Of a DNA stretch of 64,000 bases, positions 1 through 64,000 are shown in pieces. This DNA is from Rosistilla oblonga. GTDB taxonomy: Bacteria; Planctomycetota; Planctomycetia; Pirellulales; Pirellulaceae. The notes beneath the pieces were generated by a model. The model had not been told where the DNA came from. It saw only the letters and a list, made by a program, of their open reading frames with translations, and ran no database searches. Every line of letters begins with the position of its first letter. Position 1 is the stretch's first letter. The DNA is taken from NCBI RefSeq assembly GCF_007751715.1, contig NZ_CP036292.1, positions 2,356,001-2,420,000 on the forward strand, in the 5' to 3' direction. A program made the position numbers and the translations under genes.

Positions 1-61
1 CATCGGAGGTCTCGTTGAGCTGCTGCAAATAGGTGTCGACATGATCCATCCAGTTCAGCAT
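1..61 (-). CDS. N-terminal fragment of an unidentified protein
   Basis: On the minus strand an ATG at position 61 opens a frame that stays open to the left edge, giving about 20 residues beginning MLNWMDHVDTYLQQLN. The sequence is too short for a family assignment. The gene would be transcribed divergently from the MoxR gene at 339, leaving a shared upstream region of about 280 bases. It could also be a chance frame, so confidence is low. Confidence 0.4.
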   Translation of the reverse strand, partial: MLNWMDHVDTYLQQLNETSD

Positions 62-338
62 GAAACTAACCTTTCGCTAGGATTGCGATCCCTCGAAATG
101 CGGGGACCCGTCTGCGCCGCCCGTTTTAGCTGCGCAACCGGTTCTGCTTCTCTCATCCTTAGTTTTCGGTTGTCACGCCGACGAGGGTCCAACGATTCAT
201 ACCCGGGAAAGCTGTAGAAGTCGAAGAATTCCGCGATAGCAAACGTATCGCATTCACTGCCGATCTAGGCCACAATAGGGCCACCGACCCTGTGTTTCCA
301 TTGTCCGCCGCTCCGTTCTTGGGCCCTCCCGATCCATC

Positions 339-1310
339 ATGCCGCAACCTACATCGCCCAATGTGACGGAAGTTACCGAGCTTTCCAAAAAGATCATCAG
401 CAACGTCGAACAAGCGATCGTCGGCAAGCGGAAACAATTGGTGCTGTCGCTGGTCGCCTGGTTCTCCAGCGGACATATCCTCTTGGAAGATGTGCCGGGC
501 GTGGCCAAGACGATGTTGGCCCGAGCGCTGGCCAAAAGCGTCGGCTGCAAATTCAAACGCGTTCAATGCACCCCCGACCTGCTCCCTTCGGACATCTCCG
601 GAACGTCGATCTTCAATCAGAAGAGCGGCGAGTTTGAGTTTCGCAAAGGGCCGCTGTTCACCCAGTTGTTCCTAGCCGATGAGATCAACCGCGCCACGCC
701 GCGGACTCAGGCGGCGTTGTTGGAAGCGATGGCCGAATCACGAGTCACCGTCGACGGGACGACCTATCAACTGGAGGCTCCGTTTTTAGTTGTCGCGACT
801 CAAAACCCGGTCGATCACGAGGGAACGTTTCCGCTGCCCGAAGCTCAACTGGATCGCTTTCTGATGCGTTTCTCGCTCGGCTATCCGTCGTTGGAAGAAG
901 AGTTGCGGATGCTGGAATTGTTGCAGGTCCAACATCCGATCGACGGACTCAAGCCGGTCGCGACGGCGCAACAACTGGTCGCCTGCCAAACCGCGGTGCG
1001 ACATGTGCATGTCGACCGCTTGGTCCGCGAGTACATCTTGCAAATCGTACACGACACCCGCGAACACGAAGACCTTGCGTTGGGAGCGTCGCCGCGTGCG
1101 ACGATCGCTTTGTTCCGCTGCGCCCAAGCGATGGCGGCGATCCGCGGCCGCAGCTTTGTGCAGCCCGATGACGTCAAACGGATCGTCGGCCCGGTGATGA
1201 ATCACCGCATCATCGTCCGCCCCGAAAGCCGGCTGAGGAAGATCACTGCCGAAAAGGTGATGGAATCGATCCTCGGTGAGATCGCCGTCCCAACGGTCGG
1301 CGAAGCATGA
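339..1310 (+). CDS. MoxR-family AAA+ ATPase
   Basis: The 323-residue protein is a cytoplasmic MoxR-type AAA+ ATPase, a family thought to act as a chaperone in maturing metalloenzymes or cell-envelope proteins. A Walker A variant typical of MoxR (DVPGVAKTMLA, about residue 50), a Walker B (LFLADEIN, about 110) and a sensor-1 segment (VVATQNPVDHEGTFPL, about 150) are all present. Length is normal for the family. The stop overlaps the start of the DUF58 gene (ATGA), the classic moxR-DUF58 pairing. The transglutaminase and DUF4129 genes that often follow are absent, because the next gene is convergent. Confidence 0.93.
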   Translation: MPQPTSPNVTEVTELSKKIISNVEQAIVGKRKQLVLSLVAWFSSGHILLEDVPGVAKTMLARALAKSVGCKFKRVQCTPDLLPSDISGTSIFNQKSGEFEFRKGPLFTQLFLADEINRATPRTQAALLEAMAESRVTVDGTTYQLEAPFLVVATQNPVDHEGTFPLPEAQLDRFLMRFSLGYPSLEEELRMLELLQVQHPIDGLKPVATAQQLVACQTAVRHVHVDRLVREYILQIVHDTREHEDLALGASPRATIALFRCAQAMAAIRGRSFVQPDDVKRIVGPVMNHRIIVRPESRLRKITAEKVMESILGEIAVPTVGEA

Positions 1311-2668
1311 ACGCCGCAGCCCCGCCCGCCGATTCACGCCAAGCGGCGTCCGAGGGTTCCTCTAAATGGATCGCACTCGGCGCGGCGGTGCTGTTGGTCG
1401 GGATGCTGTTTGGTTCATCGCTGCTGCTGTACACCGCTTACAGCGCGATCGCAGTCGTTGCCGTCAGCCGCTGGTTGACCAACGCATGGTCGGCCGCGCC
1501 GAGGGCGCACCGTGTCAGCGGCCCGCTGGAAGCGGAGATTGGCCAAGTCGTGCCGATCGAGATCGAGATTCAAAACACCGGGAAGGTCTTGATCCCCTGG
1601 CTGTTAGCCGAAGATCTGTTGCCCCGCGACGCGTTGCTCTATAAGGTTCCCGCGCTGCAGATCGAAGGCGATCGAATTCGCGTCATCTCGCTATCCGCTG
1701 GCGAGACCGACACGATCCGCTACGAAATCAAATGCAATCGCCGCGGGTACTATCAGATCGGACCGACGGTCTTGGAGACCGGGGACCTGATGGGGCTGAA
1801 CCGTCGCTACCGCGTCGGCGCGGTACCGCAGTATCTGCTTGTGATGCCACGCGTTGTTCCCTTGCACGGTTACGACATTCAATCGCGTCGCCCGATCGGC
1901 GAGATCCGCATGTCGCATCCGTTGATGGACGACCCAACGCGAATCGTCGGTATCCGCCAATGGCAGCCCGGCGATCCGATGCGACGCGTCCACTGGTCGG
2001 CGACCGCCCGCACCGGGGAACTGCACAGCAAGATCTACGAAGCGTCGTCGATCGCCGGAGCGACGCTGGTGATCGATCTCCATCGCGACACCAATCCGCG
2101 GCAGCACGAACCGGTCCGCAGCGAGTTGGCGATCACGCTGGCCGCATCGATCAGCAACGCACTGTACCAGATGAATCAGCCGTTCGGTTTGGTCTCCAAC
2201 GGACGCGACGCCGCCGACCGCATCCGGACCGAAGGTTTTATGACCGATTACCGGACTCGCGATGCCGCCACGCAGCATCTGAAAATGCATGAGGTCGACG
2301 CGCACCTGAAACCAGTCTGTCTGTCGGCTCAGCGCGGCCCGGTCCATTATCGCGACGTCCATCGGATGTTGGCGCGGCTGGAGATCACCGACGGGCTGAA
2401 TTTGTCGCAGACCTTTTTAGAAGTCGAATCGCGGTTGTCTCGCGATACGACGCTGATCGTGATCGTGCAGAAATGCGACTCCAGCACCGCTGAGGTGCTA
2501 GCCGGATTCAAACGCCGTGGATGGGCGGTGACCGCGATCATCAACACCTTCGAAGTCGATGACTATAGCAAAGCGGCGGGCCCGCTGGTCGCCAGCGGGA
2601 TCGCCGTCATGCAGTTGCGCGACGAAGCCTCGCTGGCGATGATCTGCCGCGCTCTGGTCGAACGCTAA
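1307..2668 (+). CDS. DUF58 domain protein, partner of MoxR
   Basis: The 453-residue membrane protein starts 4 bases inside the MoxR gene, so translation is probably coupled. Residues of about 20-60 form two hydrophobic segments, followed by a beta-rich domain. The DUF58 signature RQWQPGDPMRRVHWSATAR lies near residue 215, with a vWA-like region after it. DUF58 proteins accompany MoxR ATPases and are presumed to work with them in assembly or activation of envelope complexes; the substrate is unknown. The stop is 44 bases from the convergent porin gene. Confidence 0.9.
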   Translation: MNAAAPPADSRQAASEGSSKWIALGAAVLLVGMLFGSSLLLYTAYSAIAVVAVSRWLTNAWSAAPRAHRVSGPLEAEIGQVVPIEIEIQNTGKVLIPWLLAEDLLPRDALLYKVPALQIEGDRIRVISLSAGETDTIRYEIKCNRRGYYQIGPTVLETGDLMGLNRRYRVGAVPQYLLVMPRVVPLHGYDIQSRRPIGEIRMSHPLMDDPTRIVGIRQWQPGDPMRRVHWSATARTGELHSKIYEASSIAGATLVIDLHRDTNPRQHEPVRSELAITLAASISNALYQMNQPFGLVSNGRDAADRIRTEGFMTDYRTRDAATQHLKMHEVDAHLKPVCLSAQRGPVHYRDVHRMLARLEITDGLNLSQTFLEVESRLSRDTTLIVIVQKCDSSTAEVLAGFKRRGWAVTAIINTFEVDDYSKAAGPLVASGIAVMQLRDEASLAMICRALVER

Positions 2669-2711
2669 ACGCGGCGACATCGCGTCGCTGGTTGTTGCCG
2701 CGCGACGCTGT

Positions 2712-3986
2712 TTACTGCCGCATCAAGATACCGAAACTCAACACGTCGGCCGACATCTCATTGGTCACCGACGATCCGGGGATCGCTCCAACGCCGGGCA
2801 GCACGATCGGGCCGGTTCGCGAGTTCTCGAAGAAGTGCGAATAAGCAATGTTCAGCGCCAGCATCTCGTTCAACTTGTACGATCCACCGACACTCAACGT
2901 GTGTTCGTAGATCAGCGGCGTCGCGACGTTATAAAACGACTCGCTCTCGCGGACCGGATTTTGGTTGTACGAATACCCGCCGCGAATGAAGGCGCGGTCG
3001 CCGATAGCTCGCTGAGCACCAAACGCAACGGCCATCACGCTGCTCCAATCGAGACCGTTTAAACGCCCGGTGGCATCGTAGGTGGCGGGATCGCCGAAGC
3101 CGTCCGCGTTGGCATAATCGATGTAGCGGAGATCGACCGCCAGCAGCCATTTATCGAACCCGGCATAAGCGGTCCCCAACGACAGGATCATCGGAAGATC
3201 GATGTGGGCGCTCAATTCTCGTGGCGCTCCGGTTTCATCCTCTCCGTAGAATTCAAACTCTTCCATCCACGAGGGGCTTTTGAACGAGGCCCCGAAACGC
3301 CAGTCTTCGTTGGGAATGAAATAGACGCCCGCTTGCAAGCCGCCACCCCAGTGATACCGACTGGATCGACCCGACGAATAGGTTAAATCGGAGTTGGCCG
3401 AACCAAACACAAACGGTTCCAAGCCCACCTGGCCGCTCGTGATCACGGGGCCGCCGCCGATCGAGATCCGATCGGTCAGAGCGTAGGAGATGACCGGCGC
3501 GATCTGCAGGAACGAGGCCTCGGAGCTAACCCGGCCCAGCCCCGTCGGTTGACGCGACATGACCGGATTGGTCGGATCCGATTGCACGTTGGTCTTGAAG
3601 CCGGCGACTGCGTTGACGCTCAAGCCGAGGCTGACGGGCGAGTTCTCCAGATGATGAACCCAACCGATGTTAGGGATTGGAAACGTCCCGGGTTCGGCTT
3701 CCGTGGAACCGCTGAACGGCCCAATGGTCGAATCGACGCGGTGCTGCGTGAACAACAGGTCCATGCCGACTTCCAGCTCACCATGTTCCATTCCACTGAT
3801 GGTTGCCGGATTCCAATAGAGTGCACCAAGCGCACTGATCGGCGCAGCGGTTGATGCGCCTCCCATACCCCGATGAACTGGGCCTGCTGATGATACAATT
3901 GCCCCTTGACCAAAACAAACACCTGTTGTGCCCAGCAACAGGAACATGCCTTGGACAAACCTTACGCAACGATGAAGTGTTGCCAT
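2712..3986 (-). CDS. FadL/OmpP1/TodX-type outer-membrane transport protein
   Basis: This protein of about 424 residues resembles the OmpP1/FadL/TodX family of outer-membrane beta-barrels that take up hydrophobic molecules. It has a signal peptide (MATLHRCVRFVQGMFLLLGTTG, cleavage near CFG-QG). The early plug-region pattern follows (GMGGASTAAP, then ALYWNPATISG), with amphipathic strands and a terminal aromatic-rich strand after it. I chose the ATG at 3986 because a G-rich ribosome-binding-like run precedes it and the signal peptide starts there; an in-frame ATG at 4025 adds 13 residues. It lies downstream of the methyltransferase fusion gene on the same strand, with about 210 bases between. 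Confidence 0.85.
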   Translation of the reverse strand: MATLHRCVRFVQGMFLLLGTTGVCFGQGAIVSSAGPVHRGMGGASTAAPISALGALYWNPATISGMEHGELEVGMDLLFTQHRVDSTIGPFSGSTEAEPGTFPIPNIGWVHHLENSPVSLGLSVNAVAGFKTNVQSDPTNPVMSRQPTGLGRVSSEASFLQIAPVISYALTDRISIGGGPVITSGQVGLEPFVFGSANSDLTYSSGRSSRYHWGGGLQAGVYFIPNEDWRFGASFKSPSWMEEFEFYGEDETGAPRELSAHIDLPMILSLGTAYAGFDKWLLAVDLRYIDYANADGFGDPATYDATGRLNGLDWSSVMAVAFGAQRAIGDRAFIRGGYSYNQNPVRESESFYNVATPLIYEHTLSVGGSYKLNEMLALNIAYSHFFENSRTGPIVLPGVGAIPGSSVTNEMSADVLSFGILMRQ

Positions 3987-4199
3987 AACTGCTGCCCCCC
4001 AATATCGACAAGAGAACGAATCCAATCTTCGTTCGGTCTTTGACAGCCTTATCGACGCTCAACGATAGCGACCGTTCACGATATGCAGTAAATGCAGTTA
4101 CTTTGCGGAAGTCCCCCTGCAGCGTTTCGGGGTCTGGCAACCGATGATGGCAACGGCACGGCTGACGACGCGTCGAGTCGTCGCCTCAACGCGATCGCA

Positions 4200-5600
4200 T
4201 TAGCGCGGATTTGTCGGCCGACCGCCAAACGCGACTGCAAACTGATACTCCGATAACAGCGAATCGTCCGATTCCAGATACTCACCCGACGGAGTTGTTT
4301 GCGTCTTGCCGAATCCGCAGCTCTCCATCACTTCGGACGGCTGATCACAGCCGAAGATGAAGCGTTCACCAAGCTCATCCATCCCCTCGAGAAACTTAGC
4401 GACCTCGGGGTGCTGCGACGTTCCATCGACGACGCAGCGAGTGACAAAGTCGCACCAGATGCGACTGTCTCGATGCCCCAACAATTGGCTGGCGGATGTA
4501 AGAATCCGGCGGTTCTCCGCGGGGCTGAAGTACATCGAACAGCCTTCGTAGACGATGACCGTTGGCAATTCGGGATCGAAATCGGGATGCTCCAACAACA
4601 GGCTGGCGATGTCGTCTCGCTTGAAGTCGGCGGCGACCATCCGGCGTCGGACGTCGGGGCGATCTTTCATCTGAGAGATTACCCGCGTTCGCTCTTCGAG
4701 CATCTCCGGTAGATCCAACTCGAAATAGGTCGGCTTGGGCCCCTCGGCGAACAACCGGAACGGACGCATGTCCAATCCCGCCCCGAGGATCACCACCTGT
4801 TTCAAGTTATCGACGGCGTCGATCGTTTGGTCGATGTGGCCGGTTCTCGCCAGGACCATATCTTGCAGCTGGGGCAAGACGCGACACAGCCGATTCGCCA
4901 ACAGTTCGCCATGTGGTCCCGCGGCAACGCGTTCGTGCCCCGAATCGAGTCGCAGGCGATCGTTTTGCGAAGAGGATCGCAGACCGGCGATCATCCGCGC
5001 CGACGATTTCAGTTTGTGCTTGTACAGCGGAGAGATCTGCGGCTGCGCTTCGGTGGGCCGCAACTGGATCGAAGGCTGCGCGAAGTATTTCATCTCCGCT
5101 TCGGCGACGACATCACCGTTGGCGGTGAAGACGACCGGCAGGGTGACCAAGACTCGTTTCCCCGCGAAATAACGCTGGCGAACCTTCGTGGCAAGCTTTT
5201 CGGGAATCTCGCAGAAACCACGCACATGTCCCGTGCTGGGGATTCGGTATTTGACATCCATCGAAGCCAGCCACAGCGACGCCGAATCCTCTTCGTGACA
5301 CGGGTGAACGCCGACGACGGGCACGCCGCGCAACAGCGCCGCCAACGCGATACCACCGGTGTAATCGGCAGACAACGAAATCAACGCGGCTTGATGCGTA
5401 CCGTGCTGATTCGTCGACGCAAAGCTGAGCGGCAACTCGGTCGCGCACATCCCTTCGCGGACCTCGGTGATCCGCCAATCGATCGCTTTCAAAACCGGGA
5501 CCGCTTCATGTAACAAGCTTGTCACCAAGCCTGGGTTCATTCGGGTCTCGTAGTCCTGCTCCCAAGAAATGGACATCGGCCCCAGCTGTGAACTCACCAT
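4200..5600 (-). CDS. Fusion: hotdog thioesterase-like (DUF4442) domain plus class I SAM methyltransferase
   Basis: The 466-residue protein appears to have two parts. Residues of about 15-185 resemble the DUF4442/YiiD-C hotdog thioesterase-like family: an N-G-x-H-like TNQHGTHQAALISLSADYTG segment and a C-terminal VVAEAEMKYFAQ strand. Residues of about 195-466 resemble the leucine carboxyl methyltransferase/TIGR00027 family, with SAM motif I VVILGAGLDMRPFRL near residue 267 and acidic FELDLPEML after it. Neither substrate can be read from the sequence. The combination suggests modification of an acyl or polyketide-like carboxylate, which is inference. Start ATG at 5600; a second possible start is Met9. 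Confidence 0.78.
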   Translation of the reverse strand: MVSSQLGPMSISWEQDYETRMNPGLVTSLLHEAVPVLKAIDWRITEVREGMCATELPLSFASTNQHGTHQAALISLSADYTGGIALAALLRGVPVVGVHPCHEEDSASLWLASMDVKYRIPSTGHVRGFCEIPEKLATKVRQRYFAGKRVLVTLPVVFTANGDVVAEAEMKYFAQPSIQLRPTEAQPQISPLYKHKLKSSARMIAGLRSSSQNDRLRLDSGHERVAAGPHGELLANRLCRVLPQLQDMVLARTGHIDQTIDAVDNLKQVVILGAGLDMRPFRLFAEGPKPTYFELDLPEMLEERTRVISQMKDRPDVRRRMVAADFKRDDIASLLLEHPDFDPELPTVIVYEGCSMYFSPAENRRILTSASQLLGHRDSRIWCDFVTRCVVDGTSQHPEVAKFLEGMDELGERFIFGCDQPSEVMESCGFGKTQTTPSGEYLESDDSLLSEYQFAVAFGGRPTNPR

Positions 5601-6104
5601 CTTCCAACCTCAATATCGATCCAAAAAGACAAGATGCAAATGGTTCGAAGCTCTAAGCGTGTGCCTCTGCTTCGTGCAAATCGATGCTAGTTAGATCGCC
5701 ACTAAAAGCTTCCGGTGGGTGAGAGTTTGCGGAAAATACTCCCTTGCAAATCGCAGATCGCAGAAATCCAGCCGCAAAACCCACCCCTCTGGAACGCCGA
5801 CACGGGCCATAGGTCCATAGGCTTTGTCGGTGGCGCCGTTTTTTTACAACGATCGCCATAGCAACGGTTACCTGGGTAGACACCGCGCCGCATCGCAGAT
5901 GCGTCACAACTTGGACTCAGCAAGCAACGGCATCGGCGGTTGGAAAACTTTTTTTCGAAGCTGCCGCGTTTAGAACCTAAGCTTCCTTTGATGGCACCGC
6001 CCCTGCCTGACCCAATTTCCATTCACTCACTGACGACTTGCCCTGTCGAAGCAAGGAGCGGCTTCCGTTTCGCATCCGATCTGCAAAGATTCGCGGTCAA
6101 GTTC
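5601..6104. other. Intergenic region between divergent genes
   Basis: Roughly 500 bases separate the methyltransferase fusion gene from the kinase start chosen here. In-frame TTG (5940) and ATG (5991) codons upstream of 6105 could extend the hybrid kinase, so part of this stretch may be coding. The small opposing frames here (for example 5653-5907 minus) have unnatural compositions and no recognisable motif. No convincing promoter, operator or RNA gene was seen. Confidence 0.4.
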
Positions 6105-9100
6105 ATGACACACCCATCGTTTTCTAACGAAACGCTGACAATTGGCGAAAAGCGGTACCAGATTCTGGACCGGTTGCCAAACAGTCCCGTCGTCTGCGGC
6201 TACCGCGGACGCGACCTCCAAACGGACGAGCGTGTCGTATTGCGGGAAGTCCCCAAGCGGTTGTTCCGCGACAGTGGCCTTGCGCGGTTCATGAACGAAG
6301 CCCGGCTGACGTCGGGACTTTCTTGCGAGACCTATTCCCACCCGCTGGAATTTGAACTCAGCGACGATCACTTGCGATTGGTCTACGCCGAAGTGCCGGG
6401 AACGCCGTTGTCGGCGCGGATTGGGAAAGCCCGCTTTACGCCTCGCGACACGATGCGGATCGCCCGCGATCTACTGGTAGCGCTCGACGGCGTCCACCAA
6501 ATCGGCTGTATCCAACGCGACCTCCGCCCCTCGAAGATCATAATCCGCCCCGACGGACTGGCGGTCTTGTGCGGTTACCTGCCGCTGAGGTCGCCCGACG
6601 GACTCGGTTGCAACGATGCTTTGAGCCGCGAGTATGCGTCGTATATGTCCCCCGAACTCTCGGGAGTCATCGATCACGACGTCGCTGAGGTCTCGGATCT
6701 CTATTCGCTCGGGCACGTTTTGAATGCCTGTTTGACAGGCGTTCCCGCGTTTGATGGAGAGGTCAACGAGATCCTTTATCAGCACATGACGTCCGATCCG
6801 GCTCCCGAGCGTTTTTCGGTCGAGACGCCTGATCTGGTAATCAAGTTCATCGAAAAACTGATCTGCAAAGAGCCCCGCGACCGCTACCAATCGGCTCGGG
6901 CGGCGCTGTTTGATGTCGACAAGATCCTCTCGTTTATCGAAGCCGGAATCGTCGCTCCCAAGTTTGTGATCGGCACCGCCGACCGGCGCACGGTATTGAT
7001 CGAACCTGCGTTTGTCGGTCGCCAAGAACAGACCAACGAACTCCGCTTGGGAATCGAGGATGCCCACTGCGGTCGCTTCCACAAGATCTTGATGGTTGCC
7101 GAATCGGGGATGGGCAAGACCCGGATGTTGAATGAAATCTCAACAGCCGCCGCCCGCAAAGGCTTCCTGATCCTCAACGGAAGATCGACGCAACACACCG
7201 GTCAACAACCCAACGCGGCTTGGTTGCAGATGGTCGACCAACTGGCCAAGCTGCTTGTTAACGATGGGATCTTGCGGGCCCAAACCACGCGGCGAATGGA
7301 GGACTTTCGCGAGGAGGTGATCACGGCGATGCCGGCGATCGCAAACGTCCTCGGCTGGACCGGAACGCGACTGTCGGGCCCCGAAGAACTTGGACAAGGC
7401 CGAATCATCCTGGCGTTTCGAACGCTTTTCGCCAACTTGGGAACCGCCGATCGCTGCGTGATGCTGACTCTGGATGATTGTCAATGGATCGACGATCAAT
7501 CGATGCGCGTGCTGACCGAGATCAGCGAAGCCAACGCGCAACACCTGTTCCTGCTGGCGGTGATGCGCCCCGAAACAACTGCCTGCGAACAACTGAAACA
7601 GGCGCTGCAGGTCTCCCACACGACAACGCTTGGTCCGCTCAGCAATCACGCAGTCAAACAACTTGCCCTGTCGATGGCGGGTCCGTTGCCAAGCGTGGCG
7701 ATCGAAGTCGTTCAGAAATACGCCGAAGGCAGCCCCTTCATGGCGGCAGCGGTTTTGCGTGGGATGGTGGAATCCAACGTATTAACTGTCGAAAACGAAG
7801 CCTGGAAGATCGACCACCACCTGCTATCGAACTTTCAAGCTGCCGACAATTCCAGCGAGATTCTTGTCGACCGCTTGACCCGCTTGCCCGCCAGTTCGCG
7901 AAAACTGTTGACCGCCGCAGCGGTGATCGGCCACGATTTCAGTCTCGACGCGGCGGCAAGCCTGGCGGGAATGGAGATGGCCGATGCGCACGGAGCGTTT
8001 AAACCGGCGCGTGCCCATCGCTTGGTCTGGAGCCGCCCCAACAGCATGTTTTCGTTTGTCCACGACAAGATTCGCGCTGCGATTTTGAGTGGCATCGGCG
8101 ACGAGACGAAGCGATCGATGCACGGTCAACTTGGGCGTTATCTGGAGTCGCACTTTCCCGAACAGGTCTTCGATATCGCCTACCACTTCGACGCAGCCGA
8201 TATGCACGTCGAAGCGCTCTCCTACGCTTTAAGCGCGGCGAAGGTTGCGCTCAAGAGCTTCTCGCTGGCCAGTGCGCAAACTCAGCTTTCGATCGCGGCG
8301 CGGGCGCTGCAACACGCCGAGACCAGCACGCGGCATCAAGTCGAATCAATGATGAGCGAAGTCTTGATGCTGCGCGGCCAATACGACCAAACCGAAGAGT
8401 GGCTGGAGGCTGCGGAGCGGAGCGCGGTAACCGACAAAGACCGCGCGAAGGTCGCCATGAAGCGAGGCGAATTGCACTTCAAACGCGGCAACAAGGACGT
8501 CGCCGTCGAATATTTTGAAGCGTCGCTAAAACAGCTCGGCCAGACCGTCTGCCGCAACAAACTGCAACTCTCCTGGCACATCGGAATCGAACTGATTCGA
8601 CAGATCCGAAACTCGATGTTCCCTTCGCTGTGCGGGCGACGGCAGGGCGAACCGAGCGAAGCCGAACAGATGGCGTTGAGTCTGTACAGCCAAATCGCCC
8701 ACGCCTATTGGTACACTCGGGACCAGTACTACACGTTGTGGGCTCATCTGCGTGGCATGAACGCCGCCGAACGTTATCCCGCCAACCAGTATTTGGCGCA
8801 AGCCTATTCCGAACACGCCCCGGCGATGTCGCTGATGCGTTGGGAAACGCGTGGCATCCAATATGCCAAGCGTTCGCTGGAGATGCGGAAGACGCTGGAC
8901 GATCTGTGGGGGCAGGGGCAGACACGCAACTTCTTCAGCATCCTGCTCTATTCGTTCGCGCGATTCGAAGCCTGCATCGAACAAGCCCGCTTGGCCGTCG
9001 AGATCCTGGAACGGACCGGCGACTACTGGGAAGTGCATATCGCCCGCTACCAACTGGCCGCATCGTACTACCGAATCGGCAAGTGCGAAGAAGCCGTTCG

Positions 9101-12100
9101 GCATTCGCAGGTGAACTATCAATCGGCGGTCACCCACGGCGATTACCAAGCGACAGGAAACATCATCGACGTCTGGGCGCGAGCCTCGCTGGGCGAAATT
9201 CCGGCGGAGATTCTGCAGACCGAACTGCAGCGCGACGTGATCGATGCGCAGCGTGGATGCCAGGTGCGGTTAGCTTGCGGAGTCTGCGAGTTTTACCAAG
9301 GACGTTATGCCGAAGCGGTTGCGATGTTCGAATCCGCGATCGAGATCGCCGAACAGGCAGAGGTTTGCAACACCTATATCAGCCCCTGTTATTCCTGGCT
9401 TTGTTCGGGGATGCGGAAACAGTTCGACACACAGCCAGCCAAATCGCTGGCCCAACATAAACGGCGACTGAACAAACTTGTCGCCGCCACGAAAAAGGCG
9501 CTCGCCTACGGAAAACGCTTCCCCAACGAACTGCCTCATGCGCTGCGTGAGTGCGCTGCGGCGGCGGCGATGTCGGGCCGCGAGGGCGCGGCGAAAAAGT
9601 ACTTTCAACGCAGTCTCGATGAAGCGGAGCGGCAATCTGCGAATCTTGAACACGCCGAAACGACGATCCTGTTGGAAGAGTTTGCGTCCGAACTCGGCTG
9701 GCCCACCGATTCGTCGGCTTGTGGCCGCGCGATCGCCACGCTTTCCCGCTTTCAGTTCGCCAGCGAATCGGTCGACGACGAGGGTTCGCTGTCGCTGTTC
9801 GATCGCTTCGATACGCTGCTCGCCTCGGGACGCAAGATCGCCACCAGCGTCTTGCCGGCGGAGATCTATCACGAGGTTTGTGTCGCGGCCCAGAAGATCC
9901 TCCGCGGCGAACAGGCGTTTGTTATCGCCATCTCGCCCGACACCGACGAACTAGTCACCTATCCCGAAGGCCAGGTCTTCGACACCAACCTGCTCGCCGA
10001 AGCTCAGCGGAAGATGGTGACTGTCGTCAAGGACGAGGAGAACTGCAACGATCGCGGCATCATCACCAAATGCCATGGATCGTTCCTGTGCAGCCCGATC
10101 GAAGTTCAAGGCCAGATGTCGGCGTTCCTGTACATCACCAACAAACGCTTTTCGGACCTCTTCGGTAGCGACGAAATTCGCATCGCCGATTATCTAGTCT
10201 CGTTTGCCGGGGCGGGACTCGAACGCGCCGACAGTTTCCAAAAGCTGCAGGATCTGAATCAGAACCTGGAAGAGAAGGTTCAGGACCGGATCCTCGCGGT
10301 TGTTGAACGATCCAAAGAACTCGAACTCACCACGCAACAGCTGCATAAAACCAAGGAAAAACTGCAGCGAGCGAAGGAAGCCGCCGAAAACGCCAACTAC
10401 GCCAAAAGCGAATTCCTGGCGCGGATGAGCCACGAGATCCGCACGCCGATCACCGGCATCTTGGGCTTCTCCGAACTGCTGCTGCGCGGGATCGCTACCA
10501 GCGAACACGATCGCACTACGCATCTCGAAACGATCTATTCCAACGGCACCCATCTGCTGCAACTGTTGGACGATATCCTCGATATCTCCAAGATCGAAGC
10601 CGACAAGGTCGAGATCGAACGCGTCACGTTTGCCCCAACACAACTGATCAACGAAATCATCCGCTCGCTCCGTTCCAAAGCGATTCAAAAAGATATCGCG
10701 TTGAACTTCCAGATCGACAGCCCGATCCCCGAATCGATCGTCAGCGATCCGACACGATTCCGCCAAATCATCACCAACCTCGTCGGCAACGCAGTCAAAT
10801 TTACCGACACCGGTGGCGTCACTGTGCGGCTGAACTCCCAAGGCGATCCGCAATCGCCGAGCCAGCTGGAGATCTGCGTCGACGACACGGGCGCAGGGAT
10901 GACTCCCGAACAGATGCAGCGGATTTTCGAACCGTTTGTCCAAGCCGATACGTCGACAACAAGAAAACATGGCGGCACCGGATTGGGGCTGTCGATCGGC
11001 AAGCGTTTGGCGGAAGCTCTCGGCGGTTCGCTTAGCATCGCCAGCACGCTCGACGTCGGAACTCAATTTACCTTCACTCTGCCGATCGAGAACCACGCCG
11101 ATACGCGTATCCTCAGTCCCGAAGAGGCGACTGAGTTTGCCAGTCAAACGCGAACCCAAGAGTTTCACAAAGCCGACGTCTCGGGAGCGCGAGTCCTGGT
11201 CGTCGACGATTGCCAGACCAACCGTAAACTGATCACCTACCTGCTGCAGGACGCCGGCAGCGAAGTGATTTCGGCGACCAACGGAAAGGAAGCCTTCGAC
11301 CTGTTGATCGATCAGAAACTGGCTGTCGATATCGTTCTGATGGATATGCAGATGCCGATCATGGACGGCTATACCGCCGCCCGCGCGCTGCGGAACAGCG
11401 GATACGACCGACCGATCGTCGCCCTGACCGCCAACGCAATGGTCGGCGACGAAGCGAAGTGCCGACAAGCCGGCTGCACCCACTACCTCACCAAACCGAT
11501 CGATCTGGACGCCTTGCTGCAAATCGTGCGAGTTGGAACAGCGCCCTCATCGGATTCGCTAGCTTCTGACGCACTCGCTGCACCGCGGCAATCCGTTGGC
11601 GAATCGTCGACACAACAGCTAACGGCACCTGCACAGGATCAGATCCTGTCGCCACCTCAGCAGACACCGACAACGGATCAGCATGAATCGATGGCTGATC
11701 AACTGGTGGCGTCGGTTCCCGAGTCAATCGAGTCGGCGACTCCGCCAGCGCCATCACAACCGCCTCGCGACGCCGAACCGCTCCCGAACGACTGGCGAAA
11801 CGATTTTGCCTGCTTCGTGATCGATCGCGTCTCAAGCCTGCTGCCGCAGATGTTCGACGCTTGCGCCAGCCACAACTACGACGAAATCGTTCGCCAATCG
11901 CATTGGATTAAAGACTCCGGCGGAACCGTCGGACTCCGGAAACTCTCTCAACTGGCCGCCGGTTGCGAAACGGCGGTTCGCGACCACGACACGGTTCAGC
12001 TGCACGACACGCTGCAGGAAATGAAAAGCTATCTCGACGGCGTCCAACGGCAGCGCGCCGACCAGCCTCTTTCCGCGACCGAAAACGATAAAGCTCCCAC

Positions 12101-12176
12101 TGGTGAGTCCGGCAAGCTACTCCCGTGGGCTCGACTTTCGCGATCCCAATGGTTCGGCCGTCGCCAACCGCGCTAG
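6105..12176 (+). CDS. Giant hybrid: pseudokinase, STAND/AAA ATPase, TPR-like, GAF, histidine kinase, receiver, HPt
   Basis: About 2,023 residues from the ATG at 6105; upstream in-frame TTG 5940 and ATG 5991 are alternatives. Order of parts: Ser/Thr-kinase fold (about 15-285), AAA_16/STAND ATPase with AESGMGKT P-loop and LTLDD Walker B (300-640), a helical TPR-like region (650-1220), GAF (1240-1375), coiled coil, HisKA with [11 protein letters not shown] (His about 1442), HATPase with NAVKF, DDTGAGM and [10 protein letters not shown] boxes, receiver with phospho-Asp in LMDMQMP (about 1746), and an HPt domain with [12 protein letters not shown] (His about 1933). The kinase domain lacks key residues: VAIK lysine is Arg, HRD is QRD, DFG is CGY. 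It is therefore probably a signalling scaffold whose output runs through the His-Asp-His relay. No membrane segment was seen. The input signal is unknown. Confidence 0.9.
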
Positions 12177-12424
12177 CTAGCGAACCACATCTGGCGGCTC
12201 CACGCGGCACCATTCGCCGACGCCCACCAGTGTTTGGTATCGCTTTGGCAAACAGCGAATCTGCCCTGTCGCGTCAGCAACACGGCGGGCAACCCGCGGG
12301 CCGTCGCGGTATACTTCAGAGGACGCTCATCAGTCGTTCGTCGAGACTGAAAAATAAAGCTTGCGATTCCAATAGCCTCCTATTTGTTCCCGAGCCCGCC
12401 ATCGCCCACTCGCTGAAATCCGAA

Positions 12425-12961
12425 ATGCCTGCGATCCAATGCACAGGTCTTTGTGAAACTCCTTTGGGCTTGCTGGTCCACCGCTGGACAAGTGCCGGTC
12501 TGTACCAAGTGGAGCTGTGTGCGGATCCCGCGTCGCCAAAAATCAAAGCCGCTTTGGAGGGTCCCGATTCGGCGGCGACGCCCGAGATCGAAGCCTTCAC
12601 CAATCGGATCGATCAATATTTTGCGGGACAATTGACGACGTTTGATGAGATCCCGATCGACGAGTCGGATTGGCCGCCGTTTTTTGGTCAGGTCTACCGC
12701 GCATGCCGCCAAGTCGAATCGGGGCAGACGATCAGCTACCAAGAATTGGCTCGCCGAGCCGGTCGCCCGGCAGCCGCTCGAGCGGTGGGGCAGGCGATGG
12801 CGCGAAACCGAATCCCGATCGTGATTCCCTGCCACCGCATCGTGGGCAGCAGCGGACGGATGACCGGATTTTCAGCCGATGGTGGGATCGAGACCAAGCG
12901 TTGGCTGCTGGACCGCGAACGAAGCGATTCGCTGTTCGATATCGACCGAGAAACGATTTGA
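12425..12961 (+). CDS. Methylated-DNA--protein-cysteine S-methyltransferase (MGMT/Ogt)
   Basis: The 178-residue protein is a suicide enzyme that removes methyl groups from O6-methylguanine in DNA. The active-site motif IPCHRIVG carries the acceptor cysteine at about residue 136. The DNA-binding helix is in the preceding AARAVGQAMARNRIPI segment, and the C-terminal MTGFSADGGIETKRWLL is typical. The start at 12425 gives the usual length; the frame is open further upstream (to 12125), but that part overlaps the kinase gene and looks non-coding. Confidence 0.93.
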   Translation: MPAIQCTGLCETPLGLLVHRWTSAGLYQVELCADPASPKIKAALEGPDSAATPEIEAFTNRIDQYFAGQLTTFDEIPIDESDWPPFFGQVYRACRQVESGQTISYQELARRAGRPAAARAVGQAMARNRIPIVIPCHRIVGSSGRMTGFSADGGIETKRWLLDRERSDSLFDIDRETI

Positions 12962-12977
12962 TTATCGATTGAAACGT

Positions 12978-13002
12978 CGCGGCGGGAAAAGCTTCCGCCG
13001 CG
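12978..13002. terminator. Hairpin between convergent genes
   Basis: An 8-bp perfect stem (CGCGGCGG with CCGCCGCG, loop of 9) lies between the MGMT stop and the end of the small membrane-protein gene. No T-tract follows, so it may terminate poorly or act as a 3-prime RNA stabiliser for both transcripts. Confidence 0.45.
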
Positions 13003-13020
13003 GGAGAATGAGCCGGCGGT

Positions 13021-13245
13021 CTAGATCAAGACGTAGACAGCCAGCACCGAAGTCATCAGCATCGTCACCGCGATCAACCACCAATTACGTGGCTGGGTGA
13101 GCCGATGCTCGCTGGCCAGCTGCCGCACCGCCGCTCGAGCGGTTTCGACGTCGGCGCCGGTCTCTTCGCAACATGCAACGACGGCGTCATGCCAATTGCC
13201 TTGCTGAAGGAGATGAAGCACAAGATCCTTCTGTGAATCCGTCAT
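13021..13245 (-). CDS. Small tail-anchored protein with an L7/L12-like helical motif
   Basis: The 74-residue protein has a soluble helical part (about 1-48) and a single C-terminal membrane segment (WWLIAVTMLMTSVLAVYVLI). The soluble part, with GNWHDAVVACCEETGADVETARAAVRQL, resembles the helix-turn-helix seen at the C-terminus of ribosomal protein L7/L12 (K-x-x-R-E-x-T-G-x-x-L-x-x-A-K-x-x-V), but the lysines are not kept. Composition and codon use look coding. Function is unknown; a membrane-tethered adaptor is a guess. Confidence 0.62.
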   Translation of the reverse strand: MTDSQKDLVLHLLQQGNWHDAVVACCEETGADVETARAAVRQLASEHRLTQPRNWWLIAVTMLMTSVLAVYVLI

Positions 13246-13583
13246 AAAATTATCGTGAATCTGTAGTGGGGATACCGATGCTAGGTTCAGCTAACTCGCG
13301 GTGGAGTGCCGGTTGGGGCGGTAAGCAGAGCGACACGGAAAGCGTGTCCTCCCTAAACGTCTAGCTCGGGACACAAAACATTTGGGTATTTTAGGAAGGC
13401 CAGGGTGCATTCGCTAGGCCCTGCCACAAAATCCGCCAGCAATCGCTCCGTTGAGGTTGTTATTTCCGGGATATCCCCATAGATTATCAACCTACAGCGC
13501 TGCGCAACCGCTATGCCGCAACCGCCACAAAACCCGTAAACTATTATTTAACAAGCATTTAAGACGTCGGAGTCCAACCTCCC
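13246..13583. other. Intergenic region upstream of the small basic protein gene
   Basis: About 340 bases between divergent genes. The end nearest 13530-13560 is AT-rich and probably carries the promoter of the downstream gene, but no box pair with good spacing could be fixed. No RNA gene or repeat could be supported. Confidence 0.35.
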
Positions 13584-13790
13584 ATGACCATGGATAAAAG
13601 CCTGAAAGTTCAGGCCGGAGCTATCAAGAGTCGTAATGTCCTGACCCGTGCCGAGCGAATCTCACGGTTGCAGGAACTCGATAAGTGGACCGAGGATTCG
13701 GCAGTCGTTGGCATGGCCAAGGTGCGAGTTCAAAAGGTTTCGCTGAAGAAAAAGAAGAAGGTCAAGAAAGAAGACGACAAGAAGAAGTAA
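13584..13790 (+). CDS. Small basic protein (TIGR04137-like)
   Basis: The 68-residue protein begins MTMDKSLKVQAGAIKSRNVL and ends in a lysine-rich tail (LKKKKKVKKEDDKKK). The S-L-K...R-N-V-L-T-R-A-E-R pattern matches the small basic protein family of Planctomycetes, Verrucomicrobia and Chlamydiae, whose members are suspected to associate with ribosomes or RNA. A strong intrinsic terminator 43 bases downstream suggests a highly expressed single-gene transcript. Confidence 0.82.
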   Translation: MTMDKSLKVQAGAIKSRNVLTRAERISRLQELDKWTEDSAVVGMAKVRVQKVSLKKKKKVKKEDDKKK

Positions 13791-13832
13791 TCGCTTCCCC
13801 CTTGTCTTGGTCTCTTTTTACATACAAAAAAG

Positions 13833-13861
13833 CGGCTCGATCCGATCGAGCCGTTTTTTTT
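13833..13861 (+). terminator. Intrinsic terminator of the small basic protein gene
   Basis: The inverted repeat CGGCTCGATC / GATCGAGCCG (effective stem about 8-9 bp, tiny loop) is followed directly by eight Ts. It also precedes uvrB and would insulate it. Confidence 0.88.
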
Positions 13862-13973
13862 CGTGCGCCCGCAGCTGCATTTCTGCCCCCCAGGGGACCG
13901 CTGCCCGCTGGGCAAGCCAATCGTTGTGGGTGAGAATTGCAGGATTCGAATTCGACAACGCGCGGAAATTGCC

Positions 13974-16067
13974 ATGAAGCCCGATCCCCTGGCGCCAGCA
14001 GACTTCCACCTTGCCAGCCCCTTCCCCCCGGCGGGTGATCAACCGCGGGCGATCCAGTCGCTGGTCGAAGGTCTGCACACGGGCAAGCAACACCAGGTGC
14101 TGATGGGTGTGACCGGGTCGGGCAAGACCTACACGATGGCCAACGTGATCCAGCAGATGAAGCGGCCGACGCTGGTGCTCAGCCACAACAAGACGCTCGC
14201 CGCCCAACTCTATTCGGAATTCAAAGAGTTTTTCCCCGAGAACGCTGTCCACTATTTCGTCAGCTATTACGACTACTACCAGCCCGAAGCCTACATCCCG
14301 CAGCGCGATGTCTACATCGAAAAGGATTCGTCGATCAACGAAGAGATCGATCGGCTGCGACTAGCGTCGACAAGTTCGCTGATCAGCCGCCGCGATGTGA
14401 TCATCGTCGCGAGCGTTTCGAGTATCTATGGCCTCGGTTCGCCGCGAGACTACAAAGAGATGGTCGTGCCGCTGAAGGTTGGCGAATCGTTCGACCGCGA
14501 CGCCCTCTTGCTGCGGTTGATCGACATCCAATACAGCCGCAACGACGTGAACTTCGAACGCAGCAAGTTCCGCGTCCGCGGCGACTGTATCGAGCTGTGG
14601 CCCAGTTACGAAGAGTTTGCCTTGCGGATCGAGATGTGGGGCGATGAGATCGAACAGATCTCGATGATTCGGCCCGTCTCGGGCGAGATCATCGGCCGCA
14701 CCGACGAGGTCTACGTCTACCCGGCGAAACACTTTGTGATGCCCGAGGACCGAATTGCCGCAGCGATCGAATCGCTGCAGCAGGAACTCGAGGAGCAACT
14801 CGAAAAGATGAAGGGCCAAGGCAAGCTACTGGAGGCACAGCGGCTGTCGGCGAGGACCCGCTTTGACCTCGAAATGATGCAAGAGGTAGGCCATTGCCCG
14901 GGGATCGAAAACTACAGCCGCCCGCTGTCGGGCAAGCCGCCGGGGGCCACTCCCGATACGCTGTACGACTATTTCCCCAAGGATTTCCTGGTCTTTGTCG
15001 ATGAATCGCACGTCACCGTCCCTCAGATCCGAGCGATGTTTGCCGGCGACCAAAGCCGCAAGAACACCTTGGTCGAACACGGATTCCGGCTGCCGAGCGC
15101 GCTCGACAATCGGCCGCTGAAATTCGAAGAGTGGGAACAAAAATCGGGGCAGACCGTTTTCGTCTCGGCGACTCCGAGCGATTACGAATTGGAACAAACG
15201 CACGGCGAAGTCGTCGAGCAATTGATTCGGCCGACCGGACTGCTGGATCCATTGGTCGAAGTCCTGCCAGCCCACGGACAGGTGAACCATCTAGTTGGCG
15301 AGATCCGCAAGCGAGCCGAGAAAGACGAACGCGTGCTGGTCACAGCGCTCACGAAACGGCTGGCCGAAGACCTCTCCAGTTACTTCCAAGAACAAGGGCT
15401 CCGCTGCCGCTGGCTGCACAGCGAACTGAACGCCTTCGAACGCGTCGACCTACTGAAGGAACTGCGTGAAGGAAAGTTCGACGTCCTCGTCGGGGTCAAC
15501 TTGCTCCGCGAAGGCCTCGACCTGCCCGAGGTCTCGCTAGTCGCGATCCTCGATTCCGACAAAGAAGGCTTTTTGCGCAGCGAGACCAGTTTGATCCAAA
15601 CGATCGGGCGGGCTGCACGTAACGCCAACGCCCAAGTCATCTTGTACGCCGACAAGATCACTCGATCGATGCGGCTAGCGATCGACGAAACCGCTCGTCG
15701 GCGCGAGATCCAGCAGGCGTATAACCTGGAACATGGCATCACCCCCAAGACCGTAAAACGCAATATCGGATCGGGCATCGACGCCGCTGCGAAACAGCAC
15801 CGCGCTACCACCGCGGCGGCTCAAGAGCAGGGGGAAGGCAAATACGTGACGCTGGAATATATCGCCGAACTCGAAGGCGAGATGCTCACGGCGGCGGAAG
15901 AACTGGAGTTCGAACGCGCCGCGGCGCTCCGCGATCGGATCGACAGCCTGAAGGGGCAGGTCGGCAAACCGTTGATCGAAACGGCACCGGCGGAAGAAAA
16001 GTCGGGGCGAGGTCGCCGCAAAAAGGTCGCCGGTCGCCGAAGTGTCCCGCGCCCCAAAAAAGCCTAA
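13974..16067 (+). CDS. uvrB: Excinuclease ABC subunit UvrB
   Basis: The 697-residue UvrB is the damage-verifying helicase-like subunit of nucleotide excision repair and acts with UvrA and UvrC. It has Walker [11 protein letters not shown] (about residue 44), the beta-hairpin region [20 protein letters not shown], helicase motifs including [20 protein letters not shown] and [10 protein letters not shown], and a C-terminal UVR domain ([19 protein letters not shown], about 635-670) that binds UvrC. Start ATG 13974 gives [17 protein letters not shown], the usual N-terminus; the frame runs further upstream only through non-conserved residues. The tail is unusually basic ([11 protein letters not shown]). 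It is a stand-alone gene. Confidence 0.97.
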
Positions 16068-16265
16068 CCAGCTGGCACCCCGAACCGGCAAACCGCCCAG
16101 CGGACACGCTGTCCAGTCGCACAAAGGCCCCTGGACGGCTGGCCTGTGCTGGAAATCTCCTTGCCCGCGACCAGCCCCAACTCTTCGGATCGCGGATCCG
16201 CGCTCGCAAGCTCTCCGCTTCGCTCCTCCCTCAGAACAACCATGTTGCGTTTGACCACCCACTGA

Positions 16266-16277
16266 TTTACATGTAAA
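16266..16277. promoter_or_regulatory. Palindromic operator candidate upstream of pirin gene
   Basis: A perfect 12-base palindrome TTTACATGTAAA lies about 50 bases before the pirin start and is followed by a second half-like TTTACGTGAC. The arrangement suits a small repressor dimer controlling the downstream gene. The regulator is not identifiable. Confidence 0.4.
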
Positions 16278-16325
16278 CTATTTACGTGACGCCTAAATGT
16301 TTTAACAAAGCAAAGGAGAATCGCA

Positions 16326-17024
16326 ATGATCAAAGTTCGCAAAGCCGACGACCGCGGGCATGCCGACCACGGCTGGCTCGATGCGCACCACACTTTTTCG
16401 TTCGCATCGTATCGAGACGCGACGCAGATGGGTTTTCGCGCCTTGCGGGTGATGAACGAGGACCGCATCGCTGCCGGACAAGGATTCGGGACACACCCGC
16501 ACCGCGACATGGAGATCGTTACCTATGTCCTGGAGGGAGCATTGGAACATAAGGATTCGCTCGGCAACGGCGAAGTCTTGCGGCCGGGCGAGTTCCAACG
16601 AATCACCGCGGGGACAGGAATCACGCACAGTGAATTTAACCCTTCGGCCGACGAACCGACTCATCTTTACCAGATCTGGCTGCACCCGAACCGATCGGGG
16701 ATCGAGCCGAGCTATGAACAGAAGCGCTTCGACGATGACAAACTTTCCAACGCCCTACGCTTGGTCGCCTCGCCCGACAGTTCAGACGGTTCGCTTTTGA
16801 TCCATCAGGATGCTCGGATCTACCTGTCGAAGCTGGACGCAAACCACTCCGTTCAGACGCCGCTCGCCGCAGGACGACACGGCTGGTTACAAGTCCTCCG
16901 CGGATCGATCACGCTCAACGGCGAAGCCTTAGACACCAGCGACGGCGCGGCGATCAGCGATGAACCGACACTAGAGCTCACCGCCACGACCGACGCCGAA
17001 ATCATGCTCTTCGATCTCGCCTAA
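16326..17024 (+). CDS. Pirin family protein (YhaK-like cupin)
   Basis: The 232-residue bicupin starts with MIKVRKADDRGHADHGWL and contains the metal-binding cupin motif GFGTHPHRDMEIVTYVLEG (His-x-His...Glu) and the second pirin block AGTGITHSEFN. Pirins are iron-binding cupins; some bacterial members have quercetinase activity or act in redox sensing, and the substrate here is unknown. A good ribosome-binding site (AGGAGA, 6 bases before the ATG) fixes the start. It is a single gene preceded by the TTTACATGTAAA palindrome. Confidence 0.92.
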   Translation: MIKVRKADDRGHADHGWLDAHHTFSFASYRDATQMGFRALRVMNEDRIAAGQGFGTHPHRDMEIVTYVLEGALEHKDSLGNGEVLRPGEFQRITAGTGITHSEFNPSADEPTHLYQIWLHPNRSGIEPSYEQKRFDDDKLSNALRLVASPDSSDGSLLIHQDARIYLSKLDANHSVQTPLAAGRHGWLQVLRGSITLNGEALDTSDGAAISDEPTLELTATTDAEIMLFDLA

Positions 17025-17086
17025 GCGTTCATCGACGGCAGGCCGTCACGGCTGAAGTTCGAACGCGTTCAGCAGCCGCTCCCATT

Positions 17087-17803
17087 TCAGCCGTCGAGCA
17101 AGAACTGCCCGATGACTCCCAACAGGAAACCAAACACCGCCCCGATCGCCGGTGCCCGCTGGCTCTCGCTACGCGACTGCGGCGCCAGATCTTGAAACGT
17201 CAGATACAGGATCCCGCTGGCGGCGAAGAGCATGATAAAGCCGACGACGCTGGGGTATTCCGCCAGATGATGGTACCCGATCCAACCGGCCAGCGGCCCC
17301 AGCGGAACGCAGGCGGCGAGCATCAAAACCAACTTGCCGCCGCGAACATTGCCGCTCACTCTCAACTCGCGAAATGCATTAAAACCCTCGGGCAGGTTCT
17401 GCAACGCGATCAACACCGCCAACAGCGCACCGGTGCTTTCACCATGCGCGAACGCCGCTCCCAACGCGATCGCTTCGGGAATAAAGTCGGACAGCATCGC
17501 CACCAATTGAGCGATCGAACTCTGCGACCGAGCCAGCAAGGTCTCCAGCCCCCAAAACGCGATCGCCCCGGCAACAAACGCCGCCACGATCCATCCCAAC
17601 GACAACGCCTTCACGCCATCGGGGACCAGCACCAACGCCACCGCAGAGATCAATACGCCGCCGCCAAACGCGATCACGCTGTGCCGCAACTCCTCCTCGA
17701 GCCACTGAGGCGATATCCGCTCGACCATCGCGATCGCGCCGCCGATCGGAATCGCCGCTCCCGCCATCGTCGTCAACAACAACACCTGCACTAGCTCGCT
17801 CAC
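17087..17803 (-). CDS. ZIP-family metal transporter
   Basis: The 238-residue inner-membrane protein has about eight hydrophobic segments and the two ZIP signature regions, LSDFIPEAIALGAAFA and LQNLPEGFNAFRE, which carry the intramembrane metal ligands. It likely imports zinc or another divalent cation. I chose GTG at 17803 because AGGAG (17809-17813) stands at ideal distance; an upstream ATG at 17899 would add an unlikely arginine-rich stretch. The gene is divergent from the YihY gene. Confidence 0.88.
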   Translation of the reverse strand: MSELVQVLLLTTMAGAAIPIGGAIAMVERISPQWLEEELRHSVIAFGGGVLISAVALVLVPDGVKALSLGWIVAAFVAGAIAFWGLETLLARSQSSIAQLVAMLSDFIPEAIALGAAFAHGESTGALLAVLIALQNLPEGFNAFRELRVSGNVRGGKLVLMLAACVPLGPLAGWIGYHHLAEYPSVVGFIMLFAASGILYLTFQDLAPQSRSESQRAPAIGAVFGFLLGVIGQFLLDG

Positions 17804-18170
17804 GCCAACTCCTTTATTTGCTGACGGTCCATCTCGTCGACCACGCCAACGTAACAACAAATCTCCCGCTCGCGACACATGTTTCGCATCGCCAAACAAG
17901 CAAACGAAAAACCGTTCACCGGGACCAGCAAATGGTAACAGAGCGAACCAAAGAGAGCGACTAAAGAGCGATTACCACCGGACTACTGTTCGCTCTTCGA
18001 CCGACCTGTTGGATGATTGGACAGCGCGAGCGCCGGCTTCCTGGCGACGCTGACTGCAGGCGAGGGCGGCATGCGATTTGCGGGCGATCCCTTCCTCGCC
18101 CCGACGGCTGCAACGTCGGCCGCGGGCCAAACCGCTGACGCACGCACCGCACTCCAACCTTGGCAATCGG
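17804..18170. other. Intergenic region between divergent ZIP and YihY genes
   Basis: About 370 bases. The ZIP ribosome-binding site is at its left end. An overlapping open frame (starting 18017) runs in another frame through the YihY gene and is rich in Arg and Gly, as expected of a shadow. No operator, RNA or repeat could be supported. Confidence 0.35.
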
Positions 18171-19085
18171 ATGGATTTTCTAAAACAGACCTTTTCGGAG
18201 TTCTCCAAAGACCGCTGCACCACCTTGGCTGCGGCACTTGCCTACTACACCACTTTTGCGCTGCCGCCGCTGCTGTATCTTCTACTGACCGTGCTGACCT
18301 ACGGGTTGTCAGTCGCCTACGAGAGCGACAGGGCACACGACAAAGCGGAAGCGGTACTGGAAGACCAGGCGGCGGACATGCTGGGGAATCCAGCGGCCGC
18401 CGAGGGGATCACCACGATCCTGCAGCAGAACCGCGAATCGAGCGGCACGTGGTGGAAGACGGCGATCAGTTTTGTGGGAATCATCGTCGGAGCGACCGGC
18501 GTAGTCGGCGCGCTGCAAGACGCGTTGAACCGCGTCTGGGAAGTCAAACCCAATCCGAATGCCTCCACATTGTGGACGATCATCAGCAAACGATTGCTCT
18601 CCTTTGCGATGATCCTAGGACTGGGATTCCTGCTGCTCGTCTCCCTCGTTGTCTCATCGGTTCTTTCCACCGCAGGCCAACAACTGGGAGAGCTGATCGG
18701 GATCAGCGGCATCGTGGCTCGCACGATCAACTACAGCGTTCAAGCTGCCGTGGTCTTTACCATCTTCGCGGCAATCTTCCGATTCATGCCCGACGCCGAC
18801 GTCCGCTGGCGCGACGTAATGGTGGGCGCCGCGATAACGACGGCTCTATTTTTAGTCGGCCGGTGGGGCATGCAGATCTATTTCGGATTCAGCGAACCGG
18901 GGGCACAGCTAGGATCCGCGGCGGCTTCGCTGGCGGTGATCCTCGTCTGGGTCTACTACAGCGCGATGATCGTACTGCTGGGCGCCGAGGCGACTCAGGT
19001 CTACGCGGCGCGATTCGGCCACGGAATCCAACCCGAGAAACACGCCGTCCAAGTGGTCGAGCAGGTCCGCCACTCTCGATCGTAG
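18171..19085 (+). CDS. YihY/BrkB family inner-membrane protein
   Basis: The 304-residue protein begins MDFLKQTFSEFSKDRCTTLAAALAYYTTFALPPLL, the diagnostic YihY N-terminus (A-A-A-L-A-Y-Y). About six membrane segments follow, with the conserved LGSAAASLAVILVWVYYSA and GAEATQVYA near the C-terminus. The family was once called RNase BN in error; it is an integral membrane family of unsettled function. Start ATG 18171 fits the family N-terminus. Confidence 0.93.
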   Translation: MDFLKQTFSEFSKDRCTTLAAALAYYTTFALPPLLYLLLTVLTYGLSVAYESDRAHDKAEAVLEDQAADMLGNPAAAEGITTILQQNRESSGTWWKTAISFVGIIVGATGVVGALQDALNRVWEVKPNPNASTLWTIISKRLLSFAMILGLGFLLLVSLVVSSVLSTAGQQLGELIGISGIVARTINYSVQAAVVFTIFAAIFRFMPDADVRWRDVMVGAAITTALFLVGRWGMQIYFGFSEPGAQLGSAAASLAVILVWVYYSAMIVLLGAEATQVYAARFGHGIQPEKHAVQVVEQVRHSRS

Positions 19086-19243
19086 CCACGCCCGGCCAAC
19101 GCATATCGCGACGTCGCGACAACAACAAGAAAACCTGCCGTCACCCCGAAACCGCGTCCCCAAAAACAGAACCCCGATTAAACATCGACGTGCAGGCACG
19201 ATCAGCTGACGCGATGCAACGGACACTTCCGCAACGCAACTAC

Positions 19244-19273
19244 AAAAAAACACCCAGCCGATTTGGCTGGGTG
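19244..19273 (-). terminator. Intrinsic terminator of rpsA
   Basis: Read on the minus strand: a 9-bp perfect stem (CACCCAGCC paired with GGCTGGGTG, loop of 5) is followed by seven Ts. It lies 63 bases beyond the rpsA stop and fits a strong factor-independent terminator. Confidence 0.88.
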
Positions 19274-19335
19274 TTTCGATTGAACGTTTTCTATTGTCGC
19301 GATGGTCGGCTCAGCCGCACCGCTTACAACGGAAC

Positions 19336-21108
<1,773 letters not shown>

Positions 21109-21400
21109 GAAAGACTCAGTTGCTGAGGATCGGATTCGCGTGGCTGCTTGTCGTAAACGGCTTTTGATTAGACGCCATGTTTACGAAGCTTCGATGAGAA
21201 GCTAAAACGCGATCCCAGCGGGGTTAGAGTATTGCCGAGCTGCTCTCAATCGACCCTTGCGATTGACAATAAAAAACAGCGATAGCAACACGAAAGGCTA
21301 TCAGAATCGCCTAGTCGCCACAACGGACGTCGTCGTTTCCCCCGGCAATATTCCAATCAAATTCAAACAAAACCGGAACCAGGATCGTTTAACACAGCCC

Positions 21401-21874
21401 ATGAGCAACGCATCTTCTCTGATTTACGCCATCGGCGGCGATCACGCCGGATTCCCGCTGAAATCGGTGGTCACTCAAACCCTCACCGATCAGCATCTGC
21501 AGATCATCGATTGCGGCGCTCACGATGAAACCAGCAGCGATTTCCCCGACTTCGCCCTTGCCGTTGGCGAAGCGATCCGATCGGGAAAAGCCGACCGTGG
21601 GATCCTGGTCTGCGGCAGTGGCGTCGGCGTCAGCGTGGCAGCTAACAAAATCCCCGGCATCCGCGCCGCGCTGTGCCACGATAGCTATTCCGCCCGCCAA
21701 GGGGTCGAACACGACGACATGAACGTGTTGTGCATCGGAGCCCGGATCATCGGCCCCGAGCTAGCAATGGAATGCATCCGCGCATTCATGAACGCTCGCT
21801 ACACCCCTTCGGAACGCCACGCGCGACGCTTGGCCAAGCTGCTGGAAATCGAAAAGCGATTCATGAAGGCGTAA
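21401..21874 (+). CDS. rpiB: Ribose-5-phosphate isomerase B
   Basis: The 157-residue RpiB/LacAB-fold enzyme interconverts ribose 5-phosphate and ribulose 5-phosphate. It shows the N-terminal IGGDHAGFPLK, the catalytic cysteine in GILVCGSGVGVSV (about residue 71) and ALCHDSYSARQGVEHDDMNVLCIGAR with active-site His and Arg. The start at ATG 21401 gives the family length; an upstream extension in the open frame has no similarity. It works with zwf (54.7 kb) in the pentose phosphate pathway. Confidence 0.95.
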   Translation: MSNASSLIYAIGGDHAGFPLKSVVTQTLTDQHLQIIDCGAHDETSSDFPDFALAVGEAIRSGKADRGILVCGSGVGVSVAANKIPGIRAALCHDSYSARQGVEHDDMNVLCIGARIIGPELAMECIRAFMNARYTPSERHARRLAKLLEIEKRFMKA

Positions 21875-21998
21875 ACGCCATCGCAGCCACGGCCGTTTCG
21901 CAGCGGCCTCTGCTAGCATCTGGAACCGGGCTGACTTTGATGTCAGCCGATCCGCCCAGGAGCCGGCCCTGCCGACTCCTGAAACCTTCCCACCGCTG

Positions 21999-23660
21999 CT
22001 ATTCCATCGGTTCGGGCTGCGAATCCAACAGGCTGCAGATCAGCGGCAACAATTGCTTCTTGCGGCTGACCACGTTTTCCAGCTTGTAGAGATTGCGGCC
22101 GACGCGTGGGTAATTGATCTCTTCCCAACAGGCCGGTTCGCTCGACATCATCAACAGGCTGCCCGACGAACTGATGTCGGTGACCAGCAGAGCGGCAAAG
22201 TCGAGCCCCTTCTCCTTGGCATGCCCCTCGAGCGCTTTGCGGATCTCTTGCTGCCGATCCCAGAACAGGCCAAATCCGAGCTCTTCGATCTGCGAGATCG
22301 AGAACCGATGCCCCGCTTCGCTGAACTCCTTGCAGTCCTCGGCGACAACTTCTTCGGGACTGCAGGTCTGCAGCGCCGATCCGATCTCGAAGAAATCGTG
22401 AGCGAATTCGTCCAGGTCACAAGTACATAGACTGGCCAACCAGCCATAGATCTCGCGATCGATGTCGGTTGTCGTCGGCGACCGCAGCTTGATCGTGTCG
22501 GAGATGATCCCCGAGGCCATGCAGAGCGCATAAGCGGGGGCCGGTTCGATCCCCGCGGCGCGATATCGCATCGCCACCAACGTGCACGTCGAACCAACCG
22601 GTTCGTTGATGAACCGGATCGGCTGGCTCGAACGCAGCCCGCCGCCCAAACGATGGTGATCCAAGACTTCGATAATTTCCGCCTCGGCAGCTCCGTCGAC
22701 CGCCTGCCCTAATTCGTTGTGATCGACAAGCACCAACTGAGGTTTGGGAGGATCGATCAGATCCGATTTCGACAACACGCCGCACAGTCGCTGCGAATCA
22801 TCGACGACAGGAAAGATCGACTGCCGCGAACGCTCGACGCTCGACCGCGCGTAAGCGATCGTGTCCTTGTTCGACAGCGAGAGGAATCGATCGGTGATCG
22901 CCGGTCCGATCGCACGAGCGCTTTTGATTCGGACCGTTGTCGTCGCGGTGTCGAATGGGCTGACCAGCACCGACACGTCTTTGGCTTTGGCCAGTTCCAG
23001 TAGGCCGGGCGAAAGGGTGTATCCGCCGGTGACAACTAAACACCGAACGCCACGCTCCAACGCCGGCAACTGGATCGTCGGGCGATCGCCGCTGACGACC
23101 AACAACTTTTCGGGCGGGTAGTCTTTGATGTGTTCGACGAAACCGTGAGCACTCATCGCCCCCACGCTGACGATAAAGTCATCGCGTTGGTCGGCGTTGC
23201 TGACATGTTGGAAGTGCCCCTTCAGACATTCGCAGATCTTGGCCAGGCTGGAGTTGACGGTCCGCGACTTGGTCGGATCGCCGTCGCCGTGGAAGACCAG
23301 TTCCAACAGATCCAACAAGTTGAGAATCCCGACCAATTCGCCTTCGCTGGAAAGAACCGGGATCGCTCGCAAGGAATGTTGCTTCAGTCGTTCGTAGACC
23401 TCCGAAAAGATGTCGGTATCACAAGCGGTGACGACATCGGTGCGGCAAACGTCTTCGACTTCCGGGCGGACATCCATCACGATTCGCGGCGTATCGAGCC
23501 CCGCCCTTCGCAAGACAAACTCAGTCCGCTTGTTGGGCGGGCCGCAGCAGCACGCAATCGCATCGGGCCGCGAGGTCTTCTTTAATAAGTTCGCATAGGC
23601 CAGCGCCGAACAAATCGCATCGGTATCGGGATTCTTGTGACCAAAGACAAATAGACTCAT
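21999..23660 (-). CDS. Mn-dependent inorganic pyrophosphatase-like DHH protein with CBS and DRTGG domains
   Basis: The 553-residue protein resembles CBS-domain family II inorganic pyrophosphatases. It has an N-terminal DHH part (GHKNPDTDAICSALAYA), a CBS motif near 75-130, a DRTGG-like insert (about 190-290), a second CBS, then the metal-binding LVLVDHNELGQAV and EVLDHHRLGG and a C-terminal DHHA2 domain. The catalysed reaction is probably pyrophosphate hydrolysis with adenine-nucleotide control through CBS. ATG 23660 starts MSLFVFGHKNPDTDA; the upstream extension in the open frame is not family-like. Confidence 0.88.
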   Translation of the reverse strand: MSLFVFGHKNPDTDAICSALAYANLLKKTSRPDAIACCCGPPNKRTEFVLRRAGLDTPRIVMDVRPEVEDVCRTDVVTACDTDIFSEVYERLKQHSLRAIPVLSSEGELVGILNLLDLLELVFHGDGDPTKSRTVNSSLAKICECLKGHFQHVSNADQRDDFIVSVGAMSAHGFVEHIKDYPPEKLLVVSGDRPTIQLPALERGVRCLVVTGGYTLSPGLLELAKAKDVSVLVSPFDTATTTVRIKSARAIGPAITDRFLSLSNKDTIAYARSSVERSRQSIFPVVDDSQRLCGVLSKSDLIDPPKPQLVLVDHNELGQAVDGAAEAEIIEVLDHHRLGGGLRSSQPIRFINEPVGSTCTLVAMRYRAAGIEPAPAYALCMASGIISDTIKLRSPTTTDIDREIYGWLASLCTCDLDEFAHDFFEIGSALQTCSPEEVVAEDCKEFSEAGHRFSISQIEELGFGLFWDRQQEIRKALEGHAKEKGLDFAALLVTDISSSGSLLMMSSEPACWEEINYPRVGRNLYKLENVVSRKKQLLPLICSLLDSQPEPME

Positions 23661-23826
23661 TGAAGGCCGCTGAGGGGTCGCTTGGAGGGAGGGCGTGAGA
23701 CGATGTGCAACACTTCCTGATCGTCCTCGATTCACCGCAGTGAAACAAGGTGCAGGCCGAAGTTTTGGCCTGGAATGCACCGCGCCATTGAAACGCCGAT
23801 GAATGGATCAACTAACCCCATCGACA

Positions 23827-24663
23827 CTAGCTACCCCAAACCTGTAACGGTTCCAAGCCACTCGGCAAGATTCCGCTGGCCGCCGCACGCCGGGAAAGCT
23901 GGCTGAGCGCGTTCGCACCGACCGGTCCCAAATCGACAGTCCAATCGTTGACGTACAGGTCGACGTGCTGCATCAGCACCTCGTCGTTGAACTCCTGGGC
24001 ATATCGTCGCATCGTCGGAATTGCCGCATTGCGATCGGCCATCGCGAAGCACAGCGAATCGTGAATCACGGCCTGCACGCGCGCCAGCGTCTCGTCGGGC
24101 AAGCTTCGCCGCGCGACCAAACCGCCCAGCGGCAAAGGGCACCCGGTTTCGGATTCCCATCGCGTGCCGAGATCCTCTACCAGACCAAGCCCTTCGGACT
24201 GCCAAGTGAATCGGCCCTCGTGGATGCAGACTCCAAAGTCGGCTTCGCCGCGTCGCAGCATCGGCATGATCTGCGAAAAGACGACCTGCTGCAGCCCCGT
24301 CTTTTGGGGATAGAACAACTGAAACAGTAACGTTGCCGTGGTGTGTCGTCCGGGACAGAGTGTCGTCTGTGAAAGCGAATCCGGAACCTGCCCCCCGCGA
24401 GCCGAAAGCAGCAACGGGCCGACGCCAAACCCAAGCGCCGATCCGCTTGGCAGAACCACCGTCTGATCGGCCAACAGTAGTGCGGCGTGGAAGCTGGTTT
24501 TGGCGACGTCAAAATCGCCAGCGAACAAGCGGTCGTTCAGCTGTTGAATGTCGAGCAGTTCGATTTCGAAATCGAGCCCTCGCCAATCGACCAACCGCTC
24601 CATCAAGGCGTGAAATGTGAAAGTGTCGTTTGGGCAGGTTGATATTCCGAGTCGAATTTTCAT
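23827..24663 (-). CDS. mqnD: 1,4-dihydroxy-6-naphthoate synthase (futalosine pathway)
   Basis: The 278-residue MqnD has the periplasmic-binding-protein-like fold and converts cyclic dehypoxanthinyl futalosine to 1,4-dihydroxy-6-naphthoate in menaquinone synthesis. Recognisable blocks are MKIRLGISTCPNDTFTFHAL, DVAKTSFHAA, and GEADFGVCIHEGRFTW (the catalytic His is in the last). Its ATG overlaps the stop of mqnB (ATGA), so the two are translationally coupled. Confidence 0.95.
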   Translation of the reverse strand: MKIRLGISTCPNDTFTFHALMERLVDWRGLDFEIELLDIQQLNDRLFAGDFDVAKTSFHAALLLADQTVVLPSGSALGFGVGPLLLSARGGQVPDSLSQTTLCPGRHTTATLLFQLFYPQKTGLQQVVFSQIMPMLRRGEADFGVCIHEGRFTWQSEGLGLVEDLGTRWESETGCPLPLGGLVARRSLPDETLARVQAVIHDSLCFAMADRNAAIPTMRRYAQEFNDEVLMQHVDLYVNDWTVDLGPVGANALSQLSRRAAASGILPSGLEPLQVWGS

Positions 24664-25373
24664 TCGCAATTTGCTCCGTTGGCCGGACGATCTAAAACGT
24701 GTTGCAACAATTCGCTGGCGGCATCCAACGCCGCTGCGATTCGCCATCGCGACTTGTCCCGATCCCCGGCGATGTTTGAAATTCCACGGACGATCGTCAG
24801 CGGAACGCCGTGCATCCGGCAGGCCATCGCCACGGCAAAACCTTCCATATCCTCGGCAACCGCTGCGGGGAAACGCTGCAGATAGCCTTGCACGTCGGCC
24901 TCGCTTGCCGATGCCGAACAGACGGTGACCAAATCCCGAGCAGCCTCCGCGGCGGCGGCGGGAGCCAACGTGAGACGGTCCCCAATGGCGTCCCCCGTCT
25001 CCGGCGACCACTGATTCCAGCCCAATTCGCTGGCACTTTGAAAGTCGGCTCCGCCTCCAGCGCCGATCCCGTGGCAGCTGACCGAATCGAATTCGCTAGC
25101 TTGGCCAACCGCCAACCGATCTCCGACCGCGCCGGCGATTCCGACTAAAAAAACTCGAGCCGGTCGATGCAGTGCAATCAGGCTGGCAGTTCGCGCTGCC
25201 GCGGCGATCGGTCCAAAACCGCAAAGCTCTAACCTGACAGAGGTTGCGGCAACTAGCGAACCGCGAACCCGGGCCAATTCCCCAGGGGTTGGAACCAGCA
25301 CCAAACGCTCCCGCGACGGGCTAAAGTTCGCCGTGTGGTCGCCCTCGGATGTGTCAGGGACTGGATCGATCAT
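24660..25373 (-). CDS. mqnB: Futalosine hydrolase
   Basis: The 237-residue nucleosidase of the MTA/SAH type releases hypoxanthine from futalosine. Visible motifs are FLVGIAGAVGDRLAVGQ (phosphorylase-fold core), VAEDMEGFAVAMACRMHGVP and IVRGISNIAGDRDKSRW. Start ATG 25373 is chosen because the protein core starts soon after; an upstream ATG (25487) is in-frame but not family-like. First gene of the mqnB-mqnD pair; mqnA, mqnC and later genes are elsewhere. Confidence 0.93.
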   Translation of the reverse strand: MIDPVPDTSEGDHTANFSPSRERLVLVPTPGELARVRGSLVAATSVRLELCGFGPIAAAARTASLIALHRPARVFLVGIAGAVGDRLAVGQASEFDSVSCHGIGAGGGADFQSASELGWNQWSPETGDAIGDRLTLAPAAAAEAARDLVTVCSASASEADVQGYLQRFPAAVAEDMEGFAVAMACRMHGVPLTIVRGISNIAGDRDKSRWRIAAALDAASELLQHVLDRPANGANCE

Positions 25374-25666
25374 TACAATGGACGGTAGCAGGGGATTGGT
25401 TGACCGCAGGTTCCAAGAGACGAACAATTCCCTGGTACCACCGCGATATCGACGGACCGTTCCGGCCGGCATCACTTGCCGAACCAAACGAACATCCGTA
25501 ACTTTTCATATTGTTTCTGACCGGCTAATCGGAAAACTCTTTGATTCCTTGGGAACCAATGGGGCTTGCGAATTAGTCTTACATAATAGGTAATGGAGTC
25601 GTTGGGAAACCACAGGGCTCTCCACGATTTTTACGTTCGGCCCCCCTCCAAGAAATCGTAACTGCC

Positions 25667-26131
25667 ATGACCACCACCGCTGCTGCAACTCGCTGGTTTA
25701 CGCCCGCCAAGGCCGACAAGACCCTGCCGCTGGTCAGTGCGATCGTGTCGGACATCAAAGAACTGCGCGAAGCTGTCAAATTGCGGCAGTCGCGAGTCGA
25801 TGAAGTCCTGATGTCGCGTCCCGACGCCTCTTCGGGGCCTTACCACGAAGAGCTCGAAGCGATGCGGCGATCGCTCGACGAAGATCGTCGCCAGATTCGC
25901 GCGTTCATCAGCGAACTGACAGCGATCGGTGCGGAGATCGTCGAAGGCGACGATTCGGCTGTCGAGTTTCCCGCCTGGGTCGAAGACCGCGCGGTGCGAC
26001 TGCGATGGTCGCTCAACGATCCGGGAGTCAGCTCCTGGCGTGAACTTGCCGATCCGATCACAACCGACCGCGACATCGATAGCGTTCTGTTCGGCGAAGG
26101 TCCCGACATCGCCAGCTACAGCGGCCGCTAA
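25667..26131 (+). CDS. DUF2203 family protein
   Basis: The 154-residue helical protein begins with WFTPAKADKTLPLVSAIVSDI and ends with VEFPAWVEDRAVRLRWSLNDPGVSSWREL, the DUF2203 pattern (a GR-x-V-x-L-C-W-x-x-x-E...W-H-x-L-like block). A central coiled-coil-like region is rich in Glu and Arg. The molecular role is unknown. It is divergent from mqnB, with about 290 bases between. Confidence 0.85.
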   Translation: MTTTAAATRWFTPAKADKTLPLVSAIVSDIKELREAVKLRQSRVDEVLMSRPDASSGPYHEELEAMRRSLDEDRRQIRAFISELTAIGAEIVEGDDSAVEFPAWVEDRAVRLRWSLNDPGVSSWRELADPITTDRDIDSVLFGEGPDIASYSGR

Positions 26132-26315
26132 GCCGCTGACGCAGCTTCATGCTTGCGACTCGCCGAGTCGCCTCTACGCTCTCGCTGCCCGAGCCCGCTG
26201 CACGCGAATTGCATTCGCACGACGGAATCGCCGAACCGGTAAAAGCGTTCGCACGTGCCGCTGCCCAACCTCTCGCGACTCGTCACCCGCGACAATTCCC
26301 GCTCGGTCAATCGAT

Positions 26316-26352
26316 AAAAAAACAGGACCTCGAATTCGATTCGAGGTCCTGT
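26316..26352 (-). terminator. Intrinsic terminator of the nqr operon
   Basis: On the minus strand a perfect 13-bp stem (ACAGGACCTCGAA with its complement, loop of 5) is followed by a run of Ts (A-tract 26316-26322 on the plus strand). It lies 70 bases past the nqrF stop. The plus-strand gene DUF2203 ends upstream, but no T-tract serves it. Confidence 0.9.
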
Positions 26353-26422
26353 CATAAAGCTTTGATTGCGACCGGCGTCGCCCGCGGGCAAACCGATCTG
26401 CTGATCTGCCGTTCGCTGGCCC

Positions 26423-27643
<1,221 letters not shown>

Positions 27644-27733
27644 AGGGAAATTACTCGTTACCAGTGTTTCCAGAATGCATAAATTTGAAAAAGTTAAACG
27701 CTACCGCGACGACTCATGCGTCGCAGCAGTTGT

Positions 27734-28348
27734 TTAGATGCCGCCGAAGGCCATGAAAGCCATCGCCATCAAACCGACGGTGATAAAAGTGATTCCCAAG
27801 CCACGAAGTCCCGGTGGGACATCCGAATACTTCATCTTCTCACGAATTCCCGCAAGCGCGGCAATCGCCAACGCCCATCCAACGCCCGAGCCCAAACCGT
27901 AGGTAACGCTCTGTGCGAAATCGTATTCGCGTTGGACCATGAACAAACTACCACCCAAGATGGCGCAGTTCACAGTGATCAGCGGCAGGAAGATTCCCAA
28001 CGCGTTGTACAGCGGTGGAAAGAAGCGATCCAACACCATCTCGAGAATCTGGACCATCGCGGCGATCACGCCGATGTAGCTGATAAAGCCCAGGAATTCC
28101 AAGTTCAGCGTCGCATATTCGCTACCCAGAAAGCGTGCCAACGCACCCTCTTTCAACAGGTAGGTGTAGATCAAATTGTTAGCGGGAACCGTGATCGATT
28201 GGATCACGATCACAGCCAGGCCAAGGCCGACGGCGGTCTTCACATTTTTGGAGATCGCCAAGAAGGTGCACATTCCCAAGAAAAAGGCTAACGCCAAGTT
28301 CTCGATGAAGACAGCCTTCATAAAGATAGTCATCAATGATTCGTTCAC
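27734..28348 (-). CDS. nqrE: Na+-NQR subunit E
   Basis: The 204-residue integral membrane protein has about six helices and forms part of the Na+ channel and the intramembrane iron site with NqrD. It carries the family cysteine in [10 protein letters not shown] and the second in [13 protein letters not shown], which ligate the iron centre. One base separates it from nqrD. Confidence 0.97.
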
Positions 28349-28349
28349 G

Positions 28350-28976
28350 TTAAGCCTCCTCGACTTGTTCGGGCCGTGCGACTCGAATCGCCCAGATCAG
28401 GAAACCGATCAGGAAAAACGCACTCGGTGGCAACAACATCAAGTTGTTGGGGTTGTACCAACCACCGTTGCGAGTCAATTCCATCACCTGGTATCCGAAC
28501 AGCGATCCGTTGCCCAGTAGTTCTCGGAAAAACGCAACGACCATCAGCACCATGCTGTAACCGAGACCGTTGCCGATGCCGTCAAGGAAGCTCATCCCGA
28601 CGCTATTTTTCATTGCAAAGCCTTCGGCGCGTCCCATCACGATACAGTTCGTGATGATTAGACCGACGAAGACCGACAATTGTTTACTGATGTCGTACAG
28701 GTAAGCCTTCAACAATTGATCGACCAGAATCACCAGCGACGCGATCACTGTCATCTGTACGATGATCCGGATGTTGCTGGGGATGTAGGTTCGGATCGAG
28801 CTGACCGCGGCGTTACTGGCCGCCACCACGCAGGTTACCGCCAAGCACATCACAAACGCTGTGCTCATCTTGTTGGTAACCGCCAAGGCGGAACAGATCC
28901 CGAGGATTTGCAGGGCGATTGGGTTGTTGTGGAAGATCGGTCCCAGCAAAACGTCTTTTGATTTTATAGCAGCCAT
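28350..28976 (-). CDS. nqrD: Na+-NQR subunit D
   Basis: The 208-residue membrane subunit is paralogous to NqrE. Cysteine-bearing helices [13 protein letters not shown] and [17 protein letters not shown] are present and contribute to the iron site. It directly abuts nqrC, with no gap. Confidence 0.97.
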
Positions 28977-29798
28977 CTATGACTTCCCTCCCGATTTTGG
29001 AAGTTCCGTTTTGAGTTTCGCGAGATACGGTTTGAAACCGTCTTCACTGACCCAGTAACGAACCAGATTCGTGACACCACGACAGGTGATCGTCGCCCCA
29101 CTGAGGCCGTCGACCAGGTAGTTGTCATCCAACGGCGCGGGGCCCTTGCTGACACCCAACTCCGGCTGACCTTCATCGTTGTAAATTGTCAAACCTTCCC
29201 ATTCGGCCTTCCAAGCGGGATTGTCGACTTCACCACCCAAGCCCGGCGTTTCACCATGTTCGTAGAACGTGATGCCTTTGACGGTCTCTAGGTTCTTATC
29301 CAAGGCGAGGAAACCGTACAGCGTCGACCAGAGTCCGTTGCCGTAAACCGGCAACACAACTTGCGACAACTGTCCATCAGCCGTTTTCACCAGGTAGACC
29401 TTGGAGACAGTTTCCCGTCGTCCGAGCCCGATTGGATAAGCGGTATCGCCGATGGCGGTGCTTTCATCTTTATCGCGAGCCGCTTTGCGAGGATCAAACG
29501 ACTTGACCTCCTCGGGGCTTGCTTCGACATAGTCGCCCGTTTCGAGATCGACCAACTTGGTCTCGATCTGTTCGAACAACGTTTCAACTTGAGTCTTGGT
29601 CAATTGGTTCGCTGGAATCCCCAACTGCTCCATCGCCATCCCGGTCGCGTCGAGAATGTTCTTCTGGACGTCGAGCGCTTTGTTGATCTCTTGCAGCGGT
29701 TTCAGCTTGACGGCGGCGACGCTGACCAAGCTGGAGCAAACCAGACACAGGACCAGAGCGACCAAAACCGTATTGGTCATTGAATCACGAGGTGGCAT
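28977..29798 (-). CDS. nqrC: Na+-NQR subunit C
   Basis: The protein of about 273 residues has one N-terminal helix ([21 protein letters not shown]) and a periplasmic FMN-binding domain. FMN is bound covalently to a threonine in the motif [10 protein letters not shown]. The ATG at 29798 overlaps the end of nqrB by 14 bases and gives [13 protein letters not shown] like other NqrC; ATG 29780 is an alternative. The window contains no apbE, the flavin transferase this modification needs. Confidence 0.95.
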
Positions 29799-31143
29799 AA
29801 CGAGCGACCCTCCGTTTGATGTTGGCTTGAGCAACGTAATAATCGATCAGTGGAGCGAACACGTTGGCGAACAGGATCGCCAGCATGATGCCTTCTGGAT
29901 AAGCGGGGTTCACAACACGAACCAGGATCGTCATGAATCCGATCAGCACGCCGTAGATCCAGCGTCCGGTGTTGGTCATCGCTGCGGAGACCGGGTCGGT
30001 CGCCATGAAGACCGCACCGAATGCGAATCCGCCGACAACCAAGTGCCACATCGGCGGCATCTCGAACATCGCGTACTTGTCGCTGCCGATCGCGTTCATC
30101 AACGCTGCGGTTGCAACCGCACCGACCACGGTACCAGCCATGATCCGCCACGATCCGATGCCCGCGGCGATCAGAATCGCTGCTCCGATCAAGCACGCCA
30201 AAGCGCTTGTCTCGCCCATCGAACCTTGGATCGTTCCCAGGAAACAGTCCCACCAGGTGAGCGTTTGCGTTCCCCATGAGGTCGCGATTCCGCCGGCAAC
30301 CAAGTCACCCGCTGCGTCGAATTCGCCAGTCACAGGAGCCATGCCAGCTCCGGGAACCGCCGATGCCATCGCACCCAGGCTGGTTGCACCGCTGAAGCCG
30401 TCGACCGCGGTCCAAACCTTGTCGCCGCTGATCTCACCAGCGTAAGCAAAGTACAGAAACGCACGGGCGGTCAACGCGGGGTTAAGGAAGTTGCGGCCGG
30501 TGCCGCCGAAGACCTCTTTACCAACGATCACGCCAAACGCAATTCCGATGGCGACCTGCCACAGCGGAATCGTGGGCGGTAGCGTCAGCGGAAACAGCAA
30601 GCCGGTAACCAGGAAGCCCTCGTTGATTTCATGGCCGCGAACGACACAGAACAGAGCTTCGATGTGACCACCGACAAACATGCAGACGATGTAGATGGGC
30701 AGGAAGTGCAACGCGCCGAAGACAAAGTTGTCGACAAAGCTGCCCGGATCGCGCCCCAAACCAATCGCCGTTTGGATCGTGTAGTGCCAATCGGTCTTGG
30801 CCAGCTTGCGGAGCGGAATCTCGGTCTTGGGGACCAGTTCGTATTCCGCGGGGGTCAGGATTTCGTAGCCCGCCGATTCCATCTTGGCCATCGCCAAATT
30901 GGCTTGGTAGCCGGTGTTCCACATCGCAAACAGCGTGCAGGGAATCAAAGCGACCACGACCATGATCATCATCCGTTTCAGGTCGATGTTGTCGCGGACG
31001 TGGGTGGAACCTTTGGCAACGTGTCCCGGAGTGTACAGAAACGTATCGGGCGCTTCGTACATCGGATGGAGCATTGCCAGCGGTGAGCCTTTTTTGAACC
31101 AAGGCTCGACCTTCTGGTCGAGAAATTCTCGCAGCGCTTTCAT
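29785..31143 (-). CDS. nqrB: Na+-NQR subunit B
   Basis: The 452-residue membrane subunit has about ten helices and is the quinone- and riboflavin-carrying subunit. The second covalent FMN threonine is in [13 protein letters not shown], and the family block [22 protein letters not shown] is intact. It starts 143 bases after nqrA, an unusually long spacer for this operon. Confidence 0.97.
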
Positions 31144-31286
31144 GATATAAGGGGCTACGTTAGTGGTGAGTGATAAAGCGACGTGACGCTAGCCGCGAAT
31201 AATAGTTCGAAAGCGGCAACCGCTTGGGGCTGGGCTTTCGTTTCATTTTGTCTTGCGCCAGCCGGGCTCGGCGGCGGCCGACAGGA

Positions 31287-32624
31287 TCAGCCTTCGATTT
31301 CGATCGTGGTCAGATTCTCTCGCAAGATCTCACCAAATTCGTATTTGCCTGGGCAGACAAACGTGCAAAGTGCCAGATCTTCTTCTTCGAGTTCCAAAGC
31401 GCCCAACTGCTGCGCCTCTTCGGTGTCGCGAACGATCAACGATCGCAACAATTGAGTCGGCAGGATGTCCAATGGCATCACCCGTTCGTACGACCCGATC
31501 GGAACCATCGCCCGTTCGCTGCCGTGGGTGCCGGTGTTCATCGCAAATCGCTTGCCGGGGGTCAGTGCCGAAGCAAAGACTCGCGTGATCGAGAACTTGT
31601 CGAAGCCGGGCTTTTGCCAGCCCAAGAACTCGCGTTCGTTCCCTTCCTTCAGCACGCTGACCTGAGTGTGGTAGCGGCCCAAGAACATGCAAGGTTCGGT
31701 AGCGGTGCGACCGCCAAGGATCGAACCCGATACGATTCGCAGGTTGTCCCCTTCGAGTTCACCCGAGGTCAATTGAGTCAGATCGGCACCCAAACGTGTT
31801 TCGATCAAGCGTGGCTTGGTGACGCAGGGACCGGCCAGCGAAATGATCCGCGTCGGATCCAACTTGCCAGTCGCAAACAACTGTCCGATTGCGATCACGT
31901 CTTGATATCCGATGTACCAAACCGTTTTGGTCGGCCCAACGGGATCCAAGTAATGGATGTGAGTGCCAGGCAAACCGGCGGGATGCGGACCGCTGAAATC
32001 ACTCAGCGTGACGCCATCGACGTTTGCTCCGGGGATATCGGCATCGGGGTTCTTGCAGACAAACGTCTTGCCAGCGGTCAGCTTCTTGATCGCGTTCAGA
32101 CCGATCGAAAACTGCTCCGCCTTGCCACGCATGACAACCGAAGGATCGGCAGCCAAAGGATGCGTGTCGATCGCTTGAACAAAGATCGAATGCGGTTGGC
32201 TGCCTGGAGCGGGCACCTTGCCGAAGGGACGTGTGCGGAACGCCGACCACAGACCGCTGGCGGCCAGCACTTCGGTGATCGCTTCGCCACTGGCGGAGCT
32301 CAGATCGCTAGGCGTTTCAAAGGTTTCGCTGTCGTCACCTTCGATTTCGATCACCAGCGATTCAAAGCGACGCTTTGCTCCGCGGTTGATTTCGACAACC
32401 GTTCCCGCGGCGGGAGCGGTGTAGGTGACACCAGCGGTCTTCTTGTCAGAAAATACAGCCTGGCCCAACTTTACCTTGTCGCCGACGTTCACAAGCATGG
32501 TCGGCTTCATACCGATGTAGTCGTCTCCCACAAGCGCGACACGGGTGATCGCATGGGACGATTCGACAAGCTGCTGTGGCTCGCCGGAGATCGGTACGTT
32601 CAAGCCTTTGGTGATAGTGGTCAT
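31287..32624 (-). CDS. nqrA: Na+-NQR subunit A
   Basis: The 445-residue peripheral subunit lacks cofactors. It begins [20 protein letters not shown] and shows family blocks such as [40 protein letters not shown] and [24 protein letters not shown]. It is the first gene of nqrABCDEF; the complex couples NADH oxidation to Na+ export. A perfect CRP-like palindrome lies 60 bases before the ATG. Confidence 0.97.
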
Positions 32625-33352
32625 TCTCGGTCACCGATTCCTCGAGAGAGCGAACCGCCTAAGTAAAATGTTGACGGGAACCTATTGTGAAAATTTTCAC
32701 AAGCCATAGGTTAAAGAAAGCTCGCAGTTGGATAGTTCAACTTCGAGCATTCGCTAACCGGGCAACAACGCGCGTATCATAACGAAACTTCGTCGCGACT
32801 GTAACGCCTGATGCAGAAAGGAATCTCAGCCTTCCACCTGCCCGAAATCTTTCGGACAAGCCAAGTTATTTCGCGACGAGATCCTGGGAAACTATTGCAC
32901 AGTCGATAGCGAATGACAACGGCACCTCGTCAGTTTCCCGAGCCGCCACGTCGGATCTTTGTCCAAAACGCCGACTGAAAAAGAGAACAACGGAGCGGAG
33001 AGTTCCCCAGAATCGCACTAACGGACAGCAGCTCACCCGATCGATTCAACCGAGGCCAGAAGCCGCCAGTAACAGCTGAGATTTATTTTTGTCGCTCCGC
33101 TCGCAGCGATTACCGGCCCCTCTTACGGAACATGAGATACCGCACACCGAACCATCGGAGATTCCGCTCCCGGGCGTGCGATCTGCAAGCTCCGAGTTCT
33201 AGAAATTTTTTAGTCCCCCACGCCGGACCGCTACCTCAGCCAGAACAGCTTAGGGGGAGAGTCCGAAGCATTTTGGCGCGTCGGTCCCGGGCGGGATTCA
33301 AGACCGCCGCGATACTGCCGAGAAGCGAAAAGGAGATCCGACAGCGAGGGAT
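32625..33352. other. Long leader region upstream of nqrA
   Basis: This 728-base stretch has no convincing gene. Apart from the palindrome at 32685-32702 and a possible TACTTA -10 box (minus strand, 32665-32660), I see only short weak inverted repeats and an AT-rich spot near 33205. A plus-strand frame at 33132-33356 is arginine-rich and unsupported. A small RNA or a long untranslated leader is possible but cannot be shown. Confidence 0.4.
32685..32702. promoter_or_regulatory. CRP/FNR-type operator candidate upstream of nqrA
   Basis: TTGTGAAAATTTTCACAA is a perfect 18-base palindrome that contains the full CRP consensus TGTGA-N6-TCACA. Its centre is about 41 bases before a plausible start point downstream of a TACTTA box, the spacing of class II activator sites. 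The regulator is inferred only from the motif. Confidence 0.55.
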
Positions 33353-33892
33353 CTAGCCGTCGATCGCAAAGGTCGATTCGACTTTGACGATCGCTTGGTC
33401 CTCGGGGAAGGTGTGGATCGCTTGGATCATCATCGATCGCGCTCGGGTCTCGATATTGATGTAGCTGACAGCTCCCATCGCGATTCGTCCGTTGGAATCG
33501 AAGCGATGCAGCAGGCCCTCGGTGGCGTCGGCGGTCAATTGCTTTTGAATCGTCCAAAACAGATCGGTGGCGACCGGTTCGAGCGTAAACCGCGTGGAAT
33601 AGGTGACGCCCGATCGACATTCGGCGCGGTCGGTTCGCGAACCGCGGAGCGGGTATTCCATCAACCGGCGGCGGGTCGGCAGCAACTGCTGCGACGACGC
33701 TGCGACTTCGGAGATCGTGATCCCATTGCCGCGCCAGGTGACGACATGCCCGGAATTGGTGATCGAGATCTCCGCATGGAAGGCATCGCGTTGGATCCGC
33801 CGGGACCGATGGAATTCGAACAGTTCGGGATGTAGCGACCGCCCGAATACCTGAAATGTCAGTTCGGCGATCTTGGGGCGGACGGATAACAC
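33353..33892 (-). CDS. DUF2617 family protein
   Basis: The protein of about 179 residues begins (GTG 33892) VLSVRPKIAELTFQVFGRSLHPELFE, which matches my recollection of the DUF2617 family of planctomycetes and actinobacteria. It contains ISITNSGHVVTWRGNGITISEV and an acidic C-terminus (AIVKVESTFAIDG). The role is unknown. GTG is preferred over the upstream ATG (33970), whose added residues are not family-like. Family assignment from memory, moderately sure. Confidence 0.7.
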   Translation of the reverse strand: MLSVRPKIAELTFQVFGRSLHPELFEFHRSRRIQRDAFHAEISITNSGHVVTWRGNGITISEVAASSQQLLPTRRRLMEYPLRGSRTDRAECRSGVTYSTRFTLEPVATDLFWTIQKQLTADATEGLLHRFDSNGRIAMGAVSYINIETRARSMMIQAIHTFPEDQAIVKVESTFAIDG

Positions 33893-34192
33893 GTTACATC
33901 TTCTCAAACTTGTTGTAGATTTGTAAAAGACTGGTCCGCAAACCGATCGGCCATCGAGCGATGGCTGCAACGAATCTGGCGAACCCGAATGAAATTATAC
34001 GGTCCCAAGGAAAGATTGCCAAAGACCGTTTAGGCAAGTTCGCTGGTTTTGATTTTTTGCAGCTTAGTGGTATTGCAATTCCAGCTTGGCGTTGGTCGGT
34101 TAACGTCCACTGACCGCCGGACAGCTGATCGCTGGCGGAAAAAATTTACGCGACGCAAGCTGGTCGCCGGTTCGAAGCACGAAGAAAGCACT
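33893..34192. other. Divergent intergenic region (DUF2617 / trpG)
   Basis: About 300 bases. A TTGATT at 34049-34054 is followed 16 bases later by TATTGC, a weak promoter match for the amidotransferase gene. Nothing else could be supported. Confidence 0.3.
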
Positions 34193-34774
34193 ATGGTCGT
34201 TGTCATCGATAACTATGATTCGTTCACCTACAACTTGGTCCAGCGGTTGGGCGAAATCCAGCCGCAGATCGATGTGCAGGTTCGTCGCAACGACCAGATT
34301 TCGATCGAAGAGCTGGAACGACTGAAGCCCTCGCGAATCCTGATCTCGCCGGGCCCCTGCACTCCCAGCGAGGCGGGGATCAGCGTCGATGTCGTCAAAC
34401 ACTTCGCCGGGCGGATCCCATTGTTAGGCGTCTGTCTGGGGCATCAATCGATCGGCCAAGCTTTGGGAGGCAAGATCATCCGCGCCCCCGAACTGATGCA
34501 CGGCAAGACCGACCAGATCTACCACGACAACGGCGGATTGTTCGAGGGAATCGAGATGCCGTTTGTCGCCACGCGGTATCACAGCCTAGTGATCGAACCC
34601 GCTTCGCTCCCCGAGGATCTGATCGTTTCCGCCTGGACCGACACCGGCGGAACGCGGCAGATCATGGGCGTGCGGCACAAGAAATTTCAGCTCGAAGGCT
34701 GGCAATTCCACCCCGAGAGCTTTTTGACCGAACCGGGCATCGCACTGCTAACCCGCTTCCTCAACTGGACTTAA
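34193..34774 (+). CDS. Glutamine amidotransferase of anthranilate/aminodeoxychorismate synthase
   Basis: The 193-residue class I amidotransferase supplies ammonia to anthranilate synthase (TrpG) or aminodeoxychorismate synthase (PabA). The start IDNYDSFTYNLVQ, the nucleophile in LLGVCLGHQSIG (Cys about 81), the block GKTDQIYHD and the catalytic His-Glu in QFHPES (about 172-174) are all present. No trpE or pabB neighbour is in view, so it may serve both pathways. ATG 34193 is preferred, since earlier in-frame residues are not family-like. Confidence 0.93.
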   Translation: MVVVIDNYDSFTYNLVQRLGEIQPQIDVQVRRNDQISIEELERLKPSRILISPGPCTPSEAGISVDVVKHFAGRIPLLGVCLGHQSIGQALGGKIIRAPELMHGKTDQIYHDNGGLFEGIEMPFVATRYHSLVIEPASLPEDLIVSAWTDTGGTRQIMGVRHKKFQLEGWQFHPESFLTEPGIALLTRFLNWT

Positions 34775-34781
34775 ACGCCCC

Positions 34782-34857
34782 CATACCAGCACGAAGCGCA
34801 AGCGAGTGATCCCTCAACGCTCGCCCTCATACCAGCACGAAGCGCAAGCGAGTGATC
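34782..34857. repeat. Tandem pair of 30-base direct repeats
   Basis: Two exact copies of a 30-base unit (34782-34811 and 34828-34857), beginning CATACCAGCACGAAGCGCAA and ending GCGAGTGATC, are spaced 46 bases apart between the convergent trpG and sulfatase genes. The unit is not obviously palindromic. Its origin is unknown. Confidence 0.85.
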
Positions 34858-34886
34858 TCACTGCGACACTCCTACCATCCCCGCGC

Positions 34887-36344
34887 TCACCGTGCTCCCT
34901 TCTTCCCCGCCGGCGCATAATCGGGATCGAAATCGGGGTTGAGCGTCCGGGGGATATCCGCCTCCGTTTCGACCTGCCATTTCTTGAGCACCTTCAATAA
35001 CTCGGCCGCCTTTTCCGGATGTTGGTCGGCGAGATCGGTGCTTTCGCCTAAGTCATCCCGCAGGTTATAGAGCTCGATCGATCCGGTCTCAAAAAACTCC
35101 ATCAGCTTCCAATCGCCCATCCGGACGACGCTGCAGGGCGTCCCTCGCCAATACATCCGGTCGGTCCCGTAGATCGGCTTCACCTGCACTTCTCCGTTGA
35201 GATACAGCGGGTAGTGCCAGTAGATCGCGCGCGGAGCGATCGCGTTGCCCATCATCAGTGGAACGATGGAGACGCCGTCCAGCGGCTGGTCCTTCGCCAA
35301 CGGCGCCCCCGTCATTTCGGCAAACGTCGGCATGTAATCGACGCCCGTCACCGGCGTATCGCAGACGGATCCCGGCTTGATCTTCCCGGGCCAACTCATG
35401 ACAAGCGGCGTGCGAATACCGCCTTCGTAGAAGCCACCTTTGGAACCTTTCAGCGGCGTGTTCCAGGTCGCTCTGCCATACCCGCCGTTGTCGGACGTAA
35501 AGATTACCAGCGTCTCCTGCTGGATCCCGTTCTCCTCGATCGCCTGCCGCAGCCGGCCAACCGATCTATCGACAGCTTCGATCATCGCGGCGTAAACGGG
35601 GTTCCAGTTCCGGCTCCACTTTTTCGATGCCAGCTTCCTCTTGTATTTGTCGACCACGGCGGCGCGAGCATTGATCGGAGTGTGAACGTCGAAGTGGTTC
35701 AGATAGATAAAAAACGGATCGTCTTTGTTGTCGGAGATGTAATCGACAGCCGCATCGGTCAGCCACTGAGCGACATTTTTGTTGCCGTAGAATTTGTGAT
35801 CCTTCTTCAAGTCGGCGCCGCGCCCGTCGACATCGTTCCTGTCGAAGCCGAGCCCGCTGCCCGAACCGAGGTGCCATTTGCCCAGGTGCAACGTTTTGTA
35901 GTCGACTTGCTTCAGCAAGCGGGCCAACGAAAACGTCTCGGGATCCAAGCTACCAACGGTTGGGATCTTGCCGTCTCCTTTTGGCTTCTGCCTGCTGGGA
36001 ACCAACAACCGCATGTAACGCTGCTCTCCCTTGGAGACCATTCCGGGAGTCCACATCTTCGTCCGCGGCGTATACATTCCGCTCATGATGCAGGACCGTG
36101 AGGGCATGCAGTTCGCAGCACCAGGATACGCATCGGTGAACTCCATCCCCGACCGACAGAGCGCGTCGATGTTGGGCGTTTCGTAGAACTCCGCGCCGTT
36201 GTAGCCGACGTCCGCCCAGCCCAAATCGTCTGCCATGATGAAGACGATATTGGGCTTCCTGCCGTCTGCCGCTTGAACGACTCCATCAGTCACGACCAGC
36301 ATGATCGCGATGCTGGATGCCCAAATTGTTACCCGATTGATCAT
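34887..36344 (-). CDS. Secreted arylsulfatase-type sulfatase
   Basis: The 485-residue protein has a signal peptide (INRVTIWASSIAIMLVVTDG, cleavage near VQA-AD) and an alkaline-phosphatase-fold sulfatase domain. The metal-binding IVFIMADDLGWADVGYNGAE and the formylglycine motif NCMPSRSCIMSG are visible, with Cys about 79 to be modified by a formylglycine-generating enzyme. FTSDNGGYGRATWNTPLKGSKG lies further on. It probably desulfates algal polysaccharide. It is divergent from the PSCyt1/DUF1553 gene. Its open frame runs upstream through a REPIN, but ATG 36344 with the signal peptide is the credible start. Confidence 0.93.
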   Translation of the reverse strand: MINRVTIWASSIAIMLVVTDGVVQAADGRKPNIVFIMADDLGWADVGYNGAEFYETPNIDALCRSGMEFTDAYPGAANCMPSRSCIMSGMYTPRTKMWTPGMVSKGEQRYMRLLVPSRQKPKGDGKIPTVGSLDPETFSLARLLKQVDYKTLHLGKWHLGSGSGLGFDRNDVDGRGADLKKDHKFYGNKNVAQWLTDAAVDYISDNKDDPFFIYLNHFDVHTPINARAAVVDKYKRKLASKKWSRNWNPVYAAMIEAVDRSVGRLRQAIEENGIQQETLVIFTSDNGGYGRATWNTPLKGSKGGFYEGGIRTPLVMSWPGKIKPGSVCDTPVTGVDYMPTFAEMTGAPLAKDQPLDGVSIVPLMMGNAIAPRAIYWHYPLYLNGEVQVKPIYGTDRMYWRGTPCSVVRMGDWKLMEFFETGSIELYNLRDDLGESTDLADQHPEKAAELLKVLKKWQVETEADIPRTLNPDFDPDYAPAGKKGAR

Positions 36345-36376
36345 CGTATTTTTCCGTACGTTGGGAAGGTAGTTCG

Positions 36377-36445
36377 ATGGTCGCCTTTCGCTCCGCGAAA
36401 GAGCGTGCATCCGGGCCGCACTTTCGCGGAGCGAAAGGCGACCAT
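36377..36445. repeat. REPIN-like element P1 (inverted pair)
   Basis: Two inverted 25-base arms (36377-36401 and 36421-36445) are separated by 19 bases. Each arm is a mini-hairpin CTTTCGCTCCGCGAAAG preceded by GGTCGC, the layout of REP sequences arranged as a REPIN. It lies 33 bases upstream of the sulfatase start, in the divergent promoter region. Confidence 0.88.
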
Positions 36446-36605
36446 GGCAGCAACCACCCGATTGTATGGCAGGGAGGCGCAGAATCGACCATAATTCAAA
36501 GCTCTGGCGAATTTCTTGTCCAACCGAGCAGCCTGTGCGGGAAAGAATATGTACGGACGAACAGAACCCGATACCAGCACACGGCAAACGCGCGTCGCTG
36601 CGGCG

Positions 36606-36630
36606 ATGGTCGCATTTCGATCCGCGAAAG
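36606..36630 (+). repeat. REP-like half element S2 providing a start codon
   Basis: A single left arm differs from the consensus at two positions and is followed by TGTGTCCCCACAG, close to the spacer of element P5 (TGCGTCCCCATACAG). So it seems to be a truncated REPIN. Its ATG opens the PSCyt1/DUF1553 reading frame. Confidence 0.8.
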
Positions 36631-39600
36631 TGTGTCCCCACAGATCGATCATTCGAACAATCCACACGTTGGCCCTCCTGGCTGTCCTACTCACCAGCGG
36701 TATCGCACCGGCAAGCGCCGCGGACAAACCAAACAAAGAACTATCCGGCGAAAGCGAAGTCCTCTTCGTCCGCCGGATCGCACCGATGTTCCGTGAGAAG
36801 TGCCTCGGCTGTCACGGGCAGGATCCCGAAGCGATCGAAGGCGGGATCGACTTCCGCACGATCGCTCCATTGCTTGCTGGCGGAGATAGCGGCGAAGCTG
36901 GCATCGTACCGGGACAGCCCAACGCGAGCTCGATCTATCTGGCGGCGGCGCGAGGCGAAGACGCTTTCTCAGCGATGCCACCGAAAGAAAGCGAAGCCCT
37001 CAGCGAAGAACAGCTCCGGTGGCTCAGTCGTTGGATTGAAACGGGAGCCCACTGGCCATCGGATGAACGGACGCTCGCGATCGAAACGGAATTCGCCGAC
37101 GCCTGGTCGTCCGAAGATGGCGTGAAGGTCAACACCTCCGGCGGTCTCGATAGCAACTGGACCAACCGGCGCTACGACCCGGCGGGACTGTGGGCCTATC
37201 AACCGGTCGCTGGTCGCCTTTCGCTCCGCGATAACGATGCGAACTTTCACGAAGCGAAACGGGACGATGTCGATCACTTCATCGACGATGCGATGCCCGA
37301 CGGGATCGCCGTCGCACCACGAGCGGACCGCCGGACGCTGATCCGCCGTGCGACTTTCGATCTGACCGGATTGCCGCCGACGCCCGGCGAGATCGCTAGC
37401 TTCCTCAGCGACCCAGCGGATGACGTAACCGCCTTTCGCTCGCTCGTCGACCGCTTGCTCGCTTCACCTCATTACGGCGAACGGATGGCCCAACATTGGC
37501 TCGACGTGACTCGCTACGCCGACTCCTCCGGCTTCGCTAACGATTACCAGCGCGGCAACGCCTGGCGATACCGCGACTATGTCATCCGATCGTTTAACGA
37601 CGACAAACCTTATGACCAATTTGTCCGCGAGCAGATCGCGGGGGACGAGATCGATCCCGACGATCCTGAAGGCATCATCGCCGTGGGGTTCCTTCGCATG
37701 GGCCCTTGGGAATTGACAGGCATGGAAGTCGCCAAGGTCGCCCGAATGCGATTCCTCGACGACGTGACCAACAGCGTGGGCGAAACGTTTCTCGGCCAAT
37801 CGCTGCAATGCTGTCGTTGTCACGATCACAAATTCGATCCGATCCCTACTCGCGATTATTACAGCATCCAAGCCGTCTTCGCGACGACGCAATTGGCGGA
37901 ACGACCTGCCAGTTTTCTGCGGGATGAGAACACCAGCGGTTTTGAAGAGAAGACGTATCTCGAACAGCAGCGGAACAGCTACGCCCAAACGCAGCAGCAG
38001 TTAGATGAAGTCCTGCTGGAGAACGCTGAAAAATGGTACGACGACATGGTCGCCTTTCGCTCCGCGAAAGAGCGTTCCGACGATCAACGTCCGACTGCGG
38101 AGCAAACGACGACTCAAGATGAGCGCACTTTCGCGGAGCGAAAGGCGACCATCAAGCAGCGATGGAACGATGCGGTTACCAAGGCAAAACAGAAACGTTC
38201 GGGGCGGGGGAGTTTTGCTGCCGCTCGTGGTGCACTGATCTCTGCGGGAGTCGATCCACAGGAGATACCACCGGTCCGCGTCGGATTCACTCCGCAACAA
38301 TTTGGGCTCGAACGCGTCTCTCGCAAAGGCATGCAACGACTGCAGTGGGAATTCGATCGCTACCAACCGTTTGCACACTCGGTTTACAACGGGTACACGC
38401 CATCGATGACATCCGTCTCCCAACCGCTTCGAATACCCAAGGATCGCACTCGCGGTGAGCTCGAGAAATCGGTGATCCATACCGGCGGCGACCCGTTTGC
38501 CGCGGGCGAACCTGTCGCGGCGGGAGTGTTGAGTGTGATCGAGGACCAGGTTTCGGCGGAGATCCCCGGAACGATCGACGGTCGCCGAACAGCGCTCGCC
38601 AATTGGATCGCCGATCCCAAAAATCCGCTCACCACGCGCGTGATCGCCAACCGAGTCTGGCAATGGCACTTTGGTCGCGCGATCGCGGGAAATCCCAATA
38701 ACTTCGGTTCGACTGGCAAACGCCCCACGCATCCCGAGTTGCTCGATTGGTTAGCCGGTGAATTGGTTGCCAGCGGTTGGTCGATCAAGCACCTGCACCG
38801 CACGATCATGAACTCCGACACCTACTGTCGGTCGACTCGATACCCGCTCCCCGCGGAAGCGGATGAACCGCAAGATCCCCAATCGCTTGATCGCGACGCT
38901 TTGGCCCGCGCGTCGAACGCGTACGCAGTCTTCCTGCCGCGGCGTTTGAGTGCGGAAGAGCTTCGCGATTCGATGCTGAGTGTCAGCGGCGAATTAAATC
39001 CCGCGGTGGGTGGCATTCCCTGCCGACCGATCATCAATGCGGAAGTTGCGTTGCAACCGCGTCAGGTGATGGGCACGTTTGCTGCGGCGTGGACACCGAA
39101 TCCCAAGCCACAGCAACGCAACCGCCGCTCGATCTACGTTTTAAAACTCCGCGGCTTGGTCACGCCGGGGCTCGAAGTTTTCAACGCGCCGTCGCCCGAC
39201 TTCTCCTGCGAACGCCGTGACACATCGACAGTCACGCCTCAGGTGTTTGCAATGTTTAACAGCCGTAACACGCACGCCCGGGCGAGGGCATTGGCAAGAG
39301 AAGCGATGCAAAACACCTCCGATCCAACCGAAGCGATCGGCATAATTTATCAGCGATTGTTTTGCCGCGAAGCGACAGCGGAAGAGATTGAGCGATCCGT
39401 GACGCATTGGCAGCGGATCCAGTCGATGCTGCCAGCGACAGCGGATCCGGTCGACCCGCCAGCTCGCGAAGTCATCCGCGAGGCGGTTGAAGAGAACACA
39501 GGCGAGCGATTCCGCTTCACCGAAACAAGACACGCCGTCGACGACTTCCAACCCGACATACAACCAAGCGAAATGGATCCGAAGATACGAGCCTTAGCCG

Positions 39601-39650
39601 ATGTTTGTTTGGTGCTGATGAATAGCAACGAATTCGTATACGTGTACTGA
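36606..39650 (+). CDS. PSCyt1-DUF1549-DUF1553 protein with REPIN-encoded segments
   Basis: About 1,014 residues. A signal peptide (IIRTIHTLALLAVLLTSGIA) precedes a PSCyt1 haem motif (CLGCHG, about 75), DUF1549 (about 220-460, ending in CCRCHDHKFDPIPTRDYYSI) and DUF1553 (about 660-1000, TALANWIADPKNPLTTRVIA and NRVWQWHFGRAIAG). Such proteins are abundant in planctomycetes beside DUF1501 and sulfatase genes; their role is presumed extracytoplasmic polysaccharide metabolism. REP-derived sequence is translated in three places: residues 1-9 (MVAFRSAK), about 203-220 (GRLSLRD...) and 481-516 (MVAFRSAKERSDD to TFAERKATI). The frame stays open throughout. The in-frame ATG at 36516 is an alternative start, but it adds residues without signal character. 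Confidence 0.88.
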   Translation: MVAFRSAKVCPHRSIIRTIHTLALLAVLLTSGIAPASAADKPNKELSGESEVLFVRRIAPMFREKCLGCHGQDPEAIEGGIDFRTIAPLLAGGDSGEAGIVPGQPNASSIYLAAARGEDAFSAMPPKESEALSEEQLRWLSRWIETGAHWPSDERTLAIETEFADAWSSEDGVKVNTSGGLDSNWTNRRYDPAGLWAYQPVAGRLSLRDNDANFHEAKRDDVDHFIDDAMPDGIAVAPRADRRTLIRRATFDLTGLPPTPGEIASFLSDPADDVTAFRSLVDRLLASPHYGERMAQHWLDVTRYADSSGFANDYQRGNAWRYRDYVIRSFNDDKPYDQFVREQIAGDEIDPDDPEGIIAVGFLRMGPWELTGMEVAKVARMRFLDDVTNSVGETFLGQSLQCCRCHDHKFDPIPTRDYYSIQAVFATTQLAERPASFLRDENTSGFEEKTYLEQQRNSYAQTQQQLDEVLLENAEKWYDDMVAFRSAKERSDDQRPTAEQTTTQDERTFAERKATIKQRWNDAVTKAKQKRSGRGSFAAARGALISAGVDPQEIPPVRVGFTPQQFGLERVSRKGMQRLQWEFDRYQPFAHSVYNGYTPSMTSVSQPLRIPKDRTRGELEKSVIHTGGDPFAAGEPVAAGVLSVIEDQVSAEIPGTIDGRRTALANWIADPKNPLTTRVIANRVWQWHFGRAIAGNPNNFGSTGKRPTHPELLDWLAGELVASGWSIKHLHRTIMNSDTYCRSTRYPLPAEADEPQDPQSLDRDALARASNAYAVFLPRRLSAEELRDSMLSVSGELNPAVGGIPCRPIINAEVALQPRQVMGTFAAAWTPNPKPQQRNRRSIYVLKLRGLVTPGLEVFNAPSPDFSCERRDTSTVTPQVFAMFNSRNTHARARALAREAMQNTSDPTEAIGIIYQRLFCREATAEEIERSVTHWQRIQSMLPATADPVDPPAREVIREAVEENTGERFRFTETRHAVDDFQPDIQPSEMDPKIRALADVCLVLMNSNEFVYVY
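37211..37265. repeat. REPIN-like element P3, decayed, within a coding region
   Basis: Left arm 37211-37231 keeps 21 consensus bases; right arm 37244-37265 matches the inverted arm at 18 of 22 bases. It encodes the linker between the PSCyt1 and DUF1549 domains, in a different reading frame from the other copies. The decay implies an older insertion. Confidence 0.78.
38046..38152. repeat. REPIN-like element P4 within a coding region
   Basis: Perfect 25-base arms at 38046-38070 and 38128-38152 are inverted and separated by 57 bases. The whole 107-base insert is read through in frame and encodes a charged linker between DUF1549 and DUF1553. No target duplication is obvious. Confidence 0.9.
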
Positions 39651-39728
39651 TGGTCGCCTTTCGCTCCGCGAAAGTGCGTCCCCATACAGGTCTTTCGCGG
39701 AGCGAAAAACGACAATCTCTTTCGCGGA
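39650..39728. repeat. REPIN-like element P5 upstream of RAYT
   Basis: Left arm 39650-39674 is perfect; right arm 39692-39716 has mismatches near its end (AAACGAC for AGGCGAC). A further partial arm (CTTTCGCGGA, 39719-39728) follows. The element starts on the A of the preceding TGA stop. It ends 11 bases before the RAYT ATG. Confidence 0.88.
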
Positions 39729-39739
39729 GGTATCAATCC

Positions 39740-40390
39740 ATGATTGGCGAATTGTTTGATCCGAAAGCCGAACTATTCATCCATGAGCATTGCCGACCGC
39801 ATTGGTCCCAAGTTGGCGCAATCGTGTTTATTACGTTCCGGACTGCAGATTCGATTCCGAAGGAAGTCATTGAACGTTGGGAGCGGGAAAAGCAAGATTG
39901 GCTCGAGCGGAAAGGCCTTTCAATCACAGGTCAACACTGGTCTCAGATTGTGCCTACGCTCGACGACAGCATTCGCGAGATGTTCAATCGCAATTTTGAT
40001 CGCTGTCGAGAAGATTGTCTCGACACATGTTTAGGTGAATGTGTCTTGCGTCGCCCAGCACTAGCTAAAATTGTGGGCGATGCCTTGCTTTATTTTGATG
40101 CCATCCGATATCGGATGGGCGATTTCATCGTAATGCCCAATCATGTGCATGCACTTGTCGCTTTCAGCACCCCCGAAGCACTGGCAACCCAAACCGACTC
40201 CTGGCTCCATTACACCGCGTTTGAAATCAACAAAACGCTCGATCGTAAAGGAAAATTCTGGCAACAAGAGCCATTTGATCATCTTGTTCGCAGTCCTGAG
40301 CAATACGATTACCTTCGCGATTACATCCAATACAATCCACAGAAAGCTGGGCTTAATCCAGGCGAATATCTATATCGACGCTATGAATGA
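39740..40390 (+). CDS. REP-associated tyrosine transposase (RAYT, IS200-like)
   Basis: The 216-residue protein carries the Y1/HUH transposase core. The metal-binding motif is MPNHVHALV (His135, His137), FWQQEPFDHLVR (about 173-184) matches the RAYT W-x-x-x-x-F-D signature, and the catalytic tyrosine is probably Tyr195 in DYIQYNPQKAGL. This enzyme type nicks single-stranded hairpin ends. The frame is open upstream through the REPIN (to 39650), but ATG 39740 starts the recognisable domain. It is flanked on both sides by REPINs of the type scattered through the neighbouring genes, as expected if they are its substrates. It appears intact. Confidence 0.9.
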   Translation: MIGELFDPKAELFIHEHCRPHWSQVGAIVFITFRTADSIPKEVIERWEREKQDWLERKGLSITGQHWSQIVPTLDDSIREMFNRNFDRCREDCLDTCLGECVLRRPALAKIVGDALLYFDAIRYRMGDFIVMPNHVHALVAFSTPEALATQTDSWLHYTAFEINKTLDRKGKFWQQEPFDHLVRSPEQYDYLRDYIQYNPQKAGLNPGEYLYRRYE

Positions 40391-40462
40391 CGACTGACAG
40401 TTCTTTCGCAACAGGGCCTATATGAATGATTGCTTCACGCTCTGCGGCTCTTGAGCTATGAG

Positions 40463-40611
40463 ATGGTCGCCTTTCGCTCCGCGAAAGTGCGTACAACAAA
40501 AACTGCATTTGCAGCGTGCAAGGCACCAATATTCAACCAATTCCACGGCCACTTTGTATAACTGCGTTATCCGACTTTCTAGCGTTCTTTCGCGGAGCGA
40601 AAGACGACCAA
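40463..40611. repeat. REPIN-like element P6 downstream of RAYT
   Basis: Perfect left arm 40463-40487 and right arm 40587-40611 (one change in the core) are inverted, with a 99-base interior, the longest in the set. It sits directly upstream of the DUF1501 gene, so it may lie in its leader or promoter. Confidence 0.88.
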
Positions 40612-40637
40612 ACAGCGGCAACCACGGGACCCGACAC

Positions 40638-42050
<1,413 letters not shown>

Positions 42051-42092
42051 ACTGCCTGACAGCTTCAAACCGAATGCTGGCGTGCCACAGAT

Positions 42093-42111
42093 GCAGGAAC
42101 GCGGCTCCTGC
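42093..42111. terminator. Small hairpin between convergent genes
   Basis: GCAGGA and TCCTGC pair around a 7-base interior. No T-tract. It lies between the DUF1501 stop and the end of the permease gene and could close both transcripts weakly. Confidence 0.35.
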
Positions 42112-42136
42112 GGCTCGCGTATCTAAACCGCGCCGA

Positions 42137-43459
42137 TCAGTGCTCTAGCGGTGGGATCGGACTGCCGTGGGGATCGGTTTGCGTATCGCGGGTCTCGCGA
42201 TTCAACTTGTCCCCCATCTCCGCATCGGTCACATGTTCCAGAGCGTCCGCTTTGGCGTGCAGTCGGTCGGTGTCGACTCCCGCTTCATCGACAAGGTATT
42301 GCTCCCACAAGCGATGACTGCGGACCAGCCACCGCGCTTGGGTGCGGCCGCGTTTGGTCAATCGGTATCCAGAATCGATCGGTTGCACGTTGCCACGCCC
42401 CTGATGCATCCGCAACAGCAGAGCGGTCGAGAGCGGACCGGCCATCAACCGCGGCCCCAATTGAGCTCCCGTCGCAACGACATGATCGCGATGCTCTTCC
42501 ATTCGGAACATCACCGCCAACACATCTTCCGCCAAGATCCGCCAACTGAGCATCTGCCGCCGGACAGCTTTCACCAGCACGCCGTGCCGCGGTCCCAACA
42601 GCATCGCCACAACAAACAGTAGTCCCGTGGCAACGGCCATCATCCCCGAGGTGCTTGTGCTGCGGAAACCGAACCAACCGGGAACGACCAGCGCCGACAG
42701 ATGTCCAAGCACTCCCGACGCGATCGCGATCAGACTGCTCAGCAAAATCACCATCGATAACCGATCGGTCAACATCAGCGCCGCTGCGGGCGGAACGACA
42801 AACATCGCCACGACCAAGATATTGCCGACGCTTTCAAAACTGGCGACCGCGGTGATCGCTACCAACGTCATCAGCGAATAATGGATCAACGTCGCTCGAA
42901 AGCCCAACGCCGTCGCCAACGAAGCGTCGAACGAACTGAGCTTCAACTCTTTATAGAACAGCGCAACGAAGGCGACGTTGATGCACAACACCACGCTTAA
43001 GACGGCCACGACGCGAGGCATTTCCAGCCCGGCGAAACGCACAAGATCCAACGGCGTCAATTCGATTGCCCCATATAAAACGCAGCCCGGGTCGAGATCG
43101 ACGTGATCGGCGGCTTGCACGATCATCACCAGTCCGAGAGCGAACAGCGAAGTAAAGACGACTCCCATCGACGCCCCTTCGTCGACTTTGCCAAACCCTC
43201 GAATCCATTCGCTGAACAGCGCCGTCAGAACGCCGACGATCACCGCGCCGACAAACATCGCGATGCTACTGCGATTGCCCGTCAGCAGAAACGCCGCGGC
43301 TAGACCGGGCAGGACCGCGTGAGTGATCGCGTCGCCAAGCATGCTCATCTTGCGAAGGACCAGGAAATTGCCGAGCAACGCCGCCGACAGCGCACACAGA
43401 CACCCCGCGACGATAATCCAACCATCCAGCGACCAAGTTAAGCTTTGCAATGCGTTCAT
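42137..43459 (-). CDS. Metal ABC transporter permease fused to a DtxR-like repressor domain (YtgCR-like)
   Basis: Residues of about 1-290 are an ABC-3 family permease (Mn/Zn/Fe import) with about eight membrane helices and the typical AITHAVLPGLAAAFLLTG and ASFESVGNILVVAMFVVPPAAALM blocks. Residues of about 305-430 resemble the iron-dependent repressor family: a winged-helix-like segment (GPLSTALLLRMHQ...GYRLTKRGRTQARWLVRSHRLWEQYLVDEAGV) and the metal-binding helix HAKADALEHVTDAEM. The same order occurs in Chlamydia YtgCR, where the repressor part is released by cleavage. The ATPase and binding-protein genes are not adjacent. ATG 43459 is the natural start. Confidence 0.87.
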   Translation of the reverse strand: MNALQSLTWSLDGWIIVAGCLCALSAALLGNFLVLRKMSMLGDAITHAVLPGLAAAFLLTGNRSSIAMFVGAVIVGVLTALFSEWIRGFGKVDEGASMGVVFTSLFALGLVMIVQAADHVDLDPGCVLYGAIELTPLDLVRFAGLEMPRVVAVLSVVLCINVAFVALFYKELKLSSFDASLATALGFRATLIHYSLMTLVAITAVASFESVGNILVVAMFVVPPAAALMLTDRLSMVILLSSLIAIASGVLGHLSALVVPGWFGFRSTSTSGMMAVATGLLFVVAMLLGPRHGVLVKAVRRQMLSWRILAEDVLAVMFRMEEHRDHVVATGAQLGPRLMAGPLSTALLLRMHQGRGNVQPIDSGYRLTKRGRTQARWLVRSHRLWEQYLVDEAGVDTDRLHAKADALEHVTDAEMGDKLNRETRDTQTDPHGSPIPPLEH

Positions 43460-43685
43460 GACTCCATCTTAAACGATGCGGGGGAACGCCGGGAGTCGCG
43501 TTCGAATCACCGCCACCACCCACTGAACAACAACTCACTATGGGGGATTAAAACCCTCCACACTTTGTGGACTTTGCAAATCCCACCCCTTACCATCAGG
43601 CCCAGAACTCGCCTTGCTCTTCTAAAAAATCCGCGGCACGGCAGCGATTCGATTTGGCTCAACCGCAAACAGGGAACATCTCATC

Positions 43686-46600
43686 ATGATGAACAACCGG
43701 ATCAAACGCCGTCGCGGACTTCGACTCGAAGCTTTGGAACGACGCTATTTGTTGGCCGGGGTAATCAGTGAGTACTCAACCGATCCAGCAAATCAATTTA
43801 TCGAATTGCGAGGCCAGCCCAACGACGTGATTCCCGCGGGGACCTACGTCACGGTTGTCGAAAGCACGGGAAATGTTTTAGGCGGCCGAATCGAAACGGT
43901 GCTCGACCTGTCGGGGCAACGCTACGGAAGCAACGGTTTTTTGGTGATCGCAATGGCGGACCATCCGTTTGCGATCGCCCCTTCAGCCACCGCCCTGGTC
44001 AGCGCGACGGCCAGTCTCAGTGGTTTGCCGGCGGAAATTCATCAAGCTGGAAATTTTTCAGTCTTCACCGATTCGGTGTTTTTGATTCAATCGGATATCG
44101 CTCCCGTCTGGGGCGACGACATCGACTCCAACGCCGATGGGATCATCGACCCAGCGGGCGCCGCCGCGACGTGGACGATCCACGACTCGGTCACTATCGG
44201 AACGGTCCACGATTATTTTGGCTACGGCAAAACCGTCATTGGCGCCCCACTGGGACAGATGTCGCTGCAGTCGGATTCGTCGTTTATCCCAATCGACGAA
44301 GTGAATGGCGACTACTTGAACTACGTCGCCCGCGTCGGCGATTCCAGCGGCGGCGGAGTTGATGACTGGGTGGCTGGACATATCCATATCGACGTGAGGT
44401 CCGAAAACTCGCTGAGACTCTACGCCGGGGAAATCCTCAACGACGCAGCGAGTCCCACCGTCTTCAGCGGTCGAGAGATCGATCATGTTGGTACTTACAA
44501 CTTCTTTGCCGGTGTCCGTGGCACCGCGACCAACGACATCACCGGCCAATTGCTTGCGGGACTGACGGTACTCGCCGACACCAACGGCAATGGAATCCGT
44601 GATTCAATCACAACCGTGATCGAACCGGACGACTTTCTCATAGACACCGATATCACCAACGCGATTCCGGGAGTCACGATTACGGTCGCCAATCGCAGCG
44701 ACACCTTGCCCCATGGCCTCATCGAACCGCGAGTCGACAGCCCGGGGCTGGCATCGACTGGATCGCAGGTCTTCTCCGATCGCGGCTTCCAGTTTTCATC
44801 CGGCGAAGGGCTGCGAGTCGAATTCTATCGCGATGCCGATTCGGTTCAGATCGATGCCATCGGAAGATCGGCAGGCACTCAGGCAACCGTCGTGATGGAA
44901 GCGTTCGATCGCGATGGTCGTTCGATCGGCACGACGCGTTCGGGAGCGTTGTCGCAAGGAGAACGCGAACAGTTGAGTATCGAATCGGCAGGCGGCGCAA
45001 TCGCGCTTGTGATGATCTACGAAGAGACCGGCAACGCTGCTCTCGTCAATTACGATCACATGGTCGTCACTCAAAAAGAAGCCACCGCGACGACCAACGC
45101 GAGAGGCGAATACCATCTGAAATACCTGACGCCGGGATCTTACGATATCACGATCACCAATGCGCTTTCGGAACTGCCCAAGCTGCCCGTTGGTGGATCG
45201 CAACCGCTCACGATCGATTTCAACGAACACTACACCGTCGATTTTGCGTATGGTGAAAACCAGCCTCCCGTATTCGACTCGGAAACGCTTGCGATGCGTG
45301 TCGATGAGAATTCGCCGATCGGCACGCCCATCGGAATGGTGCAGGCCAGCGATCCCGATACTGGGCAAAGCGTGCGTTATCGATTAACCGGTGGGACCGG
45401 GCGTCGCTACTTTTCGCTCAACCCAATCAGCGGCGAGATTCGTGTTAACAACTCGAGCGGTCTCGATTTCGAACGGGCCCGCGAATTCACGTTGGTCGTC
45501 GAAGCTGCCGACAACTATCAGCCGAGCCTCTCCGAACTGGCGACGATCACCGTAGCCGTCAACAACGCCAACGACCCACCAAGATTTGAAGACAATCGGT
45601 TTACCGTTGCCGAAGATGCGGCCGGCGGTTTCGTTTTGGGAACCGTTCAGGCCAGCGACCAAGACGCGCTGAACGACGACAGCGACGAACCGATCCATCC
45701 CAATGCGGAGATCGGCGAAGAGAGTGGCAACTTCAGTTTTGCCATCGCCGATCCGGTGTATGGTGAGATGTTCGCTATCGATCCACAGTCAGGTCTGCTG
45801 ACGCTGACCGATGCCGCCGCGCTCGATTTCGAAACGACTCCCGAACTGTTGCTGTCGATCGCCGCGACCGATCGAGGCCTGCAACCGCAGACGCAACTGG
45901 GACAGGTCCGGATCCGTTTGCTCGACGTCAACGAACCGCCACAACTCGACGCGACGCCGATCCTCGTTCCCGAAAACGCGACGCCCGGCATCCTGCTGGC
46001 AACCCCAGCGGTCCTCGATCCCGAGGGGCACGATCTGTTCACGCGATCGATCGTATCGGGCAGCGGGCAGGGAATCTTCACGATCGACGCAGCGACCGGT
46101 GCGATTCGGTTAGCCGACGGGGCCGCGTTGGATTTTGAAACTCAGTCGACCTACGAACTGCTAGTTCGCGTCGATGAAGTTGCCGACGAAACCGGCCAAC
46201 CGGCGGCTCCGCTGGGAACCGAAACGCTGCTGACGATCAACGTGCAAGATATCGACGAAGCCCCGCAGGTAACCTTTGTCGCTGCCGCGATCGATGAAAA
46301 CACATCTCCCGGCACGATCGTAACGGCGGTAACCGCGATCGATCCCGAAGGCGCACCGGTGACGATCACTCAGCGTGGCGACAATTCGAACTTTGTCTTC
46401 GACCCGACAACTAACCAGGTTAAAGTCGCCGACGGTGCAAACATCGACTTTGAATCCGCCACCAGCTACCAGGTGCAACTTCGCTTCGCAGACGCCTCCT
46501 TCCCACCTCGCGTCACCAACCTCGTGATCCCCATCGACGTTCGGGACGCCCCCGAATCGCCATCGATTATGACGGAATCATTGGCGGTTCCGGAAAACGT

Positions 46601-47630
46601 TTCCAGTGGGCCGTTGGATTTGCAAATCGCGGTGTCGGATCCGGACCTCAACGATTCGCTGCTGCTGGAGATCGACGGCGGCGACGGAGCCACGATCTTC
46701 GGAATCGACCAACAGACCGGCGCGTTGTCCCTGTTGCCCGACGCATCGCTCGACTACGAAGCTGGCCCGACCGATTACGCATTGCAAATCAAAGTCACCG
46801 ACAGCAAGGGGCTGACCGACGAAGCGACGATCCAGGTCGCGGTGTTGGATGTCAACGAACCGCCGACAATCAGAGAACCGTTTGCGAATCTACATTTGCA
46901 TGCCGGCCGTCGGTTCTGCTTTACCTTTGAAGACAGTCTCTTTTCGGATCCCGATGCCGACACCGAATTGGAAGTCGCCGTCACGACCAGCAGCAACGTG
47001 ATGCCCGGTTGGATGAGCTACGACAGCCAGACGCGAACGCTGCGAGGGACGCCGCAAGCGAGCGACGTCGAGCAGTTGTCGATGGTCGTTCGCGTCAACG
47101 ATTCGGCGCCGACACCGCTAGCAGCAACGACAGCCTTCACGATCTCGGTGCTCAATTCGGACAACGGCGATTTATACACATCCCATTGTTCTGCGCCTTG
47201 GCAAAACCAAACCGATCGCTTTGATGTCAACAACAACGGCAACGTCGCGCCGATCGATGCGATCATCATCCTGAATTTCTTAAACCGCCATGGAGCTCAA
47301 GTCGTCCCCGCCGAAGATCCGCTGGGGCGTTATCTGGATGTCGATGGCGACAACACGATCCGGCCGATCGATGCGCTGCAGGTGCTCAACCACCTCCACG
47401 CCTCCAGTGTGAGCATCGATCGCGAAAGCGCCGCCGAGGAATCCGAAGCATCGATCGCGACCGATCTGGCTGTAATCCAAATGACCGCCGACAGCTCGAG
47501 CGACAGCGGTCTCGCGGCGGGCTTCGTCGGCTTGCCCTCGTCGCTCGATGGCATTCACGACGACGACTCCGACGATGAAGATCGCGATACCGCGGTCGAT
47601 CAATCGCTGCTAGCGTTGCTCTGGGAATAA
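43686..47630 (+). CDS. Cadherin-repeat, dockerin-containing extracellular protein
   Basis: The 1,314-residue protein begins MMNNRIKRRRGLRLEALERRYLLAG, the planctomycete secretion leader. Five or more cadherin-like repeats follow (about 540-1090): each has D-x-N-E/P-P, then V-x-E-(N/D), A-x-D-x-D and (L/A)-D-(F/Y)-E motifs such as LDFERAREF and LDFETTPEL. A putative-Ig-like segment precedes the C-terminal type I dockerin pair (DVNNNGNVAPIDAIIILNFL and DVDGDNTIRPIDALQVLNHL, about 1180-1240). It probably binds Ca2+ and forms part of cell-surface or adhesive assemblies. The gene stands alone, about 230 bases from a divergent neighbour. Confidence 0.9.
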   Translation: MMNNRIKRRRGLRLEALERRYLLAGVISEYSTDPANQFIELRGQPNDVIPAGTYVTVVESTGNVLGGRIETVLDLSGQRYGSNGFLVIAMADHPFAIAPSATALVSATASLSGLPAEIHQAGNFSVFTDSVFLIQSDIAPVWGDDIDSNADGIIDPAGAAATWTIHDSVTIGTVHDYFGYGKTVIGAPLGQMSLQSDSSFIPIDEVNGDYLNYVARVGDSSGGGVDDWVAGHIHIDVRSENSLRLYAGEILNDAASPTVFSGREIDHVGTYNFFAGVRGTATNDITGQLLAGLTVLADTNGNGIRDSITTVIEPDDFLIDTDITNAIPGVTITVANRSDTLPHGLIEPRVDSPGLASTGSQVFSDRGFQFSSGEGLRVEFYRDADSVQIDAIGRSAGTQATVVMEAFDRDGRSIGTTRSGALSQGEREQLSIESAGGAIALVMIYEETGNAALVNYDHMVVTQKEATATTNARGEYHLKYLTPGSYDITITNALSELPKLPVGGSQPLTIDFNEHYTVDFAYGENQPPVFDSETLAMRVDENSPIGTPIGMVQASDPDTGQSVRYRLTGGTGRRYFSLNPISGEIRVNNSSGLDFERAREFTLVVEAADNYQPSLSELATITVAVNNANDPPRFEDNRFTVAEDAAGGFVLGTVQASDQDALNDDSDEPIHPNAEIGEESGNFSFAIADPVYGEMFAIDPQSGLLTLTDAAALDFETTPELLLSIAATDRGLQPQTQLGQVRIRLLDVNEPPQLDATPILVPENATPGILLATPAVLDPEGHDLFTRSIVSGSGQGIFTIDAATGAIRLADGAALDFETQSTYELLVRVDEVADETGQPAAPLGTETLLTINVQDIDEAPQVTFVAAAIDENTSPGTIVTAVTAIDPEGAPVTITQRGDNSNFVFDPTTNQVKVADGANIDFESATSYQVQLRFADASFPPRVTNLVIPIDVRDAPESPSIMTESLAVPENVSSGPLDLQIAVSDPDLNDSLLLEIDGGDGATIFGIDQQTGALSLLPDASLDYEAGPTDYALQIKVTDSKGLTDEATIQVAVLDVNEPPTIREPFANLHLHAGRRFCFTFEDSLFSDPDADTELEVAVTTSSNVMPGWMSYDSQTRTLRGTPQASDVEQLSMVVRVNDSAPTPLAATTAFTISVLNSDNGDLYTSHCSAPWQNQTDRFDVNNNGNVAPIDAIIILNFLNRHGAQVVPAEDPLGRYLDVDGDNTIRPIDALQVLNHLHASSVSIDRESAAEESEASIATDLAVIQMTADSSSDSGLAAGFVGLPSSLDGIHDDDSDDEDRDTAVDQSLLALLWE

Positions 47631-47876
47631 TGTCGCTGCTACCGTGACGCACGGTCGTCATCGCGGGGCGACTCCAACGCCTGGGGCCTCCAATCCCAAC
47701 CGGTTCGCAGCAGATCGCGGGGTTCAGCCCCGGCCGGACGGATGATCCGGGCGGGAATTGCTTCGCCGCAGCTGCTGAACTACCCTGGCCTCAAATCACA
47801 CCGTCTCGCTTGCAAATGGCGGTTGGCGTATGATCGGATGCGTATCCCCAAACCAAGCGGAGTTCTCCAGAACATC

Positions 47877-48662
47877 ATGCTCGCAAAACGTGTTATCCCC
47901 TGTCTGGACGTCAGTTTAGGTCGCGTCGTCAAAGGGACGAATTTTGTCAACCTTCGCGACGCCGGCGATCCGGTCGAAGTCGCGGCGCGTTACGAACGCG
48001 AAGGGGCCGACGAATTGGTCTTCCTGGACATCACCGCCAGCCACGAAGAGCGGGACATCATCATCGATGTCGTGCAACGCACGGCCGAACAGATCTTCAT
48101 GCCTTTGACCGTCGGCGGCGGAATTCGCAGCCTCGAAGACATCCGCGCGCTGTTGAGCGCCGGTGCCGACAAGGTCTCGATCAATTCAGCCGCCTGCAAG
48201 GATCCCGAATTGGTCCGCGCGGCAGCCGATCGATTTGGCAGCCAATGCATCGTCGTGAACATCGATCCCAAGCGGGTCGTCGTCGATGGAGAGACAAAAT
48301 TCGAAGTCTTCATCAACGGCGGCCGCAAACCGACAGGGCTGCAAGCTGTCGCCTGGGCTCAAGAAGTTCAGCGGCTTGGCGCCGGCGAGATCGTACTGAC
48401 TAGCATGGACGCCGACGGAACCTGCGACGGATACGACTTGGAAATCACCGCAGCGGTCAGCAACGCGGTTTCGATCCCGGTGGTTGCTAGCGGCGGGGCG
48501 GGGAAACCGGAGCACTTGGCCGACGCAATCGAAATCGGCCGCGCCGATGCAGCCCTTGCGGCCAGCATCTTCCACTTCGGACAGTTTACAATTGAAGAGA
48601 CCAAACGCGTGATGGCGGACCGTGGAATTCCTGTTCGACTGGGATCGGGTGTCTGCCGATAA
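47877..48662 (+). CDS. hisF: Imidazole glycerol phosphate synthase subunit HisF
   Basis: The 261-residue cyclase subunit makes imidazole-glycerol phosphate and AICAR in histidine synthesis. Asp11 in IPCLDV and the second catalytic Asp in [11 protein letters not shown] (about 130) are present; the phosphate-binding [10 protein letters not shown] and [13 protein letters not shown] loops are intact. Its partner hisH and other his genes are not in view. ATG 47877 is chosen; earlier frame is not similar to HisF. Confidence 0.95.
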
Positions 48663-48723
48663 AAGAGATCATCGGGACGTGACCGCCGCCCATTGTTAGA
48701 CCTCAAGACGAAAGCAGACGACG

Positions 48724-49941
48724 ATGAAGCCAAAGACAGCTGAAAAGCCCGCGATCCCCGCTCCCGATCCTTCGATCTCGCCCGAGGCGCAACGCACCGC
48801 GATGATGGCTCGGTTGAAATCGAGCCTGTTGCAAGAGAAAAAAGAGCTGCCGGTCGACAAGATCTTCCGCGCCTTGGTCAAGCTGGAAGGCTCCGATCTT
48901 CACTTGAAAGTCGGCCAACCACCGATGGTCCGCGTCGGTGGCGAACTGAAGCCGCTGAATCGTGGCCCGATCGACACCGAAGAGATGGTCGATCTGTTGC
49001 TGCCGATGATGGATCAACGCAATCTGATGATCTTCGAAGAGGAGGGCGGGGCCGACTTTTCGTATCAATGCGAAGTCGATGGCGTTCGCTGGCGTTTCCG
49101 TATCAACATGCTCAAATCGCTCGGCAACATGGGCCTTGTCGCGCGACGTATCAGCAATTTCATCCCCGACTTTCGTGGGCTCTTCCTCCCCGAATCGATC
49201 GAAAAATTGTGCCACTACGAACAGGGCATGGTGCTGTTGGCGGGAGTCACCGGTTCGGGAAAAAGTACGACAATCGGTTCGATGCTGAACTACATCAACA
49301 GCATCTATCGCAAGCACATCCTGACGCTCGAAGACCCGATCGAGTTTATCTTCACCGAGGATAAGAGCCTGATCAACCAGCGGGAGATCGGCCAGGACGT
49401 CCTCGATTTTAGCATCGGTATGAAACACGCGGTGCGTGAAGATCCCGACATCATCCTGGTCGGCGAGCTTCGCGACGAAGAGACCTTTATGACGGCGATC
49501 CACGCCGCCGAGACCGGTCACTTGGTCTTCGGAACGATTCACGCGGCGAGTGCGTCGACCTGCATCGGTCGTATTCTCGACCTCTTCCCCGAATCGTTGC
49601 ACGGCGCGATCCGTTCGGCGATCGCCTTTAATATGAAGGGGATCGTCGCCCAGAAATTGCTCCGCAGCATCAAACCGGGCGTCTCCCGCGTGCCGACTTG
49701 CGAAGTCATGACCTTCACGCCGATGATCACCAAATTGATCCTCGAAGGGCACGACAGCAAGCTGCCCGATGCGATTCGGATCGGTGCCGAGGACGGCATG
49801 CAGGACTTTACGATGAGTCTGAAGCAGTTGATCGACGACGAATTGATCGACCGCCCAACCGCCTTCGCCGTCGCTCCCAACAAAGACGCCCTCAAGATGG
49901 CGCTCAAGGGAATCGACGTCAAAGCCCCCGGCATCATCTGA
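48724..49941 (+). CDS. PilT/PilU-type ATPase (twitching/secretion)
   Basis: The 405-residue ATPase of the type II secretion/type IV pilus family resembles PilT, which drives pilus retraction. An N-terminal [20 protein letters not shown] domain precedes Walker [11 protein letters not shown] (about 175), the Asp box [10 protein letters not shown], Walker [16 protein letters not shown] (about 240) and the His box [15 protein letters not shown]. The N-terminal 40 residues, Pro- and Ala-rich, are an extension relative to the usual length of about 345. No pilin or assembly genes adjoin. Confidence 0.9.
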
Positions 49942-49995
49942 TCCCGGCAACGTTGGAGTAGAGCCTTCAGGCGACCTCGACATCGCGTTGGAGTC

Positions 49996-50082
49996 GAGCC
50001 TTCAAGCGAAGGCTCAGCATCGCATCGATCGCCTAAAGGCTCGACACCAGCACGTGCGTCCGGGACATGGCATCCCGGACGC
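49996..50082. terminator. Two hairpins between convergent pilT-like and nagA genes
   Basis: Hairpin one (49996-50015) has a 7-bp stem GAGCCTT/AAGGCTC with a 6-base loop; hairpin two (50056-50082) has a 10-bp perfect stem GCGTCCGGGA/TCCCGGACGC with a 7-base loop. No T-tracts follow. A near-repeat of the first hairpin's left arm, CGTTGGAGTAGAGCCTTCAG, is at 49950-49969. Confidence 0.55.
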
Positions 50083-50111
50083 GTCTCCATGGTCATCGCC
50101 ACAGCGGGCGG

Positions 50112-51044
50112 CTATGCACAGCCCGTCGCTCGGCGGGGCAGTTCGAACATCGAATACTCCAACTGCTTCTGGCTGATCCCCAACTCATCGCGCAGCCGGC
50201 GATACATGTCGGGCATCTGAGCTGACGAACCGACGAAGTGCGATCCGTCGGCGGAGGTTGGTGGCATCCCCGCTTCGACGCGGATCTGTTGCCCGGCCAG
50301 CGTATAGACTCCCGCTCCCAAACCGGCTGCTGCGATGCAGTCGGTCGTGAAGACGAGATTCTCTGGCGGGATGCAGCGGATGTAGTTCTGCAGCGCCACC
50401 AACGGAACATGAAACCCGTCGGCGATCATGCAAACGACCAACCGATCGGACATCGACAGCACGCGTTGGATGATGTTGTCGTGCCGATGCATCAGTTGCG
50501 GGCAACCGTTGCCAAGATGCGTGAACATGCTCAAGCCCTGATCGATCGTCGTGGCCAATTGCTCCACACTCGGATCGCAATGCCCTGCGGCCACGACCAC
50601 GTTTTGATCGACCAACCAGCGCGTCAGCTTGCCGCCGGGATCTTGTTCCGGTGCAATCGTGACCAACCGGATCAGACCTTCGCCAGCCGCCAACAACTCT
50701 TCCATGAAGCCTTGTTCGCACTGCCGGGCGTGAGCCGCCGGGTGAGCACCGATATACCCGGTGACCGGACTGATGAACGGGCCTTCGATGTGCAGCCCCG
50801 GAATCATCGCCGCCGCCGCTGGCAACAGCTTCCGCAGTTCGACGATTCGCCGCACGCGAGCCAACATCGCTTCGTTGGAATCGGTGATCACCGTCGCCAA
50901 GATCCCCGAAACGTTGTCCTGCTGCAGCCGCGTTACGGCGGCAGCTAGCTGCGATTCGGAGAGCGATGCGTCGTTGAAGTCGGCACCAAAAAAACCGTTG
51001 ACCTGCAGGTCGAAGAACTTCGGTAGCGATTCGCTGTCGCTCAT
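50112..51044 (-). CDS. nagA: N-acetylglucosamine-6-phosphate deacetylase, short form
   Basis: The 310-residue amidohydrolase-fold enzyme deacetylates GlcNAc-6-phosphate. FFDLQVNGFFGADFND, the metal-binding GLHIEGPFIS, VAAGHC and THLGNGC segments, and TTDCIAAAG with the catalytic Asp are visible. It is shorter than classic NagA (about 380), mainly because the N-terminal beta-sandwich half is missing. Its ATG overlaps the nagB stop, and the two form an amino-sugar catabolic pair. Confidence 0.83.
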   Translation of the reverse strand: MSDSESLPKFFDLQVNGFFGADFNDASLSESQLAAAVTRLQQDNVSGILATVITDSNEAMLARVRRIVELRKLLPAAAAMIPGLHIEGPFISPVTGYIGAHPAAHARQCEQGFMEELLAAGEGLIRLVTIAPEQDPGGKLTRWLVDQNVVVAAGHCDPSVEQLATTIDQGLSMFTHLGNGCPQLMHRHDNIIQRVLSMSDRLVVCMIADGFHVPLVALQNYIRCIPPENLVFTTDCIAAAGLGAGVYTLAGQQIRVEAGMPPTSADGSHFVGSSAQMPDMYRRLRDELGISQKQLEYSMFELPRRATGCA

Positions 51045-51808
51045 GACTGAACCTTTCGCGCTTTCTCCTTCGATTCAGCCGACAGCAGCGAAGCGGCTGG
51101 TTCGTCGACCAACAGCGTCGTTTGCGGATGACGCTGCAAGATCGATGCAGGAGTCTTGGGGCAGATTTCGCCTTCGAACGATCCCTGAACCGCCTTGGCC
51201 TTCCGTTCATCGGGAACGCTGCAAACGATCCGCTTCGACTTCAAGATCTGGTTGACCGACATGCTGATCGCTCGCTTAGGAACCGATTCGAGCGAATCGA
51301 ACCAGCCTTCGCCAACCTGTTGCAACCGGCAAGCTTCATCGAGATCGACGATCAGATAGGGATCGTTGGTTTCGAAATCGGCGGGCGGATCGTTGAACGC
51401 CAAGTGAGCGTTTTCGCCGATGCCAACCATCGCGACATCGATCGGTGCCGCCGATACCGCCGCTGCGGCTTCGCTGACAGTCGCTTCGATGTCTTGATCG
51501 CCACGCAGGAAACGGAAGCTGCGAAGGCCGACGCGGTCGACAAATCGCTCTTTCAAATATTTGCAGAACGATGCGGGGTGATCGGGCGAGATCCCTTCGT
51601 ATTCGTCCAAATGGAAGCCATCGACGACCGACCAATCGATCTCATCGTGCTGGATCAAGTGCTCCAGAACGGTGAACTGCGAGGCGCCGGTGGCGACCAA
51701 AAGTCTCGCTTGGCCCGAATTTTTAATTGCGGCGACAAGATCCACAGCGGCGATCTGGGCGGCTTCGCGCCCCATCAAGTCAGAATTAGCTGCAATAACG
51801 AGGTCCAT
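51041..51808 (-). CDS. nagB: Glucosamine-6-phosphate deaminase-like protein
   Basis: The 255-residue protein resembles NagB, which converts glucosamine 6-phosphate to fructose 6-phosphate plus ammonia. It has LLVATGASQFTVLEHL, FHLDEY (catalytic Asp) and VGIGENAHLAFNDP. In the last, the usual GNDGHIAFNEP has Asp141 replaced by Asn and Glu148 by Asp, while His143 is kept. First gene of nagB-nagA on the minus strand. The substitutions leave the exact activity open. Confidence 0.8.
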   Translation of the reverse strand: MDLVIAANSDLMGREAAQIAAVDLVAAIKNSGQARLLVATGASQFTVLEHLIQHDEIDWSVVDGFHLDEYEGISPDHPASFCKYLKERFVDRVGLRSFRFLRGDQDIEATVSEAAAAVSAAPIDVAMVGIGENAHLAFNDPPADFETNDPYLIVDLDEACRLQQVGEGWFDSLESVPKRAISMSVNQILKSKRIVCSVPDERKAKAVQGSFEGEICPKTPASILQRHPQTTLLVDEPAASLLSAESKEKARKVQS

Positions 51809-52139
51809 TTGGGATGCTCCAGGTGGGATTCGAGAAATTTTTTGGAAATTAGTTCGTGCTGCTCAGACCGCACGCCGCGATCCAAAACCAGCCGGCGTAC
51901 GACTCCGCAGAGCTGTAAACCGTGAAATATCCATTGCCTACCAACGTTAACGAAGGTAAACTCAGTATTGTGACCTTAAAATCTAAGGTGAGGTTAGGTG
52001 CCACATCGTGGCGTTAAGGCGGGAAAGACATCCGCAGCGTGGCGAAGGTGGGTCGATTGTGAGTTCGAAAACTTGTTTTGTGGTGTGCGATCGGGTACAC
52101 TGCTGATCTCGTTCGAATCACTCAGATAAGAACTGGGTA
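51809..52139. other. Divergent intergenic region (nagB / zinc-ribbon gene)
   Basis: About 330 bases. It holds the promoter of the zinc-ribbon gene at its right side. On the nagB side there is AT-rich sequence (51950-51990) but no clear box pair. Confidence 0.35.
52073..52101 (+). promoter_or_regulatory. Sigma70-like promoter of the zinc-ribbon gene
   Basis: TTGTTT (52073-52078) and TACACT (52096-52101) are separated by exactly 17 bases. Predicted start about 52108, giving a leader of about 30 bases before ATG 52140. Confidence 0.55.
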
Positions 52140-52403
52140 ATGGAGATGCCAAAAATGACTCATCGTTTTGTTCAGCCGTGTCCCACTTGCGGTCGCAAGT
52201 TGGAGATCGGTATCGAGCTGCTCGGCCGGGCTGTCGCCTGCCAACACTGCCTCGCGGAATTCACCGCCGCCGATCCCACCAGCACACAGTCGATTTTGGA
52301 TGACGACAGTGCTCTGCTGGCACGTGTGGATCAAGCGCTCCAACGCGCCGATAACCTACTGACCACAAACAACAACGCGGATGCTAATCTTACCGCGAAC
52401 TAG
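52140..52403 (+). CDS. Small zinc-ribbon protein
   Basis: The 87-residue protein (internal Met3 and Met6 are alternative starts) has a Cys4 zinc ribbon, PCPTCGRKLEIG...VACQHCLAEF, similar to the ribbon found at the N-terminus of many planctomycete proteins. A helical, Asp/Asn-rich tail follows. Function is unknown; it may bind a nucleic acid or protein. A good promoter upstream and a terminator downstream mark a monocistronic, possibly well-expressed gene. Confidence 0.75.
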   Translation: MEMPKMTHRFVQPCPTCGRKLEIGIELLGRAVACQHCLAEFTAADPTSTQSILDDDSALLARVDQALQRADNLLTTNNNADANLTAN

Positions 52404-52425
52404 CACCCCTTTGCTACCACCAATG

Positions 52426-52450
52426 CCCGATGCTTGCGTCGGGTTTTTTT
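52426..52450 (+). terminator. Intrinsic terminator of the zinc-ribbon gene
   Basis: CCCGATGCTTGCGTCGGG forms a 7-bp stem with a tiny loop and is followed by seven Ts, 23 bases beyond the stop. Confidence 0.85.
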
Positions 52451-52556
52451 ATGCGCCGATCTAATCGGCTGGCTTCAAAGTCGACACGCTCGCCCACATC
52501 GTGTGCTACCGCGGAAGAAAGCTCCCTCGCGAGCTCGCCGAATTCCCCCCTAGCCA

Positions 52557-53186
52557 TCAATCGACCGTATTAAAAATCCGGTCGCCGGCGTCTCCCAAGC
52601 CAGGGACGATAAACTGCTGGTCGTTCAGCGATGGGTCGACGGCGCAGACGAAGATCGAGACGTTGGGGAATTCCGCCTGCACGCGTTCCAGCCCCGGGCG
52701 GGCCGCGATCACGCTCAAGACGCGAATATCGGGGACGCCCCAGCGGATCAGCCGCTCGACGGCGCTGCGGATCGATCCGCCAGTCGCCAACATCGGGTCC
52801 AACACTAGCGCCACATCGACCGCGTCGCGGCTGGGCAGTTTGTCGTAATACGAGACCGGCTCGGCCGTCTCCTCGTTGCGATACATCCCCAAATGCCAAA
52901 CCTCCGCATCGGGAATCAATTGGTGCAGCGGTTCGACCAATCCCAATCCGGCTCGCAAGATTGGAACCAGCCCCACGCGAACGGCTAGCGTTTGCGAAGG
53001 GCAATCGGCCAACGGAGTCCTGACCGTCGTGGCCGCCATCGGCAGATCCTCGGTAGCGTAGACTCCCAACAACATTGCAAGCCGACTGACCGTCGCTCGG
53101 AATTCGGCAGGACTCGTCGTTTCGGCCCGCATTGTGGCCAAATGATGAGCCACAAGAGGATGGCTCAACTGATTCAAACGCCCCAT
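52557..53186 (-). CDS. upp: Uracil phosphoribosyltransferase
   Basis: The 209-residue PRTase makes UMP from uracil and PRPP in pyrimidine salvage. The PRPP loop LVLDPMLATGGS, the N-terminal LVAHHLATMRA and the C-terminal uracil-binding DQQFIVPGLGDAGDRIF are present. Length is normal. The next gene upstream on this strand, zwf, ends 83 bases before it. Confidence 0.95.
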   Translation of the reverse strand: MGRLNQLSHPLVAHHLATMRAETTSPAEFRATVSRLAMLLGVYATEDLPMAATTVRTPLADCPSQTLAVRVGLVPILRAGLGLVEPLHQLIPDAEVWHLGMYRNEETAEPVSYYDKLPSRDAVDVALVLDPMLATGGSIRSAVERLIRWGVPDIRVLSVIAARPGLERVQAEFPNVSIFVCAVDPSLNDQQFIVPGLGDAGDRIFNTVD

Positions 53187-53269
53187 CGGCCTCCCCCTCG
53201 TCTTAAGTTGTGGAAACTGCCGCGGCCGATCATCGCGACCGGCTTCTGGGCGTTTTCGATCGCACCGGC

Positions 53270-54718
53270 TTAGAGTACCGGGCAGACGTCAAACCAGCTG
53301 CGTTTTTGACCCTGCATCCATTCGGACGATTCCGTCGGGCCCCACAGTCCGGGTTCGTAGACGTGTAGGTCGGGAGCGGCGGCGCTGCCCCACGCATTGA
53401 TGATCGGATCGATGATGCTCCACGCCAATTCAACCTCGTCGCTGCGTGCAAACAGGCTCGCATCGCCGTTAACAGCATCCATCAGCAGACGTTGGTAGGC
53501 GTCGGGCATTCCGTCGGGACCAGCGTCCTGGAAGCGGAAATCGAAGTGGCTGGTGCGGGTCTTCATCTCGGTGTCGGGTACCTTGGACTGGAAGTACATC
53601 TGCAGTCCTTCGGCCGGTTGGACCTGGATCACCAATTGATTCGCTTCGGGCGTCCGCATCTTCCCCGATGGGAACAGCAAATGGGGAGGCGAACGAAATT
53701 GGATCACGATCTGCGTCGTGCGACAGGACATCGCTTTGCCGCTGCGCAGATAAAACGGCACGCCCTTCCAACGCCAGTTGTCGATGTAAAGCTTCAAAGC
53801 GGCGAAGGTCGCCGTTTGGCTGCCCGCCGGAACGCCATCCTCTTGCAGGTAGCCCTGATACTGTCCTCGAAGCGTATTACAGGCGAAATCGCTTCCCGAC
53901 ATCGGTCGCACGCTGTGCAGCACCTTGACCTTTTCATCGCGGACCAGATTGGCGTCGTACCGCGCCGGTGCCTCCATCGCGGTGATCATCATCAACTGCA
54001 GCAAGTGATTCTGAAACATGTCGCGCAAAATGCCCGACGTATCGTAGTATCCCCCGCGACGGCCAATCACCACCTCTTCAGCCACGGTGATCTGCACGTG
54101 GTCGATGTAGTTGCGGTTCCAAAGTGGTTCAAAGATCGTGTTCGCAAAACGCAATGCAAACAGATTCTGAACGGTCTCTTTGCCCAGATAGTGATCGATG
54201 CGATAGATTTGGTTTTCGTGGAACGATTTGTGAATCGATTGGTTCAGCGCTTCGGCCGATGCCAGATCGGTCCCAAACGGCTTCTCGATGATCACCCGGC
54301 GACTGCCTGCGCTCTCGTCGGCCAAGCCAGCTTGTCCCATCAGCGTGATCGCCGATTCATACAGCCGCGGCGAGGTGGACAGATAATAAACGCGGTCGCA
54401 CGCCGCACCTTCCAACTCGTCAAGGTGCTTGCCCAATGCGACAAAATCATCGGCTTTGGTGATATCGCCCGGGCGATAATAAACATGCTGGCAGAACTGC
54501 TTCCAATCCTCGGCAGTAAAGCTGGCGGGCAAGAATTTTTCAGTCGTTTCGCCGAGCTGGTTGCGCCATTGTTCGTCGCTGAAATCGCTCCGCGAAACGC
54601 CGACGATTCGAGTCCCCTCGGGCAGTCGTTTCTTTTGGAACAAGCGAAATAACGCGGGAATCAATTTGCGACTCGTCAAGTCGCCCGAGGCACCAAAGAT
54701 TACGATCGTACTGGGCAT
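53270..54718 (-). CDS. zwf: Glucose-6-phosphate dehydrogenase
   Basis: The enzyme (about 482 residues from ATG 54718) oxidises glucose 6-phosphate with NADP. Rossmann motif VIFGASGDLTSRKL at the N-terminus, the active site RIDHYLGKETVQN, and DVLRGQ-equivalent NTLRGQYQGYL are present. ATG 54736 is in frame 18 bases earlier, but most homologues start at the Met chosen here. With rpiB it feeds the pentose phosphate pathway. Confidence 0.95.
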   Translation of the reverse strand: MPSTIVIFGASGDLTSRKLIPALFRLFQKKRLPEGTRIVGVSRSDFSDEQWRNQLGETTEKFLPASFTAEDWKQFCQHVYYRPGDITKADDFVALGKHLDELEGAACDRVYYLSTSPRLYESAITLMGQAGLADESAGSRRVIIEKPFGTDLASAEALNQSIHKSFHENQIYRIDHYLGKETVQNLFALRFANTIFEPLWNRNYIDHVQITVAEEVVIGRRGGYYDTSGILRDMFQNHLLQLMMITAMEAPARYDANLVRDEKVKVLHSVRPMSGSDFACNTLRGQYQGYLQEDGVPAGSQTATFAALKLYIDNWRWKGVPFYLRSGKAMSCRTTQIVIQFRSPPHLLFPSGKMRTPEANQLVIQVQPAEGLQMYFQSKVPDTEMKTRTSHFDFRFQDAGPDGMPDAYQRLLMDAVNGDASLFARSDEVELAWSIIDPIINAWGSAAAPDLHVYEPGLWGPTESSEWMQGQKRSWFDVCPVL

Positions 54719-54876
54719 GTCGTTGTCTCTCACCATCGCTCGTCCAACGGATTAGGTTCTACGTCGACAAATAAGTGTAACGGCCAGCCCACGCATTACG
54801 AGTGGTGCAACGCGGCGTTTCCCGGCGTGGTCAGCCAGTCCGGAGATCGCGCCGCAACAGCCTGCTGACGTGCGAC

Positions 54877-55806
54877 TCAGCGCCCTAGAGGTCGTTCCGA
54901 TTGGCCCTCTTGCCAACGGACGTCGTGCAACGTCTGCCCGCGATCCACCAGATGCTCGAACAAGAAATCAGCCGCGTCGCGACGCAGCCGCCGATGGTCG
55001 GTCAAATCGGCAAAGCTCCGGTCTCCGTTCCGCTTTTCGTGGACGTAAACCAGGTGCAGCCCAAGCCCCGATCGAACAACCGGCAGCAACGTCTCGGACT
55101 CCGCCATCAGCGCCGCTTCGGCAACAACAGCTGGCAGGTCGCCATCGGCCCCAATCCAACCGATCCGTCCTCCAGCGTCGGCGCTACCGGCTTGCGAGTG
55201 CTCGGCTGCCGCATCGGCAAACGAGATCTCGTCGCCACGAATCCGATCGGCGATCTTTTCCAAAGCCTCCAGCTGTGCCGGATCGCTCAGGAAGATCTGC
55301 GAGACGTCGACCTGCGTCCCATCGTAAAGCGAGGACCGCGTCTCGAAGAACCGCTGCAGATTCGCATCGTTCAAGCGAACGCGCAGGTAATCGTTCCATA
55401 GACTCAACCAAGCGACCTCGGCCTGCAGCGCTGCGACATCGCTCTGCAGCAGAGCTGCAAATTCTTCCAGCGTCTTGCCACTCGCCAGCACCTGCTGCTG
55501 CCACGCTTGGATCGCATCGTCGATGATCGCCGCTCCCCCTTTGCCCGACTGATCCCGCAGCGCCGCAAGGGCCAGATGCCGCCGGACCAAAACGTTGGCG
55601 ATCGCCGAGCGGAGCGTGGGATTGGCATTCAGATCGGTGGCCGCCAAACCACGGCGATGAACCAGCAGATCGATCTCGCTAGCCAACACCGGATCGTCGC
55701 CGATCCAGGCGATCGCATCGGTCTCCGGTTGGCTTTGTCCCGTCGCGGTCAGCCCGCACAGACAAGCCAGTAGCAACGACAACAATCGAACGCGGCGATG
55801 GATCAT
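54877..55806 (-). CDS. Secreted peptidylprolyl isomerase (parvulin type)
   Basis: The 309-residue protein has a signal peptide (RLLSLLLACLCGLTATG), a SurA/PrsA-like helical N-domain (about 30-150), and a parvulin domain (about 165-265) with VSQIFLSDPAQLEALEKIADRI and GRIGWIGADGDLP blocks, LHLVYVHEK at the end. It likely folds exported proteins. Its start codon overlaps the stop of the upstream lipoprotein-like gene (ATGA), so both are one unit. Confidence 0.87.
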   Translation of the reverse strand: MIHRRVRLLSLLLACLCGLTATGQSQPETDAIAWIGDDPVLASEIDLLVHRRGLAATDLNANPTLRSAIANVLVRRHLALAALRDQSGKGGAAIIDDAIQAWQQQVLASGKTLEEFAALLQSDVAALQAEVAWLSLWNDYLRVRLNDANLQRFFETRSSLYDGTQVDVSQIFLSDPAQLEALEKIADRIRGDEISFADAAAEHSQAGSADAGGRIGWIGADGDLPAVVAEAALMAESETLLPVVRSGLGLHLVYVHEKRNGDRSFADLTDHRRLRRDAADFLFEHLVDRGQTLHDVRWQEGQSERPLGR

Positions 55807-57182
55807 GGCAACAGGATGTCGTGCAAGGTGAAACGAACTTCGCTGCGGACGATCGACGCGGGCGTTTCGTAGTGGAAGCGAAAGCGATCAGGCTGGCCCT
55901 CGAGATCGAACAGATATCCGATCCCGATCTCGTCGGAAGTTTGGCGATAGATCTCATACCCCAAGTTTTCGATTCGCGGCGGTTGAGCCTGTTCGGCGGC
56001 AGCATCCTGTCGCGTTTCGGCTTGATCGGTATTCGCAGCAGTCACGTAAGCTGGATTGTCGAAGACCCAACCGCGATGCGATTCGAGTGCGCGATCGGCC
56101 TGTTTGAATTTCACGTTCACCCGCAGCTCGTGCAGCGATCCGTTGCCGCGGACACTTTCCAACATGACCGTCACATCGCCAGCATCTCTCGGCGGAAAGT
56201 TATCGTCGCCCAAATCGAAATCGAAGTGTTTGATCTTGCCCGGCAACAACGCGTCGATCGTTCCCGAAAGCGTATCGATCTTCGCGGGCCGGCCGGCGGG
56301 CAATTGAAACGGGATCAAAGTTTGCGTCGACGGAATCCCCGCGTTGGGCATCGCTTCAGCCGTCTCGGCGGAGGCTTGCAACTGCAGCACATCGCCATTG
56401 TCCAGCTTCGCCCCAAACTCTTTCAGCGGCAGCGAGATCCCGATCGGGGTCAGCCGCAGTTCCCACGAGATGTCGATCAACAGATCGAGTCCGCTGAGCC
56501 GCGGGTTATGCAAATCGCGCCGCGCGGTGACGCTGATCGGTTCGACGCGAAAGACTCCGCTGTAGGCAGCGGTATCGCTGCGGCGGGGACGATCGGGACT
56601 GCGCGGAACCAACTTCAACGATCCCTCGACACCGCCAAAGCGATCGATATCCAGTTCGGCCGCGTCGAGGACTTCATCGACAGCGTTCCAGAACGGAATT
56701 TTGACGGCGTCAATTTTGACCGGCAGCGATTCTTTGATCGCGCCGGCAAACTGCACCTTCGTCTGCGCTGAGATCTGCCCAAGCGCGTCGCCAAGCGTTC
56801 GCGCGTCGCGGATGGTGACAGGCGTTGCATCGATCGAGGTCGTCGATTCCAGCTGTTCCAACTGGCTGCGAATCCGCCGCATCCGCTGTCGCATCTCCGC
56901 TGTGGGGAGATCGTTTTCCCGCGGCAGAAATTTTAGGATCTGCGGCCCCAGATCGATCAGATCGCGCTCGGCCGCTTGGCGTTCGGCGAGCGTTCGCCCG
57001 TCGAGCCCCGCGACCAATCGGTCGACCTCCACTCTCGCTTGACGATCGTCGGCGTCGGTATCGGTCGACTCTTGCCCCGCGGCGAACGAGCAGCTTGCGA
57101 TGACGATCAGCAACAACAGCCCGACAGGATTCCAACGCGGAAGCCAAGACTTAGGGGACAATCGGGTCGAATTAATCGTCAT
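55803..57182 (-). CDS. Predicted lipoprotein of unknown function
   Basis: The 459-residue protein starts (ATG 57182) with a hydrophobic leader ending in a lipobox-like LLIVIASC. Residues of about 45-110 are a charged coiled-coil region (ARVEVDRLVAGLDGRTLAERQAAER), followed by a beta-rich C-terminal half. No family is recognised. The gene is 4 bases overlapped with the PPIase gene, which suggests it is an envelope-folding partner or client. Confidence 0.75.
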   Translation of the reverse strand: MTINSTRLSPKSWLPRWNPVGLLLLIVIASCSFAAGQESTDTDADDRQARVEVDRLVAGLDGRTLAERQAAERDLIDLGPQILKFLPRENDLPTAEMRQRMRRIRSQLEQLESTTSIDATPVTIRDARTLGDALGQISAQTKVQFAGAIKESLPVKIDAVKIPFWNAVDEVLDAAELDIDRFGGVEGSLKLVPRSPDRPRRSDTAAYSGVFRVEPISVTARRDLHNPRLSGLDLLIDISWELRLTPIGISLPLKEFGAKLDNGDVLQLQASAETAEAMPNAGIPSTQTLIPFQLPAGRPAKIDTLSGTIDALLPGKIKHFDFDLGDDNFPPRDAGDVTVMLESVRGNGSLHELRVNVKFKQADRALESHRGWVFDNPAYVTAANTDQAETRQDAAAEQAQPPRIENLGYEIYRQTSDEIGIGYLFDLEGQPDRFRFHYETPASIVRSEVRFTLHDILLP

Positions 57183-57372
57183 GATCGGCACGGGCTTAAG
57201 TGAGAGAATCGTAAGTTCAAGCGTTCGGCCCACCACGGCCGCCGCCGTTCGTTCCCCAAGGGGTTCGATGGCGTAGGGTTTCCAAGCACGGGCAGCGGCC
57301 CGGCGTCTACCGTTCCATCGTAACACGTTCCCCGTTTTGGGGCGCAAACCTCGCAGCAAATTTGCCACGGAT

Positions 57373-58458
57373 ATGTCAGCTCCCCATCGCACCATTTGGA
57401 TCTTTGCAGGGCTCGCCTTTGTCACAGCGTTTGCCGAGCCCAAGCTGCGCGCGGCCGATCGCGACCCGATGGTAGCGATGAGCCTGGGGGGAGAATTCGT
57501 GCAGGGGATGTCATTGTTGTGGACACCGGACAGAGCGGTCGTGTTGCAACGCGACGGGCGACTGTTCGATTTTGATCCGGCCGATGCATCGCAACTGACG
57601 ATCGACACGGGACGCTTCGACGCAGCCAGTTCGGCTGAACTGCGCAGCCAGCTGTATCGCGAGTTCGGCAGCACGCACCAAGTCACATCGACGTCGAACT
57701 ATCTTGTCGTCCACCCGACACGCGGGACACACTGGCCGCAGTTGCTGGAGGATCTGCACCGATCGTTCTTGCAGCACTGCCGCACGCGAAATCTACCGCT
57801 TCGCAAGGCGAGGTTCCCAATGGTTGCGATCGTCTTCCCCGACCGATCGAGCTTTCTTCGCTATGCCCAATCGGATCGCGGCCGGCCGCTGGGAGCCAAC
57901 GTTTTGGGATACTATTCGCAAAACAGCAACCGCGTGGCGCTGTACGATCACGGCGCGTCGGCGGGAGGCGTTTCGTCGACGATCCGCCACGAAGCGGCGC
58001 ATCAATCCGCCTTCAACTGGGGTATCCATTCGCGCGTCGCAAAGCAACCGCACTGGATCATCGAGGGCTTTGGAACGATGTTCGAAGCCGCGGGGATCCA
58101 CGATCCAGCGAATCACCCAAGCTTACAAGATCGCGTCAACCGAGAGATGTTGGCCAGCCTGCGTCAGCGTTTTCCCGACTCGCAATCGCTGGCCGCCGCA
58201 ATCGAGGAATTGGTCCAAGACGATCAGCGTTTCGCGTCCGATGCCGAATCGGCATACGCTGTCGCATGGGCGATGACCTTTTATCTGGCCGATCGTCGCC
58301 CCGATGTGCTGCGACAACTGGTAACGCACTACAGCTCGCGGCTTCCCTTTATCACCTACCCGGCGGTCGAGCGCCGGAGCGATTTCGAGCGAGCGATTGG
58401 CATCTCGATACCAATGCTCGCTTCGCAGATTCAACAGTTTTTAAGCGACGTCCGCTAA
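57373..58458 (+). CDS. DUF1570 family protein with HExxH metallopeptidase motif
   Basis: The protein (about 361 residues) has a signal-like N-terminus (IFAGLAFVTAFAEPKL) and an HEAAH motif at about 206-210 (TIRHEAAHQSAFNWG), followed by WIIEGFGTMFE, whose Glu would be the third zinc ligand of a gluzincin. DUF1570 is common in planctomycetes and is suspected to be a secreted peptidase. The TTG at 57337 is an upstream alternative start; ATG 57373 is preferred. Confidence 0.83.
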   Translation: MSAPHRTIWIFAGLAFVTAFAEPKLRAADRDPMVAMSLGGEFVQGMSLLWTPDRAVVLQRDGRLFDFDPADASQLTIDTGRFDAASSAELRSQLYREFGSTHQVTSTSNYLVVHPTRGTHWPQLLEDLHRSFLQHCRTRNLPLRKARFPMVAIVFPDRSSFLRYAQSDRGRPLGANVLGYYSQNSNRVALYDHGASAGGVSSTIRHEAAHQSAFNWGIHSRVAKQPHWIIEGFGTMFEAAGIHDPANHPSLQDRVNREMLASLRQRFPDSQSLAAAIEELVQDDQRFASDAESAYAVAWAMTFYLADRRPDVLRQLVTHYSSRLPFITYPAVERRSDFERAIGISIPMLASQIQQFLSDVR

Positions 58459-58536
58459 GCGTCGGAATCGGGTTGCATAACGGCAACGCCACCAAGAATC
58501 CGACCCAACGCTAATAGAGCGACGTCCGCTAAGCGT
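58444..58536. repeat. 19-base direct repeat at two convergent 3-prime ends
   Basis: AGCGACGTCCGCTAAGCGT occurs at 58444-58462 and 58518-58536. The first copy includes the stop of the DUF1570 gene and the second includes, on the opposite strand, the stop of ettA, so a 74-base shift duplicates both gene ends. Confidence 0.85.
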
Positions 58537-60199
58537 GGATGCTCTTGTAGCGAGTCTTGCGACCGTCGTCGGATTCGCCAAATCGCTCCTTGCGTTGCGC
58601 TTCATAGGTTTCGAAGTTCCCTTCGCACCAGTGCGCGTATCCGTCGCCTTCGAACGCCAGAATGTGCGTCGCCAGTCGATCCAAGAACCAACGATCGTGC
58701 GACGTCACGACGACACAGCCCGCAAAGTTCTGGATCGCTTCTTCCAAAGCACGCAACGTATCGACATCCAGATCGTTTGTCGGTTCGTCCAACATCAATA
58801 CATTCACGCCGCGACGCAGCAGTTTGGCCAAGTGAACGCGGTTGCGTTCACCACCGGACAACCTGCCAACCTTCTTCTCTTGGTCGGGGCCTTTGAAATT
58901 GAACCGCGTGACATAGCTGCGCGAATTCACCACGCGACCGCCCAGGTCGATCGTGTCGTGCCCGCCGCTGATCTCTTGATAGACCGTCGCGTCGTCGTTC
59001 AACGAATCGCGACTCTGGTCGACGTAGCCGAGATCGACCGTCGGGCCGACGCGGAACTCGCCGCTGTCGGGCGTGTCCTGACCTGTCAACATTCGGAACA
59101 ACGTCGTCTTGCCGACACCGTTGGGCCCGATCACGCCAACGATACCACCGGCGGGCAGGTTGAACGAAAGGTCCTTCATCAACACCTTGTCGCCGAAGGC
59201 CTTGTTGATGTTCTTCGCTTCGATCACCAGTTCGCCCAAGTGCTTTCCAGGCGGGATCTGGATTTCCAATTCGTCGGGACGTTCCTGGAACTCCTCGGCA
59301 ACCATCTTGTCGTAAGCCGCGATACGCGCTTTGCTCTTCGACTGCCGTGCCTTGGGACTCATCCGAATCCATTCCAGCTCGCGAGCCAAGGTGCGTTGCC
59401 GCGCCTGTTGCTTGCGGCTTTCGCCTTCCATTCGCTTTTCTTTCGCCTGCAACCAAGCTGTGTAGTTGCCTTCGAATGGGAAGCCCTTGCCGCGATCGAT
59501 TTCCAGAATCCACTGAGCGACGTTGTCCAAGAAGTAGCGATCGTGAGTGACCGCGACGACGGTGCCGGGATATTTGGCAAGATGTTCCTCCAACCACTGC
59601 ACCGATTCGGCGTCCAAGTGGTTGGTCGGTTCGTCCAATAGCAGCAGATCGGGTTGGCGGATCAACAGCTGGCACATCGCGACGCGGCGGCGTTCACCAC
59701 CGGACAGCTTGGTCACGTCGGCGTCGCCCGGCGGCAGATTCATCACCTGCATCGACATCTCGACTTGGCGTTCGAGTTCCCACAGGTTGCCGGCGTCGAT
59801 CTTGTCCTGCAAGTCGGCCATCTCGTCGCACAACTTCTGCATCTGGTCGGGATCTTCGATCTCGCCCAACAGCGTGCCGATCTCGGTGTAGCGATCCAAG
59901 ACAGCCTGGCGTTCCGCAACCGCAACGGCCACATTTTCAGCGACGGTTTTGGTCGGATCCAGATGAGGTTCTTGCGACAGATACCCGGCGGTGTAGCCCG
60001 ACGCGAGCCGCGCGACACCTTCGAATTCGGTATCCTGGCCGGCCATGATCTTCAGCAGCGTACTTTTGCCCGCACCGTTGGGGCCCAAAACGCCGATCTT
60101 GGCACCGGGGTAGAACGCCAGCCAAATGTTCTCCAAGACAACCTTTTGGCCGTGCTTTTTGGTTAAGTCTTCGACTTGGTAGATGTGGTGTTTTCCCAT
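58529..60199 (-). CDS. ettA: Energy-dependent translational throttle protein EttA
   Basis: The 556-residue ABC-F protein has two ABC domains ([29 protein letters not shown]; then [27 protein letters not shown]) joined by a linker. EttA gates the ribosome's first elongation step in response to the ADP/ATP ratio. Start ATG 60199 gives [20 protein letters not shown]; upstream in-frame sequence overlaps the neighbouring gene. Confidence 0.95.
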
Positions 60200-60311
60200 T
60201 CTCTTCGCTTCAAGTTCGCTGGGCTGTGCCCGATCTGTGTATGATTCGATCCAAAATTGATTCGTCCCGCCGATCGCGGAACGATTGCCGATCCGGTCTG
60301 CGGCGACCGAA

Positions 60312-60614
60312 CTAGCTGAGCATCTTTTGCAACGTGTCGACCATCCGTGTCTGCACCATCCCCTTGAACGGCATCGCCGCCAAAGGCAGTTGGCTTTCGA
60401 CATCGACAACGTCTTCGCCGACCGACAGCAGCGATTTGATCTTGAAGCCCATCGCTTCGAACGAGATCGTCAACGTATCTTCGTCCCAGACCCGCTGCAT
60501 GTTCTTCACCTTGTCGCCGTAATCGCGTTCCATGCGTTCGGCCATGTAGTCCAACTTCTCCTTGGCTTTTTCTTTGCCCAGGGTGTTGGCAACTTGGGAG
60601 TTCACTTTCGGCAT
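60312..60614 (-). CDS. Polyhydroxyalkanoic acid system family protein
   Basis: The 100-residue protein ([21 protein letters not shown]... ending VDTLQKMLS) resembles the PHA granule-associated family (PHA_gran_rgn), small proteins found near PHA genes, whose role is not firmly known. No PHA synthase is in view. It may be a general ligand-binding helical-grip protein. Confidence 0.72.
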
Positions 60615-60667
60615 CTGCTTTTAATCCTGATTGAGATGTTTTGGGTTTCGCATTGCGAGCCGGTCGG

Positions 60668-61234
60668 CTAGCCCTCGCGAACGATGGCACTGATCTGTTT
60701 GAACTTGGGATCGGCGGCGGTCTGACACCACTCGAACAAGACGCTTTCGGTCGTCACCAGCGTCGCCCCTTCGGCTTGCATCCGATCCAGTCCGATCCGA
60801 TGATCGCGATCGCCGCGGGCCCCAACGGCATCGGCAACGACGAAGACATCCAATTGCCGTGCCAACAAATCTAACGTGGTTTGCAAAACACAGATATGGG
60901 TCTCGATTCCGACAACGATCCATTGAGTCAAATTGTGCGTTTCGGCAAGCTGGGCAATCGAGGCGCAGCCAGCCGCGCTGAAATCGAGCTTCTCGTCGGG
61001 CGTCGGGAACCGCTCGGCCAGGCGAGCTTCCAACGGGCCAAGCCCCTGCGGATATTGAACCGAAGCGGTTTGCGGAACGTTCAACAATTCCGCCGCTCGG
61101 CACAGCCGATCGGTGTTGGCGACGATTTGCTCGCTCTGCTCGATCCCCGGCAGCAGCTTGGTCTGCAGGTCGACGACCAGCAATCCGCTTCGCGCACGGT
61201 CGATCAAGCGGCTGCTTCGAAAGGTTGGATCCAT
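60668..61234 (-). CDS. Isochorismatase-family hydrolase (YcaC-like)
   Basis: The 188-residue cysteine hydrolase has the family triad: Asp22 in LLVVDLQ, the Lys in the DEKLDFSAAGC region and the nucleophilic Cys in VVGIETHICVLQT. The substrate is probably a small amide or ester and cannot be read. It lies about 50 bases after the PHA-system gene on the same strand in genome order; transcription order is this gene first. Confidence 0.86.
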   Translation of the reverse strand: MDPTFRSSRLIDRARSGLLVVDLQTKLLPGIEQSEQIVANTDRLCRAAELLNVPQTASVQYPQGLGPLEARLAERFPTPDEKLDFSAAGCASIAQLAETHNLTQWIVVGIETHICVLQTTLDLLARQLDVFVVADAVGARGDRDHRIGLDRMQAEGATLVTTESVLFEWCQTAADPKFKQISAIVREG

Positions 61235-61472
61235 CGGACTCGTCTATAAAGGTCGTGGCGTTAGAGTGTTCGTTGGCTCATCCTAACGCGAGTCCCATTT
61301 TCTTCCAACCAGCCCGAGATTCCACGCCGCCGCCACGCGGACACTCGCGGCACGCGGAAGGCAGCGTTTCAGGAGACTATCGTGCGACCGTCCGTCCAGC
61401 CCGAGCGTGGCTCGCGCGCCGCGCGAGCCACGAAGCTAGCAAGATCGGGCTGCTGAAGAACAGCCGCGGTCG

Positions 61473-61700
61473 CTACATCTGGCAACCGCCGCCGCAGCAA
61501 CGCGGCGCACCACACGCTTCGCCCGAACCGGCGACGGGCAATTGTCCGCCGCTGCCAGTCGATGGCGACGCGGGAACGCTCATCAGTTTGTCCAGCTTGG
61601 TTCCGCCACAGTCGGGGCATTCGGGTTGTTCATCGAAGCGACGCAGCAGCACTTCGACCGCGTGTCCGCAGCCTTCGCATTGATATTCGTAGATCGGCAT
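61473..61700 (-). CDS. FmdB-family zinc ribbon protein
   Basis: The 75-residue protein starts MPIYEYQCEGCGHAVEVL and has a zinc ribbon with Cys pairs CEGC and CPDC, followed by KLDKLMS and a Gly/Ser/Cys-rich tail (CGAPRCCGGGC). It is a putative regulatory protein of the FmdB type. The tail has extra cysteines that could bind more metal. Confidence 0.88.
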   Translation of the reverse strand: MPIYEYQCEGCGHAVEVLLRRFDEQPECPDCGGTKLDKLMSVPASPSTGSGGQLPVAGSGEACGAPRCCGGGCQM

Positions 61701-62078
61701 CTTTTAAAAACTCTTCTGAACCATCGGGTGGAATGGACTCGAACCGCAGCGATGGTACCCACCTCGCAGCGTTCGATCCGAAACACGAACGATCCGTCAT
61801 ATTAATCGAAGAGCCAGCCGATACGCTAGGCTCGCTCAGCTGCCTTCCAGAGCTGTAATAAGTGGCTGGGTTCAGGCAAATGTGCCGGCTCCCGCAAGCG
61901 CGGCGTTGCTCAACGGAACCGGAGGCGATCGCGTGCCGGGGGATACCTCAAACCTAAACAATGACTAGCCCCGATCGGAACCTTCGAGCGTTCAACATTC
62001 CAGCGTCGCTGGTGTTTATAATGCTGATCCCCCGACGAAATCTCTCCTTCCTCCTTTCCCCACCTGAATCTCGCTCCT
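61701..62078. other. Divergent intergenic region (FmdB / ceramidase-like)
   Basis: About 380 bases. A perfect TATAAT stands at 62017-62022, with only a poor TTCAAC -35 box 20 bases upstream, so a weak promoter for the downstream gene is possible. No RNA or repeat was seen. Confidence 0.35.
62017..62022 (+). promoter_or_regulatory. Probable -10 box upstream of the ceramidase-like gene
   Basis: TATAAT preceded by TGTT (near-extended -10). Predicted start about 62029, 50 bases before ATG 62079. The -35 box is weak. Confidence 0.35.
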
Positions 62079-63485
62079 ATGAAAAATCCATTCCCTCAAG
62101 AACTCAACCGTCGTGGTTTCATTTCGGCAACGGCCGCGGCAACGCTCGCTAGCGGTATCGCCCCGCTCCCCGCACTAGCCGCGGAATCGGCTGGCAACCT
62201 TCACCTGGGAACCTTCCGGTTCGACGTCACGCCGCCGATGGGACATTCGCTGTGCGGCGGGTGGATCAAGCCTGTCGTAGGAGTCGACGATCCGTTGGAG
62301 GCGATTGGGTATGTGTTGTTGGGGGCGGGCAAGCCGATCGTCGTCTGTGTCGTCGACTGGACGGGGCTGCTGAATTCAGCTCACATCCAGTGGCGGCAAG
62401 CGTTGGCCGACGCTGCCGGCACGACGATCGATCGCGTCGCGGTTCACTGCGTGCATCAACACAATGCCCCCTTTGCATGTCTGGACTCAGAAGAGATCGT
62501 TCTGGCACAAGGCGATCTGCCGCACATCGTCGAACGCGACTTCTTCCTCGAGTGCTTGGACGCCGGTCGCGAGGCGGTTGGCAAAGCGATGAAACAGACG
62601 ACGCCGGTCACACACGTCGCTCGCAGCCAAGCGAAGGTCGACAAGGTGGCGGGGAATCGCCGACTGATCGGTCTTAATGGCAAGGTGATCTCGCAGCGTG
62701 GCAGCAGTTCCAAAAACGCTATGCATCACGCGTTCCCTGAAGGGCTGATCGATCCGATGCTCAAGACGGTCGCGTTTTACAACGGCGACAAAAAGCTGGC
62801 GGCGTGCCATTATTACGCCTGCCATCCGATGAGCTACTACGGCGACGGTCGCGTTAGCGCCGACTTCTGTGGGCTGGCACGCAAGCAGATGCAGAAACAA
62901 GAACCCGACTGCACTCACATGTACTTCAACGGGTGCGGCGGCAACATCGGAGCGGGCAAATACAACGATGGCTCCAAAGTGATGCGTCCTATCTTAACCC
63001 AGCGGATTCTCGACGGGATGGTCGCCGCTCAAGAGACGTTGGTCCCCGAAGCGATCGAATCGATTCGCTGGGAGACCGAAGACATCCTGCCGCCGATCAA
63101 TCCGGCCTTCGATGAAGAGGCGCTGATGCGACAGATCAGCGACAAGACGCAGCGCGTTGTCCATCGCAACCGGCCATCATATACCGTCGCGTGGATTCGC
63201 CGGATCCAGGCAATGGTGCCGATCACGCTCAGCTGCATGCACATCAACGATGTCTCGTTGGTCCATCTGCCGTCGGAGAGTTTTATCGAATATCAATTGC
63301 GAGCCCAAGCTGCGGCTCCCAATCGTTTCGTCGCCTGCGCCGCCTATTCCGACGGCGGTCCGTGGTACATTCCAACCGCCGACGCCTATCCGCAGGGTGG
63401 CTACGCTGTCAGCGTCGCCCATTGCTCAGCCGGTATGGATCCGATCCTCAGCGGCGGAATCGCGAGCATGTTGTCTCGCGTCTAA
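62079..63485 (+). CDS. Tat-exported neutral ceramidase-like protein
   Basis: The 468-residue protein has a twin-arginine leader (LNRRGFISATAAATLASGIA, cleavage near ALA-AE). The mature part shows metal-binding-like segments of neutral/alkaline ceramidase N-domains: GTFRFDVTPPMGHSLCGGW, AVHCVHQHNAP and YACHPMSYYGDGRVSADFCG. Its substrate is not established for planctomycetes. The C-terminus (SVAHCSAGMDPIL) is typical of the planctomycete group. Confidence 0.82.
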   Translation: MKNPFPQELNRRGFISATAAATLASGIAPLPALAAESAGNLHLGTFRFDVTPPMGHSLCGGWIKPVVGVDDPLEAIGYVLLGAGKPIVVCVVDWTGLLNSAHIQWRQALADAAGTTIDRVAVHCVHQHNAPFACLDSEEIVLAQGDLPHIVERDFFLECLDAGREAVGKAMKQTTPVTHVARSQAKVDKVAGNRRLIGLNGKVISQRGSSSKNAMHHAFPEGLIDPMLKTVAFYNGDKKLAACHYYACHPMSYYGDGRVSADFCGLARKQMQKQEPDCTHMYFNGCGGNIGAGKYNDGSKVMRPILTQRILDGMVAAQETLVPEAIESIRWETEDILPPINPAFDEEALMRQISDKTQRVVHRNRPSYTVAWIRRIQAMVPITLSCMHINDVSLVHLPSESFIEYQLRAQAAAPNRFVACAAYSDGGPWYIPTADAYPQGGYAVSVAHCSAGMDPILSGGIASMLSRV

Positions 63486-63506
63486 GCGTGTCGCAGACCA
63501 ACTCAA

Positions 63507-63545
63507 AACACGCTCCCCGCCAAAGATATCGGCGGGAAGCGTGTT
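63507..63545. terminator. Bidirectional hairpin between convergent genes
   Basis: AACACGCT pairs with AGCGTGTT and CCGCC with GGCGG around a 9-base loop, with one internal mismatch. An A-run at 63505-63508 gives Ts on the minus strand, so it may terminate the outer-membrane gene and weakly the plus-strand gene. Confidence 0.6.
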
Positions 63546-63585
63546 GCTGCACAGAAGATGACATCCGCGGGGGACAGGCGGAGTC

Positions 63586-64000
63586 TTAGCGTTGCCAAGT
63601 CAGCGAGAAGACGGGGCCAGCCAAGGCGAGATCGACATCTTCGGGATCGATCGATCCGGCCAAACTGCTCAGGCTGCTGAATTGCTGATGTTCGTAGCCG
63701 ACACCCGCGATCAGTTTGTTGCCACCGGCAAAGACGTGTGCGTATTCGGCACCAAGGCGTAGCTCGGTGACCGGGACAACGACGTTATCGAGTCGGTTGC
63801 CAGTGCTACTTTGGGTTTCACCGTAGAGCATGCTTTGACGGAATCCTGCGACCAACGAGAATCCATGAGCAACATGCCGTCGCACATCGGCCCCCAGCGT
63901 GAATCCGAAGCCGTCGAATTCATGGTTTTCAAATCCGCCCCAGCGGGACTTCGAAAAATCGATCGAACCCCAGCGGAGGCCGCCAAATCCCTGAATCTTC
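63586..64000 (-). CDS. C-terminal part of an outer-membrane beta-barrel protein
   Basis: The frame is open from the right edge to a stop at 63586, giving about 137 residues that end AGPVFSLTWQR. Alternating strands (for example TELRLGAEYAHVF and NKLIAGVGYEHQQF) end in an aromatic-rich last strand. It resembles the C-terminus of Lpg1974-type porin-like proteins of planctomycetes. The start lies outside the window; internal ATG 63885 is only a frame-internal Met. Confidence 0.78.
   Translation of the reverse strand, partial: KIQGFGGLRWGSIDFSKSRWGGFENHEFDGFGFTLGADVRRHVAHGFSLVAGFRQSMLYGETQSSTGNRLDNVVVPVTELRLGAEYAHVFAGGNKLIAGVGYEHQQFSSLSSLAGSIDPEDVDLALAGPVFSLTWQR

Follow-up and report, generated by a model that had tools for sequence, protein, structure and literature searches.

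A single-copy RAYT gene with flanking REPINs in Rosistilla oblonga and candidate insertion targets in sister species

REPIN-RAYT systems are described from Pseudomonas, E. coli, Stenotrophomonas and Marinomonas, where, in the portions of the two reports available to us (PMC3116915, PMC8266576), inverted REP pairs occur in high copy, the RAYT lies beside REPINs of its own type, the tetranucleotide foot matters for recognition and for the choice of the cut site, and excision of whole REPINs was observed in P. fluorescens. A 2011 study described the dissemination of REPINs as a central question still to be resolved (PMC3116915, in part). The Rosistilla oblonga locus described here shares the inverted pairs, the high copy number and the adjacent RAYT with those systems, but differs in its GTCG foot, its unbulged stem and TCC loop, and in the occurrence of the foot also at empty sites.

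The original prediction held that such systems are known mainly from Gammaproteobacteria, which was overstated, since planctomycete cases are contained in the available text of both Di Nocera 2013 (PMC3733652), where R. baltica is reported to have REP families as well as many tyrosine transposases flanked by repeats, and Quentin 2018 (PMC6006769), where a TnpA-Y1 class is reported principally from Planctomycetes, Acidobacteria and Proteobacteria. For Rhodopirellula, both REPs and RAYT-like genes have already been published. R. baltica, a relative of the host, likewise has REPs, in several families, and RAYT-like genes, of which there are many; the main text of that paper, to which the comparison extends, contains no word starting with GTCG (PMC3733652). 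The Rickettsia RPE elements are likewise palindromic repeats in frame inside protein genes, but carry a CGTC tag, and no dedicated transposase was found for the CGTC repeats according to the text seen (PMC3733652). Literature searches returned no match to the letters of the arm sequence, no tyrosine transposase together with GTCG, and no Rhodopirellula together with repetitive extragenic palindrome.

A search of the whole 64-kb stretch of DNA analysed (the window) for the 23-nt arm, allowing up to 3 mismatches, revealed 10 copies, all at 36379-40609 and none in the rest of the window, with a mean of 0.00 in 100 shuffled windows. The arms are arranged as five inverted pairs (starts 36379/36421, 37212/37244, 38048/38128, 39652/39692 and 40465/40587) and one solo arm (36608), which bears out the predicted short-arm element within 4.2 kb and the placement of the RAYT between two pairs, here the last two. 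The features are as follows.

36379 to 36443, no strand assigned: REPIN 1, inverted pair with both arms perfect, spacer 19 nt
36606 to 36653, plus strand: solo REP arm, 36608-36630 with 2 mismatches, where the DUF1553 gene begins
36606 to 39650, plus strand: host gene PSCyt1-PSCyt2-PSD1 (DUF1549/DUF1553), putative start, carrying the solo arm and REPINs 2 and 3
37212 to 37266, no strand assigned: REPIN 2, eroded pair (2 and 5 mismatches), in frame within the DUF1553 gene
38046 to 38152, no strand assigned: REPIN 3, perfect arms, spacer 57 nt, within the DUF1553 gene
39650 to 39717, no strand assigned: REPIN 4, flanking the RAYT upstream, arms with 0 and 3 mismatches, spacer 17 nt
39740 to 40390, plus strand: RAYT / TnpA-REP gene, 216 aa
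40463 to 40611, no strand assigned: REPIN 5, flanking the RAYT downstream, arms with 0 and 1 mismatch, spacer 99 nt
40638 to 42050, plus strand: DUF1501 gene, downstream of the REPtron

The spacers between the 23-mers of pairs 1 to 5 are 19, 9, 57, 17 and 99 nt; four of the predicted interior lengths stand, and the predicted 12 was found to be 9 because the right arm of pair 37212/37244 has eroded to 5 mismatches. Folding, applied to three of the five REPINs, gave long hairpins (z -10.7, -10.0 and -7.2), and the solo arm folds no better than shuffled sequences (40 of 200 as good). In comparison with the sister species G001, the site of REPIN 1 is empty there and reads GATGGTCGCC, and the solo arm corresponds to 39 nt added in frame after ATGGTCGC, which, judging by the G001 frame and the signal-peptide-like N-terminus, likely contains the start codon of the DUF1553 gene. 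REPIN 3 codes for approximately 36 residues in the part of the protein that links the PSCyt2 domain to PSD1; it is eroded in G001 and missing from five of eight orthologues of other genera.

By predicted fold and motifs, gene 39740-40390 is a RAYT. Its motifs comprise the HUH motif NHVH (H135, H137), W174 Q175, D180 H181, and Y195 within YIQYNP, which by its motif is taken as the catalytic tyrosine; all of these residues are kept in 18 of 18 aligned sequences, the window protein included. A profile search against the PDB gave E. coli TnpA-REP (4er8) as the sole match (E 0.005, limit 0.01), and a fold search with the predicted model (pLDDT 85) gave 4er8 as the best match (E 8.6e-6). The window protein stays below the curated cut-offs of NCBIfam NF047646 (50.7 bits versus 80) and Pfam Y1_Tnp (19.4 versus 23); E values against NF047646 are 1e-3 or lower for all 18 sequences (best 1e-14), bit scores being given for the window protein. 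A PHROGs search gave no match. In the text of Quentin 2018 seen (PMC6006769), TnpA-REP subclass 2.7 has the same [ND]HVH, WQ and YIxxNP motifs, REPs adjoining the gene, a median length of 213, and a D in place of E. coli E100, which by eye aligns with D180; different is the canonical REP foot GT[AG]G there as opposed to GTCG here, and the subclass is listed from Cyanobacteria and few other phyla, the window protein being placed by motifs only.

The RAYT is present in single copy (one match in the genome), unlike an IS200/IS605 insertion sequence, i.e. a multi-copy element with its own transposase. Other Y1 genes were considered as the mover and rejected; the genome has five, and up to 1.5 kb from them no such hairpins occur. 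Reading frames were followed in four of the five and show a different motif set (DHVH and YIxxQxxHH).

In the whole R. oblonga genome (7.25 Mb), 122 dispersed arms were found at up to 3 mismatches and a reversed-pattern control gave 0 matches, so that the arm is by no means confined to this locus. Each arm consists of a foot ATGGTCG, one base and a 7-bp stem CTTTCGC/GCGAAAG with a TCC loop, and two inverted arms with feet pointing outward form a REPIN of approximately 65 nt. Among the fetched loci there were 47 pairs (in one case an artefact produced by matches that overlap), with a modal spacer of 17. The cluster in the window had been considered unusually dense; it is not unique, as five pairs lie within 2.2 kb at 6990258-6992451. 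Copies do lie in protein-coding genes, as predicted, though few are deep inside them: by a crude open-frame test, 5 of the 72 units read are within a gene, three of which are supported by domain matches, one slightly below its cut-off.

The predicted match of arms and transposase was borne out in relatives. At least two REP-like hairpins lie within 350 nt of the gene in 44 of 54 RAYT loci (window locus included), versus 4 of 54 far from the gene, corresponding to 4.68 and 0.16 hairpins per kb, respectively; one shuffle of each RAYT flank gave 0. A foot was assigned in 46 of the 54 loci, the commonest being GTCG (32), followed by GTAG (9), GTGG (4) and GTTG (1), and eight loci were without a foot of the set form; RAYT relatives with unrelated palindromes were, thus, not what was found, the same design being present in most. 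Inverted arms are on both sides of the RAYT in many of the loci read. Stems vary between RAYT lineages, the loop being mostly TCC and the foot mostly GTCG, and foot type tracks the RAYT tree (11 changes versus a shuffled mean of 19.8, with 0 of 200 as low); a GTGG-footed clade has SWQH and WQGDPFDH in common. Within the host family, at least four arms are present in 26 of 43 genomes with a close RAYT (E ≤ 2e-66) versus 31 of 198 without (Fisher P 7e-9). Some of these 31 have more distant RAYTs, and several of the 17 of 43 genomes with a close RAYT and fewer than four such arms carry other stems. We conclude from this co-occurrence in sequence that the arm family and the RAYT belong together.

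Near-identical arms had been read as a sign of recent mobility, which was not supported. The sister species G001 and G002 contain 28 and 97 arms, respectively, and a search for the window RAYT gave no match in either, which implies that arms persist without it. Of 45 R. oblonga pairs, 36 could be anchored in G002, 30 of them with both arms there; the other 15 were unanchored (9), absent or partial (5), or mis-anchored or collapsed (1). Divergence from G002 over the 30 pairs was 2.5% for arms, 5.8% for flanks and 10.2% for spacers, and from G001 over 9 pairs 7.5%, 6.4% and 15.3%, i.e. with arms not below flanks, in a set biased to REPINs whose two arms can be recognised in each of the two species (30 and 9 of 45). 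One pair was scored at 531884 with an eroded left arm (4 mismatches) and the right arm, though just upstream, at 531850, there is a perfect arm. A recent burst of REPINs was rejected because 30 of 36 anchored pairs are common to G002 and the arms diverge less than the spacers. The only clean insertion specific to R. oblonga among sites that could be anchored is 2683648, and six candidate G002-specific copies showed no clean empty site in R. oblonga (nine regions fetched, six searched).

With the observed design, copy number, predicted fold, co-occurrence and feet at empty sites, we consider it highly probable that the locus is a REPtron, in which a single-copy domesticated Y1 (HUH) transposase, the RAYT, lies between REPINs belonging to the family it serves, as an old and rarely moving system. 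In a putative order of steps and on a presumed strand, the RAYT would bind the single-stranded hairpin via foot, stem and TCC loop and would cut with Y195, the GTCG foot serving as guide, and the REPIN would be joined 3' of a chromosomal GGTCG matching the foot; by such joining, the target would become one foot of the new copy. Movement would now be rare, in an old population whose arms are kept alike.

What is new here is that sites at which a sister lacks the REPIN often already hold the foot, ATGGTCGC. It was found in five of eight clean empty sites (null 0.95% per sequence window, P 4e-9), and GGTCG in six of eight (null 14%, P 2e-4), cleanness having been judged by eye after viewing the sites; exact GGTCG is missing at 908984 (partial) and 2613990 (one mismatch). 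At 2683648, G001 and G002 are both without the REPIN and both hold GCGACCAT, indicating that the foot predates the insertion, and at 39652 in the window both sisters read TGATGGTCGCC, again without a REPIN. Judged by eye, the non-target end is ragged (0 to approximately 12 extra nt) and, at three sites, readable as CG at 581361 and, allowing one substitution, at 2683648, and as TG at 566139; the published guide rule would predict a cut after CG for foot GTCG. By analogy with IS200/IS605, we infer that REPINs may insert 3' of a foot-matching target. For the fuller proposal, the balance of evidence is even: REPINs would insert site-specifically 3' of a pre-existing foot match (ATGGTCG), with the foot acting as guide and as target alike and a cut after CG at the non-target end, and the RAYT lineages of the Pirellulaceae would then carry co-evolving codes of foot, stem and protein.

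At seven of the eight clean sites, only one sister (G001) was seen empty, which would fit either polarity, and such sites could be scars, i.e. ancestral REPINs lost by deletion or RAYT-driven excision with one foot left in G001. Excision of an IS200-like element (IS608) would also restore the target, and central deletions of REPINs do occur in G001 (567565, 6086061). However, both sisters are without the REPIN but with the foot at 2683648 and 39652, and, as R. oblonga and G002 are the closer pair among the three species, a single insertion is more parsimonious than two exact losses; moreover, REPIN feet are inverted, so that no single foot would remain after slippage between them. Scars are, on this evidence, an unlikely explanation of the empty sites.

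The presence of TGATGGTCGCC in both sisters without the REPtron, together with the inverted arms on both sides of the RAYT in many of the loci read, would also suit a REPtron (REPIN-RAYT-REPIN) that is itself mobile and was inserted whole at this site. Against this, the whole intergenic region before the DUF1501 gene and approximately the first 100 nt of that gene have no match in G001 or G002, suggestive of replacement through recombination, only one copy of the RAYT exists in the genome, and REPtrons are reported not to seem to transpose as a unit in the text of PMC6006769 seen; we regard this possibility as quite doubtful.

That the arms are ordinary host sequences under selection, such as transcription terminators or mRNA-stability hairpins, with the RAYT adjacent by chance, would fit their low divergence from G002, their retention in sisters without the window RAYT and the few copies deep within an open frame, but is very improbable given same-design hairpins flanking most RAYT loci and rare farther off, stems that change between RAYT lineages with foot and loop mostly constant, and copies in coding genes and at sites empty in a sister. 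Selection on the arms after insertion is compatible with the REPtron reading, too.

For this family, sisters with and without single REPINs provide natural empty sites that point to a target rule testable in vitro, and repeats turned into protein stretches and kept across species show a further course that elements of this kind can take. With numerous RAYT lineages that have stems of their own and GTCG, GTGG or GTAG feet, a single bacterial family offers a natural panel for a recognition code; if the proposed target rule is true, changes of the foot would retarget the repeats.

The system in the window is a REPtron, in which the RAYT gene (39740-40390) is flanked by REPINs, and it shows the features of RAYTs and REPINs with two exceptions: its foot is not GT[AG]G, and its scores lie below the curated cut-offs. 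Allowing up to three mismatches, the window contains ten matches to the 23-nt arm GGTCGCCTTTCGCTCCGCGAAAG, all inside 36379-40609, with no match in 100 shuffles. A genome-wide search, as proposed in the original prediction, revealed 63 forward and 59 reverse arms in the R. oblonga genome (G000; single contig of 7.25 Mb, 99.85% complete, with the window at 2356001-2420000), the reversed arm pattern giving no match. The predicted arrangement, five pairs in inverted orientation plus a solo arm, was recovered; an interior given as 12 nt measured 9 nt, because the right arm of that pair is eroded. Around the arm matches listed (57 partly overlapping loci, up to six mismatches), at least 118 arms, at least 47 pairs and at least 24 unpaired arms were counted, where one pair, 1036641, consists of two overlapping matches and is no real pair. 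Among the matches listed, the spacer mode was 17 nt (16 of 47 pairs). By eye, the unit can be extended to G[AT]T-GGTCGCC-TTTCGC-TCC-GCGAAAG-TGCG-N9-CGCA, followed by its inverse. At G000:C1:6990258-6990877 (locus L100), four REPINs repeat in tandem about every 175 nt, with spacers of 50 nt, compared to three in the sister species G002 and one in the sister species G001. In G000, AGCACGAAGCGCAAGCGAGTG represents a second repeat family, with 148 copies at up to two mismatches, two of them in the window (34788-34854); by eye, it adjoins roughly half of the unpaired arms (24) among the matches listed.

The RAYT of 216 aa, encoded by a single-copy gene in G000, carries the motifs NHVH, WQ, DH and YIQYNP, by which it resembles subclass 2.7 of Quentin et al. 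(PMC6006769). No Pfam match was obtained at E 0.001, Y1_Tnp at 0.0012 being below cut-off, and NCBIfam REP_Tyr_transpos scored 50.7 bits, below its cut-off of 80; the latter profile matches 18/18 aligned RAYT sequences at E <=0.001. A profile search of PDB sequences (limit E 0.01) gave TnpA-REP (4er8) as the sole match at E 0.005, and 4er8 was also the top fold match (E 8.6e-6) of the AlphaFold model (mean pLDDT 85). The 1.5-kb flanks of the five other Y1 genes of G000 contained no REP-like hairpins. Upstream, at 39650-39740, the RAYT frame is open to an ATG inside the foot of REPIN 4, and a longer RAYT protein beginning within this repeat is possible.

The association of RAYTs with hairpins was analysed at 54 RAYT loci, the window's own and 53 others (38-71% identical), all from one bacterial family. 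The pattern searched for consisted of GTNG, a gap of 0-2 nt, a stem of 7 bp or more without mismatches, and a loop beginning with TC. Within 350 nt of the RAYTs, 173 such hairpins were found (4.68 per kb), beyond 700 nt 13 (0.16 per kb), and in one shuffle per flank none; at least two were present near the RAYT in 44/54 loci and far from it in 4/54. Stems vary by lineage (CTTTCGC, CGTTCGC, ATTTCGC, CTTTCAC, TGGATCGC, CCATTTGC and others; loop left free in the search). The commonest foot was GTCG at 32 loci, GTAG at nine, GTGG at four and GTTG at one, while eight of the 54 (L057, L063, L065, L108, L196, L202, L204, L206) had no REP with a GTNG foot and a TC loop. Long hairpins of different design are present at L108.

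In a tree of 52 RAYT sequences, omitting L064 (interrupted by a stop) and L205 (truncated), the window RAYT belongs to a 42-row clade (support 100/98) containing all 31 GTCG rows, seven footless rows, three GTGG and one GTAG. The foot label changes 11 times on this tree, the shuffled mean being 19.8 and none of 200 shuffles being that low. Three GTGG-foot RAYTs (L045, L056, L200) represent a single event, because they form one clade (support 100/94); SWQH and WQGDPFDH, which they have in common, may be a foot-recognition signature, GTCG-foot RAYTs mostly having SW[LTM]H and WQQEPFDH at these positions. The remaining GTGG row, L115, is placed elsewhere on the tree and has neither SWQH nor WQGDPFDH. 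RAYT matches at E <=2e-66 were obtained in 43/241 family genomes, and at least four arms (up to one mismatch) were present in 26 of these 43 versus 31 of the 198 others, with cut-offs picked after the lists were seen. Among the hosts with a name are Rhodopirellula baltica BR-MGV, R. rubra, Roseiconus nitratireducens, Ca. Laterigemmans baculatus and Aeoliella straminimaris. For R. baltica, REPs together with numerous RAYT-like genes have already been published (PMC3733652). In a literature search covering the text of papers, neither the arm letters nor 'tyrosine transposase' together with GTCG were found.

That copies land in protein-coding genes, as predicted, was borne out. In the DUF1553 protein, a stretch of about 36 residues encoded by REPIN 38046-38152 separates PSCyt2 from PSD1, and the REPIN at 555278 lies in frame in a 793-aa ORF, spanning a region that matches Wzy_C with 30.9 bits, slightly below the cut-off of 31.7. 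The G001 version of the former is in-frame, shorter and eroded. The stretch is absent from five of eight other-genus orthologues (L249-L253), two of the eight have different inserts there, and in the remaining one, from G021 (64% identity), a similar segment is present (SAKDRTD...RTFAER). Around the start of the DUF1553 gene, the G001 sequence is ATGGTCGC and onward, the window having an additional 39 nt in frame. In a crude open-frame test (at least 90 open codons on each side, one frame), 5/72 units were positive, three of them, other than 4080490 and 6992387, having domain matches as well.

The near-identical arms had been taken as a sign of recent mobility, which the comparison with the sister species does not support. 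Neither G001 nor G002, two species of the same genus, each a single contig, had a match to the window RAYT, yet 28 and 97 arms, respectively, are present; REPINs persisting in E. coli strains without RAYT are already described in PMC8049555. REPINs 36379, 37212 and 38048 and solo arm 36608 are common to G000 and G002, unlike the RAYT and its two flanking REPIN pairs. Another 36 G000 flanks were looked up in the two sisters; two-sided anchoring succeeded for 31 sites in G002 and for 26 in G001, in some cases poorly. Both arms were kept in G002 for 30/45 G000 pairs; in these 30, 35/1380 arm positions differ (2.5%), compared to 850/14677 in flanks (5.8%) and 68/667 in same-length spacers (10.2%). 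Against G001, where only nine pairs qualify, the values were 7.5%, 6.4% and 15.3%. Given this sharing and divergence, we conclude that arm identity is no sign of youth. At 1367356, one arm has an AGC loop in G000, as do the two arms in G002, a pattern suggestive of correction between the two arms of one REPIN. At L136, L123 and L212 (G001), a central deletion has reduced REPINs to a single hairpin bearing a foot on either side, resembling the 'double foot' form described in PMC6006769.

Eight sites where a sister species lacks the REPIN or solo arm were considered clean (anchors clean, no arm in the sister), cleanness being judged after the sites were seen:

566139, clean empty site in G001
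581361, clean empty site in G001
908984, clean empty site in G001
1367356, clean empty site in G001
2613990, clean empty site in G001
36379 (window), clean empty site in G001
36608 (window), clean empty site in G001
2683648, clean empty site in G002

ATGGTCGC was found in either orientation at 5/8 of these (background 0.95% of 19622 30-nt windows, P 4e-9), by eye in register with one flank at all five, and GGTCG at 6/8 (P 2e-4; background of 14.3%, inflated by arms within the same loci). Of the two remaining sites, 2613990 has one mismatch to GGTCG and 908984 has GGTC only. At 2683648, G001, with a poorly anchored far flank, also reads TTGCGACCATA; both sisters are without the REPIN yet have the foot, and the foot therefore preceded the REPIN. 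At a ninth site, 39652, with a one-sided anchor, both sisters read TGATGGTCGCC, then other DNA. Not counted as clean were 1001604, 1153138, 1307908, 1464693, 2784947, 2685698, 2686025, 3733844 and all unanchored sites; 2422188, whose G001 match is of the same kind as that of 2613990, was not counted again.

In IS608, choice of the cut site is directed by the four nucleotides immediately 5' of the hairpin. The same is described for REPs in PMC8266576, with Marinomonas cut sites being CT and CA for GTAG and CC or CA for GTGG. By analogy, this guide rule would predict a CG or CA cut for the GTCG foot, and a GGTCG target would be cut after CG, which fits the empty sites. The end of the REPIN insert away from the target is ragged.

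In G002, the position that the RAYT occupies in the window, flanked by the DUF1553 gene and the DUF1501 gene, is taken by another Y1-like gene (locus L118) with a 183-codon open stretch, SNHVH and YVREAQ, adjoining the second repeat family. From our own comparison of its motifs with those in PMC6006769, this gene appears class-3-like. Two REP-type systems are found at this single intergenic place, the window RAYT in R. oblonga and the L118 gene in G002.
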